DNA from: Caproicibacterium argilliputei
GTDB lineage: Bacteria > Bacillota > Clostridia > Oscillospirales > Acutalibacteraceae
Reading direction: 5' to 3'
DNA length: 64,000 bases
Assembly: GCF_029211325.2 (NCBI RefSeq)
Contig: NZ_CP135996.1
Location: forward strand, 248,001 to 312,000
The notes below the pieces were generated by a model, which was given only the letters and a program-made list of their open reading frames with translations, ran no database searches and had not been told where the DNA came from. A program made the translations under genes and the position numbers. Below, piece after piece: positions 1 through 64,000 of this stretch. Position 1 is the stretch's first letter; the number at the start of each line of letters is the position of its first letter.

Positions 1-234
1 CAGCAGATTGGGGTCCCAGGAAGCGCCGAGTGCGGAGCCGCTGGGGAAGCAGGTGGCAGATGCGCTCTCGCCGGGTACGCCGGTTTCACGGCGCAGGCCG
101 TGCGGCCCGTCGGAAACGGTGACCTGTGGTACGGAAATTGATTGCGGGCAGGCGGTGTGCCAGGCATCCGCACCGGTGCACAGGCGCGCCTTTTCCTCTA
201 AAGTCAGTTTGGACAGAATTTCTGAAATCTCCAT
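1..234 (-). CDS. GH3 beta-glucosidase, N-terminal part (runs off window)
   Basis: First 78 residues of a glycoside hydrolase family 3 protein; the gene continues past the left edge. The stretch VSDGPHGLR (residues 40-48) is the typical N-terminal signature of GH3 beta-glucosidases, and the preceding LTLEEKARLCTG resembles the usual start of these enzymes. A GGAGC Shine-Dalgarno precedes the ATG. It lies 35 bp downstream of the LacI-type gene on the same strand, so the two are probably co-transcribed. Substrate cannot be told from this part; hydrolysis of short beta-glucosides in the cytoplasm is the family expectation, and no signal peptide is visible. Confidence 0.85.
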   Translation of the reverse strand, partial: MEISEILSKLTLEEKARLCTGADAWHTACPQSISVPQVTVSDGPHGLRRETGVPGESASATCFPSGSALGASWDPNLL

Positions 235-269
235 TTTTAAAGCTCCTTTTCCGGTCGGCACTGCCGGTG

Positions 270-1247
270 TCAGGTGGAGTCCCGCTGCACGAAGCTGACG
301 GGCAGAATCGTGCACATCGGCACAATTTCCCCCTTGATTTCGTCGAGCAGCAGTTCAAAGGCATATTTGCACAGCTGCTTAATGGGCTGGTGGACGGTGG
401 TGAGCGGCGGGGCGGTGAGCGCGGCGATGTTGACATCGTCAAACCCGACCAGTTTCAAGTCTTCCGGAATGTGCCGGCCGGCCTTGGCAGCCACCTGTAT
501 GACCTGCGCCGCGATGATGTCGCTGCTGGCAAAGATGCCGTCCACATCCGGATGCTTCTGAAACAGCTTTTGAATATTGTCATAATAGGACAGGGAGGAG
601 AATTGGTCTTCGTTAGTGGAAACAACGATTGACTCGATGCCGTTTTTGCGGCACGTTTCCTCAAAGGCGCTGCTGCGCTGGTTGGCAGTCATGTGCAGGG
701 AAGGAGAGCCGCAGATGTGCGCGACTTTCCGGCAGCCTTTCTGAATCAGATGTTCGGTAGCTAAGGAGCCGCCTTGGTAGTTATCCGAAGAAACATACGG
801 GATTCGGTCGCTGAGGATGCGGTCAATGGAAACAATGGGCGGACCCTCCTGAATCTCATTGCGGATATCCATGCTGCGGCTGCAAAGAATGATACCATCC
901 ACTTTGTAACCCTGCAGCATACGGAAATATTCCAGTTCCTTGTCCCGCTCAAAGTAGGAGTTGCAGAGAATGATTTTATAATTCATTTTGGAGGCGTAGT
1001 ATTCCAAATACTGTACAATCATACCGAAATAAGGGTGGGTGACGAACGGCACCATCACGCCGATGGTGCGGGTGTATTGCCGGAAAATGGACTTGGCCAG
1101 TTCGTTGGGCACATAATTGAGCTCTCGCATGGCATCGTGCACTTTTTTTCGGGTTTCGTCGCTGATGTAGCCCCGGTTGTTCAGCACGCGCGATACCGTG
1201 CCAACGGAAAGTCCGGCCAGCTTCGCGACGTCTTTAATATTTGCCAA
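270..1247 (-). CDS. LacI family transcriptional regulator
   Basis: A 325-residue LacI/GalR-type repressor. The N-terminal helix-turn-helix (ANIKDVAKLAGLSVGTVSRV, residues 2-21) and hinge helix (NYVPNELAKS) are textbook, followed by a periplasmic-binding-protein-like effector domain. The start is a TTG with AAGGA six bases upstream; this places the HTH right at the N-terminus as usual. It is transcribed with the GH3 gene and divergently from the sugar ABC/sucrose phosphorylase operon, so it probably represses one or both in response to a sugar. The effector is unknown. Confidence 0.93.
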   Translation of the reverse strand: MANIKDVAKLAGLSVGTVSRVLNNRGYISDETRKKVHDAMRELNYVPNELAKSIFRQYTRTIGVMVPFVTHPYFGMIVQYLEYYASKMNYKIILCNSYFERDKELEYFRMLQGYKVDGIILCSRSMDIRNEIQEGPPIVSIDRILSDRIPYVSSDNYQGGSLATEHLIQKGCRKVAHICGSPSLHMTANQRSSAFEETCRKNGIESIVVSTNEDQFSSLSYYDNIQKLFQKHPDVDGIFASSDIIAAQVIQVAAKAGRHIPEDLKLVGFDDVNIAALTAPPLTTVHQPIKQLCKYAFELLLDEIKGEIVPMCTILPVSFVQRDST

Positions 1248-1610
1248 TTACAATCCTTCCTCACGTTTCGGCAGGGGCGCAGGGCGCCTGCCTGTGGTAC
1301 CATATATGAATTGCTTATCCTTTCGGAATTCTATGTAAGCTTATCATTTTTTTTTCGATAAAACAAGATATTCCGGCAAAAAAACGAAAATTGGAGGAGT
1401 TTAGCGGGCAGGAACTGCGCAAAAACAGCGAATCTTTATCAGGCTTCCCAGATTTTCTATCAATATGTTATCATGAATTACGAGATTATGTATGATAAAT
1501 CTATCACAAATCGGGAGAAATTCAAAAATGGCTGAGGATATTGTTGGTCGATAAATACATAAATATCTTTATATATTAAAAAAAATATTAAAAGATTATA
1601 CATCAACGTA

Positions 1611-1639
1611 TTGACATACACGGAAACCGGATTTATAAT
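1611..1639 (+). promoter_or_regulatory. Consensus sigma-A promoter of the sugar ABC/sucrose operon
   Basis: TTGACA (1611-1616), 17-bp spacer, TATAAT (1634-1639): a perfect vegetative promoter about 115 bp before the binding-protein start. Such strength implies repression. Inside the spacer and toward the -10 lies an imperfect palindrome centred on CCGG (AAACCGGATT), and a second AACGTT-centred palindrome lies near 1698-1704; both are plausible LacI-type operators, but this is inference. The 1248-1610 stretch upstream is AT-rich with no supported gene. Confidence 0.85.
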
Positions 1640-1753
1640 GCAAGTGAATTGAGCAGGCAAGTTGTACATGAATACGCAGAAATGTGGGAATCATTTAACG
1701 TTTCGAACATTCTCACGCAGTCAATCGCTTCAGTGAAAGAAAGAAGGATAAAA

Positions 1754-3097
1754 ATGAAAAAAACACGTATTGTATCAGCGACCCTCGCCGCCGTGCTGAC
1801 TGCCTCCACCCTGTTCACAGGATGCGGGCAGACCGGAACCACCTCTGCAACAGGCGGCTCCGCAGCCGGCTCTACCACCGGTTCGACCGGTAAAGTCAGC
1901 ATTACCATGCTTAACAGCAAAAGCGAAATTGCACAGAAGCTGCAGCAGGCGGTGGATACCTTTAACAAAACCAACAAGGACGGCATCACCATCAGCATGA
2001 CCACCGTTTCCTCCAGCTCTACGGTGGATGAAACCATGATGAGCAAGTACGCCTCCGGCAATCCCTGCACCATCAACATGGTGGATCCGGTCAACATTGC
2101 CTCCTATGCTTCCAAGTCTGCCGACCTTTCTTCGGAATCCTGGGCAAGCCAGATTAACGACTCCTTTGTTGATTCCCTGAAAGTGGACGGCAAGATTTAC
2201 GCATTTCCCTTTGCGGTGGAAGGCGACGGCCTGATTTATAACAAGAACACCATCGAAAAGGCAATTGGCGGTACCTTTGACCCGACCAGCATCAAAAGCC
2301 AGGCAGACCTGGAGGCACTGTATAAGAAGATTCAGGCAGGCGGCGTAACGCCGGTGGAAATTTCCCATGACGACTGGTCGTTGGCTTCCCACTATCTCGC
2401 GCTGGCATATACGGGGCAGGACAGCTCTACTTCCGAAACCCAGTACTATAAGGACTTAAAGAGTGGCAAAGAAAGCCTTGCCAACAACACCGTTTACAAC
2501 GGCCTGGTGAATCTGCTGGATCTCAACAAAAAGTACAACATCTACAAGGCTTCCCCGATGTCCTCTGATTACAATACATCCGATCCAAAGAACATCGCTA
2601 CCGGCAAGGTCGCGTTTTGGTTTAACGGCGTGTGGGTTATGCCGAACGTTTCGCAGTTCCTGACCGGCGACCATGCCAAGGATGAGCTGGGCTTCCTGCC
2701 GTTGTATGCCGGCGGTAAGACAGACGGCAACATTATGGCAGGTGGCAGCAAGGTCATTTTGATTGACAATACCAAGTCCACACCGGAGCAGCGCAAAGCG
2801 GCAAATACCTTCTTGAACTGGCTTGCGACGGATGACGCGGGGCAGAAAGCACTGAGTGTCGACATGGGCATTATCTCTGCATTCAAAGACTCCAAGTACA
2901 CCCCCAGCGACAGCCTCTCTAAGTCGATGGTCAGCTACATTAAAGCGGGCAAGACCTTTGTTGGCGCGAACCTTTCCGGCGATTATTACACCAAGGTCGG
3001 CGCATACCTGCAGCAATATCTGACAGGCAACATGGACAAGTCCACCCTGACAAAGTCAATCGACAGCTACTTCCAGTCCGCTTCCTGGGTAAAATAA
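1754..3097 (+). CDS. Sugar ABC transporter substrate-binding lipoprotein
   Basis: A 447-residue extracytoplasmic solute-binding protein of the maltose/multi-sugar type. It starts MKKTRIVSA, has a hydrophobic signal segment and a lipobox ending LFTGC (Cys about residue 20), then a Ser/Thr/Gly-rich linker. The body has family features such as AFPFAVEGDGLIYNK and FWFNGVWVMPN. The reading frame is open 35 codons further upstream, but this ATG has a GAAGGA site and gives the proper lipoprotein signal. First gene of the operon with two permeases; no ATPase is present here, so a shared MsmK-like ATPase elsewhere is likely. Sucrose or a sucrose-like glucoside is the probable ligand from the downstream enzymes. 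Confidence 0.93.
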   Translation: MKKTRIVSATLAAVLTASTLFTGCGQTGTTSATGGSAAGSTTGSTGKVSITMLNSKSEIAQKLQQAVDTFNKTNKDGITISMTTVSSSSTVDETMMSKYASGNPCTINMVDPVNIASYASKSADLSSESWASQINDSFVDSLKVDGKIYAFPFAVEGDGLIYNKNTIEKAIGGTFDPTSIKSQADLEALYKKIQAGGVTPVEISHDDWSLASHYLALAYTGQDSSTSETQYYKDLKSGKESLANNTVYNGLVNLLDLNKKYNIYKASPMSSDYNTSDPKNIATGKVAFWFNGVWVMPNVSQFLTGDHAKDELGFLPLYAGGKTDGNIMAGGSKVILIDNTKSTPEQRKAANTFLNWLATDDAGQKALSVDMGIISAFKDSKYTPSDSLSKSMVSYIKAGKTFVGANLSGDYYTKVGAYLQQYLTGNMDKSTLTKSIDSYFQSASWVK

Positions 3098-3174
3098 CGG
3101 CCGCAGGCACGACAGCCTTTCGGCGGGCAGCGAAAGCCCCGAAGCAAGCAGATTGCCTGAGCGGGATTTTCACG

Positions 3175-3236
3175 CGGCATATTCCGGCGCGCTCTGTTCG
3201 CAGATTTGACAGCGCGGCAGGATATGCCGATTTTTA
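3175..3236 (+). terminator. Intercistronic stem-loop between binding protein and permease
   Basis: Inverted repeat CGGCATAT (3175-3182) / ATATGCCG (3222-3229) with an inner GCGCT/AGCGC pairing, followed by ATTTTTA. It sits in the 200-bp gap between the binding protein and the first permease. Such hairpins act as partial terminators or mRNA stabilisers that raise binding-protein levels over permease levels; that role here is inferred. Confidence 0.55.
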
Positions 3237-3299
3237 TCTCCTGTGAAAAATCGCAAAAGGCCGGGCGCTGCCCGCGCGGACTGCAGAAAGAGGTATAAA

Positions 3300-4181
3300 A
3301 TGGGACAAAATAAAAAGTGGTATGACTTCAAATTTTTTCTGGCGTTTGCGGCGCCGACCGCGTTCATATTCGTTACGGTGATGCTGATTCCGTTCATTTA
3401 CGGGCTTGCCATGTCCTTTACAGACACCAACGGCATCTCCAGCACCAACCAGTTTGTAGGTCTGCAGAACTACATCAAGGTGTTTCAGGACAAAGTTTTC
3501 TGGACCTCCATGGTGGTCACGCTCAAGTACGTACTGGGCTGCGTGGTGCTGACCAACCTGCTGGCATTCATCATCGCATACCTGCTGACAACGGGCATCC
3601 GGGGTCAGAACTTCCTGCGCGCGGCATTTTTTACGCCGAACCTGCTGGGCGGCATTGTGTTGGGGTTGGTGTGGCGCTTTGTGTTTCAGAATGCGCTGGT
3701 TTACGTTGGCACCTCGCTGCACATTCCGATTTTTGAGCAGTCCTGGCTGGCAGATCCGAACAAGGCGCTGGTCACGCTGATTATCGTGACCGTGTGGCAG
3801 CTTTCCGGCTATATGATGATTATTTATGTGGCGGGCTTTATGGGGATTTCCAGAGATGTGCTGGAGGCCGCCGACATCGACGGCTGCAACTACTGGCAGA
3901 AGATTGTGAAGGTGGAAGCACCGCTGATGGTGCCGTCCTTTATCATCTGCCTGTTTCTGACGCTGTCCAGGTGCTTCATGGTCTACGACGTCAACATTTC
4001 GTTGACCAAGGGGGAACCATTCGGCAGCACGGTGCTGGTGTCGCTGAATATTTATCGCGAAGCATTTAATAACCAGAACTACGGCACCGGTCAGGCAGAA
4101 GCCTTCCTGCTGTTCCTGATCATCGCTGCAATTTCCCTGACACAGGTTTATTCAGGCAAAAAGATGGAGGTGGAACAATGA
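3300..4181 (+). CDS. Sugar ABC transporter permease (MalF/UgpA-like)
   Basis: A 293-residue inner-membrane permease with about six hydrophobic segments. The cytoplasmic EAA loop is visible as EAADIDGCNYWQKIVKVEAP, which contacts the ATPase. The ATG at 3300 has a GAGGT site six bases upstream; the open frame extends 19 codons further but those residues are basic and not part of the family. It overlaps the next permease by 4 bp (ATGA), so the two are translationally coupled. Confidence 0.93.
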   Translation: MGQNKKWYDFKFFLAFAAPTAFIFVTVMLIPFIYGLAMSFTDTNGISSTNQFVGLQNYIKVFQDKVFWTSMVVTLKYVLGCVVLTNLLAFIIAYLLTTGIRGQNFLRAAFFTPNLLGGIVLGLVWRFVFQNALVYVGTSLHIPIFEQSWLADPNKALVTLIIVTVWQLSGYMMIIYVAGFMGISRDVLEAADIDGCNYWQKIVKVEAPLMVPSFIICLFLTLSRCFMVYDVNISLTKGEPFGSTVLVSLNIYREAFNNQNYGTGQAEAFLLFLIIAAISLTQVYSGKKMEVEQ

Positions 4182-5023
4182 CACCAACAGCAAAAAAGCC
4201 CTTTCGCTGGGGCAAGTTTTTCAGTACAGTGCTGCTTTGGGTTCTGCTGCTGATTTTTGTGTTGCCGTTTGTGGTGGTCATCATCGACGCCTTCAAAACC
4301 AACGCGGAAATCATGGACAACCCGCTGGCGCTGACCTCGCAGCCCACATTCCAGAACTTTGTGGATGCGTTTAACCAGATGAACTACATGAGCGCGCTGT
4401 TCAATACGGTGGTACTGACCATTGTCAGTGTGGCACTGATCGCCATTGCTTCTGCCATGACGGCGTACTATGTGGTTCGTTCCAAAAGCAAGGCAGGCAA
4501 AATCCTGTTTTATGCATTGATTGCCAGCATGATGGTGCCGTTTCAGGCCATCATGATTCCGCTGGTCACCATTTACGGTCACATGGGGGTTCTGAACAGC
4601 CGCCCGATGCTGGTGTACCTGTACATTGGCTTTGGCTGCGGCATGGGAACATTCATTTTTCACGGCTTCATCAAGACCGGCGTGCCGATTTCACTGGAAG
4701 AGGCAGCGCGCATTGACGGCGCGAACCTGCGCCAGACGTTTTTCCTGATTGTGCTTCCGCTGCTCAAACCGGTGTTTGCAACCCTGGTGGTGTTGGACGT
4801 TTTGTGGGTATGGAACGACTACTTGCTGCCCTCGCTGGTTTTGACGCAGCCGAATCAGCTGACACTGCCGCTTTCCACGTACTCGTTCTCCGGGCAGATG
4901 TCGGTCAACTTCGGCCCGCTGATTGCGTCGCTGATTATGACGATTTTGCCGGTTCTGATTATTTACATCTTCCTGCAGAAATATATTGTGGAAGGCATCG
5001 TTGCGGGTGCTGTGAAGACCTGA
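4178..5023 (+). CDS. Sugar ABC transporter permease (MalG/UgpE-like)
   Basis: A 281-residue partner permease. It has six membrane segments and the EAA motif EEAARIDGANLRQTFFLIVLP. Its start overlaps the stop of the upstream permease in ATGA. Together they form the transmembrane heterodimer for the sugar delivered by the binding lipoprotein. The next gene, sucrose phosphorylase, begins 53 bp later, suggesting that imported sucrose is cleaved directly by phosphate without prior phosphorylation. Confidence 0.93.
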   Translation: MTPTAKKPFRWGKFFSTVLLWVLLLIFVLPFVVVIIDAFKTNAEIMDNPLALTSQPTFQNFVDAFNQMNYMSALFNTVVLTIVSVALIAIASAMTAYYVVRSKSKAGKILFYALIASMMVPFQAIMIPLVTIYGHMGVLNSRPMLVYLYIGFGCGMGTFIFHGFIKTGVPISLEEAARIDGANLRQTFFLIVLPLLKPVFATLVVLDVLWVWNDYLLPSLVLTQPNQLTLPLSTYSFSGQMSVNFGPLIASLIMTILPVLIIYIFLQKYIVEGIVAGAVKT

Positions 5024-5076
5024 CCGTGTGTGACATTCCTGACGGAATGAAATTGTATAGCAAGGACTAAAACATT

Positions 5077-6531
5077 ATGAAATTTAACAATCAAATTATG
5101 CTGATTACTTATGCGGACAGCATGGGAAAAAACCTCAAGGAACTGGACAGCGTCCTGCAAAAACATTATCAAGGGGCGGTCGGCGGCGTGCACATCCTTC
5201 CATTCTTTCCTTCTTCTGCAGACCGCGGGTTCGCACCGGTTCGGTACGACATTGTCGATCCGGCTTTCGGGGATTGGGAGGACATTCGGCGCTTGTCTGA
5301 GCGATACTACCTGATGTTTGACTTTATGATTAACCACATCTCCCGCCAGTCCCAATATTTTCAGGACTTTGCGGCAAAGAAGGACGCATCTCCCTACCGG
5401 GATATGTTTATTCGCTACAAGGAATTTTGGCCCGGCGGCGAGCCGACCCAAACGGACATTGACCGCATCTACAAACGCAAGCCGCGCGCACCGTATGTGG
5501 AGGTTCCCTTTGCGGACGGAACCAGCGAAAAGGTCTGGTGCACCTTTGATGATGAGCAGATTGACCTGAACTTTCAGAGTGAGGTCACCCGGCGCTATGT
5601 GCGCGATACGCTGCGGTTTTTGGCGGCGCGCGGTGCGGCGATTATCCGTTTGGACGCTTTCGCGTACACGGCAAAGAAGAGGGGAACCAAGTGTTTTTTT
5701 GTCGAGCCGGAAATCTGGGAAATCCTTTCTTCTGTTCAAAAGGATTTGGACGACAGCGGGCGCATGATTTTGCCGGAAATGCATGAGCATTACACCATTC
5801 AGCTCAAGCTTGCCGAAAAGGGTTACTGGGTATACGACTTCGCACTGCCCATGTTGGTGCTTTACACCCTGTACTTGCACGACGCCGCTCCGCTGAAACA
5901 TTGGCTGACCATTTGCCCGCGCAGGCAGTTTACCACGCTGGATACCCACGACGGTATCGGCGTGGTGGACGTAAAAGACCTGCTCACGGACGAACAGGTG
6001 GAAAAAACGCAGAATTGCCTGTTTGAGCAGGGTGCGCACGTGAAACGCGTTTATAATTCCGAATTGTACCACAACATGGACATCTATCAGATCAACTGCA
6101 CCTATTACTCTGCTTTGGGCAACAACGATGACGCGTACCTGCTGGCGCGCGCCCTGCAGTTCTTTGCACCGGGGGTGCCACAGGTGTATTATGTAGGAAT
6201 GCTTGCCGGTGAAAATGATATTGCGCTTCTGGAAAAGACCAAGCAGGGGCGCGATATTAACCGCCATAACTATACGACTGCAGAAGTGGACACCGCGATG
6301 CAGCGCCCGGTGGTGCGGCGGCTGCGCAGCCTGATGCGTTTTCGCAACAGCTGTCCCGCGTTTGACGGCGCGTGCACACTGGCAGATACCGATGACCATA
6401 CCATCGAAATTCATAGGACTGCGCACGGCTGTGAGGCAGTTCTGCACGCGGATCTTCCCAGCCGCAAATTCGTCATTACCACGCGGGACGCGCAGGGCTG
6501 TGAAACGACCATCGATTTAGACAACGACTAA
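5077..6531 (+). CDS. Sucrose phosphorylase (GH13_18)
   Basis: A 484-residue cytoplasmic enzyme, the usual family length, that converts sucrose and phosphate to alpha-glucose-1-phosphate and fructose. Visible signatures: GVHILPFFPSSADRGFAPV near residue 38, the nucleophile Asp193 in RLDAFAY, acid/base Glu234 in PEMHEHY, transition-state stabiliser Asp292 in DTHDGIG, and FFAPGVPQVYYVG. Transport genes upstream and fructokinase downstream complete the pathway. Related GH13_18 enzymes act on sucrose-6-phosphate or glucosylglycerate; the ABC importer (non-phosphorylating) and fructokinase favour free sucrose. Confidence 0.9.
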   Translation: MKFNNQIMLITYADSMGKNLKELDSVLQKHYQGAVGGVHILPFFPSSADRGFAPVRYDIVDPAFGDWEDIRRLSERYYLMFDFMINHISRQSQYFQDFAAKKDASPYRDMFIRYKEFWPGGEPTQTDIDRIYKRKPRAPYVEVPFADGTSEKVWCTFDDEQIDLNFQSEVTRRYVRDTLRFLAARGAAIIRLDAFAYTAKKRGTKCFFVEPEIWEILSSVQKDLDDSGRMILPEMHEHYTIQLKLAEKGYWVYDFALPMLVLYTLYLHDAAPLKHWLTICPRRQFTTLDTHDGIGVVDVKDLLTDEQVEKTQNCLFEQGAHVKRVYNSELYHNMDIYQINCTYYSALGNNDDAYLLARALQFFAPGVPQVYYVGMLAGENDIALLEKTKQGRDINRHNYTTAEVDTAMQRPVVRRLRSLMRFRNSCPAFDGACTLADTDDHTIEIHRTAHGCEAVLHADLPSRKFVITTRDAQGCETTIDLDND

Positions 6532-6546
6532 CAGGAGGGCATGACT

Positions 6547-8106
6547 ATGCCGGAGTGGCTCAAAAAAGCAATCTTTTATGAGGTGTACCCGCAGTCTTTT
6601 CTGGACACCAACGGGGACGGTATCGGGGATATCAACGGAATTACCCAAAAGCTGCCGTATATCCGAAATTTGGGCTGCAATGCCGTATGGATAAACCCCT
6701 GTTTCGACTCTCCCTTTATGGATGCGGGCTACGATGTGCGGGACTACAAAAAGGTTGCGCCGCGCTACGGAACCAACGAAGACCTGATCCGGCTGTTTGA
6801 AACCGCGCACACGCTGGGGATGCATGTGCTGCTCGACCTGGTGCCGGGGCATACCTCAGAGGAACACCCGTGGTTCCGGCAGAGCAGCCTTGCCCGCGAA
6901 AACGAGTTTACAAACCGCTATGTTTGGACTGAGGGCGTTTGGGATTACCCGGTGGGCTATCATTTTATCAGCGGCCGCTCTCAGCGTGACGGCAACTACT
7001 TGGTGAATTTTTTCAGTACCCAGCCGGCGCTAAACTACGGGTTTGCCAAGCGTACCGAGGCGTGGCAGATGCCGCCGGAGCACCCGGCCTGCGTGGCAAC
7101 GCGTGAGGCGATGAAAGACGTCATGCGCTTTTGGCTGGATCGCGGCTGTGACGGGTTCCGTGTGGATATGGCAAACTCTCTGGTCAAAAACGATGATGAG
7201 CAGAAGTCGGCAACTGGTGCTTTGTGGAGGAATGTGCGCGAAATGCTGGACACTGCCTATCCGCAGGCGGCACTGGTTTCCGAGTGGAGTCAGCCGGAGC
7301 AGGCGCTGCCCGCCGGATTTCACTGCGACTTTTTCCTCAATGAAAAGGGCAACGGATACTACCGCCTGCTGCGGGACACAGACGAAGCAGGCGGAAAACC
7401 GAACAGCTTCTTTTGCAGGGACGGTGGGGGCGATGTTCTGCCGTTTCTGGAGGAATTTCAGCAGCGGTACCGCAGCACTAAAGACCGCGGTTACATTGGG
7501 TTGATTACCTGCAACCACGACACCGAGCGTTTGGGTGGAAGCCTGACACCGCAGGAAATCAAATTGGCCTATGCGTTTCTGTTTACCCTGCCGGGTGTCC
7601 CATTCCTGTATTACGGGGACGAAGTCGGGATGCGCTACCGGAAAGGCATGGTCAGTAAAGAGGGCGGTTACCGCCGCACGGGCACCCGCACGCCAATGCA
7701 GTGGACCGCCGGGCAGAATGCCGGTTTTTCAGAAGCGCCTGCCGCAAAGCTGTACCTGCCGGTGGATGACGCGCCGGATGCGCCGAATGTGGAAGCACAG
7801 GCGGGGCAGGCAGAGTCCCTTTATGAAACGGTGCGCAGCCTGCTGCACCTGCGTGCGCAGTACGCACAGCTCAGCGCGGATGCGCCGTTTGAGGTGTTGT
7901 ACGTACAGAAGCGGGGCTGTCCGCTGGTTTACCGGCGCGGCAGTCTGGTCTTTCTGCTGAACCCGTCGGCGGCTGTGGCGGCTGCGCCGGTACAGGTGCG
8001 GGGCAGTCTGCTGTACGCCATCGGCACGCCGGTAAAAATGACGGCGGACAGCGTGTTGGTGCCGCCGCAGTCCTTTTCCGTGGTGCAGGAAGACGCGGCG
8101 GAGTGA
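6547..8106 (+). CDS. GH13 alpha-glucosidase-like enzyme
   Basis: A 519-residue alpha-amylase-superfamily protein of oligo-1,6-glucosidase/alpha-glucosidase type. Signatures: AIFYEVYPQSF at the N-terminus, DTNGDGIGD, nucleophile Asp207 in GFRVDMA, acid/base Glu246 in VSEWSQP, and NHD (323-325). Two ATGs are possible; AGGAGG (6533-6538) is only 2 nt from the first (6541) but 8 nt from the one at 6547, so 6547 is chosen. Cytoplasmic, no signal peptide. Exact linkage specificity cannot be read; it probably hydrolyses imported alpha-glucosides alongside sucrose phosphorylase. Confidence 0.85.
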   Translation: MPEWLKKAIFYEVYPQSFLDTNGDGIGDINGITQKLPYIRNLGCNAVWINPCFDSPFMDAGYDVRDYKKVAPRYGTNEDLIRLFETAHTLGMHVLLDLVPGHTSEEHPWFRQSSLARENEFTNRYVWTEGVWDYPVGYHFISGRSQRDGNYLVNFFSTQPALNYGFAKRTEAWQMPPEHPACVATREAMKDVMRFWLDRGCDGFRVDMANSLVKNDDEQKSATGALWRNVREMLDTAYPQAALVSEWSQPEQALPAGFHCDFFLNEKGNGYYRLLRDTDEAGGKPNSFFCRDGGGDVLPFLEEFQQRYRSTKDRGYIGLITCNHDTERLGGSLTPQEIKLAYAFLFTLPGVPFLYYGDEVGMRYRKGMVSKEGGYRRTGTRTPMQWTAGQNAGFSEAPAAKLYLPVDDAPDAPNVEAQAGQAESLYETVRSLLHLRAQYAQLSADAPFEVLYVQKRGCPLVYRRGSLVFLLNPSAAVAAAPVQVRGSLLYAIGTPVKMTADSVLVPPQSFSVVQEDAAE

Positions 8107-8149
8107 CACCGGCACAAACCTGATTTTTACAGAAAGCTGGTTGACTGTA

Positions 8150-8944
8150 TTGGCGGTTGCACAAGTGAATTTTTTGTCGGAATCCTTAAAGAAAATTGTT
8201 CCGTTTTACGCGGTTCTCCCCATGGAACAGCGCAGGCAGGACGGCAGCACAGAACCGTTCCGCACGCTGTACCTGCTGCATGGCTATTCAGGCAACTACA
8301 CCGACTGGCTGTACAACACGCGGATTCAGCAGCTGGCGGACTGGTACCGTATTGCTGTGGTTATGCCCTCCGGTGACAACAGCTTTTACACGGACAACGG
8401 CCCGAAAGAGGAACGGTACGCCACGTTTCTGACACAGGAACTGCCTGCGTTTACCCGCGCGCTGTTTCCGCTTTCCGCGAAGCGGGAGGACACCATGCTC
8501 GGCGGCTTTTCCATGGGCGGTTACGGTGCGTTTTACAACGGTCTGCGCCACCCGGAGGTTTTCGGCTCCGTCATTGCGCTTTCTTCCGGCTTCATTTTGG
8601 ATCGCGTGCTGATGCTGCAGCCGGGGGAGCACGACAATATAGAAGGCTATTCGTTCTATGAAAGCGTGTTTGGCGATTTGTCTAAGCTGCGCGGCGGCGA
8701 CTGCGACCCCGAAGCGCTTGCCGAAAGACTTGCCCGTTCCGACAAACCTCGCCCCCGCATTTACCTTGCCTGCGGTACAGAGGACGACCTGCTCGGCCCG
8801 AATCGCGCGATGCGTGACCGGCTGCGCGCACTGGGCTTTGACTTTACCTATGAGGAAGGACCCGGCGAACACAATTGGGCGTTTTGGGATTGCTATATAG
8901 AGCGTGCGCTGAAAGTCCTGCTGGGGGAGCCGAAAAAGAACTGA
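8150..8944 (+). CDS. Esterase D-like alpha/beta hydrolase (copy 1)
   Basis: Putative esterase of the tributyrin-esterase/S-formylglutathione-hydrolase fold (PF00756 type), about 264 residues. Nucleophile elbow GFSMGGYG, acid residue in CGTEDDLLGPNR and His in GEHNWAFWD form a complete triad. The start is a TTG at 8150, chosen because the product (MAVAQVNFLSESL) then aligns with the next gene's MALLECNFVSYSL; a TTG at 8141 is the alternative. It is a tandem paralogue of the following gene and lies within the sucrose operon, suggesting removal of acyl groups from an imported sugar ester. Substrate unknown. Confidence 0.82.
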   Translation: MAVAQVNFLSESLKKIVPFYAVLPMEQRRQDGSTEPFRTLYLLHGYSGNYTDWLYNTRIQQLADWYRIAVVMPSGDNSFYTDNGPKEERYATFLTQELPAFTRALFPLSAKREDTMLGGFSMGGYGAFYNGLRHPEVFGSVIALSSGFILDRVLMLQPGEHDNIEGYSFYESVFGDLSKLRGGDCDPEALAERLARSDKPRPRIYLACGTEDDLLGPNRAMRDRLRALGFDFTYEEGPGEHNWAFWDCYIERALKVLLGEPKKN

Positions 8945-9001
8945 GCCTGTAAAAAAGGAAATTGCTTCGGCAAAACCGAGGCGGAACAGGAGCAGAATAC
9001 C

Positions 9002-9772
9002 ATGGCATTATTAGAGTGCAATTTTGTGTCTTATTCTTTGGAACACGGTGTGAACATCACCGTAACGCTGCCCACACTGAGTTCCTGTGACTTTGCGGAC
9101 AATCCGTGTCACACGCCGCGCGCAAAGTATCCGGTTTTGTACCTGCTGCATGGCAAAGGGAACGACTATCAGTCGTGGCTGCGCTACACGGGCATCGGCC
9201 GTCTGGCGGAAGAACAGCAGATTGCTGTTGTGACTTTTTCCTGCGGCAATCGGTTTTACCTCAATTGCCCGAACCACGAAAACTATTTTGACTTTTTGGA
9301 GCAGGAACTGCCGGAGTTTGTCAGCGGAAACTTCCCGATTTCAGATCGTCCGGAGGACCGCTACCTTGCCGGTCTTTCCATGGGCGGCTACGGCACACTG
9401 ATTCACGCGCTCAGCTGTCCGGCACAGTATGCGGCGTTCGGCGCGTTTTCTTCGCCAGTTCGCACGGTGACGGCATCACAGGAGATTTCCGGCGCGCCGG
9501 ATGTGCTTGCCCTGCTGGATGGACTGCAGAAAGCCGGCGGGAAGATGCCGCAGGCGTATCTGGCGTGCGGCACGGAGGATTCGCTGTTTGCGGATAATCG
9601 GGAACTGGAAGAAGCCTTTGCCAGTCGAGGGGTGCCACACGTTTGGCACGCGGTGCCGGGTTATGCGCATGAGTGGCGTTTTTGGGATATGGAAATCGTG
9701 CGCTTTTTGGACTGGCTGAAAAAAGAGGTGCGCACGGATGCCTATGCGCCGCTTCCGCTGCACAAGATTTGA
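9002..9772 (+). CDS. Esterase D-like alpha/beta hydrolase (copy 2)
   Basis: A 256-residue paralogue of the upstream esterase, with the same fold. Its motifs are LYLLHGKGNDYQSW (oxyanion region), nucleophile LSMGGYG, CGTEDSLFADNRE and a catalytic His in GYAHEWRFWD. The ATG has AGGAG nine bases upstream. Two diverged esterases side by side between glycosidases and fructokinase point to acyl-sugar processing with different positions or chain lengths. No signal peptide, so it acts in the cytoplasm. Confidence 0.85.
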   Translation: MALLECNFVSYSLEHGVNITVTLPTLSSCDFADNPCHTPRAKYPVLYLLHGKGNDYQSWLRYTGIGRLAEEQQIAVVTFSCGNRFYLNCPNHENYFDFLEQELPEFVSGNFPISDRPEDRYLAGLSMGGYGTLIHALSCPAQYAAFGAFSSPVRTVTASQEISGAPDVLALLDGLQKAGGKMPQAYLACGTEDSLFADNRELEEAFASRGVPHVWHAVPGYAHEWRFWDMEIVRFLDWLKKEVRTDAYAPLPLHKI

Positions 9773-9836
9773 CGGGACAGTGGCAAAGTGAGAAAATGAT
9801 ACGGATGAAAAATAGAATGCAGCAGGGAGTGGGAAA

Positions 9837-10817
9837 ATGTTTGACATCACAGCAGTGGGCGAACTTCTGATTGATTTTACACCGGCAGGCAGCAATGAGG
9901 CCGGCAATGCGCTGTTTGCGAGAAATCCGGGTGGCGCACCCGCCAATGTGCTGGCGGCGGCAGGCCGCTTGGGCTGTCGGACTGCCTTTATCGGTAAGGT
10001 TGGGGCGGACGGATTCGGCCGATTTTTAAAAGCAACGCTGGAGCAGAACCAAATCTGTACCGAGAATCTGGTGTTCAGTTCCCAGGTACACACAACGCTT
10101 GCGTTTGTGCAGCTGGATGCGCACGGCGACCGTTCCTTCGCGTTTTACCGGAACCCGGGCGCAGATATTCTTCTGAAACCGGAAGAAGTTAAGCCGGAGT
10201 TGCTGCGCAACACCGGCGTGCTGCATTTCGGTTCCGTTTCGCTAACCGATGAGCCAAGCCGCTCCGCAACGCTGTATGCGGTGAAAACCGCAAAGGAAGC
10301 CGGTGCGGTCATCAGCTATGATCCGAATTACCGCGCGCCGCTTTGGAAAAGCGAGCAGGAAGCCAAAGAGCAGATGGGCGCGGCGCTGCCGCTTGCCGAT
10401 TTAGTGAAGCTTTCCGAGGAGGAAATGGAGATGCTGACCGGCGAGCAGGATCTTTTGACGGGTGCACGCCGGATTCAGGCGCTGGGCGTGACGCTGGTTC
10501 TGGTCACACTGGGGCCGAAGGGCGCCTTTTATTTGCTGGGAGATGCTTTTGGCACATTGCCGACTTACGATGTGAAAACAGTGGATACCAACGGTGCGGG
10601 CGACACCTTCTTTGGGGCGGTGCTTTTCCGCCTGAAGGGCAAAGCCTTGCAGGAAATCCGGGCATTGCCGGTTTCAGAGTTGGAGGAAATCGTTTCATTT
10701 GCAAATGCGGCCGGTTCTATGGCAACGGTCAAGAGCGGCGCTATTCCGGCAATGCCGACCTTGGAAGAAGTTGAGCGCTGCCGCCAAACGGTTCCGCTGC
10801 TGCAGGCAAATTTCTGA
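9837..10817 (+). CDS. scrK: Fructokinase (PfkB family)
   Basis: A 326-residue PfkB-type sugar kinase. It shows the N-terminal GG motif (NPGGAPANV, about residue 30), the second signature VDTNGAGDTFF with catalytic Asp256, and the fructokinase-like start FDITAVGELLIDF. It would phosphorylate fructose released by the sucrose phosphorylase of the same operon to fructose-6-phosphate. A GGGAGTGGG ribosome site precedes the ATG, and a strong terminator follows, so this is the last gene of the operon. Other PfkB sugar kinases look similar; context decides. Confidence 0.87.
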   Translation: MFDITAVGELLIDFTPAGSNEAGNALFARNPGGAPANVLAAAGRLGCRTAFIGKVGADGFGRFLKATLEQNQICTENLVFSSQVHTTLAFVQLDAHGDRSFAFYRNPGADILLKPEEVKPELLRNTGVLHFGSVSLTDEPSRSATLYAVKTAKEAGAVISYDPNYRAPLWKSEQEAKEQMGAALPLADLVKLSEEEMEMLTGEQDLLTGARRIQALGVTLVLVTLGPKGAFYLLGDAFGTLPTYDVKTVDTNGAGDTFFGAVLFRLKGKALQEIRALPVSELEEIVSFANAAGSMATVKSGAIPAMPTLEEVERCRQTVPLLQANF

Positions 10818-10852
10818 GTTTGCAGGCGCAGCGCAAAGCGAACGGTACAGAT

Positions 10853-10905
10853 AAAAAAGCGCCTGAAACAGGAGTTATCAAACCCGTTTCAGGCGCCTTT
10901 TTTAT
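10853..10905. terminator. Bidirectional rho-independent terminator
   Basis: Stem GCGCCTGAAAC (10859-10869) / GTTTCAGGCGC (10886-10896), flanked by A6 on one side and T6 on the other. It can stop the fructokinase operon (+) and the FMN reductase gene (-), which converge here. Confidence 0.92.
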
Positions 10906-10922
10906 TTGTAAATTCTGTGTGC

Positions 10923-11489
10923 TTAGTGTTTTTCAGAAAGGAACGTTACCCAGTCAACAAAAGCATTCAGGTACTGCTGCAAAAAAGCTTTGGTAGAATC
11001 ATTTGTAATCTGACCGTTTTCATCCAAAAAAGCGTTTGCGTGACCCAGGTATACTTCCGGTTGCTGCAAAAGCTGGAGGTTCAGGAAGGAAAGGGGCTGG
11101 CGCAGCTGCTGGTTCGCCCCGAAGCCACCCATGCCGCCGGGCGATACGCTGATGATGCCGGCAGGCTTGCCATCCCATACGTTTTGACCGTAGGGGCGGG
11201 AGGCAATGTCCAGTGCGTTTTTCAGCACGGCGGGAAAGGAACGGTTGTACTCCGGCGTGACAAACAGGCAGCCGTCCAGTGCTTTTACTTCGCTACGGAA
11301 CTTTGTCCAGGCGGCAGGCGTGGTGCCCTCGTCGTCAAAGTCCTGGTTGAACATGGTCAGCCCGGAAAGGTCAATTTCCCGCATTTTAAAATTTTCCGGC
11401 GCCAGAGTTTCCAGGTACTTTGCGACCGCGCGGTTATAAGATGCCTTTCTTAAACTTCCGACGAAAACACCGATGCTTTTTTCCTTCAT
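10923..11489 (-). CDS. NAD(P)H-dependent FMN reductase
   Basis: A 188-residue flavodoxin-fold protein of the NADPH-dependent FMN reductase family. The phosphate-binding GSLRKASYNRAVA (12-24) binds FMN, and the conserved TPEYNRSFPAVLKNALDI matches quinone/azo reductases such as YieF and Lot6. GGMGGFGANQQLRQ is also typical. It probably reduces quinones or other electrophiles in the cytoplasm. Single gene with its own promoter and terminator; no functional link to the sugar operon. Confidence 0.9.
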   Translation of the reverse strand: MKEKSIGVFVGSLRKASYNRAVAKYLETLAPENFKMREIDLSGLTMFNQDFDDEGTTPAAWTKFRSEVKALDGCLFVTPEYNRSFPAVLKNALDIASRPYGQNVWDGKPAGIISVSPGGMGGFGANQQLRQPLSFLNLQLLQQPEVYLGHANAFLDENGQITNDSTKAFLQQYLNAFVDWVTFLSEKH

Positions 11490-11526
11490 GATAGAGCCTC
11501 CTTGCTTTTATTTTTGTATTGGCTTT

Positions 11527-11555
11527 AGTATACCGATTTCATAGGCGTTCGTCAA
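11527..11555 (-). promoter_or_regulatory. Promoter of the FMN reductase gene
   Basis: On the minus strand TTGACG (11550-11555), 17-bp spacer, TATACT (11527-11532), 38 bp before the reductase start and followed by an AAGGAGG ribosome site. Confidence 0.8.
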
Positions 11556-11584
11556 GGAAATTCCGCGCCGGTGCGTTTTTTGCT

Positions 11585-12331
11585 TTATTTACGCCAGTAA
11601 CGGCTGCAGTCCCTGGTGCGTTCCAGGTAACCGTATTCAATCAAGTAGCGGCGCAGCATTGCGTAGTCTGCATAGATATTCCCAAGGATATCATTGACTT
11701 CTTTTTCCGTGTAGTTGCGTCCCACTTCAAACTGTTCTGCAAGTTTGCGCAGAATCACAATCTTTTTCTTTTCTTTTGCAGAAAATATTTTCAATTTCAG
11801 CGGTTTCAAGCTCTCGAAAACGTTGCCGAGAATTTTCTCGTATTCTGTTTCAGTAATATTGTAGCGATCGTCTACCATGATGGCCCCCTTGTGTACAGGC
11901 AGGATTTGCGCCTGCTGTTTGTTTTTTCTCTCCTCCACCAGACTCCATACAGCCAGATAAAGCTTGGCGGCTTTCGCGCGCTCGCGAAACATGAAGCGCT
12001 GATGCCGAACGGTGGAGGGAGAAATGCTGAGCTGCGCTGCGGTTTCTTTGTCGGACAACCCTTTATAAAACAAGGTCAGCAGTTCTTTCTGCTTGTCTGT
12101 CAGCGAAAGAATTTCCGAACTGCCACGCAGAAGTTCTTCCAGGCGGTCGGCGTGCTGTTCCTGTAAGTGCTGCTGCAGGGCGCGTTCCGCAGTGTAAAAA
12201 TGTTCGCCAAAGGGGTAGACTTCCCCTGTTTCAAAGCGCTGGCCGCAGGACAAGCAGATTAGCGCACCGTCCGTACCGCGGATATATCCGTTTTGAAGTT
12301 CCGTTAATGTCGCGTCTTCGTAAGACTGCAT
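11585..12331 (-). CDS. LuxR-type HTH / DUF2087 transcriptional regulator
   Basis: A 248-residue regulator in three parts. The N-terminal segment has CLSCGQRF, a single CxxC pair. A LuxR/sigma-70 region 4-like HTH (LTDKQKELLTLFYKGLSDKE, about residues 77-96, then TAAQLSISPSTVRHQRF) follows. The C-terminal DUF2087 domain (residues about 170-248) ends RYLIEYGYLERTRDCSRYWR. This architecture is common in Clostridia; the target genes are unknown. It is monocistronic with a near-perfect promoter. Confidence 0.85.
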   Translation of the reverse strand: MQSYEDATLTELQNGYIRGTDGALICLSCGQRFETGEVYPFGEHFYTAERALQQHLQEQHADRLEELLRGSSEILSLTDKQKELLTLFYKGLSDKETAAQLSISPSTVRHQRFMFRERAKAAKLYLAVWSLVEERKNKQQAQILPVHKGAIMVDDRYNITETEYEKILGNVFESLKPLKLKIFSAKEKKKIVILRKLAEQFEVGRNYTEKEVNDILGNIYADYAMLRRYLIEYGYLERTRDCSRYWRK

Positions 12332-12366
12332 GATATTCTCCTTGCGTTTATAAATTGAATAATCAT

Positions 12367-12395
12367 ATTATAAAAAAGATTATTTAAAAAGTCAA
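12367..12395 (-). promoter_or_regulatory. Promoter of the DUF2087 regulator
   Basis: Minus strand TTGACT (12390-12395), 17-bp AT-only spacer, TATAAT (12367-12372), 36 bp upstream of the ATG. The surrounding 12.33-12.45 kb is strongly AT-rich compared with the coding regions. Confidence 0.85.
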
Positions 12396-12514
12396 CAATA
12401 ATTCGTATTGTGTAAGAATAGCAAAAACAGGCGCAGCGGATCGGGTTGCGTGCAAAAAGACTTGACCGGTGCTGCCGGAAAGTGGTAGGCTGTAGCAGGA
12501 ATGGGGGCGCTTTT

Positions 12515-13453
12515 GTGAAAAAAGTACTGGTATTTGGCAGCATGAACATGGATTTGTGCGTTTCCTGTGCGGAAGCACCGCAGGCGGGGGAAACTGTGCA
12601 GGGGCATGACTTTTTTACCAATCCGGGCGGGAAAGGCGGCAATCAGGCCACAGCGGCGGCACGTCTGGGTGCACCGACCGTCATGCTCGGCTGTGTAGGG
12701 CAGGATGCGTTCGGCGCAGAGCTTCTGCAGACTTTAACGGCAAGCGGTGTGGACTGCTCGCAGGTGGTGCGCGGCGTGCAGCCGACCGGTGTGGCGGTCA
12801 TCACGCGAACGGGTGCGGAAAACCGCATTGCTGTCAGCGGGGGCGCCAACCTGGAACTCACCGGACAGCAGGCGGCCAGGCTGGTGGTGGAAAACGCGCC
12901 GGACGGCGGCTTTTTCCTTGCGCAGAATGAGTGTGGCAGTGCCGCCGTGCAGGCGGCACTCTGTACGGCAAAGCAGCAGGGACTTTACACCTTATTGAAT
13001 CCGGCACCGGCGCGGGAACTTTCGCAGGATGTGTTTGACAGCACAGACCTGTTGGTTGTCAATGAAACGGAGTGTGCCTTTTACACCGGCGTCTGTCCGG
13101 AAACACCGCTGGCGTGTGGAGGCGCGTTTGCGCGGCTGCACGCCAGCGGCTGCCGAAGCGTGGTCATTACATTGGGAGAAAAGGGCAGCCTGTACAGTGG
13201 TGCGGAGGGAACATTTTTTCAGCCGTGCGTACCGGCACCGCAGACCGTTGATACAACCGGTGCCGGCGATACCTTTATCGGTGCCCTTGCCGCAGAACTG
13301 CTGCGCGGCGGGACTGTGCGGCAGGCGATGGTGTTTGCGGCGCAGGCCGCAGCTCTTACGGTTGCGCGTGTGGGTGCGCAGCAGGCGATTCCCACGCGGG
13401 CTGAGGTGCAGCGGTATTTGACCGGGCATAGGGAAAAGTCGACAACTTTGTAA
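12515..13453 (+). CDS. rbsK: Ribokinase
   Basis: A 312-residue PfkB kinase. The start GSMNMDLCV, NPGGKGGNQA (37-46) and VDTTGAGDTFIGAL with catalytic Asp252 are the ribokinase pattern. The start is a GTG at 12515 with a GGGGGC site; the open frame extends 23 codons upstream but those residues are non-homologous. It phosphorylates ribose or a related pentose/deoxyribose. Followed within 150 bp by a DeoR-type regulator with its own promoter. No ribose transporter is present nearby. Confidence 0.88.
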   Translation: MKKVLVFGSMNMDLCVSCAEAPQAGETVQGHDFFTNPGGKGGNQATAAARLGAPTVMLGCVGQDAFGAELLQTLTASGVDCSQVVRGVQPTGVAVITRTGAENRIAVSGGANLELTGQQAARLVVENAPDGGFFLAQNECGSAAVQAALCTAKQQGLYTLLNPAPARELSQDVFDSTDLLVVNETECAFYTGVCPETPLACGGAFARLHASGCRSVVITLGEKGSLYSGAEGTFFQPCVPAPQTVDTTGAGDTFIGALAAELLRGGTVRQAMVFAAQAAALTVARVGAQQAIPTRAEVQRYLTGHREKSTTL

Positions 13454-13511
13454 GGATGATTTGACACACATGAATAAAACCACTCTATAAAATCCTAATT
13501 TTTTGCAGGAA

Positions 13512-13540
13512 TTGTATATCTTAAAAAAATGTGATATGAT
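13512..13540 (+). promoter_or_regulatory. Extended -10 promoter of the DeoR-type gene
   Basis: TTGTAT (13512-13517), 17-bp spacer and TATGAT (13535-13540) preceded by TG (extended -10). It lies 58 bp before the GTG start. Confidence 0.6.
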
Positions 13541-13598
13541 TAAACGTGAATGATTGTCGCGAAAAAAATGCAATTTTAGATTAGAAGGGGGACAGAGC

Positions 13599-14360
13599 GT
13601 GTTTACTGAGGAGCGGCTGGATGCAATTATGCAGTGCCTGCGTGACCAGGGAACGGTAAAGGTAAAGGATTTGAGTGCAAAGTTCAAGGTTTCTGCCGAC
13701 TGTATACGGAAGGACCTGAAAGTGTTGGAGAATCAGGGGAAGCTGCGCCGGGCTTACGGCGGCGCCATTTTATCGCAGGATTTTCCCCTGAGCCGGGATT
13801 TTGTGGATCGGCGCAGCGTAAATGTTTCCCAGAAGCGCATGATTGCCCAAAAGGCATACGACTGCATCCGTGAGGATGAGACCATCTTTTTGGATGTTTC
13901 TACATCCAACATTTTGTTGGCAAAGCTGCTGGCAGGCAGTGGCAGGCGGCTGGTGGTTGTTTCTAATATGATTGATATTCTGCAGGCGCTTTCCGCCAGC
14001 CCGTATATTACGGCAATTGGCACCGGCGGCACCATGGTGCGCACGGTGAATGGCTTTTTCGGTGCGGCGGCCATCGACGTCATCAAGCAGTACAGCTTTG
14101 ACCGCGCGTTTCTGGGCAGTTGCGGCGTTGATATGGTGGACGGCTCCATTACCACGCTGGGGGTGGAGGACGGTCTGACCAAGCGTGCGGTGCTGTCCAG
14201 CAGCCGCCACAAGTACATTGTCATGGAGCGGGACAAGTTTTACTTCAATGATTCCTTCCGCTTTGCGCATTTTGATGACATTGACGCGATTATTACCGAT
14301 ACGGTGCCGGATGAGGGCACGGTCAATGCCCTGCGTGCCGCAAACGTTGAAATCTTATAA
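13599..14360 (+). CDS. DeoR/GlpR family transcriptional regulator
   Basis: A 253-residue sugar-responsive repressor. The N-terminal winged HTH (VKVKDLSAKFKVSADCIRKD, residues about 20-39) is followed by the DeoR sensor domain with DETIFLDVSTSN and IGTGG. The GTG start at 13599 has AAGGGGGA seven bases upstream; the frame is open 15 codons further but without homology. DeoR proteins bind phosphorylated sugars; adjacency to ribokinase makes a pentose phosphate signal likely. Confidence 0.9.
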   Translation: MFTEERLDAIMQCLRDQGTVKVKDLSAKFKVSADCIRKDLKVLENQGKLRRAYGGAILSQDFPLSRDFVDRRSVNVSQKRMIAQKAYDCIREDETIFLDVSTSNILLAKLLAGSGRRLVVVSNMIDILQALSASPYITAIGTGGTMVRTVNGFFGAAAIDVIKQYSFDRAFLGSCGVDMVDGSITTLGVEDGLTKRAVLSSSRHKYIVMERDKFYFNDSFRFAHFDDIDAIITDTVPDEGTVNALRAANVEIL

Positions 14361-14396
14361 AAAAAGACTGCCTTCCGCGGCAGCCTTTTTTATAAG
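14354..14396. terminator. Bidirectional terminator between DeoR-type and NlpC/P60 genes
   Basis: Long hairpin: CTTATAAAAAA (from 14354) pairs with TTTTTTATAAG (to 14396) around a GACTGCC/GGCAGCC core. It overlaps the stop codon of the DeoR-type gene and serves the convergent genes on both strands. Confidence 0.88.
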
Positions 14397-14405
14397 ATAA
14401 TCGGT

Positions 14406-15245
14406 TCAGTCAATGGTAAAAGCTGCGGCTTTGGTCAGCGGGAACACGCTGCCGACGGCGGTGATGTTTTCTGCCAGGTCCTTGCGATAGATGTCATTAT
14501 AAGGGTCTAAACTGCTAATGGTAACGCAGTTGTCGCCGATGTGGCCAGTGGCGTGCACAAATTTTCCGTTGCCGAGGTACATCGCCACATGGCCGGGAAA
14601 ATACAGCAAGTCAGCGGACTTCATTTGGCTTTTATCAATTTCGTGTATGGCAAAGCCAGGCTTGATTTCAGCATCACGCCATATGGACACGCCGTTGAGT
14701 TGGTAGGCCATCTGTACCAGACCAGAGCAGTCAATACCGGCGGGGCTTTTGCCGCCCCAGCGGTACTGGGTGCCAAGATAAGAAAGCGCTGAGCGGGTCA
14801 CACGTTCGCGCAGTTCCTTTTCGGAAACGCCGTCAATTTTCGGCATTTTAGACAGAAAAGCGGCCGGAATCCACCCTGCCTCTCCGCCCGGCAGGCAGAC
14901 ATGCTGCCAGCCGTTTTGCGAAACGGCGCCGAACTGACCCAAAATACATCCACGCACAGCGGTGATCAGGCAGGCGCTTTGCACGCGCGGTTCGATTAAG
15001 ACATCAGCCATGGCCTGCAGCACAATCAGCTTGGGAGCTAAATCCCAGGTGTTGCGTTTGGCAACGGGGCGCATCCGGGATTTCTGCACCCAGCCGCGGT
15101 AGCCATAGCAGGTTTCCAGGTAGTACCACCCGCTGCTTTGTTCCAAAATATTCGCGGTGGTTCCGCAAAGAGCCTGATCCACCCGTTCTGTGCTGTTGGG
15201 CTGATCAAAAAGATCGGTCATGCTGTTGACAAATACGGTGTTCAT
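14406..15245 (-). CDS. SH3 / NlpC-P60 gamma-D-glutamyl endopeptidase (YkfC-like)
   Basis: A 279-residue cysteine peptidase. Two SH3-like segments (residues about 1-60 and 75-135, each with a GW pair such as YGYRGWV) precede the NlpC/P60 domain with catalytic Cys173 in GIDCSGLV, His219 in PGHVAMY and His231. No signal peptide is seen. YkfC-type enzymes cut between D-Glu and the diamino acid of recycled murein peptides, releasing L-Ala-D-Glu for the epimerase encoded two genes upstream. It overlaps the preceding hydrolase gene by 4 bp (ATGA), so they are co-translated. Confidence 0.87.
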   Translation of the reverse strand: MNTVFVNSMTDLFDQPNSTERVDQALCGTTANILEQSSGWYYLETCYGYRGWVQKSRMRPVAKRNTWDLAPKLIVLQAMADVLIEPRVQSACLITAVRGCILGQFGAVSQNGWQHVCLPGGEAGWIPAAFLSKMPKIDGVSEKELRERVTRSALSYLGTQYRWGGKSPAGIDCSGLVQMAYQLNGVSIWRDAEIKPGFAIHEIDKSQMKSADLLYFPGHVAMYLGNGKFVHATGHIGDNCVTISSLDPYNDIYRKDLAENITAVGSVFPLTKAAAFTID

Positions 15246-16039
15246 TTTTCCTCTTCCTTCAGATAGTCGACGAGCAGGCGAAACAGCCGCCCGATTAGCT
15301 GCTGGTTTTCACGGTTTGAGGTGCCGTCGGTTGTGAAGAAGCCGAAAAAGAAAGTACGGTTTTTCCAGAAAAGCAAGCCAGTGTCATGGTCCAGTTCCAC
15401 ATCCAGACCGCCTGTTTTGTGTGCGGTCTGCAGAGGCTCCCAAATGTACCGGAATGCAACGGTTTTGTCCTGCTGGCGCGCCAGCAGGGAAAGCGCATAG
15501 TTACACAGCTGCGGGGTCAGAATCCGTTGCTGTGTAAGCAGCCGGAATGTACATAGCATATCGCGCGGGGTGGTGTAGTTGTTGCGGCCCTGCTGCACAG
15601 CGCGCCAGTCCAGCATTTCTCGTTCCAGAACTGTGTCGGTTAAGTGCAGAACCTCCCGGCAGTATGCATTGACCGCGTCCATCCCCGCCAGACGGATGAG
15701 CAGATTGGTTGCGGTATTGTCACTGATGGCAATCATCCAGAACAGCAGTTCCGCAACTGTTGCCTCACGAACCGGCCGGTCAAAGGCGGTGCTGTCTGGC
15801 AAAATTGCCGCGGAGCTAATCGGCACAGCGGTTTGCAGGGAGAAGCGGCCGCTTTGAATCTGCTGCAGAACGGTCAGCAGAATCTGTATTTTAATGGTGC
15901 TGGCAGAAACCAGCTTCCGCTGGGCATCACGCGCCAGCAGCGGTTCTGCCTGAGAAAGCTCCTGCACCAGAAAGGAAACGCGTGCGTGGGCGGCGTTTGC
16001 CAGGGTGTCAGTCTGCTTCCGCAGCTCTTCCGATTTCAT
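15242..16039 (-). CDS. Class A beta-lactamase-fold serine hydrolase
   Basis: A 265-residue member of the beta-lactamase2 family. The catalytic SxxK is STIK (47-50), SDN is at 106-108 and KTG at 208-210; an EREMLD stretch sits where class A enzymes carry the omega-loop Glu. There is no signal peptide or lipobox, so the protein appears cytoplasmic, unlike true beta-lactamases. Located between an L-Ala-D/L-Glu epimerase and an NlpC/P60 endopeptidase, it more probably acts on murein peptides (carboxypeptidase/amidase) than on antibiotics. Resistance function is not supported by the context. Confidence 0.82.
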   Translation of the reverse strand: MKSEELRKQTDTLANAAHARVSFLVQELSQAEPLLARDAQRKLVSASTIKIQILLTVLQQIQSGRFSLQTAVPISSAAILPDSTAFDRPVREATVAELLFWMIAISDNTATNLLIRLAGMDAVNAYCREVLHLTDTVLEREMLDWRAVQQGRNNYTTPRDMLCTFRLLTQQRILTPQLCNYALSLLARQQDKTVAFRYIWEPLQTAHKTGGLDVELDHDTGLLFWKNRTFFFGFFTTDGTSNRENQQLIGRLFRLLVDYLKEEEK

Positions 16040-16180
16040 ATGGACAACATCCTTTTCGTGTATATGAACGACGACATGGATAAACCCACAAGACTACATG
16101 GATTCATTGCTTATAAATAAACAAATAAAGGAATCATAAATTCCCTGAAATTGTAGTTTATGAATAACCTCAGCTTTATT

Positions 16181-17278
16181 TTACCGCATTTCTTCTGTTT
16201 CGTCTACCCACTTTGGTGAAATTCCCAGCCCGGGATTTTCATTCATTACAATGCGGTTCTCCAAAAATTGCGGCCCGCCGTGGTAGGGATTTTCCTTGCA
16301 CAGACCGGGGCCATCCAAATCAGCGCAGGCAATCACGCGCTTGCCTGCGGCAAGGTGCGCGGCCGCGCTGACCGCAAGGCTGCTTTCCAGCATACAGCCG
16401 ATCATGCACGAAACCCCGCAGCTTTCCGCGATGGAGCAGATTTGCAGCGCGCCGTAGATTCCGCCGGTTTTCATCAGCTTGATGTTCAGCAGATCCGCAG
16501 CGCCTTTCTGCAGCACAGCCATGGCATCAGCCGCGGAGAAAACGCTTTCATCCGCAAGGATGGGGGTGGATACATTTTGGCGCACATAAGCCATACCGTC
16601 CAAATCGGCGGCCTTGACCGGCTGTTCCACGAAGTCTAGGTTCAGTCCGGCATCCTCCATGCCGCGGATGATGCGTACCGCCTGTGCGGGGCTCCAACCT
16701 TGGTTTGCGTCCACACGGATGGCGATTTGCGAGCCGACAGCTTCACGTACCGCGCGGATGCGCGCGAGGTCCAGTTCCGGCTGCAGACCGACTTTGATTT
16801 TCAGAATCCGAAATCCGCGCCGGACAGCGGCAAGGCTGTCTGCAGCCATTTCTTCGGGGCTGTTGACGCTGACGGTCAGGTCGGTTTCCAGTTCCTTCTT
16901 GTTTCCACCCAACAGGCGGTACAGCGGTACCCCCAGACTGCGGGCGTACAGGTCGTAAATGGCCATGTCCACGGCGGCTTTGGCACTGGTGTTGTGCAGG
17001 ATGGCGGTGTGCAGGGCGTGCATGGTGTCTTCCAAATCTTCAATTTCGCGCCCGACTAAAGCCGGCTGGATAAATTCTTCGACTGCGCAGCGGATAGAAC
17101 CGATGGTTTCGCCGGTGATGGGCGCGGTCGGCGGCGCCTCACCGTAGCCACGGCGACCGTCGGTGGTGGTTACGGTGACCAGTACGTCGTGGATTTCCCG
17201 GACGGTGCGCAGGGCGGTTTTAAACGGCGTGCGCAACCCGACACGGAACTCGGAGGTGTGAATAGAAGCAATTTTCAT
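16181..17278 (-). CDS. ykfB: L-Ala-D/L-Glu epimerase (enolase superfamily)
   Basis: A 365-residue muconate-lactonising-type enzyme. Acid/base lysines lie in KIK (160-162) and NIK267; metal ligands are Asp190 (DANQGW), Glu218 (EQP) and Asp243 (ADES); KLMKTGG follows. This pattern and spacing match L-Ala-D/L-Glu epimerases, which convert L-Ala-D-Glu from murein recycling to L-Ala-L-Glu for ordinary peptidases. Other dipeptide epimerases share the motifs, but the NlpC/P60 and peptide-binding neighbours support this role. Confidence 0.88.
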   Translation of the reverse strand: MKIASIHTSEFRVGLRTPFKTALRTVREIHDVLVTVTTTDGRRGYGEAPPTAPITGETIGSIRCAVEEFIQPALVGREIEDLEDTMHALHTAILHNTSAKAAVDMAIYDLYARSLGVPLYRLLGGNKKELETDLTVSVNSPEEMAADSLAAVRRGFRILKIKVGLQPELDLARIRAVREAVGSQIAIRVDANQGWSPAQAVRIIRGMEDAGLNLDFVEQPVKAADLDGMAYVRQNVSTPILADESVFSAADAMAVLQKGAADLLNIKLMKTGGIYGALQICSIAESCGVSCMIGCMLESSLAVSAAAHLAAGKRVIACADLDGPGLCKENPYHGGPQFLENRIVMNENPGLGISPKWVDETEEMR

Positions 17279-17393
17279 ATAGAACAGACCTTTCGGTTAG
17301 AAGTTTAAAAAGCAAAGTAAAAGCACACTCCGCGCATTTTAATTGTAGTCCCCTAAAAAGGAAAAAGCAAGGCATCACGCGGAATTTGCGGGT

Positions 17394-17434
17394 AAAAAAA
17401 TCTGCCGGAGCGCACAGCGGTGCGGCGGCAGATT
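17394..17434 (-). terminator. Terminator after the peptide-binding lipoprotein gene
   Basis: Minus-strand stem AATCTGCCG / CGGCAGATT with a nested GCAC/GTGC hairpin, followed by T7. It lies 35 bp past the stop of the peptide-binding gene, so transcription of the epimerase group may need its own promoter or read-through. Confidence 0.85.
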
Positions 17435-17468
17435 ATTTGGGAAAAGCAACCGGATGGCTGCTAAGCGT

Positions 17469-19199
17469 TTAGCTGACTTTTGCGCCGTCACACAGGTCTA
17501 AATCTTGGAAAGCGGTGCGGGTCAGTCCGGTCAGCTTGCCGGAGGTGGTGTAGCACTGGGACTTAAAGACCAGCGGAAAAATCGGGTAGTCCTGCAGCAT
17601 CAGCTTTTCTGCCTGGATGAGAATCTGCTGGCGCTTGGTGGTGTCCGTTTCGGCGGTTGCCTGCTTCAGCAGGGCATCGTACTTTGTGTTGCTGTACTTG
17701 CCGTCGTTGTTGCCGCCGCCGGTCATCAGCGTATCCAGATAGGTCATGGGGTCATTGTAGTCCGGGAACCAGTTGGTATAGACCATTTCAAAGTCACCGG
17801 AACTCATCGCGGAAAAACGCGACTTGGACGGCATGGGCTTCAGCTCCACGGAAATGCCCAGTGCGTCGCTCCACTGCTGCTGCAGGTAAGCGGCGGTTTT
17901 CTGGGTTTTGCTGTCATCGCTGCAGACTAGGGTCAGCTTCAGGCTGCTTTTGTTCAAACCAGCTTCTTTCAGCCCCTCTTCAAACAGCGTTTTGGCTTTG
18001 TCTTTGTTGTAATCCGGCAGGATAGAGCCGCGCGCTTTCGCATAGCTGCCGTTTACCCCGGTGATGGCGGGCGGCACCATGCCGTCGGCGGGGGTGGAGC
18101 CGTCTTTGAGCACGTCGGTGCAAAGGCTCTGGCGGTCCACTGCCATACCCAGCGCCTGACAAATTTTGGCGTTGTTCAGGCCGAGATCGGTTCGCTTGGT
18201 GTTAAACTCCAAGTACTGCAGGCCGCCGTCCGAGTAGGTGACGACTTTCTGCCCCTCTGCTTTCAGCGACGCCATCTGGTCGCCGTTGACGTTGATTTCA
18301 TCCGTGTCGCCGGCTTTGAAAGCGTTAAACATGGCGTTTTCGTCTTTGAGCATAGACAGCTTGACATTGGTGACCGGCGTTTTGGCGGCATCCCAATAGT
18401 CAGAATTTTTTACCAAAGTGATGTGGTCGTCGTGTGTCCATTCCTTCAATTTATAAGCACCGTTTGTCAGCAGCGTTTCCGGGCTTTTTCCGTACTTGTC
18501 GGGATTTCCGTTGGTGATTTCCTTGTAGCCCTTTTCGTTGACGGGCATATAGGACGGAAATGCCATCAGACTCAGGGCGTATGGAATCGGGTTGCTGAAC
18601 TCCACCTTTAGGGTGTAATCGTCCAGCGCTTTGACACCGACTTTGTCTGCCGAAACTTTTCCGTCATAGTAGTCCTGCCCGCCCGCGATATTGTCAGTCA
18701 AAATGTAAGCATACTGCGAGCCGGTGGAGGCAGTCATCACGTTTAGCCAAGCAAACACGAAGTCTTTAGCAGTTACCGGTTCGCCGTTGCTCCATTTGGC
18801 ATCCTTGCGCAGGTGAAACGTGTAAGTTTTTTTGTCGGAGCTGATGTCCCAGCTGGTTGCAAGATCCGGCTGCGGTTGGTTGTTTTTGTCCTGCTTGGTC
18901 AGCCCTGCCACGGTCAGGCGCAGCACATCGCCGGAAACCTGGTCGGTGGTCAGCATACTGTTCATCTGCGGCGGCTCATTGGGCAGATTCAAGGTGACGG
19001 AATCTGCTGCGGAAGTGCCGGGATACAGGGTGTTGGTTACGGCTGCGGAAGCACTGCCCACAGAGGAGCCGGAGCCGGAAGTGCTGCTGCCACAGCCGGT
19101 GAAAGAACTGGCGAGCACAGCAGCAAGCAGCAGGGCGGCTGCACGATGCAGCATCGGTCTGCCTGTGCGGTTGGTGTCTGGCGCTTTCGTTCTCTTCAT
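17469..19199 (-). CDS. Oligopeptide ABC transporter substrate-binding lipoprotein (OppA/MppA-like)
   Basis: A 576-residue family 5 solute-binding protein. Signal segment and lipobox SSFTGC give a lipid-anchored N-terminus, then a Ser/Gly-rich linker. Family motifs: DLATSWDISSDKKTYTFHLR, KDAKWSNGEPVTAKDFVFAW, and YTNWFPDYNDPMTYLDT near the C-terminus. The ATG at 19199 has GGAGGG seven bases upstream and is preferred over one eight codons earlier. No permease or ATPase genes adjoin it, so it must use a transporter encoded elsewhere. Position before the epimerase and NlpC/P60 genes suggests murein peptides as ligand. Confidence 0.9.
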   Translation of the reverse strand: MKRTKAPDTNRTGRPMLHRAAALLLAAVLASSFTGCGSSTSGSGSSVGSASAAVTNTLYPGTSAADSVTLNLPNEPPQMNSMLTTDQVSGDVLRLTVAGLTKQDKNNQPQPDLATSWDISSDKKTYTFHLRKDAKWSNGEPVTAKDFVFAWLNVMTASTGSQYAYILTDNIAGGQDYYDGKVSADKVGVKALDDYTLKVEFSNPIPYALSLMAFPSYMPVNEKGYKEITNGNPDKYGKSPETLLTNGAYKLKEWTHDDHITLVKNSDYWDAAKTPVTNVKLSMLKDENAMFNAFKAGDTDEINVNGDQMASLKAEGQKVVTYSDGGLQYLEFNTKRTDLGLNNAKICQALGMAVDRQSLCTDVLKDGSTPADGMVPPAITGVNGSYAKARGSILPDYNKDKAKTLFEEGLKEAGLNKSSLKLTLVCSDDSKTQKTAAYLQQQWSDALGISVELKPMPSKSRFSAMSSGDFEMVYTNWFPDYNDPMTYLDTLMTGGGNNDGKYSNTKYDALLKQATAETDTTKRQQILIQAEKLMLQDYPIFPLVFKSQCYTTSGKLTGLTRTAFQDLDLCDGAKVS

Positions 19200-19839
19200 A
19201 ATTTTGCCCTCCGTTATACGCATTTTTTAGCATAAAATATGCACATTTTGTGTTACCACAGCAACTTGGTAAAGCGTAAAGTGAGAAAAAATAGAGACAG
19301 ACTGAGGGTTTTCACCACGCAGACGTCTCTGTCATTGCATATAAATATGGTAGCGTGCTTTTTTATGTTTGTCAATCATTTTATGCAGCTTTTCAAAAGA
19401 AATCCTGCAAAACAAAGCAGTGCAAGAAAGAGACGAGTTTTAAAAAGCATAAAAAGCACAGCATTTCTGCAAAAATAGTGACTTCGCGCAGATGTGCAAA
19501 AGCAGAAAACGAATGGAGGGCAAAAAATATTTCAAAAAAGCGGGCGCTTGAACTGCGCCTAAACAGGGCAAAGAAGGCCGTGACAAGCGCCTGTGTTTGC
19601 CGCGTGTCTGCCTGTCGGTTTTTCTTTACAAACCAATCCGGCATTTTTTCGTATGAAATTTCAGGAGAAAGGGTTTGCAGATACTTTTAGAGTATGCTAT
19701 ACTAAAGTAACAAAGTGTCAGCGGCATCTGCAAATGTTGCTGTTTTTTCTTATGAGATAATTTTTTGGGGTAACACACTGCAGGAAAACAATGCGGAAAC
19801 TACTGCAGATGGGTACACGGCGGAAAGAGAGGGCATGAC
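19200..19839. other. 640-bp AT-rich intergenic region
   Basis: Divergent control region between the peptide-binding gene (-) and the LuxR-type gene (+). It holds a 13-bp palindrome GCATAAAATATGC near 19230 beside the peptide-binding gene start, and the + promoter at 19675-19703. Several open frames of about 80-110 codons exist, but they are rich in Lys/Phe/Ser from AT bias and lack ribosome sites or recognisable motifs. I see no supported gene here. Confidence 0.5.
19675..19703 (+). promoter_or_regulatory. Extended -10 promoter of the LuxR-type regulator
   Basis: TTGCAG (19675-19680), 17-bp spacer, then TGC-TATACT with the -10 at 19698-19703. The transcript would have a 130-nt leader before the ATG at 19840. 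The TGCTATACT box recurs at several other promoters in this window. Confidence 0.65.
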
Positions 19840-20592
19840 ATGAAGCAGTTGGCAACAAATGATTGGCTCGTACTGAACAACATCATCTACAAAATCTACA
19901 CAACCGAGGACTTCGACGCAATGCGCCGGATGCTGCTGGAGCAGCTGAAAATGGTCTTGGATTTCGACAGCGCGGACTTCTTCCTTGCGGGCAGCGGCGG
20001 CGCCGACTTTGTGCGGCCGGTCACCTACAACTGCGACAGTGTCTCTTCGCAGACCGGCGGCCCTGCGTACAGCCGCAGCGTGATGGACGGTGGCAAAAGC
20101 ATGGTTTACCGCGAGACGGATATGATTAGTGACGAAAAGCGCGTGCAGACCGAATACTATCGGAATGTTTTTGTTCCAAACAACTGGCACTTTTCCCTGC
20201 GTATGATTCTGGCGCGGGAAAAAGAGTTTCTGGGCATTGTCACTTTTTACCGCACCATCGGTAAGGACAATTTCCGGTATGACGATATTTTTCTGCTGGA
20301 TATGCTCAAGGATCATCTGGCATACCGGCTGTATCAGGAGCGCCGCCGTGCCGGCAGCAAAAAGCTGACGGTTGCAAAGGCGGCGGCACGGTATGAACTG
20401 ACCAAGCGGGAGGAAACCATCCTGCGTATGCTCATGGCAGGAATGGACAATGCCGCTATCTGCGCCAAATTGGTCATCAGTGTCAACACCCTGAAAAAGC
20501 ACGTGCTCAATATTTACCGCAAGCTGGGCATCCGCAATCGCGTACAGATGTTTAAGATGATTCAGGAGCCGGAACTGACGGTTTTGAAGTAA
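19840..20592 (+). CDS. LuxR family transcriptional regulator (GAF-like sensor)
   Basis: A 250-residue regulator. Residues 1-165 form a sensor region resembling a GAF fold, with no recognisable ligand motif. Residues about 180-245 carry the LuxR/NarL HTH: LTKREETILRMLMAGMDNAA, then ICAKLVISVNTLKKHVLNIY and RKLGIRNRVQ. No receiver aspartate is present, so it is not a standard response regulator. Target and signal unknown; it stands alone before pyrE, which has its own promoter. Confidence 0.85.
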   Translation: MKQLATNDWLVLNNIIYKIYTTEDFDAMRRMLLEQLKMVLDFDSADFFLAGSGGADFVRPVTYNCDSVSSQTGGPAYSRSVMDGGKSMVYRETDMISDEKRVQTEYYRNVFVPNNWHFSLRMILAREKEFLGIVTFYRTIGKDNFRYDDIFLLDMLKDHLAYRLYQERRRAGSKKLTVAKAAARYELTKREETILRMLMAGMDNAAICAKLVISVNTLKKHVLNIYRKLGIRNRVQMFKMIQEPELTVLK

Positions 20593-20607
20593 CCGCGAAG
20601 GATTTCC

Positions 20608-20636
20608 TTGCCTGCGCCCGCCTGCACTGGTATAAT
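20608..20636 (+). promoter_or_regulatory. Promoter of pyrE
   Basis: TTGCCT (20608-20613), 17-bp spacer, TGG-TATAAT with a consensus -10 at 20631-20636 and extended TG. The start codon of pyrE is 38 bp downstream; no attenuator or PyrR-binding hairpin fits in this short leader. Confidence 0.75.
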
Positions 20637-20674
20637 GGTAAAAATACGTTGCACGGGAAAGCAGGAGGCAAGCG

Positions 20675-21352
20675 ATGCTGACAGAGCAGAAAAAGCAGTT
20701 TATTGAATTTATGATGCAGGCTGACGTGCTCCGCTTCGGGGACTTTGTCACAAAAAGCGGCCGCAGCACACCGTACTTTGTCAATACGGGAAATTACCGC
20801 ACCGGCGCGCAGATTGCCGGTCTGGGCAGATTTTACGCAGACATGGTGCACGAAACCGGCTGTTCCTTTGACGCCCTGTTCGGTCCGGCGTACAAAGGCA
20901 TTCCACTGGTGACCGCCTGCGCGGGCGCGCTTTACACCGCGTACGGCGAGGACAAGCCGTATTTCTTTAATCGCAAAGAAGCCAAAGACCACGGCGAGGG
21001 CGGTTCTTTAGTTGGGTACAAGCCCAAAGACGGCGACCGCGTCATAATTATTGAAGATGTGATTACCGCAGGTACCGCGGTGCGGGAAACCATGCCGGTA
21101 CTGAAAGCCTGCGGTGACATTTCCTGCAGGGAGATGTTCATTTCCGTGAACCGCTGCGAAGTCGGGCAGACGCCCGGCAAAACTGCCGTGATGGAGGTAC
21201 AGGAGGCGTTTGGTATCCGCGTGCACGCGTTGGTGACTGTGCGCGACATCCGCGCGTGGCTGTCCGCACACGGCGGCTATGAAGCACTGCTGCCGAAGAT
21301 GGATGCCTACATGAAAAAATATTGTCTGGAAGGGGATGCGGCAGAATGCTGA
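20675..21352 (+). CDS. pyrE: Orotate phosphoribosyltransferase
   Basis: A 225-residue type I phosphoribosyltransferase that joins orotate to PRPP to make OMP in pyrimidine synthesis. The PRPP loop is VIIIEDVITAGTAVRE (123-138), and FGPAYKGIPLV and KEAKDHGEGG are the orotate-PRTase dimer and flexible-loop signatures. AGGAGG lies seven bases before the ATG. It is detached from other pyr genes and overlaps the start of a small unknown gene by 7 bp. Confidence 0.93.
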   Translation: MLTEQKKQFIEFMMQADVLRFGDFVTKSGRSTPYFVNTGNYRTGAQIAGLGRFYADMVHETGCSFDALFGPAYKGIPLVTACAGALYTAYGEDKPYFFNRKEAKDHGEGGSLVGYKPKDGDRVIIIEDVITAGTAVRETMPVLKACGDISCREMFISVNRCEVGQTPGKTAVMEVQEAFGIRVHALVTVRDIRAWLSAHGGYEALLPKMDAYMKKYCLEGDAAEC

Positions 21353-21738
21353 CACAGGAGGAACTGCAGCAGCTGCGCACCGGTACGTTGCTTAGCAGCA
21401 AAACGGTTGCAAACCGCTACGAACGAAACCGCGGCCCCTGGCGGTTTCGGGATTGCCTGCTTTTGTACTACGATGGTCGGGTGCGGTTGGAGCGCAGCTG
21501 TTACGGAGAGGCGGCAGGGCTGGTTTTCACCGTTTGGGCGGAGCGTGTGGAGGATGATGGCAGCCTGCAGTGGCAGGGACTGCCCGCTGCTGCGGAGCAC
21601 GTGCCGCAGCAGATTACGGCGCTGAAGGACGGCGCTTTGTATCTGGATGAAAAACCCGCCGCGTGGAACATCACAGAGGAGCTGCAGGCGGATAAAGCTT
21701 ACGGTTACCGCAGAAGAAAGCACGGACTGTTCCGGTAA
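21346..21738 (+). CDS. Hypothetical protein co-transcribed with pyrE
   Basis: A 130-residue soluble protein of no family I recognise. It starts MLTQEELQQLRTGTLLSSKT, is rich in Arg and aromatic residues, has one central segment (YYDGRVRLERSCYGEAAGLV) that could be beta structure, and a basic C-terminus. The ATG overlaps the end of pyrE, so translation is coupled; an AAGGGG site lies inside pyrE. A strong terminator follows at once, which supports it as the real last gene of this operon. Confidence 0.65.
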   Translation: MLTQEELQQLRTGTLLSSKTVANRYERNRGPWRFRDCLLLYYDGRVRLERSCYGEAAGLVFTVWAERVEDDGSLQWQGLPAAAEHVPQQITALKDGALYLDEKPAAWNITEELQADKAYGYRRRKHGLFR

Positions 21739-21749
21739 ATTAAATTGCT

Positions 21750-21795
21750 AAAAAGGCTCTGTAAACGACCTGTCTGCCGTTTACAGAGCCTTTTT
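21750..21795. terminator. Bidirectional terminator between pyrE operon and GH42 gene
   Basis: Perfect 18-bp inverted repeat starting AAAAAGGCTCTGTAAACG (21750-21767) with its complement at 21778-21795 and a 10-nt loop; T5 on the + side and T5 on the - side. Confidence 0.93.
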
Positions 21796-21804
21796 GATTT
21801 TTGA

Positions 21805-23823
21805 TTACTTTGTCAGGAACATAATGCCGTAAGGCTGCAGGGTGACCGAGTCGCCGATACAACCGTTTTCCAGATTCTTCATCGGCTCTTCCAGCGGAAA
21901 GCAGACCAGCTGCTCGGTAAAGTTCTGTACGGTGACATAGGAGGTACCGTTTGCCGCCAGACGCAGCCCTGCGGTCACACCGTCCGGCAGGGCTGTGCTG
22001 CCCAACGCCGGGCGGATTCCCATCTGCCGCACCAGCATACCGTAAAAATCATGATAGAAAGCATCTTCCGCACGCGCGGCAAGAAAGTAAGCTGCGCCGC
22101 TGCCAAAGTGGTTGACAGTCAGCGCCGGCTTGCCCGCGTAAAAATCATCGCTGTAACACGCCAACTGTTCTGCACCGGAGAGGCGTTCCAGCTCACACAG
22201 TTCACGCAGCTGGTAGGTTTTGCCGTTCCAAATCATGTGGTTGCAGTCTTCGTCGCGCAGACCATCAATCTCCTCTGTGCGCAGACCGTAAATTTCAGTC
22301 AAACCTTCGCCGGGGGTAGCTCCCTCAAAACAAAGGTCGTTTTCATCCACCAGACCGCTCCAGTAAGTGCCAATCAGCGTGCCGCCGTTCGCGGTGAAGC
22401 TGCGCAGCTTGGCGGCGATTCCGGCGCGGTGTAGGTACAGCATCGGCGCAATCACCAGTTTGTAGCCGGAAAGGTCGTCCGCTTCGCAGACAAGGTCCAC
22501 GCCGACACCCATGCGCCAGAATGCCTGGTAGTGGGATTCGATGGTCTGCTCATAGTGCATCGCGCCGTTGCGCGGACCGCAGGCGGCGTCCAGCGCCCAT
22601 TCGTTTTCTCGGTCAAACAGAATGGCAACTTCCGGCTTGACATTGGAGTGGCACAGCGCGGCAAGCCCTTCCAAACGTTCACCGAGATGCGCAACTTCTC
22701 CGAACACACGGGTGTCACTTTCGCCGTAGTGGTCTACCACCGCGCCATGGAATTTTTCAGAAGCGCCGCGGCTTTGGCGCCACTGAAAGTACTGCACGGA
22801 GTTGGAGCCGTGTGCAACCGCCTGCAGCGATGCCAACTCATGCAGACCCGGCGCTTTCAGACGGTTTACATCGCGCCAGTTGACTTGGCTCGGCGTGCTT
22901 TCCATCATCAAAAACGGTGCAAATTTAACGCAGCGCATCAGGTCGTGCGTCATGGCAGTGTGAATGGCAGTCTGTACGTCGTTTTCCTCTGTGCGCCATG
23001 CGGGGTAGTTGTCCCAAGAAGCAATGTCCAGAACGTCGCGGAACTTGGTGTAGTCCAGGTCGTAGTAGAAGCCCATCAGGTTGGTTGTAACCGGCAGGCT
23101 GGAGCCGCCCGCACGGATGGCCTGCTTTTCCCAGTCGCAGAAATCCACGGTGCGAGAGGTCACAAAGCGCCGCCAGTCCAGTACCAGTCCGTGCAGCAAT
23201 TGTTCGCCGCGCGGGCCTGGCGCTTCAATCTGCGCCCAGTCCGTGTAGGTGTGGCTCCAGAATGGTGCCCACCAGGCTTTGTTCAGCGCTTCCAGTGTGC
23301 CGTACTTCTGCTTGAGCCAACTGCGGAATTCCGCCTGGCACAGCGGGCAGTAGCAGGCACCGCCGTATTCGTTGGAAATGTGCCAGAGCAGCACGCCCGG
23401 ATGGCTGCCGAAAGCCTCGGCAAGGCGGCGGTTCATTTCCCACACTTTTTCCCGGTAGACCGGAGAGGTGTAGCAGTGGTTGTGCCGCGCGCCCATGCGG
23501 TTGCGGTGCAGGGTTTCGTCAACGCGCAGGACTTCGGGGTATTTGTGCGCCATCCATACTGGCCGCGCGCCGCTGGGGGTTGCAAGAACCGTATAGATGC
23601 CGTTTTCATACAGAGAGTCAATGACACGTTCGAGCCACTCAAACGTGTAGTGCCCCTCTTCCGGTTCCAAACTGGACCAGGCAAAAATCCCCACAGAAAC
23701 GCAGTTGATGTGTGCCTGTTTCATGAGTTCAATATCTTTTTTCAAGATATCCGGGCGGTCAAGCCATTGATCCGGATTGTAGTCGCCGCCGTGCAGCATT
23801 TGGTTGTTCAGCAGGGTCTCCAT
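21805..23823 (-). CDS. Beta-galactosidase, GH42
   Basis: A 672-residue GH42 enzyme. Acid/base Glu152 in ISNEYGG and nucleophile Glu308 in MMESTPS are both present. Cys117 with Cys157/Cys159/Cys162 (CYCPLC) reproduces the structural zinc site known for GH42. The trimerisation and C-terminal beta domains follow. The start at 23823 has GGAGGATC upstream; an ATG 14 codons earlier is not supported. Cytoplasmic, without signal peptide; likely cleaves short galactosides. Monocistronic, with no adjoining transporter. Confidence 0.93.
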   Translation of the reverse strand: METLLNNQMLHGGDYNPDQWLDRPDILKKDIELMKQAHINCVSVGIFAWSSLEPEEGHYTFEWLERVIDSLYENGIYTVLATPSGARPVWMAHKYPEVLRVDETLHRNRMGARHNHCYTSPVYREKVWEMNRRLAEAFGSHPGVLLWHISNEYGGACYCPLCQAEFRSWLKQKYGTLEALNKAWWAPFWSHTYTDWAQIEAPGPRGEQLLHGLVLDWRRFVTSRTVDFCDWEKQAIRAGGSSLPVTTNLMGFYYDLDYTKFRDVLDIASWDNYPAWRTEENDVQTAIHTAMTHDLMRCVKFAPFLMMESTPSQVNWRDVNRLKAPGLHELASLQAVAHGSNSVQYFQWRQSRGASEKFHGAVVDHYGESDTRVFGEVAHLGERLEGLAALCHSNVKPEVAILFDRENEWALDAACGPRNGAMHYEQTIESHYQAFWRMGVGVDLVCEADDLSGYKLVIAPMLYLHRAGIAAKLRSFTANGGTLIGTYWSGLVDENDLCFEGATPGEGLTEIYGLRTEEIDGLRDEDCNHMIWNGKTYQLRELCELERLSGAEQLACYSDDFYAGKPALTVNHFGSGAAYFLAARAEDAFYHDFYGMLVRQMGIRPALGSTALPDGVTAGLRLAANGTSYVTVQNFTEQLVCFPLEEPMKNLENGCIGDSVTLQPYGIMFLTK

Positions 23824-23863
23824 GATATACGATCCTCCATTTGCATTTTTTGAAACTGCTTTC

Positions 23864-23869
23864 ATTATA
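23864..23869 (-). promoter_or_regulatory. Extended -10 element of the GH42 gene
   Basis: Minus-strand TG-T-TATAAT with no clear -35, 41 bp upstream of the GH42 start. The rest of 23824-23940 shows nothing else. Confidence 0.5.
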
Positions 23870-23940
23870 ACAACCCAGAAACGAAAAAGAAAGGGACAAT
23901 CTTTACGGAATCTACCCTAATTTTTTTACCACAAAGACCG

Positions 23941-23975
23941 AAAAAATCCGCTTACCGGTTGGTAAGCGGATTTTT
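23941..23975. terminator. Terminator at the end of the XRE remnant
   Basis: AAAAATCCGCTTACC / GGTAAGCGGATTTTT with a 4-nt loop; A-rich and T-rich flanks permit termination in both directions. It contains the stop codon of the XRE-type remnant. Confidence 0.85.
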
Positions 23976-24152
23976 GGTGCGGCCCAGCAGATAGTCTGTG
24001 CTGACGCCGTAATAATCGGCGAGCGCACTAAGCACTTCCGGCGGCAGGATATGCTGACCGGATTTATAGGAAGCATAAGTACGCTGCGGCAGACCGAGCG
24101 CCGCGCCAATTTGCGCCTGCGTTAGGTCATGCTCTTCCTGCAGATTAAGTCC
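23952..24152 (-). pseudogene. XRE-family HTH remnant without start codon
   Basis: On the minus strand a frame reads LQEEHDLTQAQIGAALGLPQ and then RTYASYKSGQHILPPEVLSA, LADYYGVSTDYLLGRTKNP, ending at TAA in the terminator. This is a clear Cro/C1-type HTH with its DYLLGRT end, but the first helix is incomplete and no ATG/GTG/TTG with a ribosome site precedes it. The frame runs backward into a GC-palindrome repeat (24153-24169) and unrelated sequence, so the 5' end appears lost by insertion or recombination. Confidence 0.7.
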
Positions 24153-24169
24153 TTGGGGCGTTGCCCCAA
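24153..24169. repeat. GC-rich palindrome TTGGGGC-GTT-GCCCCAA
   Basis: Perfect 7-bp inverted repeat with a GTT loop at the point where XRE homology stops. Similar GGGGC-n3-GCCCC palindromes lie at 37930-37943 and 56508-56526. The adjoining 24170-24307 has no gene I can support. Confidence 0.5.
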
Positions 24170-24307
24170 ACCCTACTGTCCTTGAAAGGGCGGGCGGAAC
24201 TTTTGCTGAAAGAACCTTGAAGTGTTTGCGTGGCTTTGACGCAGATTATAAAAGAAGTGAGAAAAGTTTCTGGGAGCTTCAGCACATCGCCGGCGGGGGC
24301 TTCCCCG

Positions 24308-25060
24308 CTAGTCGATGGACTGCATATGCTTTTCGCGAATCACTGCCAGTGCGGCTTCGTCTGCAAAGACGGTTACGTCCTTGTGCAGCTGCAGAATGGA
24401 TGCCGGAATTTCCGGGCGAATCGGCCCAAACAGCGATTTCTCCAAAATCTCCGCCTTGCTTTCTCCGTTCGCTACAAGGACAATCTTTTGCGCCTTCATA
24501 ATGGTTTGGATTCCCATGGTGATGGCCTGCTGCGGTACATCCGCTTCCTTGTCAAAAAAGCGTGCATTTGCCTTAATGGTCGTTTCCTTTAAAGTGACAA
24601 TGTGCGTCATGGTGTCGAAACGGTCATTTGGTTCGTTAAAGCCAATGTGTCCGGTGTTGCCAATGCCCAGCAGCTGCATATCCACACCGCCAAGGCTTTC
24701 AATCAGCTTTTCATAGCGAATGCATTCTGCCTCCATATTGCGCGCGGTTCCGTTGGGCACATGGGTGTTTTCAATCGGAATGTTGACGTGCTGAAACAGG
24801 TTTTCATTCATAAAGGAACGATAGCTTTGCGGGTTCTGTACCGGCAGACCGATGTACTCGTCCAGGTTGACCGTGTGTGCTTTGGAAAAGTCAAGATCTC
24901 CCTTCTGATACCAGTCAATCAGCTGTTGGTACACGCCGACCGGTGTGCCGCCGGTGGCAAGACCGAGCACGCAGTCCGGCTTGAGGATAATTTGTGCGGA
25001 CAGAAGATTTGCCGCCTTTCGGCTCATGGCAGGATAATCAGGTGCGCTGATGATTTTCAT
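24308..25060 (-). CDS. nagB: Glucosamine-6-phosphate deaminase
   Basis: A 250-residue NagB: glucosamine-6-phosphate to fructose-6-phosphate and ammonia. LATGGTPVGVY (phosphate loop, about residue 34), catalytic Asp67 in TVNLDEYIG and His138 in GIGNTGHIGFNEP are visible. The residue aligned to E. coli Asp141 is Thr136, as often seen in Gram-positive NagB of varied sequence at that point. Length fits the shorter, non-allosteric form. No nagA adjoins it. It could serve amino-sugar recycling together with the GH3 hexosaminidase at 53 kb. Confidence 0.93.
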   Translation of the reverse strand: MKIISAPDYPAMSRKAANLLSAQIILKPDCVLGLATGGTPVGVYQQLIDWYQKGDLDFSKAHTVNLDEYIGLPVQNPQSYRSFMNENLFQHVNIPIENTHVPNGTARNMEAECIRYEKLIESLGGVDMQLLGIGNTGHIGFNEPNDRFDTMTHIVTLKETTIKANARFFDKEADVPQQAITMGIQTIMKAQKIVLVANGESKAEILEKSLFGPIRPEIPASILQLHKDVTVFADEAALAVIREKHMQSID

Positions 25061-25110
25061 AGAAACCGACCTTTCTGCGAAACGGCAGTGGATTTTTTCT
25101 TTACAGCTTC

Positions 25111-25138
25111 AGTATAGCATTTATTATTATTTTGTCAA
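25111..25138 (-). promoter_or_regulatory. Promoter of nagB
   Basis: Minus strand TTGACA (25133-25138), 16-bp spacer, TGC-TATACT (-10 at 25111-25116). It is embedded in a run of ATT/AAT triplets (25117-25165) that could hold an operator, but no clear dyad is seen. Confidence 0.8.
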
Positions 25139-25660
25139 TATTCATTATTATTATGTATTATTTAGAATTGAAATATCTTTTAAAGAAAGAGGGACCGCCA
25201 GTTTAAACAGAAAAAAGGCCGGGGTGCGCCCTACAGAACAGCACCTCGGCCTTTTATGTAAACCCCACTGGGGGAATTTTTAGTCTGCCATGTAATGAAG
25301 CCGGTATTCCGTCCATCTTCATTCACCCGGCAGTAATTCATATCGGTCATGCAGCGCACAATCTTCATTGTACAGCTTCATGGGCTTAGGCTTTTGTCAT
25401 TTCCTGTCCCTTGGAACAGTTTTAAATATACAGGAGAAACATGTACGGTATGTGAACGTATGATAAAAATTAAAAGAAAGTTTCGGATAATCTTGGGGAG
25501 ATAGACGAAAACGGCGGCTTTGCGATTTTGAAACAGCGTGGTGCATCTGCACCGCACGGGTATCAAATTTTTATAAACGCACCCTTAAATAGATGGAATG
25601 TAGATGAAAATTTTTAAATCATGCACAGATAACACATTGAAATGTAGTGAATATTTTACA
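25139..25660. other. AT-rich intergenic region with a possible 45-codon minus-strand frame
   Basis: About 520 bp between nagB and the secreted-protein gene. On the minus strand a 45-codon frame (25231-25368) begins MKIVRCMTDMNYCRVNEDG and ends inside the terminator hairpin. It has no ribosome site, so it may be a gene fragment. No other coding evidence is seen. Confidence 0.3.
25211..25256. terminator. Hairpin terminator with T-tracts on both sides
   Basis: GGCCGGGGTGC (25218-25228 region) pairs with GCACCTCGGCC (25241-25251); A6 upstream gives T6 on the minus strand and T4 follows on the plus strand. What it terminates is unclear, because no convincing gene flanks it closely. Confidence 0.7.
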
Positions 25661-25689
25661 TTGACAATAAAGGTCAAATTAAGTAATAT
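25661..25689 (+). promoter_or_regulatory. Promoter of the secreted-protein locus
   Basis: TTGACA (25661-25666), 17-bp spacer, TAATAT (25684-25689). A leader of about 115 nt separates it from the Shine-Dalgarno GGAGG at 25799-25803. Confidence 0.6.
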
Positions 25690-25809
25690 ATTGGTAGTTA
25701 ATAATCCATAGAAGCGGAAGTAGGTGATTCTGTTGGGCTGGCTTCTTATCCAACCTCTCAATAGTTTGGTAAGAAAAAATCAACTGGTTTTGCAAAATGG
25801 AGGATTACA

Positions 25810-26239
25810 ATGAAAAATTTAAAAAAGTCATGAGTGTTCTTTGCGCAGTCGGTACAATTGCTGCATTTACCACCTTTGCAAATGCAAGCAGTTACCATAC
25901 CAGTTCTAACCTCAGTGCCGCACATACACAGGGCGACGGCAGCACGTATTTTCAGAAAGTCGAGTACCATGTTGGATCTACTAAGCCGTTTGACGATGCC
26001 TATATTTATACGGAGGCAGGGGCGGCGCCTATCCGTATGCGCCAAATAGGTTACCGTTTTGCTGGGCGCAGCAGTGAGCAACATTCTTATTCCCTTATTG
26101 GCAGCGAATTCAAAGTATCTCTGACGGTTACGAATATTCCAGTCACGATACCGCAACCGGAAATTGTTACTCGAAGGTGTATTCTGGGAACAGCTTGAAT
26201 TCCTCCTTGGTGAACTCCGCATACTTAACCATCAGCTAA
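25810..26239 (+). pseudogene. Small secreted protein gene with two frame disruptions
   Basis: The best ribosome site (GGAGG, 6-nt spacing) serves an ATG at 25810 whose frame stops after seven codons. One base back in frame gives a typical signal peptide (VMSVLCAVGTIAAFTTF, cleavage after ANA), then a Ser/Tyr/Gly-rich region. Near 26118 coding quality moves to the third frame (SDGYEYSSHDTATGNCYSKV onward), ending at TAA 26237-26239. The first shift lies in A6 (25821-25826), which also reads A AAA AAG in the start frame; the second can be explained by a CT duplication. Product unknown; mature protein about 110 residues with one Cys. It precedes an ABC system. Confidence 0.6.
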
Positions 26240-26260
26240 GCTGAGCAATATCAAAAATCG

Positions 26261-26316
26261 AATCAGGCGGTTGGTTTTACAAGCCGGTTTTTGTAAAGCG
26301 AATCGCCTGATTTTTT
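26261..26316 (+). terminator. Terminator or attenuator before the ABC operon
   Basis: Outer stem AATCAGGCG (26261-26269) / CGCCTGATT (26304-26312) with an inner TTTACAA/TTGTAAA hairpin, then T-rich sequence. No other promoter is obvious before 26332, so partial read-through from 25661 may feed the ABC genes. Confidence 0.75.
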
Positions 26317-26331
26317 AAAGAAGGTGTTTCT

Positions 26332-27432
26332 GTGAAACGGTTTCGGCTCATCCGAAAAGAAATCACTTTACTATATCACAACAACCGCGTTGCGTTTTTT
26401 ATTTTCCTGTTGGTGCAGGTGACCGTCAGTGTTGGGTTCCTTTTCTTTTTTACCACAACCTACACGGCAAGGCAAAATTATGTTCGCCAATATGATTCCA
26501 TGCGCACCATCACAGCAAAGCTGCCGCTTTCCGCGCAAGTGCAAAAGCCGGAACAGCTGCCGGAAAAGCTGATGAAAAATTCCATTTTGACACCCACAAA
26601 CCTGACCTTTTCCTTTATTCTGCCTTCTGAAAAGGACAGCGCTGCGCCGCAAAAATTCATCGCCTACTGGAATCCGGATGAATTTGCCTATCAGGTTGTT
26701 GGTGGAAAAATCACCAAGCAGCAGATTCAGTCCGGGGCAAAGGTGTTGATCAGCGGATATCCCGATTTGTCTCCTGAAGACAGAGGAACGCGTTACGCAA
26801 CCGGCAGCACAGTCCAATTGAACGGGATGCCGTTTCAAGTCATTGGAACCAATCCGCTTTCTTATCATATGAGCGGAGAAATTCCCTATACGGTGGGGCT
26901 GCGCTCTTTTGTTTTGACACAGGTTGATGTGACTATCCCTGCCAGTGCGGCGGACGATGAAAAGCAACAGCTTAGTGATTATGTACGCGGTCTTTTGCCG
27001 GGGGCAGAACTGACCGTACCGCAGTCTTTGACGGAAAGAACCTTTGTCAGCCTGCTTTTCCCGTTCCTCGCGGCACTGCTGATTGGTGTCAGTGCATTGG
27101 TAAACCTGCTGTTCATCTTTAAATATATGTTGGAAAGCAGCAAGAAAAGTTACTTTGTACTGCAGGTATGCGGCTGCAGCCGCGGCAAAATGCTTGAAAT
27201 TTTGTTTGGAGAGCTGCTGCTCCTGTTTACCGGCTGTTATCTGCTTGGAACCGCTATTTTTGCCGGACTGCGGTATGCGTTCCGTACCAATACGGTTTTC
27301 ACAAATTCCGCGTTTGTTCCCGCCCATGTTCTCGTCATCTATTGTGTGACCGTATGCCTGATGGTGCTGCTCATTCTGCCTTACCTGCGGCACTACGGCA
27401 AACAGATTGTAAACAGCGGAGGGGAACTGTGA
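26332..27432 (+). CDS. FtsX-like ABC permease (first subunit)
   Basis: A 366-residue membrane protein starting at GTG 26332 with GAAGGTG upstream. One N-terminal membrane helix (about 20-40), a large extracytoplasmic region (about 45-235), then three C-terminal helices (about 240-265, 295-320, 335-355): the MacB/FtsX topology. It is not closely matched to any named exporter. It overlaps the next permease by 1 bp (TGATG); the two may form a heterodimer with the ATPase at 28720. Confidence 0.8.
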   Translation: MKRFRLIRKEITLLYHNNRVAFFIFLLVQVTVSVGFLFFFTTTYTARQNYVRQYDSMRTITAKLPLSAQVQKPEQLPEKLMKNSILTPTNLTFSFILPSEKDSAAPQKFIAYWNPDEFAYQVVGGKITKQQIQSGAKVLISGYPDLSPEDRGTRYATGSTVQLNGMPFQVIGTNPLSYHMSGEIPYTVGLRSFVLTQVDVTIPASAADDEKQQLSDYVRGLLPGAELTVPQSLTERTFVSLLFPFLAALLIGVSALVNLLFIFKYMLESSKKSYFVLQVCGCSRGKMLEILFGELLLLFTGCYLLGTAIFAGLRYAFRTNTVFTNSAFVPAHVLVIYCVTVCLMVLLILPYLRHYGKQIVNSGGEL

Positions 27433-28715
27433 TGAAAACTTTTTGGTTAAGCATTCGTTTGTTTTGGAAAAGACCGATTGCCAACTGCGTGCTCGCCCTT
27501 GAATTGGCGGCGATTTCCATTCTCACGGTGATTTTTGGAAATATTTTTCAGTACAGCCAAAGTTGCATCAACGTTTTTACAACCAGCAGCAGTCGCGTTT
27601 TGTTTTGCTCGAATACGGTCCCACCTCAACCTGATGCAATCACCATGGACTCGCGAAATGCTTATACGGCAAAAATTAAACAGCTGCAGAAAAAGTACCC
27701 TTTCATCAAGGGATACTCGATGTTTAATACCTCAGATTTGGCACTTGACGCGGAATCTATTACAAATCTCGTGCAAAATTCACAGAGCATTCCCACAACG
27801 CGCGGTTCCCATGTTTTACTGTATGACAATGCGACCATTGAATCCCTCCACTTTTCACTTTCCAGCGGCAAGTGGCTGGGAACTTCATTGGTAGACGGCA
27901 AAATTCCTTGTGTGATTGGCGGTATCTATGCCAAACGCTTTCATGTGGGAGATACCCTGCCGGGATATACTGTCCTACGCAACGACAACGGAGGAGTCCG
28001 TGCCATTCCGAAACAGGACTTTGTTGTGACCGGCATACTTTCCCTTCCGCAGCTAACGCCGGATCTCAACTTTTCTTCCAGCGTTACAGACCGTGCTTCT
28101 GCGTTTTTTGACGATATGACCAATTATTCGATGTTTTTGATTGCGCCAAGCCAGCTTTACAAAGGGGTGCGCACCAGCGGTATTGAAAGTCAAAGCTCCT
28201 TCCTGTACTTAGACCGCTCCGCCACAACAGACCAAATTGAACAGGTGCGCGCGGAATTCGGGCGCGGCTTTACAGAACTGGATACCGAAATGATTACGGC
28301 GGAGCAGGCGGATAAACTGCAAACCCTGCAAACGATGATGCCCTTTTTAATCACTTTCTTTCTTGTTGTATTTTTAGGGCTGGTTTCCATGAGTATGCTG
28401 ACCACTATGAAAAATCTGCGGCTGTTTAAGGTTTATTACCTGACGGGCTGCCCACGGAAGCAGATTTTGCAGATGCTGCTTTGGTATATGCTGTTCTATC
28501 TTATTTTGGCGGGAGCGCTGTTTACCGTTGTGTTTGCGGCTTTGCAGCATATAGAACTTCACACCACTTTGGTATTAAGGGCATATTTGATTTTGCAGCC
28601 GCAGTCCGTTCTGTGGATTCTGCTGATTTGCGCAATTGTCATTGTCTGCTCCCTGCTGGCACCGTACCTGATTTTGCAAAAGAATGACTTGGCGGCACTG
28701 CTGAGAAAGGAATAA
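27432..28715 (+). CDS. FtsX-like ABC permease (second subunit)
   Basis: A 427-residue membrane protein with the same layout: helix at about 15-40, extracytoplasmic domain, then three helices after residue 305 (PFLITFFLVVFLGLVSM first). The ATG at 27432 follows GGAGGGG. The open frame extends 30 codons upstream inside the previous gene and is not used. FtsX-type pairs usually couple ATP hydrolysis to mechanical work on secreted or membrane-embedded substrates rather than transport of small solutes. Confidence 0.82.
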   Translation: MKTFWLSIRLFWKRPIANCVLALELAAISILTVIFGNIFQYSQSCINVFTTSSSRVLFCSNTVPPQPDAITMDSRNAYTAKIKQLQKKYPFIKGYSMFNTSDLALDAESITNLVQNSQSIPTTRGSHVLLYDNATIESLHFSLSSGKWLGTSLVDGKIPCVIGGIYAKRFHVGDTLPGYTVLRNDNGGVRAIPKQDFVVTGILSLPQLTPDLNFSSSVTDRASAFFDDMTNYSMFLIAPSQLYKGVRTSGIESQSSFLYLDRSATTDQIEQVRAEFGRGFTELDTEMITAEQADKLQTLQTMMPFLITFFLVVFLGLVSMSMLTTMKNLRLFKVYYLTGCPRKQILQMLLWYMLFYLILAGALFTVVFAALQHIELHTTLVLRAYLILQPQSVLWILLICAIVIVCSLLAPYLILQKNDLAALLRKE

Positions 28716-28719
28716 GCGT

Positions 28720-29382
28720 ATGATTGTACTTGAAAACATTACGAAGCAATATAATATCGGAAAGCCAAACCAGCTGACAGCATTGGACGGCATCAACCTG
28801 CAGATTGATGCAGGGGAAATGATTGCGGTCATGGGGGCTTCCGGTGCGGGAAAGTCGACTTTAGCACATATTCTAGCGTGTTTGGAAAGCCCGACTTCCG
28901 GCAGCTACCATTTTGACGGAGAAGATGTCAGTCAGTTAAAGGACAGCCGGCTTGCAAAGGTGCGCAATCAGGGCATTGGTATCTTGCTGCAGAATTTCGC
29001 GCTGCTGCAAGAGGACACGGCGCTTGGAAACTGCGAAATCCCGCTCTACTTTAACAAAACACGGCTGCCTGAAATGAAAGAAAAGGCACTGCAGGCATTA
29101 AAAAAAGTCGGCATTGAAGCTCTCGCAAAGCAGAAAGTGGGCACGATGTCCGGCGGGCAGCAGCAGCGGGTGGCGTTGGCGCGGGCCATCGTCTGTGACC
29201 CCAAGCTGGTGATTGCAGACGAGCCGACCGGCGCGCTGGATTCTGCGACAGCAGATGAGGTAATGGAGCAAATGAAAATTCTGAACCAAGGCGGAACCAC
29301 CATGCTGATCGTCACGCATGACCAAACGGTAGCCTCCCGCTGCTCCCGCATTCTGCATATGAAGGACGGTCATCTGCATTGA
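28720..29382 (+). CDS. ABC transporter ATP-binding protein (MacB/LolD type)
   Basis: A 220-residue ATPase: Walker A GASGAGKST (about 38-46), Q-loop LLQNFALL, ABC signature MSGGQQQR, Walker B LVIADEPTGALD and switch His in VTHD. It follows the two FtsX-like permeases by 4 bp and overlaps the following gene by 4 bp, so all four are one operon. It energises the permease pair. Confidence 0.93.
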   Translation: MIVLENITKQYNIGKPNQLTALDGINLQIDAGEMIAVMGASGAGKSTLAHILACLESPTSGSYHFDGEDVSQLKDSRLAKVRNQGIGILLQNFALLQEDTALGNCEIPLYFNKTRLPEMKEKALQALKKVGIEALAKQKVGTMSGGQQQRVALARAIVCDPKLVIADEPTGALDSATADEVMEQMKILNQGGTTMLIVTHDQTVASRCSRILHMKDGHLH

Positions 29383-29978
29383 AAAAAAGTCAATGGATAA
29401 AAGAACACAAAGCCAGAGCGATTCTACTGGGTGTACTTGTCGTTTTTTTTGCATACGTCGGTATTGATCAAATCGTCTTTTTTGCGCAGAAAGATGCCTA
29501 TATCTCGAAAGCCAGGCAGTACGTTACAGATTTTGCCCAGGCAAACACCATGCGCGCCGATGCACAAGAGCAGACTGCCGACCAACTGGTAAAGACACAG
29601 ATTGCGCAGATTTCTAAATTTGCAGAGCAATACAATTCAGACAAAAATAATGAAAAAGCATACGAAGGACTTGCAAAGCAGCAAATCACAAAAGGCTACC
29701 GCTGGGGAAAAGTCGCCGCGAAGAATTTGGAAGTCACCGCCGCATGGAAATCCCCTTTTCAGCTGCATTCGCATATTCTGCTACGCTTTACCTTAACCGC
29801 AGACTGCAAGGCAAAGGGTATGCTGCTTTACGACGACGGCAGCACAACCGATCTGGATTTACTGCCGCAGGAGTCGGCCGGCATTCAAACGATTCAATAC
29901 ACAAACGAATTGTCTGTGTGGAGTGGTTCTTCCAAGCAAGTCAAACTTGTCAGTACCTCTACAAATCAGACAAAATAG
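29379..29978 (+). CDS. Membrane-anchored extracytoplasmic protein of the ABC operon
   Basis: A 199-residue protein from a TTG start overlapping the ATPase stop. A basic N-terminus and one membrane helix (ILLGVLVVFFAYVGIDQIVF, residues about 15-34) precede a helical region (DAQEQTADQLVKTQIAQISK) and a beta-rich C-terminal domain. No known family recognised. Its place suggests an accessory or periplasm-side partner of the FtsX-like permeases, or immunity to the secreted protein; both are inference. Confidence 0.7.
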   Translation: MKKSQWIKEHKARAILLGVLVVFFAYVGIDQIVFFAQKDAYISKARQYVTDFAQANTMRADAQEQTADQLVKTQIAQISKFAEQYNSDKNNEKAYEGLAKQQITKGYRWGKVAAKNLEVTAAWKSPFQLHSHILLRFTLTADCKAKGMLLYDDGSTTDLDLLPQESAGIQTIQYTNELSVWSGSSKQVKLVSTSTNQTK

Positions 29979-30015
29979 TCACGCCGATAGGCTGAACTGC
30001 AAGGTGAGATTTATC

Positions 30016-30060
30016 AAAAAGAATCGGTCGGAACCGCGCAGGGTTTCGACCGATTCTTTT
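30016..30060. terminator. Bidirectional terminator after the ABC operon
   Basis: AAAAGAATCGGTCG-GAACC pairs with GGTTT-CGACCGATTCTTTT (30042-30060); T4 on the plus strand and T5 on the minus strand. It ends the ABC operon; the EamA gene ends 50 bp further on the opposite strand. Confidence 0.9.
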
Positions 30061-30110
30061 GCTGCCCGGATTCGATTACAGCGCAGCAGGCTGCAGCTGT
30101 CTCGAAATTC

Positions 30111-31079
30111 TCAGGAAGCCTCCGGCGGTTCAATGGAAACCGCCTGCTGCCGGCGTGTCTGCAGCAAGCCGGGCACCAAGGCTGCAAGCGAGCCTGCCAG
30201 CATCAGCACGATACCGGCTGCCATTTCCGGCGTGATGCTTTCCCGCAGGAACAGCAAGGCAAAAATGGGGGCAAGCATCGGCTTAAAGAAAAATACCAGC
30301 GAAGCCATGGCAGTGGAGGAAATTTCCATTGCCTTGAAGTAGCAGACAAATCCGGCGCCGGTCACGCCGATACAGATGTACAGGAAAACAGGAAAATCCT
30401 GCAGGGTGTAGCCGGAAAGCATGGGAATCCGCGCAAACGAAGATAAGCCGACACGACCAAGCAGGCTTGCCACCGGCTCGGCCCAGCTCAGCAGAATGAG
30501 CAGGAGCATTTCCGCACTGCCGCACAGAAAGCTGCCGCAGGTTGTCACGATGCTGCCGTACTCGACACACCCGCGTTTAGCCAGGACGCTGTACAGCGCA
30601 AACGTGACCACGGCCGCGAGTGTGAGCAGGATGCCGAGCAGGCCAGCTTGCATATGCGCCGGGTTGATGATGACCAGAATGGCGGTCAGCTGCAGCAGCA
30701 GGGCGGCAACTTGGTTTTTGTGGATTTCTTCATGCAGAAGCAGAAAGGCAAACAGCGTCACGAAAATCGGGTTGCTGCTGAACAGCACCGCCACCACCGA
30801 AGCATTAGCATTCTGCACTGCCAGCTGGTACAGTGTCATGCTGACCACCACGTTCATCAGCCCAAGCAGCAGGCTGCGCTTTAAAAAGCTGCCGGTCAGG
30901 TGCAGACCACGCTGCCGGAGCGCGTGCAGCGCAAATGGAATTAAAACAATTCCGCCCACCAGGAAGCGGGTGCAGGTCATCTGAATCGCGTTAAACTGCC
31001 CGGAAACAGCCTTCAAAGCCACTTCCATACTGCTGAATAAGATAGCGGAAAGGGCGATATAAAAAATACTTTTTTTCAA
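30111..31079 (-). CDS. EamA/DMT family transporter
   Basis: A 322-residue drug/metabolite transporter with ten predicted membrane helices in two EamA repeats (residues about 5-140 and 145-295). Repeat hallmarks are FLVGGIVLIPFAL, NANASVVAVLFSSNPIFVTL and STAMASLVFFFKPMLAPIFA with LRESI. Such proteins export amino acids or metabolites; the substrate is unknown. It lies 75 bp downstream of a LysR-type gene on the same strand, which may control it. Confidence 0.9.
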   Translation of the reverse strand: MKKSIFYIALSAILFSSMEVALKAVSGQFNAIQMTCTRFLVGGIVLIPFALHALRQRGLHLTGSFLKRSLLLGLMNVVVSMTLYQLAVQNANASVVAVLFSSNPIFVTLFAFLLLHEEIHKNQVAALLLQLTAILVIINPAHMQAGLLGILLTLAAVVTFALYSVLAKRGCVEYGSIVTTCGSFLCGSAEMLLLILLSWAEPVASLLGRVGLSSFARIPMLSGYTLQDFPVFLYICIGVTGAGFVCYFKAMEISSTAMASLVFFFKPMLAPIFALLFLRESITPEMAAGIVLMLAGSLAALVPGLLQTRRQQAVSIEPPEAS

Positions 31080-31154
31080 AAACGGTACCTTCTTTCTCCG
31101 CTTTTCTTCTGCAGGAGAGAAAAACGGAAAAGAGAGCGCTGCCGGAAAAACGCC

Positions 31155-32069
31155 TCAGAGAAACGCCGGCGGCTTCGCAAGCGCACCACTGGCGGTCAGT
31201 CCCTCCATAAAGGACTGCGCTGCGCAGGACGGCTGGGTGTCCTGTTGGGTGATTGCGCAGATTTTTCGCGTTGGCATACGGTCGCACGTCTGCACCTCAA
31301 ACAGGGTGCCGCGCTGCAGGCTGTCTGCGGCCAGCGTGCGTAATACGACGCCCACGCCCAGGCCGCTTTCCGCAAAGGGCACAATCATGTCGGTGGAGGC
31401 AAGTTCAAACTCCGGGTGCAGCACAATGTTGTGCTGCAGGAAAAAGGAGTCCAAAAATTGCCGCGAAGTGGTGCCGGGTGAGCAGCAAATGAGCGGAAAA
31501 CGCACAAGCTCCTGCAGCGTCACATTCTTTCCGTAAAGCTGCGAAAAGCTTTTACTTGCAACAAAAATATCGTAGATACAGCAGATAGGCACAGCGGTCA
31601 GCCCGTCCTTTTCCACCGGAGAGGCCACAATGCCCACATCAATGCGGCCCTCGCGCAGGGCGGCAGTGGTCTGCGGAGAGTTGCCGGTCACCAGATGAAT
31701 TTTGATGTTTGGGTACAGATTATGAAATTTGCGCAGATACGGCAGCAGAAAAAAATGCATGAGCATATCGGAAGTGCCGATGCACAGGCTGCCGCTGGAA
31801 AGCTCCCGCATACTGCGCACCCGCTCTTCTCCACGGGCAAGCAGCTCATAGGCGTGGGCAGCATAGCGGTACAGCTCCTGCCCTTCGGCGGTCAGATGTA
31901 CGCCGTTTTTATTTCGTTGGAACAAAATACAGCCCAGTACAGTCTCCAGATGATGAATGGACTTGCTGACGGCCGGCTGAGAAATGTTCAGCGTTTGTGC
32001 CGCAAGGGTCATGCTGTGGTACTTTGCCACCTGACAAAATACCCTGTAGTATTCGAAATTTGTGTTCAT
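31155..32069 (-). CDS. LysR family transcriptional regulator
   Basis: A 304-residue LysR regulator. The N-terminal winged HTH contains MTLAAQTLNISQPAVSKSIH (20-39), and the effector domain starts about residue 90 (LCIGTSDMLM) with the usual LPYLRKFHNLYPNIKI. Near the CysL/YwbI-type subgroup by general look, not assignable to an effector. Probably controls the EamA exporter directly downstream and itself. Confidence 0.92.
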   Translation of the reverse strand: MNTNFEYYRVFCQVAKYHSMTLAAQTLNISQPAVSKSIHHLETVLGCILFQRNKNGVHLTAEGQELYRYAAHAYELLARGEERVRSMRELSSGSLCIGTSDMLMHFFLLPYLRKFHNLYPNIKIHLVTGNSPQTTAALREGRIDVGIVASPVEKDGLTAVPICCIYDIFVASKSFSQLYGKNVTLQELVRFPLICCSPGTTSRQFLDSFFLQHNIVLHPEFELASTDMIVPFAESGLGVGVVLRTLAADSLQRGTLFEVQTCDRMPTRKICAITQQDTQPSCAAQSFMEGLTASGALAKPPAFL

Positions 32070-32138
32070 GAAAGCACCTTCATATACAGTCTGCAGACTA
32101 TCTTATCAGAATTTACCGGCTTCTGCAAGCACCGGCAG

Positions 32139-32167
32139 TTGCATCCGGCAGAGGCTTCGGGTATAAT
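32139..32167 (+). promoter_or_regulatory. Promoter 1 of the lipoprotein/two-component operon
   Basis: TTGCAT (32139-32144), 17-bp spacer, TATAAT (32162-32167), about 97 bp before the lipoprotein start. Confidence 0.75.
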
Positions 32168-32201
32168 AGGAAGGATTCAAAGGCTGTAACAGATTTGAAA
32201 C

Positions 32202-32230
32202 TGGTCAATTTGTACAGAAAATGCTATACT
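32202..32230 (+). promoter_or_regulatory. Promoter 2 of the lipoprotein/two-component operon
   Basis: TGGTCA (32202-32207), 17-bp spacer, TGC-TATACT (-10 at 32225-32230, extended TG). It lies 35 bp before the start codon and in tandem with promoter 1. Confidence 0.6.
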
Positions 32231-32264
32231 AAAAAGGCTTGAAGCGGTAGAGGGGGGCGGAGGC

Positions 32265-33617
32265 ATGAAACGTAAAAAAAAGTACGCCGCAGTTCGGGCA
32301 GCGGTGCTTGGGCTGGCAGCCAGCCTGCTGCTTTCCGGCTGCTCCGTCACCGGGCTGGATGCACGTGCGCTGATGCATCCACCGCGCCCGACAGGGGAAA
32401 AAGCGGATATTTATGCACTGCTGGAGTCAAAGGCAGGCAAAAACTTTACGCTGAAGTACCCGGCGGCGGGAGAGTACCGCTCTGCCATCATTCAGCACAA
32501 CCTGTGCGGCGACTCGCATCCGGAAGCGATTGCGCTGTATCAGCGGGGGGATGACGACACTTCGGTCAACATCCTCTTTACCGCAGAGGAAAACGGCAAG
32601 TGGCAGGACATCGGCTCCTTTAGCAATCCCGGAGCGCAGGTGGATCGTGTCTGTTTCGGCGATCTAGACGGCGACGGCACAGACGAGGTCATCGTTGGCT
32701 GGGGCAGCAGCGCCGGCTCCGCCAGCACAATTTCTGTTTTCAAGTATGCGCAGGGCAAAATGAACGAGTTGAAACTCGACCAGACCTACAACGAAATGGC
32801 ACTCATGGACTTTGATGGCGACGGCAAAAAGGAGCTGTTTACCGCCAACCTGTCCACAGACGACCAGCAGCAGTTTACCGCAAGCCTCTTTCGTTTGAAG
32901 GGAACGGCGCTGCAGCTGATGGGCAGTATCCGGCTGGACACCGGCATCTCCAAGTTTTCCGGCATTTCTGTCGGTGACATCAGTAAAGGACAGACGGGCG
33001 TCATGCTGGACTGCGTGCAGACAAACGGGAAGTCCCTGACCGAACTGCTGTACTGGGACAAAAAAGAAAAAATGCTGCAGGCGCCGCTGTACAACGCACA
33101 GTCACCGCAGCAAAATGTGACGCTGCGCGACCTGTCGGTGAACAGCAGCGATGTGGACAACAACGCGATTCTGGAGTTTCCAATCGTTACGCGGCTGCCG
33201 GGTTACACCGGCGCGGCTTCCGATGATGTGGGCAACGAGGTGCAGTGGAACCGTTTTGATGCCGCCAAGGGAAGCTATACCACGGTTTCCAGTATGCTCA
33301 TCAATGCGCGCGACGGCTACCGGCTGATTCTGCCGGACAAATGGAAGGATACCATTACAACCAAGCAGGACATTAGCGCGCGCAAGCTTACGGTTTATAC
33401 ATTTGACCTGAGCAAAGGCGCCGCGGGCAGCCCACTGCTGGTTGTGCAGATTTTTTCAAAAACAGAGTGGGAAAGCAAGCCGCACACCGGCTTTACCGAG
33501 GTTTTGACAGACGGCGGTTTGGTCACAGCTATATCCTGCCCAACGCCAAAGGCTGCACTGGCCATTTCGGCGCAGCAGTTGAAAAAGGACTTTCAAACCG
33601 TAACAACCGGTACGTAA
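32265..33617 (+). CDS. FG-GAP/VCBS-repeat-like lipoprotein
   Basis: A 450-residue lipoprotein: signal segment and lipobox LLLSGC (Cys about residue 26). Two calcium-type loops, GDLDGDGTDEV and DFDGDGKKEL, mark beta-propeller-like repeats in residues about 130-190. The rest is beta-rich without a known catalytic motif. An 11-base purine-rich ribosome site precedes the ATG. It lies directly before a two-component system in the same operon, so it could be a surface sensor partner; function unknown. Confidence 0.8.
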   Translation: MKRKKKYAAVRAAVLGLAASLLLSGCSVTGLDARALMHPPRPTGEKADIYALLESKAGKNFTLKYPAAGEYRSAIIQHNLCGDSHPEAIALYQRGDDDTSVNILFTAEENGKWQDIGSFSNPGAQVDRVCFGDLDGDGTDEVIVGWGSSAGSASTISVFKYAQGKMNELKLDQTYNEMALMDFDGDGKKELFTANLSTDDQQQFTASLFRLKGTALQLMGSIRLDTGISKFSGISVGDISKGQTGVMLDCVQTNGKSLTELLYWDKKEKMLQAPLYNAQSPQQNVTLRDLSVNSSDVDNNAILEFPIVTRLPGYTGAASDDVGNEVQWNRFDAAKGSYTTVSSMLINARDGYRLILPDKWKDTITTKQDISARKLTVYTFDLSKGAAGSPLLVVQIFSKTEWESKPHTGFTEVLTDGGLVTAISCPTPKAALAISAQQLKKDFQTVTTGT

Positions 33618-33669
33618 TCCAGTACGTTTGCGCCTGGATTTGCTGCGGTCACAGAACACGGAGGTAAGC

Positions 33670-34374
33670 ATGAAAAAGATATTGGTAGCGGAAGACGAAC
33701 AGGCCATTCGGGAGTTTGTCGTCATCAATCTGAACCGCGCCGGCTATGATGTCACCGAAGCGGAAAACGGCGACCAGGCTCTGCAGATTTATGAGGAGCA
33801 GGGCGGCGGCTTTGACGTGGCGGTGTTGGATATTATGATGCCCGGCGAGCACGATGGGCTGTCGGTCTGCAAGGAACTGCGCAAAAAAAGCGGCTCCATC
33901 GGCATCATCCTGCTGACGGCGCGTACCCAGGAAATGGATAAGGTCAGCGGTCTGATGATGGGGGCGGATGACTATGTAACGAAGCCTTTTTCTCCCAGCG
34001 AACTGGTTGCGCGGGTGGATGCGGTTTACCGCCGCGTGGCGCTGGCGCAGATGCGCGATGAAAACAACTTTACGGAGGAAATCCGCTCTGGCGAGTTTGC
34101 GCTGAACCTGCGCAGCCGCACGCTGATGAAGGGCGCGCAGAACATTGAACTGACACAGGTTGAGTTTCAGATTATGGAATTTTTCTTCAGCAACCCCGGT
34201 TCCGCACTGGACCGCCGCGCCATTCTCAAGCACGTTTGGGGCGACGCTTACGTCGGTGAAGAAAAAATTGTGGATGTCAACATCCGCCGCCTGCGCATGA
34301 AGGTGGAGGACGAGCCGAGCAACCCCCAGCATATTGTGACGGTCTGGGGTCTGGGCTACAAGTGGGAAACCTGA
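33670..34374 (+). CDS. OmpR/PhoB family response regulator
   Basis: A 234-residue response regulator. Receiver domain with the acidic pair in AEDEQ, phospho-acceptor Asp54 (AVLDIMMPG), and Lys in DDYVTKPF; winged-helix DNA-binding domain at the C-terminus (VDVNIRRLRMKVEDEPSNPQ, then HIVTVWGLGYKW). The ATG at 33670 follows GGAGGTAAGC; the upstream 14 in-frame codons are not part of the family. Pairs with the histidine kinase that follows. Confidence 0.94.
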   Translation: MKKILVAEDEQAIREFVVINLNRAGYDVTEAENGDQALQIYEEQGGGFDVAVLDIMMPGEHDGLSVCKELRKKSGSIGIILLTARTQEMDKVSGLMMGADDYVTKPFSPSELVARVDAVYRRVALAQMRDENNFTEEIRSGEFALNLRSRTLMKGAQNIELTQVEFQIMEFFFSNPGSALDRRAILKHVWGDAYVGEEKIVDVNIRRLRMKVEDEPSNPQHIVTVWGLGYKWET

Positions 34375-34416
34375 CGGCTGGTGCCGCCGGAATCAGCGCA
34401 AAAGGAGGGACAGCGG

Positions 34417-35901
34417 ATGAATGCTTCGAAAATTTCAAAACGATGGCTGCTGAACTCTTTAGGCATGATTCTGGCGATTTTGATTACGCTGATTGTGATT
34501 CTGTCCCTCACGGTGCGCAGCTATACGTACAATGGTATTCAAACCGCAATCGACTCCAGAAGCGAAGAACTGACCAATGTATTTGCCAATTACGGCCGCC
34601 GCTCCCCCGCGGAGTTTAATAAGGCGGCGCGCCAGTATGTGGAAAACTTTCCGAATAAGGAGAGCATGGAGCTGATGGTTTTTAACAACCGTGGCAAGGT
34701 CATGAACACCAGCTTGGGTTTTGCACCGGACGAAAAGGAAGTTATGCCGGATTATGAGGCCGCCCTGCAGAGCAAAAACGGCTACGGCACCTGGACCGGA
34801 AAGCTTTCCAGCGGGGAGCGGGTTATGGCGGTTACGCGCGTGCTGCGCAGCGACACCGGCAATCTGGTGGGCGGCATCCGCTATGTGGTTTCCCTCTCTG
34901 CGGCGGATTGGCAGATTCTGCTGCTTGTGCTGATGATGGTCGCGGTGGGACTGGTGGTGGTCGCACTGGTGCTGCTTTCCAGCCGCTATTTCATGCGCAG
35001 CATTCTGCTGCCGATTCAGGAGATTGGCAGCACGGCAAAGCGGATTGCGCAGGGGGACTTTAACGCCCGCATTGAAAATATCCGGCAGGACGACGAAATC
35101 GGCGAACTCTGTGAAACCATCAATGACATGGCCAAAGAACTGGACACCGCTGAGCGGATGAAAAACGACTTCATTTCCTCGGTTTCCCATGAGCTGCGCA
35201 CGCCGCTGACCGCTATTAAGGGCTGGGGTGAAACCCTGCAGGGCGGCGGCCTTTCTCCGGAAAGTTTTAATAAGGGTATGGATGTGATTATCCGCGAAAC
35301 CGAGCGGCTTTCTAGCATGGTGGAGGAGCTTCTGGACTTTTCACGGATGCAGTCCGGCCGCATGACGCTCACGATGGACCGCATTGACATCCTTGCCGAA
35401 CTCGGCGAGGCGGTGTATATGTTCAGCGAGCGCGCTAAAAACGAGGGCAAATTCCTGCTGTATGCGGAGCCGGCAATGCTTTCGCCGGTGCTGGGCGACG
35501 TGAACCGCCTGCGGCAGGTGTTTGTGAATATTTTGGACAATGCTTTGAAATATACCGACCGCGGCGGTACCATTAACGTGGCGGCAAACGAGGCGGAGGG
35601 CTTCATTCAGGTCACCATCGGTGATGACGGCTGCGGCATTCCCGAAAAACATCTGCCCAATGTGAAAAAGAAATTTTACAAAGCAAACCAGACGGTGCGC
35701 GGTTCCGGCATCGGGCTTGCACTGGCGGATGAGATTATGACGCTGCATTCCGGCAGCTTGGATATTGAAAGCCAGGAGGGCGTCGGCACCGTGGTGACCA
35801 TCACCATCCCCACCATTCAGAAGCTGCGCGACCATCTGGAAGAAGAACACGAAAAGAAACAGTTGGAAGAAAGGAAAGCGAATGACGACTCAGCAACCTA
35901 A
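34417..35901 (+). CDS. Sensor histidine kinase
   Basis: A 494-residue membrane kinase. Helix 1 about 12-33, extracytoplasmic sensor 34-165, helix 2 about 166-188, HAMP to about 243, HisKA with His258 in SHELRTPLTAIKGW, then HATPase with N-box NILDNALKYTD and DDGCGIP/GSGIGLAL. The ATG at 34417 follows AGGAGG. It overlaps the DUF1385 gene by 20 bp. This kinase-regulator pair resembles envelope-stress systems (PhoR/WalK-like layout without PAS). Confidence 0.94.
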   Translation: MNASKISKRWLLNSLGMILAILITLIVILSLTVRSYTYNGIQTAIDSRSEELTNVFANYGRRSPAEFNKAARQYVENFPNKESMELMVFNNRGKVMNTSLGFAPDEKEVMPDYEAALQSKNGYGTWTGKLSSGERVMAVTRVLRSDTGNLVGGIRYVVSLSAADWQILLLVLMMVAVGLVVVALVLLSSRYFMRSILLPIQEIGSTAKRIAQGDFNARIENIRQDDEIGELCETINDMAKELDTAERMKNDFISSVSHELRTPLTAIKGWGETLQGGGLSPESFNKGMDVIIRETERLSSMVEELLDFSRMQSGRMTLTMDRIDILAELGEAVYMFSERAKNEGKFLLYAEPAMLSPVLGDVNRLRQVFVNILDNALKYTDRGGTINVAANEAEGFIQVTIGDDGCGIPEKHLPNVKKKFYKANQTVRGSGIGLALADEIMTLHSGSLDIESQEGVGTVVTITIPTIQKLRDHLEEEHEKKQLEERKANDDSAT

Positions 35902-36844
35902 AAAGTGCATTACGTCGATTGGCGGGCAGGCACTGATTGAGGGCATCCTGATGCGCGGGCCGAAGCGGATTGAAGTTGCGGTGCGCACGCCGGACGGCTC
36001 CATAGATTCGGAGGAGCTGCGGTATGTTCCCCTGTGGAACCGCTATAAGATTCTGCGCCTGCCGCTGCTGCGCGGGGTTTCCTCTTTTATTGACAGCTTA
36101 GTGATGAGCAGCAAAGCACTCAATATGGCAACCGAAAAGTCGGGCATGGCCGACTTGGATAGTGAGGAAAGCGAAAGCAAGTTTGACCAGTGGCTTGACC
36201 GTCACCTGGGCGACAAGCTCGGCGGTGTCGTGATGGCAATTGGTTCGGTACTCGGCGTGGCGCTGGCGCTGCTGTTGTTTTTCATTGTGCCGACCGCGCT
36301 GTACAATCTGCTCACACAGACAGCTGGCCCGGCTGCGGCGGCGTGGCGCAGCCCCTTTGAGGGGGTGCTGCGGCTGTTAATTTTCATTTTGTACATGGGC
36401 TTAATTGGCTACCAGACAGACGTGAAGCGGATGTTTCAGTATCACGGTGCCGAACATAAGACAATTTTCTGCTATGAAGCGGGCTTGCCGCTGACGGTGG
36501 AAAATGTGAAAAAGCAGGGGCGCTTTCACCCGCGCTGCGGGACAAGCTTCATGGTGCTGATGATTTTAATCGGCGTGTTCGTGGGCATTTTCATTCCGTT
36601 TTCCAATCCGTTTCTGCGCACATTTGTGAAGCTGCTGTGCATTCCGCTGGTCATGGGGCTGGGGTATGAGCTGATTCGCTACTGCGGGCGGCACGAAAAC
36701 CGGCTGACGCGTGTAATCGCCGCGCCCGGGCTGTGGATGCAGCGGCTTACCGTCAAGGAGCCAGATGACAGCATGATGGAAGTGGCGATTGCCGCCATGC
36801 AGACGGTAATTCCGGAAAACGGGGAGGACAGAATCGTAGCATGA
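35882..36844 (+). CDS. DUF1385 membrane protein
   Basis: A 320-residue protein of the DUF1385 family, with the N-terminal family motif GGQALIEGILMRGP. Membrane helices lie at about 110-140, 155-180 and 220-265, between which comes the conserved YHGAEHKTIFCYE, whose His/Glu/His pattern suggests metal binding. Family role is unknown. Coupling to prmC (4-bp overlap, ATGA) is common in Clostridia. Its overlap with the kinase gene puts it in the two-component operon as well. Confidence 0.9.
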   Translation: MTTQQPKKCITSIGGQALIEGILMRGPKRIEVAVRTPDGSIDSEELRYVPLWNRYKILRLPLLRGVSSFIDSLVMSSKALNMATEKSGMADLDSEESESKFDQWLDRHLGDKLGGVVMAIGSVLGVALALLLFFIVPTALYNLLTQTAGPAAAAWRSPFEGVLRLLIFILYMGLIGYQTDVKRMFQYHGAEHKTIFCYEAGLPLTVENVKKQGRFHPRCGTSFMVLMILIGVFVGIFIPFSNPFLRTFVKLLCIPLVMGLGYELIRYCGRHENRLTRVIAAPGLWMQRLTVKEPDDSMMEVAIAAMQTVIPENGEDRIVA

Positions 36845-37695
36845 CAAAAGAGCAGGCGTATCTGCAGGCGAAAAAGACATTGCGGCAGGCAGGCAAGGAA
36901 AGTCCTGCCTTTGACGCGGTCTGTCTGTGCAGGAAAGTGTTCGGGCTGGACCGCGCCGGCTTGGCGGTACACGGGCAGGAAGCGGCGCCGGACGCAGACG
37001 CGCGGGAACTACAGCGGCTCGCGGCGCTGCGCGCCGGGGGAGAACCGCTGCAGTACCTGCTTGGTGTGTGGCCGTTTCTGGAACTGGAACTTGCGGTCGG
37101 CGAAGGCGTGCTCTGCCCGCGTGAAGAAACGGAACTGCTGGTGCGCACAGCGGCACAGCGGCTGCCGCAGGGCGGCCGGGTTTTGGATTTGTGTGCGGGC
37201 AGCGGGGCGGTTGGCTTGGGGCTTGCAAGCCTGCGACCGGATTTGACGGTGTTCTGTGGGGAAAAGTTTGACGGTGCGCTGCGCTACCTGCGAGAAAACT
37301 GCTGTAAGTACGCAAATTTGCATGTGCAGCCGCTGCAGCTGGACGCGTTTTCCACTGAGGATGCGGCTGCCTGTGGAAAACTGGATGGCTTTCTGTGCAA
37401 CCCGCCATATGTAGAGGAAAACGAAATTCCGCAGCTGCAGCCGGAGTTGCACTTCGAGCCGGAAACCGCACTGGACGGCGGAGAGGACGGCTTGCGGTTT
37501 TACCGCGCCATCGCGCAGATTTGGGTGCCGCAGGTCAAGCCGGGCGGACTTTGTGCGGTGGAAATCGGCGAAAGCCAGGCAGCCTCGGTTTCCGGGCTGT
37601 TTCAGAGCGCGGGTCTTCGCGATGTGGCGGTGTGCAGGGATTTCAATGCCTTTGACCGCGTGGTGTATGGCTTTCGCGGCGAAAAACTTGTTTGA
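36841..37695 (+). CDS. prmC: Release factor glutamine N5-methyltransferase
   Basis: A 284-residue class I methyltransferase that methylates the Gln of the GGQ loop in RF1/RF2. SAM loop [14 protein letters not shown] (about 116-129) and catalytic NPPY (187-190) are present; the N-terminal helical domain for RF binding is included (REETELL at 94-100 is the usual PREETE site). The acidic residue that follows SAM-binding strand 2 sits in CGEKFDGAL. Last gene of the operon; a terminator follows. Confidence 0.92.
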
Positions 37696-37732
37696 CTGCC
37701 GGGAAATGCGGCATTTGTACGAATTGGGGCAA

Positions 37733-37759
37733 GGCAAGGCTTACACCTTGCCTTTTTTT
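37733..37759 (+). terminator. Terminator after prmC
   Basis: GGCAAGG (37733-37739) / CCTTGCC (37746-37752) with a CTTACA loop and T7 directly after. Confidence 0.93.
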
Positions 37760-37976
37760 GCAAGCCGCAGGGTCGAAGTGTCACACAGCCTGCCGGTACG
37801 GCTCGAAGCAACCGCGCGTTTTTTGCCGCATTCGTGCGGCAGGGGAAAGCCCTTGCCGCCCTGCCGGGCGGCTTTGGCAGGGTACCGTGGGAAATGGCGT
37901 GGGCACAAAGGTCGGATGGGAGAAAATACTGGGGCTTCCCCCAATATTTTAGCGGCGAAAATCTCTTGCAAAATTT
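37760..37976. other. GC-rich hairpin-dense region before recA
   Basis: No gene recognised. On the + strand it holds a UUCG-loop hairpin GCCGCA-TTCG-TGCGGC (37825-37840), a GGCAGGG/CCCTTGCC pairing and a GCCGCC/GGCGGC pairing (to about 37875), then a TGGGG-CTTC-CCCCA hairpin (37930-37943) flanked by AAAATA/TATTTT. The last resembles a terminator. The open frame that crosses into recA is an extension without ribosome site. Confidence 0.4.
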
Positions 37977-37990
37977 CAAACAAACGTTCA
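37977..37990. promoter_or_regulatory. LexA (SOS) box of recA
   Basis: CAAAC-AAAC-GTTCA matches the Firmicutes SOS consensus CGAAC-N4-GTTCG at 8 of 10 fixed positions. It lies 6 bp upstream of the recA -35 element. LexA control of recA is well known in Gram-positive bacteria. Confidence 0.7.
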
Positions 37991-37996
37991 AGTATA

Positions 37997-38025
37997 TTGC
38001 TTTTTTCCGCTGATTACAGTATACT
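37997..38025 (+). promoter_or_regulatory. recA promoter
   Basis: TTGCTT (37997-38002), 17-bp spacer, TATACT (38020-38025). The leader to the recA ATG is about 110 nt. Confidence 0.75.
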
Positions 38026-38140
38026 TAAACTGGAATTGCGGCAGAGACAGCAAAGAAGCGGTGCTCTGCCGTTTTACAGCACATTGGAAAAAACGCGGGC
38101 CGGCGGGCGAAAAGCCGGACTTTTCAGGAGGAATCCATTT

Positions 38141-39334
<1,194 letters not shown>

Positions 39335-39361
39335 AAAATAGACCAAGGGGGCGTGTGCGCG

Positions 39362-39979
39362 GTGGAACTGACGGCGGCGGAACCGCGGCGGCACAGCATG
39401 ACGGCGCTGTTTCTGGATGGAGAGTACGCGGTGAGCGTGGATACCGAAACGCTGCTGCAGGCCGGCTGGAAGCCGGGGCAAGATGTTACCGACGAGGAAC
39501 TGCACGAACTGCTGCAGCAGTCGGATGCACACCGTGCGCGCGAAAAGGCGCTGTATCTGCTGGAGCACCGCAGCCACTCAAAAAAAGAACTGGAGCAGAA
39601 AATTGCCCGCACGGTATCACCAGAGGCGGCACAGGTCGCCGCACAGAAAATGGAGGACCTCGGTCTGGTGGATGATGAGGACTACGCCCAGCGTTTTGCG
39701 CGCGAACTGTACCGTAAGGGCTGCGCCAAACGGCGCGTTTGCTATGAACTGGCGCATAAGGGCATCGCGCCGGAAATCGTGCAGCAGGCCGCAGATGACA
39801 ACGAGCCGGAGACGCAGCAGGCGATTCTGCGGATTCTGCAGAAAAAGTACCGCGACCTTTCCGATGAGAAAAGCCAGCGGCGGGCTTCGGCGGCTTTGCA
39901 GCGGCTGGGCTACGGTTATGACGAGATTCGCGCCGCGCTGCGCCGATACAATACAAATGAGGATGAATGGAATGGCTGA
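39362..39979 (+). CDS. recX: RecX regulatory protein
   Basis: About 205 residues of three-helix RecX repeats: ALYLLEHRSHSKKELEQKIA, then LVDDEDYAQRFARELYRKGC and a third LQRLGYGYDEIRAALRRY. It caps and limits RecA filaments. GTG at 39362 has AAGGGGG ten bases upstream; a GTG at 39353 is too close to it. The 3' end overlaps the start of rimO by 8 bp. Confidence 0.9.
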   Translation: MELTAAEPRRHSMTALFLDGEYAVSVDTETLLQAGWKPGQDVTDEELHELLQQSDAHRAREKALYLLEHRSHSKKELEQKIARTVSPEAAQVAAQKMEDLGLVDDEDYAQRFARELYRKGCAKRRVCYELAHKGIAPEIVQQAADDNEPETQQAILRILQKKYRDLSDEKSQRRASAALQRLGYGYDEIRAALRRYNTNEDEWNG

Positions 39980-41327
39980 ATCAGTAGGATTAGTGAACCT
40001 GGGCTGCGCAAAAAACCAGGTGGACGGAGAACGGATGCTGGCGTCGCTGGAAAGCGCAGGCTGGGAAGTAAAGGACGATGCCGCGCTTGCGGATGTTGCA
40101 ATTGTGAATACCTGCGGCTTTATCCAGAGTGCCAAACAGGAGAGTATCGACGAGATTTTGGAGCTTGCCCGCCTCAAAAAAGAGGGGCACCTCAAGGCCA
40201 TCGTTGTCACCGGCTGCCTTGCGGAGCGCTACCGCAGTGAAATTATGCAGCAGCTGCCGGAATGCGACGCAGTTTGCGGCATTGGTGCGGACGCGGACAT
40301 CAACTACATCTGCCGTGCGGCATTGGCGGGTGCGCGGCCGGAGGCTTTTCCGGAGAAGGAAAAGCTGCCGCTCTGCGGCGAGCGCAAACTGCTGACCCCC
40401 AGCTTCTTTGCCTACCTCAAAATTGCAGAGGGCTGCGACAACCGCTGCAGCTACTGTGCCATTCCCATGATTCGCGGCAGGTACCGCAGCCGCACCATGG
40501 AGGACATTGAAGCCGAAGCGCGCAAGCTGGTGCAAAACGGTGCCAAGGAACTGATTTTAATCGCGCAGGATACCACCAAATACGGCTGGGACCTTTACGA
40601 CCACAAACTGATGCTGCCGCAGCTGCTGCGCCGCCTGTGCAAAATTGACGGGCTGGTCTGGATTCGGATGCTCTACTGCTACCCGGACTATATGACCGAT
40701 GAGCTGCTGGACGTGATGGCGTCCGAGCCAAAGGTGCTCAAGTACATTGACCTGCCGCTGCAGCACTGCAGCCAGTCCATTTTAAAGGCCATGCGCCGCT
40801 GGGGCAGCCGCGAGGAGCTGACAAAGCTGATTGCGCATATCCGTGAAAAAGTGCCGGGCGTTACGCTGCGCACCACGCTGATTACCGGCTTTCCCGGAGA
40901 AACGGAAGCGGACTTTACCGCGCTTTGCGAATTTGTCAAGGAAATGAAATTTGACCGCATGGGCTGCTTTGCTTACTCGCAGGAAGAGGGCACCGCCGCC
41001 GCGGAAATGCCGAACCAGATTGATGAAGATGTCAAGCAGCGCCGTATGGAACTGATTATGGAAGGGCAGATGGATCGCGACCAGACCGCCGGTGAGGCGA
41101 TGGCGGGGCAGGTGCAGACAGTGCTGTGTGAGGGCTGGGATCGCTACGCGGAGTGCTGGTTTGGCCGCACCGCGGCGCAGGCGCCGGATGATATTGACGG
41201 AAAAGTGTATTTCACCGTACCCACCGGCGCTCAAAAGCCGGTTATGGGTACCTTTGTGCAGGTAAAGATTACAGAGTGTATGGATGGAGACCTGATTGGA
41301 GAACTTTGTCCGTCAAAGGGGGCATAA
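39972..41327 (+). CDS. rimO: Ribosomal protein S12 methylthiotransferase
   Basis: A 451-residue radical SAM methylthiotransferase that modifies Asp of ribosomal protein S12. The N-terminal UPF0004 cluster cysteines are Cys12, Cys48 and Cys82; the radical SAM cluster is Cys155/Cys159/Cys162 in EGCDNRCSYCAIP. A C-terminal TRAM domain follows from about 385. The start VGLVNLGCAKNQVDGE distinguishes RimO from the tRNA enzyme MiaB. GAGG precedes the ATG; an ATG three codons upstream is also possible. Confidence 0.94.
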   Translation: MAESVGLVNLGCAKNQVDGERMLASLESAGWEVKDDAALADVAIVNTCGFIQSAKQESIDEILELARLKKEGHLKAIVVTGCLAERYRSEIMQQLPECDAVCGIGADADINYICRAALAGARPEAFPEKEKLPLCGERKLLTPSFFAYLKIAEGCDNRCSYCAIPMIRGRYRSRTMEDIEAEARKLVQNGAKELILIAQDTTKYGWDLYDHKLMLPQLLRRLCKIDGLVWIRMLYCYPDYMTDELLDVMASEPKVLKYIDLPLQHCSQSILKAMRRWGSREELTKLIAHIREKVPGVTLRTTLITGFPGETEADFTALCEFVKEMKFDRMGCFAYSQEEGTAAAEMPNQIDEDVKQRRMELIMEGQMDRDQTAGEAMAGQVQTVLCEGWDRYAECWFGRTAAQAPDDIDGKVYFTVPTGAQKPVMGTFVQVKITECMDGDLIGELCPSKGA

Positions 41328-41333
41328 ACAAAC

Positions 41334-41903
41334 ATGAATTTGCCCAATAAACTGTCGCTGCTGCGTATCCTTCTGGTGCCGGTGTTTGCGGCGTTTTTGC
41401 TGGCTTCTTCCGTACAGGGGCACTTTCTGTGGGCGTTGGTGCTGTTTGCAGTGGCTTCCTACACCGACCACCTGGACGGAAAAATTGCCCGCCAGCGCAA
41501 CATGATTACGACCTTCGGGCAGTTTTTGGACCCGCTTGCGGATAAGGTGCTGGTTATGACGGCGCTCATCTGCTTTGCGAGCATGGGGCTTTGTAATATC
41601 TGGTTTGTACTCATCATTATGCTGCGGGAATTTGCAGTGACCTCCCTTCGGCTGGTGGCAGTAGAGTCCGGCAAGGTGATCGCCGCAAACAAATGGGGCA
41701 AGACCAAAACGGTGTCGCAGATGATTGCGGTGATGGTTGTGCTGATTTTGCAGAGCGTGCAGGAGCTTGCCGGCACAGGTGCTGCCGCAGGTGCGTTTTT
41801 GCTGGTTGGCAATCTGTTTGTGGGCATTTCGTGCTTGCTGACGATTGTCAGCGGTGTGGTGTACATTCGGCAGAACTACCAGGTGATCAGCACCATGAAG
41901 TAA
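41334..41903 (+). CDS. pgsA: CDP-diacylglycerol-glycerol-3-phosphate 3-phosphatidyltransferase
   Basis: A 189-residue membrane enzyme for phosphatidylglycerolphosphate synthesis. The CDP-alcohol phosphotransferase motif D-x2-DG-x2-AR-x8-G-x3-D-x3-D is complete: TDHLDGKIARQRN continues to GQFLDPLADK. About five membrane helices. Starts 7 bp after rimO, so it belongs to the recA-recX-rimO-pgsA run, an order common in Clostridia. Confidence 0.95.
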   Translation: MNLPNKLSLLRILLVPVFAAFLLASSVQGHFLWALVLFAVASYTDHLDGKIARQRNMITTFGQFLDPLADKVLVMTALICFASMGLCNIWFVLIIMLREFAVTSLRLVAVESGKVIAANKWGKTKTVSQMIAVMVVLILQSVQELAGTGAAAGAFLLVGNLFVGISCLLTIVSGVVYIRQNYQVISTMK

Positions 41904-41912
41904 AACCGGCAG

Positions 41913-41941
41913 TTGACTTTTTAAAACCGGAAACATATAAT
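41913..41941 (+). promoter_or_regulatory. Promoter of the T-box/cysE/cysS operon
   Basis: TTGACT (41913-41918), 17-bp spacer, TATAAT (41936-41941). It starts 10 bp after the pgsA stop, and transcription should begin near 41949, the start of the T-box leader. Confidence 0.88.
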
Positions 41942-41948
41942 AAATCTA

Positions 41949-42191
41949 TATCCAAGTATAAAATGCGATGAACGGAAAAAGTAGCGCGGCGGCAGCGGCA
42001 GAGAGAAAGCACCAGAGGCTGAAAGTGCTTTTCGCAGAAACCGTGCGAAGAATGCGTCCGGGAGCAGGCAGGGGGGAAATCCCTGCACGGCGGGAGCCGT
42101 TATCCTCCATTGAGCAAGAAACCGGAGTGGAACCGCGGAATTTTTCGCCTCCGTCTGTATGGGCAGCGTCCTGTACAGACGGGGGCTTTTT
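41949..42191 (+). promoter_or_regulatory. T-box riboswitch, tRNA-Cys specific
   Basis: The T-box sequence GGAGTGGAACCGCGG (42124-42138) is clear. Stem I shows AGTA near 41980, GAGAGAAAGC and GGCTGAAAGTGC, and the specifier loop reads GAATGC with TGC (Cys) at 42053-42055. The variable base in TGGA is A, which pairs with the U73 discriminator of tRNA-Cys. A terminator follows: GCCTCCGTCTGTA (42147-42159) / TACAGACGGGGGC (42174-42186) then T5. Uncharged tRNA-Cys would favour antitermination and turn on cysE and cysS. Confidence 0.95.
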
Positions 42192-42233
42192 CGTTTCTCC
42201 GGTTCTGCGTGTGCGAAAACAAGGAGTGTTACC

Positions 42234-42929
42234 ATGTTTTGCAGACTGAAAGAGGAGATTGACTCCATCATGGAGCGGGACCCGGCCGCGCGAAGCCGGC
42301 TGGAGGTTTATTTTCTGTACAGTGGATTTAAAGCGGTGCGCAGCTACCGGCGGGCGCACTGGCTTTTGGAAAAAGGGCATCCGTTTTTGGCGCGGTGGGT
42401 CAGTCAGCGTGCACGGCACAAAACCGGCATTGAAATTCACCCCGGTGCGAAAATTGGCAAGGGGTTGTTCATTGACCACGGCATGGGTGTTGTGATTGGC
42501 GAAACCACGGAAATCGGCGATTACTGTACACTGTACCAGGGGGTAACCTTGGGTGGAACCGGAAAAGATAAGGGAAAGCGCCACCCTACTTTGGGCAACA
42601 ATGTGCTGGTGGGTTCCGGGGCAAAAATCCTGGGGCCGATGAAAATCGGCGACAACGCGCGCATCGCCGCGGGCGCGGTTGTGCTGGATGAAGTGCCTGC
42701 CAATGCCACCGCCGTCGGCGTGCCGGCGCGCGTGGTGCGGATCAACGGTGTCCGACCCGACAACCTGGATCAGGTGCACGTGACCGACCCGGTTGCACAG
42801 GAGCTTTGCCGCATGAATCAAATGCTGGAGCGCATGGAAAAGAAGCTGGGTGCACAGCAGGCTGCCGACGACCGGCAGTACGAAGAGGCGTTTGACCGGC
42901 AAAACGCGCGGTATACAGCCGGAAAATGA
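42234..42929 (+). CDS. cysE: Serine O-acetyltransferase
   Basis: A 231-residue CysE that makes O-acetylserine from serine and acetyl-CoA. The left-handed beta-helix hexapeptides run through IEIHPGAKIGKGLFIDHGMG and GDYCTLYQGVTLGGTGKDKG; catalytic His lies in IDHGMG and Asp/His in the preceding helix region, KRHPTLGNN follows. The short N-terminal helical region matches the Gram-positive form. ATG at 42234 follows AAGGAG. Controlled by the Cys T-box. Confidence 0.94.
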   Translation: MFCRLKEEIDSIMERDPAARSRLEVYFLYSGFKAVRSYRRAHWLLEKGHPFLARWVSQRARHKTGIEIHPGAKIGKGLFIDHGMGVVIGETTEIGDYCTLYQGVTLGGTGKDKGKRHPTLGNNVLVGSGAKILGPMKIGDNARIAAGAVVLDEVPANATAVGVPARVVRINGVRPDNLDQVHVTDPVAQELCRMNQMLERMEKKLGAQQAADDRQYEEAFDRQNARYTAGK

Positions 42930-42954
42930 AAATCAGCAGGAGGATAAAACGTCC

Positions 42955-44376
42955 ATGAAACTGTATAATACCCTTTCCCGTCAGAAAGAAGAATTCGTGC
43001 CGATGGTACCGAAGCAGGCAAAAATTTATGCCTGCGGTCCCACGGTGTATAATTTCATTCATATCGGCAATGCCAGACCGATGTGCGTGTTTGACGTGTT
43101 GCGCCGGTATCTGGAGTACCGCGGCTATGCCGTTACGTTTGTGCAAAATTTCACCGACATTGACGACAAAATCATCAACCGCGCAAACGAGGAGGGCACC
43201 GACTACCTAACCATCAGCCGCCGCTACATGGAGGAATACAAAAAGGACGCTGCGGGGTTGAATGTGCGTCCTGCAACGGTGCACCCGCTGGCGACGGAAA
43301 ATATCGAGGGCATTCAGGAGATTATTTCCACGCTGCTTGAAAAAGGGTATGCCTATGCAGTGGAAAACGGCGACGTTTATTTTCGCACGCGCAAAGACAA
43401 AGAATACGGCAAGCTGAGCCATCAGCCGTTAGAAGATTTGCAGGCAGGCGCGCGCATTGCCACCGGCGAAATCAAAGAGGATGCAATGGACTTTGCCCTT
43501 TGGAAAGGCGCAAAGCCCGGCGAACCGTACTGGGATTCCCCCTGGGGGCACGGCCGCCCCGGCTGGCATATTGAGTGCTCCGCCATGGTGCGCCGGTACC
43601 TGGGCAAAACCATCGACATCCACTGCGGCGGACAGGATTTGATTTTCCCGCACCATGAAAATGAGATTGCCCAGAGTGAGTGCTGCAATGGTGTACCGTT
43701 TGCGCACTACTGGCTGCACAACGGCTACATCAATGTGGACAACAAAAAGATGAGCAAGAGCCTGCACAATTTCTTTACCGTGCGCGAGGTTGCCGAGCGG
43801 TACGGCTATGAGCCGATTCGGTATCTGATGGTTTCCGCGCATTACCGGATGCCGGTCAATTACAGCGAAGAAATGCTGTCGCAGTGCAAGGCGTCGCTGG
43901 ACCGTCTGTACAACTGCCGCGACAATCTTGCCTTTGTGCGGAAAAACGCACAGCCTGGCAAAAAAGACAGCGATACTGCCGTGAAGGAAAAGCTGGAAGC
44001 CTGCCGCACCGCATTTGAGGCGGCGATGGAGGATGACCTCAATACCCCGAACGCAGTTGCCGCGCTGTTTGAGATGACGAAAGTCATCAACACAGAACTG
44101 GCAGCAGACAAAGCACCCGGCGCGGAGCTTTGCGGGTACGCTTACGATCTGTTCACCGGGTTGGCAGGGATTCTTGGCTTGCTGTACAGCCGCCCGACCG
44201 CCGGAGAAGCGGAACAGGATGGTGAAGCCGCCGAGATTGAAGCGCTCATTGCCAAGCGTGCGCAGGCACGCAAAGAGAAAAACTGGGCGGAGGCTGACCG
44301 AATCCGCGACGAGTTTAAGGCGCGCGGGATTGTACTGGAAGACACGCCGCAGGGTGTTAAGTGGCACAAAGCTTAA
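42955..44376 (+). CDS. cysS: Cysteinyl-tRNA synthetase
   Basis: A 473-residue class I synthetase. Zn ligand Cys27 in YACGPTVYNFIHIGNARP, HIGN at 36-39, WHIECSAM, and KMSKSLHNFF complete the catalytic set. GAGGATAAAA precedes the ATG. It is the second gene of the T-box operon; a terminator follows 12 bp after the stop. Confidence 0.97.
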   Translation: MKLYNTLSRQKEEFVPMVPKQAKIYACGPTVYNFIHIGNARPMCVFDVLRRYLEYRGYAVTFVQNFTDIDDKIINRANEEGTDYLTISRRYMEEYKKDAAGLNVRPATVHPLATENIEGIQEIISTLLEKGYAYAVENGDVYFRTRKDKEYGKLSHQPLEDLQAGARIATGEIKEDAMDFALWKGAKPGEPYWDSPWGHGRPGWHIECSAMVRRYLGKTIDIHCGGQDLIFPHHENEIAQSECCNGVPFAHYWLHNGYINVDNKKMSKSLHNFFTVREVAERYGYEPIRYLMVSAHYRMPVNYSEEMLSQCKASLDRLYNCRDNLAFVRKNAQPGKKDSDTAVKEKLEACRTAFEAAMEDDLNTPNAVAALFEMTKVINTELAADKAPGAELCGYAYDLFTGLAGILGLLYSRPTAGEAEQDGEAAEIEALIAKRAQARKEKNWAEADRIRDEFKARGIVLEDTPQGVKWHKA

Positions 44377-44388
44377 ATTGAAAAGCGC

Positions 44389-44430
44389 AAAAAAGGAAGG
44401 ACGCAGGCATTGCCGCGTCCTTCCTTTTTT
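44389..44430. terminator. Bidirectional terminator between cysS and csoR
   Basis: AAAAAAGGAAGGACGC (44389-44404) pairs perfectly with GCGTCCTTCCTTTTTT (44415-44430); it serves both convergent operons and overlaps the csoR stop region. Confidence 0.95.
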
Positions 44431-44692
44431 ACTTTCCGGTTCGGTCAAACAGGTCGAGCAATTCGTCAATTTTTTTGTCCGGATTGCCGCTTTCCACCGC
44501 TTCGGTGACACAGCAGCGCATATGAGCGTGCAGCACCTCGCGGTTTGCTTTCTGCAGAATCGCCACGGCAGCCTGCAGCTGATTGCTGATGTCGATACAG
44601 TAGCGATCGTCATCCACCATCTTCATAACACCGTTAATCTGACCAACGGCGGTTTTCAGCAGGCGCTGGACGGTTGTTTTATCCGCCTGCAT
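44429..44692 (-). CDS. csoR: Copper-sensing repressor CsoR
   Basis: An 87-residue CsoR/RcnR-family repressor. Cu(I) ligands Cys32, His57 and Cys61 have the canonical C-x24-H-x3-C spacing, which separates CsoR from nickel RcnR and persulfide CstR. The family start KTTVQRLLKTAVGQINGVMKM is intact. It is the last gene of the copA operon (TGATG overlap) and probably represses it by the operator at 47333-47355; Cu(I) releases it. Confidence 0.92.
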   Translation of the reverse strand: MQADKTTVQRLLKTAVGQINGVMKMVDDDRYCIDISNQLQAAVAILQKANREVLHAHMRCCVTEAVESGNPDKKIDELLDLFDRTGK

Positions 44693-44907
44693 CAGGCGTT
44701 CTCCACACGGCCGGGCTGGTAGCCCGCGTCGGTAACAGCCTTTTTCAGAGCTTCGTCAGAAACCTCTGCGCCGCAGGAAATAACGGCGTTTTTCTTTTCC
44801 AGACTGACGCTGACTTCAGTGACGCCGGGAACCTCCTGCAGCGCCTTAGTAACGTGTGCCTGGCAATGTTCGCACATCATGCCTTCTACGGAAATTGTTT
44901 TTTTCAT
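44692..44907 (-). CDS. Possible internal start giving stand-alone CopZ
   Basis: Within the copA frame, AAAGGAG (44917-44923) lies 9 nt before ATG 44905-44907. Initiation here would yield a 71-residue protein [19 protein letters not shown]... with the full CopZ/HMA fold and stop shared with CopA. The linker before it ([11 protein letters not shown]) looks like read-through of a former intergenic ribosome site. Either a recent copA-copZ fusion or a dual-product gene; expression from the inner start is inference. Confidence 0.5.
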
Positions 44908-47259
44908 GGAATCCACTCCTTTAGAATTGATAGACGGGGTTTTTACGGCAACAGCCGCCGCAGGCGCAGGCAGGTCAGAAACCTGTGCCCGCTGTTTGGG
45001 CCGGAAAAAGCGCAGGCGCAGTGCATTGGTTACCACAAAGAAGCTGCTCAGACTCATGGCGGCCGCCGCGAACATCGGGTTCAGCTGCCAACCGAGCAGG
45101 GGGTAAAACACACCCGCTGCCAGCGGGATGCCGCAGGCATTGTAGAAAAACGCCCAGAACAGGTTTTCTTTTACGTTGCGGATGACTGCACGGGAAAGCT
45201 CAATGGCGGAAACCGCGTCCAGCAGGTCGCTTTTCATCAGCACAACATCTGCGCTGGCAATGGCGACGTCGGTTCCCGCACCGATAGCAAGGCCGACATC
45301 CGCGCGGGTAAGCGCAGGTGCGTCGTTGATGCCGTCACCCACCATGGCGACCTTGTGACCGGACTCCTGCAGTGCACGGACTTCGCGTTCCTTATCCTGC
45401 GGCAGCACCTCCGCCACGGCGCGGTCAATGCCGAGCTGGGTGCGGATAGCCTCCGCTGTGCGGCGGTTGTCGCCGGTAAGCATAACCACCGAAAGTCCCA
45501 TGTGCCGCAGTGCTTCTACAGCAGCCTTGCTGGTTGGTTTCACCGGGTCTGCGGCGGCAATTACGCCCATCAGCTGGTTTCCCTTGGCAAAGTACAACGG
45601 CGTTTTTCCTGTTTCCGCCATATGGTGTACCTGTGCCTCCAGTACCGAAACGTCCGCACCGCAGGCTGCCATCCATGCGGCGTTGCCTGCACTGTACATG
45701 GTGCCGTTCAGCTGTGCGTGTACCCCGCGACCGGGTACGGCTTCAAATTTTTCTGCCGCTGCGGGCGCAACACCGTGTTCTTCCGCATACTGTAGAACTG
45801 CCTGCGCCAGCGGATGCTCGCTTGGCTTTTCCAGAGCCGCTGCCGTTTGCAGCAATTCGGCTTCGGTAAATGGCGCCTGTGCGGCAACATCGGTGACCAC
45901 CGGACGGCCCTGTGTCAGGGTGCCGGTCTTGTCCAGCACCACCGTGTCCACGGTGTGTGCGGTTTCCAATGCTTCGGCGGATTTATAAAGGATACCAAGC
46001 TGGGCACCCTTGCCGGTGCCAACCATAATGGCAACCGGTGTGGCAAGGCCGAGTGCGCAAGGGCAGGAAATGACCAGCACTGCAATGCCCGCGCGCAGAG
46101 CGAACTCCGGCGCATAGCCCAGCAGCAGCCAGACCAGTGCGGTCACAGCGGCGATGGTGATAACGACCGGCACGAAAACGCCCGCAATTTTATCTGCCAG
46201 GCGTGCAATCGGCGCTTTGCTGTTTCCGGCGTCTTCCACCAGGCGGATAATCTGTGCCAGCGTGGTTTCATCGCCGACCTTTGTTGCACGGAACACGAGC
46301 CGCCCGTTGCCGTTGATAGTTGCGGTGATGACTTCATCGCCCGTTTCCTTTTCTACGGGAATGCTTTCGCCGGTGATGGCGCTCTGGTCCACAGCGGAAA
46401 GGCCGTCGGTGACCACGCCGTCCACTGGAATGCTTTCGCCGGGGCGCACCACCACCAGGTCATTCAGCTGCACTTCCTCCACGGGAATCTGCTGCTCGCT
46501 GCCGCCGCGCAGCACAACGGCTGTCTGCGGCTTTAAATCCATCAGCTTTTCGACCGCTTCGGTGGTCTGCCCGCGCGAGCGGGTTTCCAGATATTTGCCG
46601 ACAGTAATCAGCGTCAGGATGGTGCCCGCTGATTCAAAGTATAAATCCATATGGTACTGTTGTGCAAGTGCAAAATCTCCGGCGGCAAGGCCGTTGCCGA
46701 TGCGGCAGATTGCAAAGATGCCGTATACGATGGCAGCCGTTGCACCAATGGCGATTAAGCTGTCCATATTTGGCGCCCGGTGAAACAGCGTGCGGTAGCC
46801 GTTAATAAAGTAGCTGCGATTCAGGTAGAGAATCGGCAGCAGTAGAAGCAGTTGTGCCATGCCGAAGGTAATAGCATTCTGCATACCGGTCAAAAACGGC
46901 GGCAGCGGCAGGCCAAGCATACTGCCCATGGAAATGTACAAAAGCGGCACGAAGAAAATAATGGAGAAAACCAGACGGTTTTTCATGGCGTGCAGTTCCT
47001 CTGCCGCTCGCTGGCGCGCGCTTTTTTCCTGTGCCGCCATATTTTTGCCTGCCGGCTGGGCGCCGTAGCCCGCTTTTTTGACCGCCTCGCAGATTTCGGC
47101 ATCACTGAGTGCGCCATCGTCAAACTGTGCGGTCATGGTGCCGGAAAGCAGGTTGACCGCGCAGTCCTGCACACCGGGCAGGTTGCTGACTGCCTTTTGC
47201 ACGTGCGATTGACAGGCGGCGCAGGTCATACCGGTCACCGTGAATTTTTCCTGTTTCAT
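44692..47259 (-). CDS. copA: Copper-exporting P1B ATPase with C-terminal CopZ-like domain
   Basis: An 855-residue P-type ATPase. N-terminal heavy-metal domain GMTCAACQ (Cys13/Cys16), membrane CPC (399-401) in [12 protein letters not shown], phosphorylated Asp443 in [17 protein letters not shown], and the Cu(I)-type helix residues YN and MxxS near the C-terminus of the membrane domain. Residues 785-855 are an additional complete heavy-metal domain (GMMCEHC, Cys796/Cys799). The ATG at 47259 follows AAGGAGG. It exports Cu(I). The tail domain after the last membrane helix is unusual. Confidence 0.95.
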
Positions 47260-47332
47260 AAAGCCCTCCTTTTTGTTATTTCGAATTAGCGGCACACGGC
47301 AGTTTTTGCGCGGCCGCCAAAGGGATAGCGTT

Positions 47333-47355
47333 TATACCCCACCCAGGGGGTGTAT
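47333..47355 (-). promoter_or_regulatory. CsoR operator at the copA promoter
   Basis: TATACCCC-ACCCA-GGGGGTGTA (47333-47354): GC-flanked inverted repeat with TATAC/GTATA-like ends, as in CsoR sites. It sits at the expected transcription start of copA, 5 bp downstream of the -10. Confidence 0.7.
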
Positions 47356-47359
47356 CGTT

Positions 47360-47388
47360 AGTATAGGCTTACTAAAGATAAAAGTCAA
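47360..47388 (-). promoter_or_regulatory. copA promoter
   Basis: Minus strand TTGACT (47383-47388), 17-bp spacer, TATACT (47360-47365). Back-to-back with the arsR promoter, whose -35 begins 12 bp away. Confidence 0.85.
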
Positions 47389-47399
47389 GCACTTTTTTC

Positions 47400-47428
47400 T
47401 TGACAAGCGCATACAGTGTGTATATAAT
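47400..47428 (+). promoter_or_regulatory. Consensus promoter of the arsR/Zn-ATPase operon
   Basis: TTGACA (47400-47405), 17-bp spacer, TATAAT (47423-47428), a perfect sigma-A promoter overlapped at its -10 by the operator. Confidence 0.92.
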
Positions 47429-47458
47429 GAACATATGAACAACAATTCATATGTTCAT
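47427..47458. promoter_or_regulatory. ArsR/SmtB-type operator
   Basis: Perfect 13-bp inverted repeat ATGAACATATGAA (47427-47439) and TTCATATGTTCAT (47446-47458) with a CAACAA spacer. It covers the last bases of the -10 and the transcription start, the typical site for ArsR-family repression, which metal relieves. Confidence 0.85.
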
Positions 47459-47482
47459 ATGTGCAAAGAAGGAGGATACACG

Positions 47483-47851
47483 ATGCCGGATAAAAATGGA
47501 ATGGAATGCTGTGACTTTATTCATGTGCACGAGGATATCATAAAAAAAGTGCAGAGCGTGGTTCCGGATGAAGAGGTGCTGTATGACTTGGCGGAGCTTT
47601 TTAAAGTCTTTGGCGACAGCACTCGTATCAAGATTCTTTATGTGCTGTTTGAAAGCGAAATGTGCGTGTGCGATCTTGCACAACTGCTGCATATGAACCA
47701 ATCCGCCATCTCGCACCAGCTGCGCGTGCTTAAGCAGAACCAGCTGGTCAAGTACCGGCGCGAGGGCAAAACGGTGTTTTACGCATTAGCAGATGACCAT
47801 GTGCGCACCATTCTCGGCACCGGTATGGAGCACCTGACAGAGCTGGGCTGA
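47483..47851 (+). CDS. ArsR/SmtB family metal-responsive repressor (CadC/CzrA-like)
   Basis: A 122-residue winged-helix repressor. LAELFKVFGDSTRIKILYVL then the alpha3 metal motif SEMCVCDLAQLL (CVC) and recognition helix QSAISHQLRVLKQNQLV. With the N-terminal Cys pair (MECCDF) this resembles the CadC alpha3N site for Cd/Pb/Zn; C-terminal DDHVRTILGTGMEH resembles the alpha5 zinc site. The ATG follows AAGGAGG. Controls itself and the ATPase operon through the inverted repeat upstream. Confidence 0.92.
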   Translation: MPDKNGMECCDFIHVHEDIIKKVQSVVPDEEVLYDLAELFKVFGDSTRIKILYVLFESEMCVCDLAQLLHMNQSAISHQLRVLKQNQLVKYRREGKTVFYALADDHVRTILGTGMEHLTELG

Positions 47852-47905
47852 GCGATTTTTTTGAAAGCAAGACGTAATCTTATTTGAAAACAGGAGGAAC
47901 TTCCC

Positions 47906-48127
47906 ATGAAAAAACAGTATCGCCTTGAAGACTTAGATTGTGCCAACTGCGCCGCAAAAATGCAAGATGCCATTCAAAAAATTGACGGTGTCAACCGTGC
48001 GGATGTGAACTTCCTTTCGCAGAAGTTGACGCTGGAGGCGGACGACGCACGCTTTGACGAAATCGTAAAGCAGACGGTGAAGGTTTGCAAAAAGGTGGAG
48101 CCGGACTGCAGAATCCTGCTGCACTGA
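47906..48127 (+). CDS. Stand-alone heavy-metal-associated (HMA) protein
   Basis: A 73-residue ferredoxin-like HMA domain: LEDLDCANCAAKMQDAIQKI, with Cys-x2-Cys at about 12 and 15, preceded by Asp (DLDCANC, the Zn/Cd-type rather than Cu-type TCxxC). AGGAGG lies before the ATG. It is followed 48 bp later by an ATPase lacking this N-terminal domain, so it is either a detached domain or a metal chaperone for it. Confidence 0.88.
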   Translation: MKKQYRLEDLDCANCAAKMQDAIQKIDGVNRADVNFLSQKLTLEADDARFDEIVKQTVKVCKKVEPDCRILLH

Positions 48128-48175
48128 GCACCGACTTCAGCTTCGTGAATTTTGAGGAGAAATGGGGAACTCATC

Positions 48176-50023
48176 ATGACGGCAAAACAAAAACGGATGC
48201 TCCTGCGCATCCTGATTTCTGCGGCGCTGCTGCTTGCGTGTGCGCTGCTTCCCGTAAGGGGGACGCCGCGCCTACTGCTGTTTCTGGCGCCGTACTTCCT
48301 GGTGGGATACGATGTGCTGTGGAAAGCTGTGCGCAACATTGCCCACGGGCAGGTGTTTGACGAAAACTTTCTGATGTGCGTGGCAACCATCGGGGCGCTG
48401 GCGGTTGGCGAGTATCCGGAAGCGGTGGCGGTTATGCTGTTTTACCAGGTCGGCGAGTTATTCCAGAGCTACGCCGTGGGGCGCAGCCGCAAGAGCATCA
48501 GCGCGCTGATGGATATTCGGCCGGACAGCGCCAATCTGGAGCAGGCAGACGGCACCGTGGCCGTTGTGGACCCGGAGGAAGTGCCGGTGGGCAGCGTGAT
48601 TGTGGTGAAGCCGGGCGAAAAAATTCCGTTGGACGGCACCGTGCTGGAGGGCAGCAGTTTGGTGGATACCTCCGCGCTGACCGGCGAAAGTGTACCGCGC
48701 CAGCTTGCACCGGGCGGCGAGGCAATGAGCGGCTGCATCAACCAGAGCGGGGTGCTGCGCATTACCGTGACGAAAGAATTTGGCGCCTCTACGGTGTCAA
48801 AGATTCTGGATTTGGTCGAAAATGCGAGCAGCAAAAAAGCGCGCGCTGAAAACTTCATTACGAAGTTTGCCCGCTACTACACGCCGATTGTTGTGTTTGC
48901 CGCAGTTGCGCTGGCGGCACTGCCAACGCTGCTGTTTCGCCAGCCGTTTGAAGATTGGCTCATGCGTGCGCTGAACTTCTTAGTGGTGTCCTGTCCCTGT
49001 GCGCTGGTCATTTCCGTTCCGCTCAGCTTTTTTGGCGGCATCGGCGGTGCTTCCCGCAGCGGAATCCTCATCAAGGGCGGCAATTACATGGAAACCCTTG
49101 CGGACGCGGAAGTGGCTGTTTTTGATAAGACCGGCACCTTGACGAAAGGGACGTTTCGTGTGACGCAGACAGTGCCGCAGGAAGGTGTGGCGCCCGAAAC
49201 TCTGCTGGAAATCGCCGCGCTTGCGGAAAGCGGCAGCAATCACCCCATCTCTCAGTCGCTGCGTGCGGCGTGGGGGCAGCAGGTACCGCCGGATCGTGTG
49301 GGGGAGATTCAAGAAATTGCCGGGCGCGGCGTGCAGGCGCAGGTGGACAGCCGCACGGTGCTGGCGGGCAATGCCAAGCTGATGCAGCAGGCATCCGTGA
49401 CGTTTCAGGATGTCTCCCTGCCCGGCACCGTGGTGCACGTTGCCGCGGACGGCAAGTATCTGGGGTACTTGCTGATTTCCGACGAAGTAAAGCCAAACGC
49501 AAAAGAAGCCATTGCCAAGCTGAAAGCGGCGGGTATCAGGCGCACAGTGATGCTCACCGGCGACAACCGCACCGTGGCACAGGCAGTGGCGGAGCAGCTC
49601 GGCGTTGACGAGGTACACGCGGAACTGCTGCCGGGTGACAAAGTCGGAGAAGTGGAAAAGCTGATGGGGCAGAAGTCCGGCAGCCTGGTCTTTATGGGGG
49701 ATGGCATTAACGATGCGCCGGTGCTGGCGCGTGCGGACGTGGGCGTGGCGATGGGTGCGCTCGGCAGCGACGCCGCCATTGAAGCCGCGGACATCGTGTT
49801 GATGGACGATGACCCGGCAAAGCTGGCGGCGGCGGTACGCATTTCGCGCAGGACACTGCGCATTGTGCGGCAGAACATTGTGTTTGCGCTTGCAGTAAAG
49901 CTGTTGGTGCTGGTACTCTCGGCGTTGGGGCTTGCCAATATGTGGGCGGCGGTTTTTGCGGATGTAGGTGTGACGGTCATTGCCATCCTCAATTCCATGC
50001 GTGCCCTGCGTACAGAAGAATAA
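48176..50023 (+). CDS. Zn/Cd/Pb-exporting P1B ATPase without N-terminal metal domain
   Basis: A 615-residue P1B-2-type ATPase. CPC at 273-275 in VVSCPCALVISVPLSFFGG (the VIS..PLSFFGG tail marks Zn/Cd type), Asp317 in [25 protein letters not shown] and the C-terminal helix with DVGVTVIAILNSMR. The short N-terminus starts directly with membrane helices. GGGGAAC precedes the ATG at 48176. Repressor ArsR and the separate HMA protein are in the same operon; Cd or Zn export is expected. Confidence 0.93.
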   Translation: MTAKQKRMLLRILISAALLLACALLPVRGTPRLLLFLAPYFLVGYDVLWKAVRNIAHGQVFDENFLMCVATIGALAVGEYPEAVAVMLFYQVGELFQSYAVGRSRKSISALMDIRPDSANLEQADGTVAVVDPEEVPVGSVIVVKPGEKIPLDGTVLEGSSLVDTSALTGESVPRQLAPGGEAMSGCINQSGVLRITVTKEFGASTVSKILDLVENASSKKARAENFITKFARYYTPIVVFAAVALAALPTLLFRQPFEDWLMRALNFLVVSCPCALVISVPLSFFGGIGGASRSGILIKGGNYMETLADAEVAVFDKTGTLTKGTFRVTQTVPQEGVAPETLLEIAALAESGSNHPISQSLRAAWGQQVPPDRVGEIQEIAGRGVQAQVDSRTVLAGNAKLMQQASVTFQDVSLPGTVVHVAADGKYLGYLLISDEVKPNAKEAIAKLKAAGIRRTVMLTGDNRTVAQAVAEQLGVDEVHAELLPGDKVGEVEKLMGQKSGSLVFMGDGINDAPVLARADVGVAMGALGSDAAIEAADIVLMDDDPAKLAAAVRISRRTLRIVRQNIVFALAVKLLVLVLSALGLANMWAAVFADVGVTVIAILNSMRALRTEE

Positions 50024-50037
50024 AAAAACAAATCAGG

Positions 50038-50072
50038 AAGGCTTTTCCGCCGCTGCGGGAAGTCTTTTTTGC
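50038..50072 (+). terminator. Terminator after the Zn/Cd ATPase
   Basis: AAGGCTTTTCCGC (50038-50050) / GCGGGAAGTCTTTTTT (50055-50070) with two G-U pairs; T6 tail. Confidence 0.75.
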
Positions 50073-50114
50073 GGTGCATTTTATAAAACCAAGCAGTAAA
50101 ATGCATAATAATAT

Positions 50115-50143
50115 TTGACAAATCATGACATATGTGGTAATGT
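50115..50143 (+). promoter_or_regulatory. Promoter of the small membrane-protein gene at 50291
   Basis: TTGACA (50115-50120), 17-bp spacer, TAATGT (50138-50143). Transcription would start near 50150, leaving a 140-nt leader. Confidence 0.6.
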
Positions 50144-50183
50144 TGAGACGTAAAAACATTATTATTTTTAGGATTTGTCTGCG

Positions 50184-50222
50184 GGCTTGAGTCGGACGAA
50201 CCTGCCCCAGTCGACGCAAGCC
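50184..50222 (+). promoter_or_regulatory. Structured leader RNA (unknown type)
   Basis: GGCTTGAGTCG (50184-50194) pairs with CGACGCAAGCC (50212-50222), with one A-G mismatch, followed by GGTTCTTCCTTTTT. Further down, GGAGGAATAG precedes a six-codon frame ATG...TAG (50248-50268). It matches no riboswitch class I can name. Could be an attenuator or a leader peptide. Confidence 0.4.
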
Positions 50223-50290
50223 GGTTCTTCCTTTTTCGGAGGAATAGATGGCTGCAAGTTTGCTGTAGTACTGAAAAGAAGTGATTGAAC

Positions 50291-50740
50291 ATGGGCAATT
50301 TTGGCTTATGGGTGCTGTCGAACTTTGTATTTACGGTTCCATTGCTTGCAACGTTTGCGGCGCCGGTGCTGCTTACGGTCTCCTATCACAAAAAGCAAAA
50401 GGGATTTCAAATTGCCGGAGTCATTCTCGGTTTGTTTGCCGCGCTTTTATTTACGGTTTTATTTTTCGCAATGCTGTACGGCGTTGGTGCCGGAATGTCG
50501 GATTCATCCAGCAAACCCTTTGCTCCCCTGTGGCGGGGCAGTCTGCTGTGGGAGGGCGGAATTCAACTGGTGGCGGCGTTGCTGCAGATTCCGCTGTTCT
50601 GGTACGCGCGGCGCATTAAGGCGCAAAAACGGAGGTCACACGTTTTTTTGGCAGGGGGGCTTGTGTGCAGTGCTGTTACGGTCTTTACGCTGCTCTACAT
50701 GATTTGGCCTGCCTTAACGAATCAGATGCCAATCACTTGA
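50291..50740 (+). CDS. Hypothetical four-helix membrane protein
   Basis: A 149-residue protein with four predicted membrane helices (about 5-28, 38-62, 84-105, 117-140). No family recognised. Start chosen at ATG 50291 with a GAAGTGA site; a TTG two codons earlier is possible. Basic loop YHKKQKGFQ is cytoplasmic by the positive-inside rule. Stands alone between two terminators. Confidence 0.65.
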   Translation: MGNFGLWVLSNFVFTVPLLATFAAPVLLTVSYHKKQKGFQIAGVILGLFAALLFTVLFFAMLYGVGAGMSDSSSKPFAPLWRGSLLWEGGIQLVAALLQIPLFWYARRIKAQKRRSHVFLAGGLVCSAVTVFTLLYMIWPALTNQMPIT

Positions 50741-50754
50741 ATCTTGCTTTTTTT

Positions 50755-50782
50755 GAGTCCGCGCGTACGCGGGCTCTTTTTC
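50755..50782 (+). terminator. Terminator after the four-helix protein gene
   Basis: GAGTCCGCG (50755-50763) / CGCGGGCTC (50768-50776), loop CGTA, then T5. Confidence 0.88.
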
Positions 50783-50905
50783 TTTGTCATGTATAAAACG
50801 AAAAACTTTCCTCAAACTTTTGATAGGCACTACCATTTTTCGGGGAAGCGTTTATAATGAAGAATAGATGATTTACGCGAAATTGTTTGGAAAAAGGAGC
50901 TGCCC

Positions 50906-51526
50906 ATGGAACAGAAAGAGAAAACCTTTGAAAGCACTTGGGTGATGCTGGTCTGCGTTTCCGTGGCGTATATCGCCGGCGGTGTTTTGCTGCTGCTGTT
51001 TCCGCAGGTTTCCCTGCCGGCGCTGTGCCAGGCGATGGGCATTCTGCTCATCATTGTGGGGATTGTGCTGGTGTTTGCCTACTTTCTGCGCAAGCGCTAC
51101 CTGACACCCGGACACTTTGAGTTTGCGGGTGGTGCCGCGTGCATCCTGCTGGGCATTTTTTCGCTGATGCGCACCCAGGAGGTCGCCTTTGCGTTCAGCC
51201 AGATTCTTGCCCTGCTGGTGCTGGGCGACAGTCTGCTGAAGCTGCAGAATTCCACAGACCTGCTGCGGCTTAAAGAACAGAAGTGGTGGGTGGTGCTGCT
51301 TGCAGCGGGTGCCAGTATCCTGCTGGCGATGATTGCACTGGCAAACCCGTTTGGCAGCGACCAGCTGCGCCTGCAGTACACCTACGTTGTGCTGATTGCA
51401 GACGGCGTGCTGAATATTGCCGTGGTGCTGTTCCTGCGCCATGCCCACCGGCGTTACGAGGACCTGAGCGCGGAGGATACGGAAGAATTTCAGCCGGCTG
51501 CTTGGGAACATCTTTCCAATCACTGA
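50906..51526 (+). CDS. DUF308/HdeD-like membrane protein
   Basis: A 206-residue protein with six predicted membrane helices in three pairs and the HdeD/DUF308 pattern (IAGGVLLLLFPQVSLPALCQ, then ALLVLGDSLLKLQNS). Acid resistance is the role of HdeD in enterobacteria, but in Firmicutes the function is unknown. A TATAAT (50853-50858) without a good -35 lies upstream. Ribosome site AAAAAGGAGC precedes the ATG. The FMN-binding protein gene follows 64 bp later without terminator, probably the same transcript. Confidence 0.8.
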   Translation: MEQKEKTFESTWVMLVCVSVAYIAGGVLLLLFPQVSLPALCQAMGILLIIVGIVLVFAYFLRKRYLTPGHFEFAGGAACILLGIFSLMRTQEVAFAFSQILALLVLGDSLLKLQNSTDLLRLKEQKWWVVLLAAGASILLAMIALANPFGSDQLRLQYTYVVLIADGVLNIAVVLFLRHAHRRYEDLSAEDTEEFQPAAWEHLSNH

Positions 51527-51590
51527 GCCGGATTTGCAAGCAGAAGCGTGCAGTCAAAAACCGAAAACTGAAAAAACGGAGGGAAAAATC

Positions 51591-51983
51591 GTGAACGCGA
51601 TTGTAACGGAGCTTAAAAAAACAGGCGTCTTTTTTGTGGCAACAGAGGAGGGCGACCAGCCGCGTGTGCGGCCGTTCAGTGCGGTCACAGAGATTGGCGG
51701 CAAGCCGTATATCTGCACCAACAACAAAAAGAAGTGCTTTGCACAGATGATGCAGAACCCGAAGGTGGAAATCAGCGGCATGGAAAAGGACGGAACATGG
51801 ATTCGCGTGACCGGCCGTCTGGTGCGCGACGACCGTGACGAATCCCGTGCAGCGATGCTGGCGGACCCTACCGGCCCCAGCAAGCTGTACAAGCCCGGCG
51901 ACAAAACGTTTGAAGTTTTTGCGATTGAGGATGCGGCCTGCGTCAAGTATTCGATGACCGCAGAACCGGTGGTCATCGGCTGA
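51591..51983 (+). CDS. Pyridoxamine 5'-phosphate oxidase family protein
   Basis: A 130-residue FMN-binding split-barrel protein: TGVFFVATEEGDQPRVRPFS, ICTNNKKKCFAQMMQNPKVE and WIRVTGRLV are typical. GTG start at 51591 with GGAGGG seven bases upstream. Small members such as this bind flavin and may reduce unknown substrates; they are not true PdxH. Terminator follows. Confidence 0.88.
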   Translation: MNAIVTELKKTGVFFVATEEGDQPRVRPFSAVTEIGGKPYICTNNKKKCFAQMMQNPKVEISGMEKDGTWIRVTGRLVRDDRDESRAAMLADPTGPSKLYKPGDKTFEVFAIEDAACVKYSMTAEPVVIG

Positions 51984-51994
51984 AAACAAAAGAA

Positions 51995-52030
51995 AACCGC
52001 CTGTGCAGTTTTTGCGCAGGCGATTTTTTG
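51995..52030 (+). terminator. Terminator after the split-barrel protein gene
   Basis: CGCCTGTGC (51998-52006) / GCGCAGGCG (52014-52022) followed by AT6. Confidence 0.85.
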
Positions 52031-52143
52031 GCGAAAATTACCGGGAAAAACGACGTCGCTTTCCGTAATAAGACACTCGTTTTTGCGTCATACTAAATTT
52101 ACGATAAAGAAATCCGCGCGGGGAAAAGAAAGGCGGCAAAAGG

Positions 52144-52623
52144 ATGGAAACTGTAAGAACTGCGGGCGCGGGCAGGCTTGTCGCCGCACAGCCTGCAGCG
52201 GCGCAGCAGAGTATGGCGTTGGAACATCTGGGTATGTGGCTGATGGGCGGCGGCTTTTACTGTCTGCTGGAGGTTGCCTGGCGCGGATGGACGCACTGGA
52301 CCATGTTTTTGGCGGGCGGCACGCTGTTTTTGCTGATTGGCGTGGAGCGGGGGAAGCACCGGCAAAGCTGGTCGCTGGTCACACAGTCAATTTTGGCGGG
52401 TATGACCATTACGGTGGGGGAGTTTGTGGCAGGCTGTGTGGTGAACCTGGGCCTGCAGATGCACGTGTGGGATTATTCCGATGAGCCGTATAACCTCTGG
52501 GGGCAGGTCAGCCTGCTTGCGTCCTTAGGCTGGTGCGTAGTGGGTATGGCCGCCGTGCTTTTGTACGATACGCTTGCGTGGCTGCTTTTTGGGGAGGAGC
52601 GCCCGCACTATAAACTGCTTTGA
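52144..52623 (+). CDS. CmpB-type putative ABC transporter permease (PF06541-like)
   Basis: A 159-residue membrane protein with four predicted helices. WDYSDEPYNLWGQVSLLASL is the characteristic signature of this Firmicutes family (putative ABC-transporter type IV/CmpB), whose actual function is undetermined. Preceding YCLLEVAWRGWTHWTMFLAGG also matches. AAAAGG precedes the ATG. It is followed by a hairpin terminator. Confidence 0.85.
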   Translation: METVRTAGAGRLVAAQPAAAQQSMALEHLGMWLMGGGFYCLLEVAWRGWTHWTMFLAGGTLFLLIGVERGKHRQSWSLVTQSILAGMTITVGEFVAGCVVNLGLQMHVWDYSDEPYNLWGQVSLLASLGWCVVGMAAVLLYDTLAWLLFGEERPHYKLL

Positions 52624-52649
52624 GCGCAGACGAGGCAGAAATCAAAGAA

Positions 52650-52697
52650 GACGAGGCAGAAACAGCGCGAAAAAGCTGTTTTTTGTCTCGTCTTTTT
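52650..52697 (+). terminator. Terminator after the CmpB-type gene
   Basis: GACGAGGCAGAAACAGC (52650-52666) pairs with GCTGTT...GTCTCGTC (52675-52692) with one bulge, then T5. GACGAGGCAGAAA also occurs just upstream (52629-52641), a short direct repeat. Confidence 0.8.
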
Positions 52698-52720
52698 GTG
52701 TCGGAAGCGCTTTTGCAGGG

Positions 52721-52849
52721 TTAACGCTGTTTCGGCGGAAATTCGGAAAGATCGGAAATCAGCCGGACGTGCTTGCAGCCGATTAGTAGCTTCCACAGAC
52801 CGATAAAAAAGGTCAGAAGCAGCAAAAGTGTCATGAGAAATTTCTTCAT
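52721..52849 (-). CDS. 42-residue putative membrane peptide
   Basis: Short minus-strand gene with a strong AAAGGAGGG site six bases before its ATG. It starts MKKFLMTLLLLLTFFIGLWK, one membrane helix, followed by LLIGCKHVRLISDL and a polar tail ending PPKQR. The CIG/GC position could also suggest a lipoprotein, but GCK is a weak lipobox. No homologue known to me. It stands opposite the GH3 hexosaminidase start, between two + strand transcripts. Confidence 0.55.
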   Translation of the reverse strand: MKKFLMTLLLLLTFFIGLWKLLIGCKHVRLISDLSEFPPKQR

Positions 52850-52966
52850 GGGAAACCCTCCTTTGGACAAACGGAAGTATCAAAAGGCGGCCATTTCTCC
52901 GTCTTTTTGAAATCTATGAAACCGGAATCCGCCTTTAGCCCCCGCCGCATATGAACTGGCGGGGGC

Positions 52967-52994
52967 TTGCGCGATTCGCGTAAACGGTTATACT
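52967..52994 (+). promoter_or_regulatory. Promoter of the GH3 hexosaminidase gene
   Basis: TTGCGC (52967-52972), 16-bp spacer, TATACT (52989-52994); 33 bp before the ATG. Confidence 0.55.
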
Positions 52995-53026
52995 GGAACT
53001 ATGGGATAAAACGAGAGGCGGTCAGA

Positions 53027-54289
53027 ATGAAAAAAAGCAGACAGAAACGAATGGGTGTGGTGTTGGCACTGGCGTGTCTTTTGGCAGGATGTTCCGCACC
53101 GTCGCAGCAGAATACACAGCCGGCTGCGGTAACACAGGACTACGCAAGCCGCCCGACGGTATCTTCTTCTGTGGCGTCCAGTACGGCAGAAGAAGCGAAA
53201 AACATGACTTTGGAACAGCAGGTGGGGCAGCTTTTTTTCCTAAGCTTCCGAAAGGACGAAAAAGGCGCCAATGTGTATACATGCGGCGACAGCGAAAAAA
53301 AACTTGTGCAGGAGATTCAGCCCGGCGGTGTTGCTCTGTTCGGAGAAAACATTGCGACGGTGCAGCAGGTGCGCCAGCTGATTCAGCAGGTTCAGCAGGT
53401 TTGTGCTACGCCGCCGTTTATTGGTGTGGATCAGGAGGGCGGCAGCGTGCAGCGCGTTGCGAGAAGCAGCCGGATTTCCGCCACGGTTGTGCCGCCCATG
53501 TGGAAAGTGGGGCAAACCGGCAACCCTGCGCTGGCACAGCAGGTTGGCGGTTTGCTCGGCAGCGAGTTGCGCGTATTTGGCTTTAACTTAGACTTTGCAC
53601 CGGTCTGCGATGTCTTTTCCAATCCGGAAAACACGGTAATCGGCACGCGCGCGTTTTCTAGTGACCCGCAGCAGGCGGCAGTGTATTCCAAAGCGCTCAG
53701 TGCAGGGCTGCGCGGACAGGGGGTTGTGCCGGTTTGCAAGCATTTTCCCGGTCATGGCGATACCACCGGGGATACGCACCAGGGGTATGCCGTTGTGAAT
53801 AAAACACTGGAGGAACTGCGCAAAACGGAATTGGTGCCATTTCAGGCGCAGATTCGCGCCGGTGCGGAAATGATCATGGCGGCGCACATCAGCCTGCCGA
53901 AAGTCAATGGAGACGATACACCGGCATCGCTTTCCGCAAAGGTGCTGCAGGGGCTGCTGCGAAAAGAGCTGGGCTTTACCGGCGTCATCGTCACAGATGC
54001 GTTGGATATGGGCGCCATAACCCAGCACTACAGCTCCGGAGAAGCGGCAGTCCGCGCGGTTGAGGCAGGCGCGGATATGCTGCTGATGCCGGAAAATCCG
54101 CACGCGGCCTATCAGGCGGTGTTGCAGGCGGTTCGGTCAGGAAAGCTTTCAAAGGCACGCATTGCGGCGTCCGTGCAGCGGATTCTGACGCTTAAAGAGA
54201 AATACGACCTTTTTTCCAAACAGGAACCGGCGGATGAGCGCCTGCTCGGCTGCAAGGAGCACCGGCAGGTGGTCGCGCAGATTGGTTAA
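53027..54289 (+). CDS. nagZ: GH3 beta-N-acetylhexosaminidase lipoprotein (NagZ-like)
   Basis: A 420-residue GH3 glycosidase of the NagZ/YbbD class. Lipobox LLAGC (Cys22) anchors it outside the membrane. Active-site motifs: KHFPGHGDTTGDTH (catalytic His251 of the His/Asp dyad typical of NagZ) and nucleophile Asp324 in VTDALDMGAI. It removes N-acetylglucosamine from muropeptides. The ATG at 53027 follows GAGGCGG. Its 3' end overlaps the convergent CbiA-like gene by 4 bp. Confidence 0.92.
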   Translation: MKKSRQKRMGVVLALACLLAGCSAPSQQNTQPAAVTQDYASRPTVSSSVASSTAEEAKNMTLEQQVGQLFFLSFRKDEKGANVYTCGDSEKKLVQEIQPGGVALFGENIATVQQVRQLIQQVQQVCATPPFIGVDQEGGSVQRVARSSRISATVVPPMWKVGQTGNPALAQQVGGLLGSELRVFGFNLDFAPVCDVFSNPENTVIGTRAFSSDPQQAAVYSKALSAGLRGQGVVPVCKHFPGHGDTTGDTHQGYAVVNKTLEELRKTELVPFQAQIRAGAEMIMAAHISLPKVNGDDTPASLSAKVLQGLLRKELGFTGVIVTDALDMGAITQHYSSGEAAVRAVEAGADMLLMPENPHAAYQAVLQAVRSGKLSKARIAASVQRILTLKEKYDLFSKQEPADERLLGCKEHRQVVAQIG

Positions 54290-55647
54290 TGTTTGCGACG
54301 GCGCTTTGCGGCTGCCAGTACAAACCGTGCGGCCAGTGTTGGTTCGCTGAGAAAGTACAGGCTGGCAAAACTGGCGAATAGACTGCCGTGGGCGAAACCG
54401 CAGGTCCACTTTTCTTCCTGTTCGGTTTGAAACAGCAGATCCGCGCCGCGCGCGTCGGTGTCCGGGCCTGCCGCCGTGTAAGCGCGCAGCGTGGTGCCCT
54501 TGGGGCAGAGAAAGTTGTCCTGCCAAACGGTCAGGCGCGTGCAGCCGCCGCGCGGGCGCACCGTACGGAATGCGCGGCCCGGCAGCACGCCTGCCATCGG
54601 GCGGGAAAGTCCCTCTGTGTTTTCCATGGACTGCCCAAGATACAGGAAGCCGCCGTCCTCCGCAAGGGTGGGCATTCCGTCCAGAACCGCGCGGCGGATG
54701 CTTTCGCGCATGGAAATATTGCGGGAAAGCCCATCGGCAAACTGCTCCGGTGTGCCGCCGCCCAGAAAAAGGCCCTCGCAGGGCGGCAGCACGGCATCCC
54801 CAAGTGGACTGAACAGCAGCAGCTCGGCGCCGAGCTGCTCGAACAGTTCGCGATCTTCCGTGCAGACGCGGCAGAAAGCATTATCGCTTGCCACCGCAAT
54901 GCGCGGCCCCTCGTGCGTGACCGGTTGCCGGGCAAACGGCGCCGGCTCCAGTGCCGTTGCACTTTTGGCAATTTGCAGCAGCAATGCGACGTTGACGGTT
55001 CTTTCCAACTGACACGCCAAGCGGTCAAGGCGGCTGTGCAGGTCGGCGGTTTCCGCGGCGGAAAGAACCGGTCGCATGGGAAAATTCTGCAGGGAGCAGT
55101 CCGGCATAGCGGGCAGATAGCCAACGCAGGGCAGTCCGGTTTCCTGCTCCAACAGCGGTGCGGCGGCTTGATACTGTGCTGCGGTGCAGCCACTCAGCAG
55201 CAGCGCGCGCACACCGCTTTCCCTGCGGAACTGCAGCAGACCTTTGACCTGTGCCGCCAGGGTAAGCAGCGCCTGCTGCGGGCGCAGAATCAGCACAGCG
55301 GGTGTTCCGGTGCTTTGGCAAAGGTCCCAGCTGCTGGAGAGGTCTGTGCCTGCGCTGCCATCAAACAGTCCTTCCGTTCCTTCCACAACCGCAAGATCCG
55401 TTGCGGCTGCATCAGCAAACAGCAGTGACTGGATGGTTTCCGTCTGCATCAGGAAATGGTCCAAGCAGCGGCTTTTGACACCGGCAGCCTGCAGGTGGTA
55501 CAGGGAACTGCCGGCTTGCGCACCGCAGGAAAAGGCGTCGGGGTGCAGTCCACGGCGGACGGCTGCCTGCAGAAACGCGCAGGTAATGTCGGTTTTTCCG
55601 CTGTCAGGCTGTGCGCCGGTAAACAGCAGGCGTGGATAAGCAGGCAT
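54286..55647 (-). CDS. CbiA-like cobyrinate a,c-diamide synthase lacking the amidotransferase Cys
   Basis: A 453-residue protein with CbiA layout: N-terminal P-loop (GAQPDSGKTD, 11-20), VVEGTEGLFDG (88-97), and a C-terminal class I glutaminase-like domain (from about 248; LGGGTPEQFA). Where family members have AECGG with the nucleophilic Cys, this protein has AEDGG (Asp331, codon GAC). The final catalytic His region (normally ASYxHLHF) reads ASFASLYF (425-432). Ammonia from glutamine can therefore not be produced here. Downstream partner of the CbiJ-like gene. ATG follows AAAGGAG. Confidence 0.82.
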   Translation of the reverse strand: MPAYPRLLFTGAQPDSGKTDITCAFLQAAVRRGLHPDAFSCGAQAGSSLYHLQAAGVKSRCLDHFLMQTETIQSLLFADAAATDLAVVEGTEGLFDGSAGTDLSSSWDLCQSTGTPAVLILRPQQALLTLAAQVKGLLQFRRESGVRALLLSGCTAAQYQAAAPLLEQETGLPCVGYLPAMPDCSLQNFPMRPVLSAAETADLHSRLDRLACQLERTVNVALLLQIAKSATALEPAPFARQPVTHEGPRIAVASDNAFCRVCTEDRELFEQLGAELLLFSPLGDAVLPPCEGLFLGGGTPEQFADGLSRNISMRESIRRAVLDGMPTLAEDGGFLYLGQSMENTEGLSRPMAGVLPGRAFRTVRPRGGCTRLTVWQDNFLCPKGTTLRAYTAAGPDTDARGADLLFQTEQEEKWTCGFAHGSLFASFASLYFLSEPTLAARFVLAAAKRRRKH

Positions 55648-55736
55648 AAGGGCAGCTCCTTTCAAAATAAAAAGAGGCTTTCCACGGAAAAGCAGGTTCC
55701 TGTGGAAAACTTCACTGAAAAAATCGGGTTTGCGCT

Positions 55737-56486
55737 TCAGGATTCCCCAAGCTCACTGGCAAGCAGCTCCAGAATTTCACCGTAGGGATAGCCGGTTTCT
55801 TCAACCGATTTGCCGACAACCAACACATTCACACCGGCTTCCTCGGCGGCGGTGACTTTCGCTTCAAAGTTTTCGTCCTGCTGATTTCCGTTGATTACCA
55901 GCCAACCAATTTGCAGCTGCCGGAGCAGGTCAGGGCCGTCTTTCCGGCAGAATGGTTCCTGCGCGGCGAAAATCCGACTGGGGAGAATCTGTGCGGTTTC
56001 ACAAGCCTGCAAGGCAGGAAATGTGTGTGGTACGGAAACGTACAGCTGCGCTCGCGGCACGTCACAAAAGCAGCGGATGTCGTCGCTGCAGACGGAAAGC
56101 AGAATGTTCGCTGTGGTGTTGGAAAGCCGTGCAGCTGCTTCTGCCACACTGGCAACGTAGCAAATGCGGTGCTTGGCGGTTTTGGTACGCAGCAGCCGCA
56201 GGTACGGCGTACCAGAAGAGCGCGCCGCCGCGCGAATGGTTTGAGTAACTTTGACGGTGCAGGGGTGGGTGGCGTCAATCACCCAACCGAAGTGTTCCCG
56301 CCGCAGGTAGCGGCAGATTTCCGGCCCGTCTGTCAGTTTGGGGCGCAAACGCACCCCGTGCGGCTCTGAGAAGCCGCCGCAGCCTGCCGCGACGCAGGCT
56401 GTTACTTCCAAGGGAAGTGCACACAGCACTTCGGCCAGATGCCGCCCTTCCGCATTGTCGGCAAACAGTAACAGCTTTTGTTTCAT
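55737..56486 (-). CDS. Precorrin-6A/cobalt-precorrin-6A reductase family protein
   Basis: A 249-residue CobK/CbiJ-like protein. FADNAEGRHLAEVL takes the place of the usual GGTxEGRxLA nucleotide motif, and VIDATHPCTVKVTQTIRAAA matches DATHPFA. Such enzymes reduce precorrin-6A with NADPH. Only the CbiA-like gene accompanies it; no other corrin genes are in the window. The ATG at 56486 has AGGAGG upstream with long spacing, near a GC hairpin. Partial divergence in the first motif leaves exact function open. Confidence 0.75.
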   Translation of the reverse strand: MKQKLLLFADNAEGRHLAEVLCALPLEVTACVAAGCGGFSEPHGVRLRPKLTDGPEICRYLRREHFGWVIDATHPCTVKVTQTIRAAARSSGTPYLRLLRTKTAKHRICYVASVAEAAARLSNTTANILLSVCSDDIRCFCDVPRAQLYVSVPHTFPALQACETAQILPSRIFAAQEPFCRKDGPDLLRQLQIGWLVINGNQQDENFEAKVTAAEEAGVNVLVVGKSVEETGYPYGEILELLASELGES

Positions 56487-56507
56487 GATCGGATCATCCT
56501 CCTGGCA

Positions 56508-56526
56508 GCAGGGGCTGCGCCCCTGC
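56508..56526. repeat. GC palindrome next to the CbiJ-like ribosome site
   Basis: GCAGGGGC-TGC-GCCCCTGC, perfect 8-bp stem with a 3-nt loop, 8 bp upstream of the ribosome site of the CbiJ-like gene. A further hairpin GCACT/AGTGC lies at 56531-56547. Possible RNA control element or member of a dispersed palindrome family. Confidence 0.5.
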
Positions 56527-56587
56527 TTTTGCACTCGAAAAAAGTGCTGCGTACGCGAAAAAAGCCGCACGGAGTCACTAAGGGTAT

Positions 56588-56616
56588 AGTGTACACGTTC
56601 TTTGACCGGCTGTCAA
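56588..56616 (-). promoter_or_regulatory. Promoter of the CbiJ/CbiA-like operon
   Basis: Minus strand TTGACA (56611-56616), 17-bp spacer, TACACT (56588-56593). The leader of about 95 nt is too short for a cobalamin riboswitch and lacks its B12 box. Confidence 0.65.
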
Positions 56617-56710
56617 TTCATCACGCACGCTCAAAAGTAAAATTTATGCAGCTGTGACAAAACAAATTCTCCGCTGCAGTTTTTTTTAACCGCTGCGCAA
56701 AAAAAGCAGC

Positions 56711-56740
56711 AAAAAAGCCATGCGCTGCCGCACGGCTTTG
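56711..56740 (-). terminator. Terminator after the DUF368 gene
   Basis: Minus strand AGCCGTGCG / CGCATGGCT with a short loop and T6. Confidence 0.82.
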
Positions 56741-56762
56741 GTTGATTTCGCAGGGAGACGGT

Positions 56763-57647
56763 TTACTCTTCCGGCAGGGCTTCCGCACTGTCTTCGTTCA
56801 GATGCATCATACGCTCGGAAGTAAAGAACAGGGAAACGCCCACGCCTGCCGCCAGCAGAACCAGAGAAGCGGCCATGCCGCCCGCCCCCGGCAGGGTAAA
56901 GACCTTTCCGCTTGCTTCAGGCAGCAGCGCACGCTGCGCCAAAGAAATGACCGATCCGCTGACCAGACCGAGAATGGCAAAGTAAGTCGCCTGTGGATAG
57001 TGGTGCATACAGTGGTCAATTGCTTTGGCGCCGAACAGCAGACCGCACAGAATGCCGATTGCCACCGGCAGCAGCATCAGAAGGTCCATGCGGGTGATGG
57101 CGGCAATCACAGATGCGTAGGTGCCGAAGATGACCATAATCATGGAGCCGCTGATGCCCGGCAGCATTAGGCAGACCGCCGCCAGAAACCCGACCGCGGC
57201 AAAGCGTATAAACGTACCGAAGTCCATGGTAAGGATGACGCCGCTGTTCGTAACCGCGTAAAAGCACGCCAGCAGAATCATGACCGCCAGCATCACAAAA
57301 AACGGCACCGTGGCGGCGGGGCGGACACAGCCCGCACGTGCGCGGCGCAGCAGCATGGGAATGATACCGGTTACCAGGCCGATGAAAAGGAAGTTGACCT
57401 GCATCGGGTAGTTTTCCAGCAGTGGGCTGATGACATGGCTCAGGGCAACCAGCGCCAACCCCATGCCGAGGACAATGGGCAGCAGATACAGTACACTTTT
57501 CCGGAACTGCTCTCGTATGTGGCTGATGCTGCCGATGAGTTTGTCGTAGATATTCAGAAGCACAGCCATGGTGCCGCCGCTGACTCCCGGAATGATTTCA
57601 GCGATGCCCATGACTGCCCCGCACAGTAGATTTCGGACGAACTCCAT
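56763..57647 (-). CDS. DUF368 polytopic membrane protein (PopT-like C55-P translocase)
   Basis: A 294-residue protein with about eight to nine membrane helices. GIAEIIPGVSGGTMAVLLNIYD and LPGISGSMIMVIFGTYASVI are the repeated DUF368 signature. Members of DUF368 have been shown to flip undecaprenyl phosphate back to the cytoplasmic face (PopT). Directly upstream on the same strand is uppP, which makes undecaprenyl phosphate outside. ATG at 57647 follows AAAAGG. It has its own promoter after the uppP terminator. Confidence 0.88.
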   Translation of the reverse strand: MEFVRNLLCGAVMGIAEIIPGVSGGTMAVLLNIYDKLIGSISHIREQFRKSVLYLLPIVLGMGLALVALSHVISPLLENYPMQVNFLFIGLVTGIIPMLLRRARAGCVRPAATVPFFVMLAVMILLACFYAVTNSGVILTMDFGTFIRFAAVGFLAAVCLMLPGISGSMIMVIFGTYASVIAAITRMDLLMLLPVAIGILCGLLFGAKAIDHCMHHYPQATYFAILGLVSGSVISLAQRALLPEASGKVFTLPGAGGMAASLVLLAAGVGVSLFFTSERMMHLNEDSAEALPEE

Positions 57648-57716
57648 AACGAAAAATACCTTTTCTGCGGCGCGTTTCGTTTTGTCGGCGCCGCACCCTT
57701 CCTGTTGGTTTTTTAG

Positions 57717-57722
57717 AGTATA
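57717..57722 (-). promoter_or_regulatory. Extended -10 element of the DUF368 gene
   Basis: Minus strand TGC-TATACT, no clear -35; lies between the uppP terminator and the DUF368 start. Confidence 0.5.
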
Positions 57723-57756
57723 GCATGCCTGTCTGAACAACGGATGAACAAATCGT

Positions 57757-57790
57757 AAAAAAGGGCGGCAGCCTTCGACAGCTGCCGCCC
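57757..57790 (-). terminator. Terminator after uppP
   Basis: Minus strand GGGCGGCAGC / GCTGCCGCCC, 8-nt loop, T6. Confidence 0.92.
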
Positions 57791-57805
57791 GTATTCAGAT
57801 GCTGT

Positions 57806-58666
57806 TCAGACACCGACTTTCAGGATTGGCGTAAAGGAGAGGATAACTACCACTGCGCCCAAGGCAATCCGGTACCAGCCGAACGGCTTAAAGTCGTGCC
57901 GGCGCACGAACTTCATCAGTGACTTGACCGCAAAGATGGAAACGATGAAAGCAACTGCCATGCCGGTCAGCAGGATGCCTGCTTCCATGGAAGAGAAACC
58001 GAATCCCCACGCTTGAAAATAGTCCAGAATATCCTTGAGACTTGCCACGATCATGGCAGGAATCGCAAGGAAGAAGGAAAATTCCGCAGCGGCAGGGCGC
58101 GCACAGCCCAGCAAAACGGCGCCGAGGATGGTTGCGCCGGAGCGGGAGGTGCCGGGCACCAGAGAAAGACACTCAAACAGACCGATGTAAAGCGCAGTCT
58201 GGTACGGCAGCACATCCGTGGAGGAAAAGCGCGATTTTTTGCGCATATTTTCAATGACGATGAAAAGAATGCCGTACAGGATGAGCATGGCCGCGACAAC
58301 CTGCGCATTAAAAAGATAGGACTTAATTTTCTTTTCAAACAGCACGCCCACAATGCCGCAGGGAATGGAACCGATAAAGACTTTCAGCCAAAGGTCCCAG
58401 GTGCTCTTTTTCTGCTGCGGGGTTTTGCGGCGGCTGAAAGGGTTCAGCTTGTGCCGGTACAGCACTATGACTGCCAGAATGGCGCCCAGTTGGATCACCA
58501 CCAGAAACAGATCGATGAAGGCGCTTTTTCCGCGGTAATAGACCGGATCCATCGACCAGAAGGAGTCAAACAGAATCATGTGGCCGGTGCTGCTGACCGG
58601 CAGCCATTCGGTAATGCCCTCAATGATACCGAGCAAAATGGCTTTGAAAAATTCAAAAATTTGCAT
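57806..58666 (-). CDS. uppP: Undecaprenyl-diphosphatase
   Basis: A 286-residue UppP/BacA membrane phosphatase with about eight helices. Catalytic region GIIEGITEWLPVSSTGH (residues about 13-29; E-x3-E and the first loop) and PGTSRSGAT, the phosphate-binding loop, are intact. It hydrolyses C55-PP to C55-P on the outer face, sustaining peptidoglycan synthesis and giving bacitracin tolerance. AAGGAAAGG precedes the ATG. Confidence 0.96.
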   Translation of the reverse strand: MQIFEFFKAILLGIIEGITEWLPVSSTGHMILFDSFWSMDPVYYRGKSAFIDLFLVVIQLGAILAVIVLYRHKLNPFSRRKTPQQKKSTWDLWLKVFIGSIPCGIVGVLFEKKIKSYLFNAQVVAAMLILYGILFIVIENMRKKSRFSSTDVLPYQTALYIGLFECLSLVPGTSRSGATILGAVLLGCARPAAAEFSFFLAIPAMIVASLKDILDYFQAWGFGFSSMEAGILLTGMAVAFIVSIFAVKSLMKFVRRHDFKPFGWYRIALGAVVVILSFTPILKVGV

Positions 58667-58711
58667 ACAACGTTCCTTTCCTTACGGCCCAAATTTTCAA
58701 AAAACGGTTTC

Positions 58712-58717
58712 ATTATA
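58712..58717 (-). promoter_or_regulatory. Extended -10 promoter of uppP
   Basis: Minus strand TGG-TATAAT with a weak -35 (TTCCCT at 17 bp), 45 bp before the uppP start. Confidence 0.55.
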
Positions 58718-58833
58718 CCATGTGTTCCTGCAAAAGGGAACGGCACTTTCAAAGTTTTCCACATGGACGGGCTTGTGTATGACTGTACTAATTGTTTCAT
58801 ACAATAGCGCATTTCCGTGGGATTGTCAAGCAT

Positions 58834-58880
58834 AAAAAATAAGCCTGCAAAAAGGGGCAGACTCCCCTTTATACAGGCTT
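58834..58880 (-). terminator. Terminator after the glycerol dehydrogenase gene
   Basis: Minus strand AAGCCTGTATAAAGGGG pairs with CCCCTTTTTGCAGGCTT, loop AGTCTG, then AT6. Confidence 0.9.
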
Positions 58881-58902
58881 TTATATGCCTAAAACCGCTT
58901 CT

Positions 58903-59988
58903 TTATGCTTTCTTGCCCAGTGCGTCAGCCGCCACAATGGCTGCATACAGCTGTTCGGGGGTCACATCGCCAACCATGTTGTGGATGGACTCACCCTCCA
59001 CACAGGATTTCTCGGCAATCGTCTGGATCTGCTCGTCCGTGGTAATTCCGATTTCCTCCAGCGTGACCGGCAGACCAACGCTGCGGCAGAAGCCCTGTAC
59101 TTCGTTAAATTCTGCTGTGGGGGCGTTCTCCAGCACCAGCTGTACCAGCGTGCCGAATGCCACGCAGCAGCCGTGCGGTGCGGAGTGTCCGCCCAGCGCG
59201 GTCAGACCGTTGTAAAACGAGTGTGCAACCGCAAGGCCGCCGTTGTCTGCGCCGACGCCGGAAAGGTAGACATTGGCTTCAATGACTGCCTCCAGCGCGG
59301 GGGTGACAATCTGCTTTTCGCAGGCGGTTTTTGCTGCGGGGCCGTACTCTTTCAGTGTTTCGTAACACAGCTTGCACAGTGCCAGGGCAGAGCGGGTGAT
59401 ACCGCCGAACTCCAAACTCGGTGCATCGGTGCGCTCGCAGGCGCGTGCCTCAAAGTAGGTGCCCAGCGCGTCGCCCATGCCTGCCACCAGGAAGCGAACC
59501 GGTGCCTTGGCAATCACGTCGCTGTCCACAATGACGGCTTCCGGATTCTTCGGGTAGAACAGGTAGCTGTTAAAGGTTTTGTCGTCGTTGTAGATAACGG
59601 AAAGGCCGGTGCAGGGTGCGTCGGTTGCAACCACGGTTGGGATGATGGCAACCGGCAGGTGCTCATAGTAGGCAGTGGCTTTTGCGGTGTCGATGGCAGA
59701 GCCGCCGCCGACACCGACAACGACTTGAATGCCGTCTTCCTTGACGATTTTGCGCATTTTTTCGATTTCACCGACGCTGGAAATACCGCCGAAAATTTCA
59801 TAGCGGCGGGTGTCCTGTGTGCCGGCAAAGCTTTGCTCAATTTTGTCGTGGCACATATTGTGCCCGCTGTGAGAGCAGATGAAAAGCCATTTGGTGCCGA
59901 GGAACTGCATTTCTTCGTGGAATTTTAAGAGGGAATCTTTGCCCTGCACGTATTTCTGCGGGGCACGCATCAGTCTGAGTCTGGACAT
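58903..59988 (-). CDS. gldA: Glycerol dehydrogenase (iron-containing ADH family)
   Basis: A 361-residue NAD-dependent, metal-dependent dehydrogenase of the GldA group. GVGGGSAIDTAKA (92-104) binds NAD; metal ligands Asp173 (GMGDALGTYFEA), His256 and His272 (GGHSAPHG) are present. It interconverts glycerol and dihydroxyacetone. Chosen ATG at 59988 has AAGGAGG upstream; an upstream in-frame ATG lacks homology. Single gene, own promoter. Confidence 0.9.
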   Translation of the reverse strand: MSRLRLMRAPQKYVQGKDSLLKFHEEMQFLGTKWLFICSHSGHNMCHDKIEQSFAGTQDTRRYEIFGGISSVGEIEKMRKIVKEDGIQVVVGVGGGSAIDTAKATAYYEHLPVAIIPTVVATDAPCTGLSVIYNDDKTFNSYLFYPKNPEAVIVDSDVIAKAPVRFLVAGMGDALGTYFEARACERTDAPSLEFGGITRSALALCKLCYETLKEYGPAAKTACEKQIVTPALEAVIEANVYLSGVGADNGGLAVAHSFYNGLTALGGHSAPHGCCVAFGTLVQLVLENAPTAEFNEVQGFCRSVGLPVTLEEIGITTDEQIQTIAEKSCVEGESIHNMVGDVTPEQLYAAIVAADALGKKA

Positions 59989-60037
59989 AATAGGAGAGCC
60001 TCCTTGATAAAAAAAAATAACGTTCATTGCTTCTCAT

Positions 60038-60065
60038 ATTATAGAGACTCTTAGGCGAAAGTCAA
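60038..60065 (-). promoter_or_regulatory. Promoter of the glycerol dehydrogenase gene
   Basis: Minus strand TTGACT (60060-60065), 16-bp spacer, TATAAT (60038-60043), 50 bp upstream of the ATG. Confidence 0.8.
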
Positions 60066-60126
60066 TCGATGCGGAGAAAAAGATTGAAATTTCTAAAGAT
60101 TCCCTGATAAAACGCCAAACAGCATG

Positions 60127-60152
60127 AAAAAAGCCTGCGGCGGCCGCAGGCT
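60127..60152 (-). terminator. Terminator after the XRE membrane regulator gene
   Basis: Minus strand AGCCTGCGGC / CCGCAGGCT with tight loop and T6. Confidence 0.88.
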
Positions 60153-60166
60153 GAAAAAGGAACCAC

Positions 60167-60751
60167 TCAAAGAAATGGCTTTAGAATCCATAACAACACC
60201 AAAGAGAGAACCAGCGTAATGCCCGCACAGCCCAAGACAAGGAAGGCTTTCTGATACGGACGTTTGCCAATTTCCTGATTCTTTTCAATGGCATCCAAAT
60301 GCCTGCCTTCGGAAAATGCCACAATTTCTTTATACGTCTGTATATCATTTGACTTTTTGCATTTTTCAACTTTCAGGGCAAGGTACATACAGACTGCAAA
60401 CTGCAGAGCAGAGAGCAGGACGCCGTAAAACTTTAAGAAAACGGCAAGGGGAACCGCCGACACTATGGTAATCAAGAAGGATACAGCAAAAAGATTTTCG
60501 TAGTGATTGAACTTCTGAATTTCCGAGTGTTTGATTTCTTGTTTCATTTGCTTGATATCTCCTTTAATGAGTTGGTCAAGAGAGATGTGAAACAAATCGC
60601 TGAGCAGCAGCAGACTGTGAATGTCCGGATAGCTTTTGTCATTTTCCCAGTTAGAAATGGTTTGCCGGGTGACGTAGATATGTTCCGCCAGCGCTTCTTG
60701 TAAAAGGGCTGCCTCTGTGCGGTATTTTTTAATTTGCCTGCCCAATTCCAA
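60167..60751 (-). CDS. XRE family regulator with C-terminal membrane helices
   Basis: A 194-residue protein. N-terminal Cro/C1 HTH (ALAEHIYVTRQTISNWENDK, about 21-40, then SYPDIHSLLLLSDLFHISLD), followed by helices at about 95-130 and 170-192. TTG start at 60751, with GGAGG seven bases upstream. This soluble HTH plus membrane-tail form is frequent in Firmicutes and may sense the membrane state. Target unknown. Confidence 0.85.
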   Translation of the reverse strand: MELGRQIKKYRTEAALLQEALAEHIYVTRQTISNWENDKSYPDIHSLLLLSDLFHISLDQLIKGDIKQMKQEIKHSEIQKFNHYENLFAVSFLITIVSAVPLAVFLKFYGVLLSALQFAVCMYLALKVEKCKKSNDIQTYKEIVAFSEGRHLDAIEKNQEIGKRPYQKAFLVLGCAGITLVLSLVLLWILKPFL

Positions 60752-60891
60752 GGGCGTGCCTCCTTTCCTGCAAGGGGAATCTCCTGACCACGTGCTCATT
60801 CTATATTTTCAAGCGAAACGGAACAAGCAAAATGCTTTTATATGGCCGGAAAAGAGCGTGTCAAAAGGTTTTGACAGCGAAAAAATGGCTG

Positions 60892-61110
60892 CTACAAGCC
60901 CTTTTCGTACAACAGAAAGTTAGTTAAGCCGTAGGCACCAAGCCCCAGGTCTGCGTCGCCGATGTACCGGTAGTCGCAGGCTTCGTAAAGCCTGACGGAG
61001 GGCAGATTTTTGTCAGATACATTCAGACGGATGGCGCGCACGGACTGCGCACGTGCAAGCTGCTCCGCACAGGCAAGCATCTGCCTGCACCCAGCGGGGG
61101 TGAGCGTGGA
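60892..61110 (-). pseudogene. GNAT acetyltransferase C-terminal remnant
   Basis: About 70 residues resemble the end of a GNAT fold: RQMLACAEQLARAQ, IRLNVSDKNLPSVRLYEACD, YRYIGDADLGLG. The acetyl-CoA-binding first half is missing; the open frame upstream runs into the end of the GntR-type gene in another frame. No start codon with a ribosome site. Probably a deletion remnant. Confidence 0.65.
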
Positions 61111-61117
61111 CTCGTTG

Positions 61118-61837
61118 CTATTTTTGGGGAGAGACGGCTGCTTTCGGCTCCTCTGTTTCTGCGTACATACTGGCATTCACAATATTGAAATGGTGCGTGA
61201 TAGCAAGGGAAAGCTGTACTTTATCGCGGCGGCTGAGTGCATCCACAATTTGCTCATGTGCATACTGGAGTTGATTGGCTGTTTCCGAGTCTTGGAAAAT
61301 TTTTTTTCGCATATCGCTGATAAAACGGTCAATCGTGCCGGAAAGTGCGCGCAGAATTTGAATGATCAGTTCGTTTCCCGACGCTTCCGCAATCGTGTCA
61401 TGCAGGTGCTTGTCCAACTGGTCACCGCGAGCAGCGGAACAGGTCTGCATTTCCTGCACAATCTGCAGCAAGAGAGAGAGCTGCTCGGCCGTAATGCGCT
61501 CTGCGGCAAGAAAACCCGCTTGGAGTTCTAATCCGGTTCGCAGTTCGGAAAGCTGCCGATAGCTAATTTTGTGCAGCAAAATCAGCAGGTCAAAGGAATC
61601 CTGCAGGTTCTGTTGGATGTCACAGCTGATGAAGGTTCCGGCGCCTCGGTTGCATGCAAGAAAGCCCATATGCTCCAGCTGGCGGATTGCTTCCCGCACG
61701 GAATTGCGGCTGATACCAAGGGATTCCGCCAATTTTCGCTCCGGTAAAATTTTCTCCCCTGCTGATAGTTCTCCGGTCATCAGGGCGTTTTCCAAATAGT
61801 CCAGAACTTTTTGATAGGATTTTTGATGAAACGGCAT
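61118..61837 (-). CDS. GntR/FadR family regulator of the lactate operon
   Basis: A 239-residue regulator with GntR winged HTH (ILPERKLAESLGISRNSVRE, about 30-49, then AIRQLEHMGFL) and an FCD effector domain (from about 85) with LDKHLHDTIAEASGNELI. ATG at 61837 follows GTGAGG. FadR-FCD proteins such as LldR respond to lactate and other carboxylates. It is divergent from the FAD lactate dehydrogenase operon; matching operators lie in the shared region. Confidence 0.9.
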   Translation of the reverse strand: MPFHQKSYQKVLDYLENALMTGELSAGEKILPERKLAESLGISRNSVREAIRQLEHMGFLACNRGAGTFISCDIQQNLQDSFDLLILLHKISYRQLSELRTGLELQAGFLAAERITAEQLSLLLQIVQEMQTCSAARGDQLDKHLHDTIAEASGNELIIQILRALSGTIDRFISDMRKKIFQDSETANQLQYAHEQIVDALSRRDKVQLSLAITHHFNIVNASMYAETEEPKAAVSPQK

Positions 61838-61889
61838 AAGCGGTTCCTCACTTTCCTGCAAAGCGGTCGCTGTCAGTTTTTGTTTCTCT

Positions 61890-61919
61890 ATTATATAGCA
61901 TGGACTGTATGAACTGCAA
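61890..61919 (-). promoter_or_regulatory. Promoter of the GntR-type gene
   Basis: Minus strand TTGCAG (61914-61919), 18-bp spacer, TATAAT (61890-61895). Confidence 0.7.
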
Positions 61920-61936
61920 GATAATCTCGGCCAAAA

Positions 61937-61947
61937 TGGTACTACCA
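61937..61947. promoter_or_regulatory. GntR/FadR operator O1
   Basis: TGGTACTACCA: dyad GGTA-C-TACC, the FadR-subfamily TGGT-n3-ACCA form. It lies just upstream of the regulator gene's own promoter. Confidence 0.75.
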
Positions 61948-62027
61948 AATAGTCAACAATAATTTATTTATATTCTTATTGATTATGACAATATATCAAT
62001 ATTAGAATAAAAATATTCAAAAATCAG

Positions 62028-62056
62028 TTGACTTTTTATCTATAACGGTCTATCTT
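62028..62056 (+). promoter_or_regulatory. Promoter of the lactate dehydrogenase operon
   Basis: TTGACT (62028-62033), 17-bp spacer, TATCTT (62051-62056). The leader of about 100 nt contains operator O2. Confidence 0.65.
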
Positions 62057-62118
62057 AAAAACAGGATTTTAAATCTGCAGACATATCTGCAGGTACGGAA
62101 AAGCTACAACTTACAAAT

Positions 62119-62129
62119 AGGTAGTACCA
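62119..62129. promoter_or_regulatory. GntR/FadR operator O2
   Basis: AGGTAGTACCA: its core GGTAGTACC is the exact reverse complement of the O1 core, 182 bp away and about 65 bp downstream of the lactate promoter's -10. A roadblock or loop with O1 would repress the operon. Confidence 0.75.
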
Positions 62130-62167
62130 ATTATGCTGTAAATAATTTTATAAAGGAGGTATGTGTC

Positions 62168-63589
62168 ATGGGCCAGTATGAAAAAGTCACGCCAGAGTTG
62201 CTGGAAGCACTGAAAGCCGCTGTTCCGGGACGGGTGCAGGCAGGTGCGGAGATCAATGCTGATTATTCTCATGACGAGATGCCGATTTATGGCGCAGCCA
62301 TGCCAGAGGTGGCTGTGGAAGCCCGTACAACCGAAGAAGTCGCCGCGGTTATGCGGCTGTGTAATGAGCACCACGTCCCGGTGACGCCGCGGGGCGCCGG
62401 AACCGGTCTTGCAGGCGGTGCGGTCGCCATGCACGGCGGCATTGTCCTTTCTTTGGAAAAGATGAACAAAATTCTCGGCTATGATGAGGACAACATGATG
62501 GTCAGCGTACAGGCAGGCGTTCTGTTTCAGGATCTTTCAGAAGACGCTGCGAAGCGCGGGTTCCTTTATCCGCCGGATCCGGGCGAGAAATTTGCTACAC
62601 TTGGCGGCAATGTTTCTACCAATGCCGGCGGTATGCGCGCAGTAAAATATGGAACAACACGTGACTATGTGCGTGCAATGACGGTCGTGCTCCCTACGGG
62701 TGAGGTCATCCATTTGGGCGCCTCTGTTTCCAAGAGCAGTTCCGGTTACTCCCTTTTAAATCTTATGATTGGTTCGGAAGGAACACTTGGCATTATTACA
62801 GAACTGACCTTAAAACTTCTGCCGAGGCCCAAGCAGGTCATCAGCCTTATTGTGCTGTATGAAAATCTTAAGGACTGTATTGGAACTGTGCCCAAGCTGA
62901 TGCGTGCAAATCTGCATCCGCAGACTTTGGAGTTTATGGAACATGATATCATTCAAGTTTCTGAGGATTATCTGGGAAAGAAGACATTTCCACAGAAATT
63001 TCAGGGCAAGGATGTGAATGCGTATCTGCTGGTTTCCTTTGAGGGGGACAGCGATGACCAACTGACCGATATCATTGAAAAAGCTTCTGATGTTGTACTG
63101 GAAGCCGGCGCCCTTGATGTATTGGTTGCGGATACACCACAACTGAAAAAGGATGCATGGGCTGCCCGCAGCACGTTTCTGGATGCCATTGATTCCAGCA
63201 CAAAGCTGGTCGATGAGTGTGATGTTGTTGTTCCGGTCAGCAAAATTCCGGATTACCTGACTTCTATTAAGGAAACGGCCAAAGCGTACAAATTTCACCT
63301 GCAGGACTTTGGCCACGCAGGTGACGGCAATCTGCATATTTACTGCTGTTCCAATGATATGGAAGTGGATGTGTTTAACCGGCAGGTTGCCGACTTTATG
63401 CGCAGGGCCTATGCGACCGCAACAGAAATGGGCGGCCTGATTTCCGGGGAACACGGCATTGGCCATGGAAAGCTGGATTACCTCGCCGAGGTTGCCGGGC
63501 CGGTTAAGATGCGCTTGATGCGCGATATAAAGAAAGTTTTTGACCCGAATGCGATTCTTAACCCGGGCAAGGTCTGCTGCAAACTGTGA
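62168..63589 (+). CDS. lctD: FAD-binding D-lactate dehydrogenase/glycolate oxidase (GlcD family)
   Basis: A 473-residue VAO-family flavoprotein. FAD-binding PCMH domain: PVTPRGAGTGLAGGAVA and YPPDPGEKFATLGGNVSTNA, GSEGTLGIITELTLKLLP; C-terminal FAD-oxidase domain with DFGHAGDGNLHIYCC and GEHGIGHGKLDY. AAAGGAGG precedes the ATG. In anaerobes this enzyme (LctD) works with EtfAB to oxidise lactate with NAD by electron confurcation. A GntR regulator is divergent; an acyl-CoA dehydrogenase follows 72 bp later. Confidence 0.9.
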   Translation: MGQYEKVTPELLEALKAAVPGRVQAGAEINADYSHDEMPIYGAAMPEVAVEARTTEEVAAVMRLCNEHHVPVTPRGAGTGLAGGAVAMHGGIVLSLEKMNKILGYDEDNMMVSVQAGVLFQDLSEDAAKRGFLYPPDPGEKFATLGGNVSTNAGGMRAVKYGTTRDYVRAMTVVLPTGEVIHLGASVSKSSSGYSLLNLMIGSEGTLGIITELTLKLLPRPKQVISLIVLYENLKDCIGTVPKLMRANLHPQTLEFMEHDIIQVSEDYLGKKTFPQKFQGKDVNAYLLVSFEGDSDDQLTDIIEKASDVVLEAGALDVLVADTPQLKKDAWAARSTFLDAIDSSTKLVDECDVVVPVSKIPDYLTSIKETAKAYKFHLQDFGHAGDGNLHIYCCSNDMEVDVFNRQVADFMRRAYATATEMGGLISGEHGIGHGKLDYLAEVAGPVKMRLMRDIKKVFDPNAILNPGKVCCKL

Positions 63590-63661
63590 CGCAAACAGGA
63601 CGCGGGCTTTTTAGGAAGATCGGACACAGAAGTTTTGTTGTTTTTATAAGGAGGAACTCTG

Positions 63662-64000
63662 ATGGCATACTTAATTTCTGATGAAGCAAAAGATTTATTA
63701 AAGGATGTTCATGAATTCTGCGAAAAAGAAGTCAAGGAACCGTGCAAAGAATACGACCGCTCCGGGGAATGGCCGAAAGAACTCTACCAAAAGGCAGTTG
63801 ATATGCAGCTGCAGACACTGGAAGTGCCAAAGGAATACGGAGGCCCGGGCCTTGACCGTGTTTCGGTTGCAGCCTTGATTGAAGAAATGGCAAAAGCAGA
63901 TGCGGGTTTTGCCACAACCATTTCCGCAAGTGGCCTTGGCATGAAGCCGGTACTGATCGGCGGAACGGAGGCGCAGAAAAAGCACGTCTGCAAACTCGTT
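63662..64000 (+). CDS. Acyl-CoA dehydrogenase, N-terminal part (runs off window)
   Basis: First 113 residues of an acyl-CoA dehydrogenase. The helical N-terminal domain is evident: VHEFCEKEVKEPCKEYDRSG, LEVPKEYGGPGLDRVSVAAL and IEEMAKADAGFATTISASGL. AAGGAGG precedes the ATG. Same operon as the lactate dehydrogenase. A butyryl-CoA type dehydrogenase that accepts electrons by Etf is the likely identity; etfB and etfA would be expected beyond the window. Confidence 0.9.
   Translation, partial: MAYLISDEAKDLLKDVHEFCEKEVKEPCKEYDRSGEWPKELYQKAVDMQLQTLEVPKEYGGPGLDRVSVAALIEEMAKADAGFATTISASGLGMKPVLIGGTEAQKKHVCKLV

Follow-up and report, generated by a model that had tools for sequence, protein, structure and literature searches.

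A putative in-frame CopZ-like gene inside the 3' part of copA in Caproicibacterium argilliputei and its relatives

The window analysed here is a stretch of 64,000 nucleotides from Caproicibacterium argilliputei (NZ_CP135996.1, positions 248,001 to 312,000), and the features of its copA locus are listed in Table 1. The CopA protein contains an HMA domain at its N-terminus and a second one at its C-terminus, with E1-E2_ATPase and Hydrolase domains also matched (Pfam). Against NCBIfam TIGR01511 it scores 607.7 bits, above the cut-off of 397, and it does not reach the equivalog model of E. coli CopA (NF007952; 672.5 bits, cut-off 1316). The translation possesses CPC in the transport helix, the motif of P1B-1 Cu(+) ATPases.

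According to a sequence-only reading of this DNA, the final membrane helix of CopA is followed by another complete HMA domain, with which the protein ends. The Pfam match and the position of the two cysteines within GMMCEHC, a GMxCxxC metallochaperone motif, bear this out. In the same reading, AAAGGAG stood 9 nt ahead of an ATG in the copA frame, at 44907. Both the site and the start codon (codon 785, A at 44907) are present; the figure of 9 is the step from the final G to the A, and 8 nt lie between the two (TGGATTCC). The computed mass of the frame read from this ATG agrees with the free product of approximately 7.5 kDa that had been predicted. In sequence, the predicted 71-residue product is matched by PDB chains of CopZ as well as by copper-ATPase HMA domains. 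Taken alone it falls under the NCBIfam cut-offs for CopZ (NF047957, 77.4 bits against 85; TIGR00003, 60.3 against 62) and is for that reason named CopZ-like.

Upstream of copA, the near-palindrome resembles a CsoR operator, for which it is a candidate. In the interval 47360..47428 two divergent promoter-like sites adjoin, one reading leftwards to copA and the other, TTGACA-17-TATAAT (12/12), rightwards to the gene of an ArsR-type regulator (47483..47851). The latter precedes the gene of a 73 amino acid HMA protein (LDCANCAAKMQ; 47906..48127, plus strand), which lies directly before that of a P-type ATPase (48176..50023, plus strand) in which Pfam found no HMA domain and which we read as a Zn/Cd type. 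Short ORFs for similar small DCANCAAK proteins are present in many relatives. Within 44400..47480 no Rfam family was matched at its gathering score. An internal promoter was considered and rejected, the sole minus-strand consensus match inside copA being weak (46666..46638) and none lying near 44907. Downstream, csoR starts within the copA/copZ stop codon (44692..44694, minus strand) and is without an obvious strong Shine-Dalgarno (SD) sequence of its own, and the arrangement suggests that csoR may be translationally coupled to copA/copZ.

Table 1. Features of the copA-copZ locus, in coordinates of the window
Feature	Coordinates	Strand	Basis
csoR-like gene, copper-sensing repressor; its start overlaps the stop of copA/copZ (TGATG)	44429..44692	-	Pfam PF02583, sequence
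Fused copA-copZ gene for a P1B-1 Cu(+)-exporting ATPase, 855 aa plus stop	44692..47259	-	sequence, Pfam, NCBIfam
Putative copZ frame within copA, beginning at codon 785, 71 aa, 7533 Da	44692..44907	-	sequence, PDB and NCBIfam matches
C-terminal HMA domain with Cys796 and Cys799	44716..44898	-	Pfam PF00403, residues 788-848
Linker of 35 codons, last membrane helix to C-terminal HMA domain	44908..45012	-	sequence
Internal Shine-Dalgarno AAAGGAG; read in frame, part of Lys-Gly-Val	44916..44922	-	sequence and conservation
Shine-Dalgarno AAGGAGG of copA itself	47265..47271	-	sequence
Near-palindrome TATACCCCACCCAGGGGGTGTAT	47333..47355	no strand	sequence
Promoter-like TTGACT-17-TATACT upstream of copA	47360..47388	-	consensus match only

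The 3' ends of copA genes were gathered from the genus, the family, the order and the phylum, and from named genomes. Subtraction of 6 duplicates from 256 loci left 250. Fusion is seen in 210 of these and a separate copZ in 13; 22 show no copZ over 300 nt, and the others are either cut (3) or unclassified (2). The loci were taken as best matches of a fused query, except for 100 regions picked by hand, so that the share of fusions is biased, and the SD was not a criterion of selection. Left out were L034, L225 and L228, which lie at contig or alignment ends, and L111 and L139, in which the helix motif was not found; L111 is fused as judged by eye and stands outside the counts. Nested starts were assigned blind to the SD, as an ATG 4–12 codons before GMxC (the one nearest to 8) or else a GTG 6–10 codons before it, and an SD core was counted when its end fell 4–12 nt upstream of the start. 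By these rules a start lies at the junction in 194 of the 210 fused genes (193 ATG, 1 GTG) and 16 have none. A core precedes 176 of the 194, as against 88 of 3394 other in-frame ATGs in the same genes. Among the remaining 18, a four-base core is found in 11 and none in 7, and in six of these seven the ATG is at an unusual position, 4 or 6 codons before the motif.

Addition of a phylum sample (L282–L309, of which L294 and L300 are unclassified) raised the set to 225 unique fused genes, with 209 junction starts and 16 genes lacking one. Rather than all relatives showing the fusion without the site, 189 of the 209 starts carry a strict SD core and 20 lack it. Start and SD together occur in Lachnospiraceae, Oscillospiraceae, Butyricicoccaceae, Anaerotignaceae, Erysipelotrichaceae and Selenomonadaceae, among others, and in single records from Coriobacteriaceae, Atopobiaceae, Spirochaetota, Myxococcota and Bacteroidota, where metagenome-assembled genomes may be mislabelled. 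An Agathobaculum strain, Anaerotignum lactatifermentans and Pygmaiobacter massiliensis each carry a locus of this kind. L248, a Desulfovibrionaceae record, has the fusion and no start. The fused CopA proteins of L024, L063 and L066 end in two HMA domains in tandem, the nested start being absent from L024 and L063, and that of L238 ends in three, according to the HMA matches of its genome.

The sequence-only reading had proposed that the locus makes both a fused pump and a free CopZ, which all of the comparative tests run here support. It had also taken the linker to read through an apparent former intergenic ribosome site. On that account a formerly separate downstream copZ would have been joined to copA by loss of the stop codon, and its ribosome site would merely have yet to decay. 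Layouts with copA, a stop codon and then copZ do exist in the 13 separate loci that the comparison brought to light, and 12 of them have an SD core before copZ. In the separate layout of L136 (genome G031) the copZ ATG overlaps the copA stop codon (TAATG) and a 9-base SD, TAAGGAGGT, lies inside the last copA codons, a layout possibly intermediate between separate and nested. The history of the fusion was examined with FastTree, in a tree built from 195 CopA cores (140 with start and SD, 13 with a start and no SD, 16 without start, 19 separate and 7 with none); L266 and L279 are on long branches, which FastTree readily joins, and their placement is unsure. The fused or separate state requires 8 changes on a tree whose length is 60.8 changes per column. 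Among rows with start and SD, median pairwise identity (1500 random pairs) is 24% in the linkers as against 56% in the last 300 amino acids of CopA. Because changes of state are few on a long tree and the linkers are divergent, a relic should have decayed by now, but the SD and the start have for the most part been retained.

The folding of the mRNA also argues against a relic. In 41-nt windows over 176 loci, the nested start shows the least predicted structure (-1.4 kcal/mol, where G+C drops to 0.33), which amounts to about -7 to -10 kcal/mol at 45 nt or more to either side. In 42-nt windows the start has -1.5 kcal/mol against -2.9 for synonymous recodings and is the weaker in 158 of 189 cases (p 7e-21), so that low structure is retained beyond synonymous expectation. 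The corresponding values are -7.1 against -7.9 kcal/mol (p 0.27) in the 16 fusions without start and -8.4 against -8.0 kcal/mol (p 0.16) at random positions in the genes. The comparison points to selection on the site and not to a relic: the site has little likeness to an old intergenic one that is accidentally read through, and selection seems to have maintained it in long-established fusions; we regard undecayed remains as very unlikely.

The SD-like sequence might instead slow elongating ribosomes, for folding or membrane insertion, with no initiation taking place. Its position after the last membrane helix, where a domain begins, would suit such a role. Pausing would require neither a start codon nor a fixed spacing, and yet spacings of 8–10 nt between core and ATG are the commonest, each value from 13 to 79 nt being represented by 0–4 loci. 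Of the 16 fused genes without a start, 0 have an SD where one would be expected (Fisher 5.8e-15 against the 176 of 194, a simple test that kinship among the sequences inflates); in one of them, L033, AAGGA is present, but further off. On the tree the start codon changes 13 times among fused genes and SD presence 12 times among start-bearing rows. Nine independent pairs of supported branches differ in the start; the SD follows it in 8.9 on average and runs opposite in none (200 random pairings; median p 0.0039, range 0.0039–0.0078). With SD and start being lost together, pausing is to our minds slightly less credible still than a relic.

It may also be asked whether initiation within copA would mainly boost translation of the overlapping csoR rather than produce CopZ, since in the window csoR begins within the copA stop codon. 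A csoR-like gene is directly downstream in 58 of 156 fused relatives tested, whereas the nested start is present in 209 of 225 fused genes, and we give this possibility less credence again.

The codons of the linker were examined for constraints of another kind. When the last ten linker codons ahead of the start are recoded synonymously, at the codon usage of the gene concerned, 64.5 SDs are expected (sd 5.6), and shuffling of linker codons is expected to give 11.5 (sd 3.3), where 176 are seen. Two codon phases predominate in the reading of the SD: 70 loci have it as x-Gly-x (mostly Lys-Gly), 100 mostly as x-Lys-Glu, and 6 in the third phase; therefore nucleotides are conserved, and not one peptide. 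Lys-Gly is coded AAAGGA in 56 of 57 cases in the SD window and in 66 of 444 elsewhere in the same genes, and Lys-Glu is coded AAGGAG in 69 of 96 and 114 of 512, figures that are illustrative, as the loci were preselected for the SD and the counts partly restate it. That a Lys/Glu/Gly-rich linker ending in Met yields the motif by chance, through constraint on protein or composition, accounts for the 64.5 of 194 that residue choice alone provides but not for the 176 observed in two phases or for their excess over shuffled linkers, and is the least probable of the alternatives. The combination of AAAGGAG and in-frame ATG is, as judged from the sequences, beyond chance.

Separate genes for soluble CopZ were sought by Pfam HMA searches of chosen genomes, followed by inspection of the short ORF matches by eye for the motif. 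At a threshold of E 1.1e-9 (matches being complete to about 1.1e-9, 1e-8 or 1e-6, depending on the search), a soluble stand-alone GMxCxxC CopZ gene was found in 0 of 84 genomes with a nested start, hand-chosen from those at hand and mostly at least 95% complete, versus 7 of 16 genomes with a fusion and no start, 3 of which (G538–G540) have no stated completeness (Fisher 7e-7, a value made optimistic by kinship among the 16, G042 and G199 being of one genus). The 84 comprise 80 genomes with a strict SD and 4 without; G173, with a separate layout as judged from its HMA matches, and the unclassified G108 stand outside them. The seven are G042, G140, G150, G170, G199, G333 and G540, and a counted stand-alone CopZ is absent from the other 9 of the 16 too.

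Not counted as soluble CopZ were four longer ORFs with CCG and GMxCxxC from start-bearing genomes (L315, L318, L329 and L332), inclusion of which changes the contrast to 4/84 versus 7/16 at the same threshold. Also uncounted were L310 (LVCPMC, start-bearing) and L324 (GLDCPNC, no start), and a 187 amino acid HMA frame in G542 and frames of at least 443 amino acids were left out of the reading. At weaker E-values CopZ-like genes appear in G011, G296 and possibly G210, which have no start, and in G188 and G051, which have an ATG without SD; the matches for start-bearing genomes are not complete to that depth, and these cases give no contrast. The short HMA genes of start-bearing genomes are mostly of the DCANCAAK type, like the one before the Zn/Cd-type ATPase in the window, and four such genomes specify a longer CCG-containing HMA protein resembling L005 of the window's own genome. 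HMA proteins of about 120–165 amino acids in which a Cys-Cys-Gly stretch precedes the HMA domain are recurrent (L005, L315, L318, L329, L332, L357, L367 and L368), and L005 has a hydrophobic N-terminus as well. The window's genome gave five HMA matches, two in copA, one in a 714 amino acid frame and two in short proteins that are not soluble CopZ; with the 714 amino acid frame left out, no other soluble CopZ was found among the HMA matches read.

Taken together, the tests have their most economical account in internal initiation, by which one cistron very probably gives both a pump with a tethered chaperone and a free CopZ. In this proposal copZ would be an in-frame gene within the 3' part of copA. 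Ribosomes loaded at the start codon of copA itself would traverse the linker and complete the 855-residue pump, with the chaperone domain tethered at its C-terminus; others would bind the internal AAAGGAG, in its unstructured stretch, and start at codon 785, to release a free 71-residue CopZ that would carry Cu(I) to the pump. Both products would come from one transcript, probably under the control of CsoR, and because the transcript is shared, pump and free chaperone would rise together under copper. The site, its conservation at the nucleotide level, the joint loss of SD and start and the lack of another soluble CopZ in the 84 genomes are read from the sequences. From these we infer actual initiation at the site, the making of both products and their ratio, the control by CsoR and the role in copper transfer.

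In-frame internal initiation is known to give short C-terminal isoforms, as in CheA-short, IF2 and ClpB, where, as in the window, a nested start has its own SD. The proposed CopZ differs from these in that it would consist of an entire metallochaperone-like domain, at the service of the long product, and in that the arrangement is kept across many families. Separate copA-copZ pairs, as in the 13 relatives, share the gene order of the window, but only in the pairs does a stop codon stand between the genes. The CopA of Archaeoglobus fulgidus reportedly has (Agarwal 2010) a C-terminal metal-binding domain, like the CopA of the window, and we know of no internal start in it. For E. coli, Meydan and Drees are both said to have described in 2017 a free chaperone, CopA(Z), made from copA by programmed -1 frameshifting. 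Two papers (PMC5009743, PMC10187127) likewise have the 5' segment of E. coli copA yielding a free, putative copper chaperone through this mechanism. In E. coli, as proposed for the window, one copA gene thus gives a pump and a free metal-binding domain; there, however, the 5' segment and frameshifting are involved, and here the C-terminal domain and a separate internal start. Frameshifting of the E. coli type was rejected for the window, no in-frame X XXY YYZ heptamer being present in the first 120 codons of its copA.

In a 2016 metagenomic study of gut Firmicutes, copA was reported to be under CsoR control and chaperones of the CopZ type to be absent (PMC4938975). The absence of CopZ from the CsoR regulon could be explained by a copZ nested in copA. 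Among the matches listed from the open-licence literature, no published account of a nested copZ start in copA was found. To our knowledge, ordinary gene finders do not report nested in-frame genes.

We think it likely that in Clostridia and some other lineages copZ has long been carried in frame within copA, the nested start supplying the only soluble chaperone of the cell and the fused copy acting as a permanently tethered donor or sensor; the missing CopZ of gut Firmicutes would then be a blind spot of annotation, and the production of pump and chaperone from one gene would have been solved twice. If the nested start works, many of these bacteria may have a CopZ after all, hidden in copA. 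It would constitute a widely conserved nested in-frame gene, and internal initiation would be a second, independent route to pump and chaperone from one gene, next to the frameshifting of E. coli.
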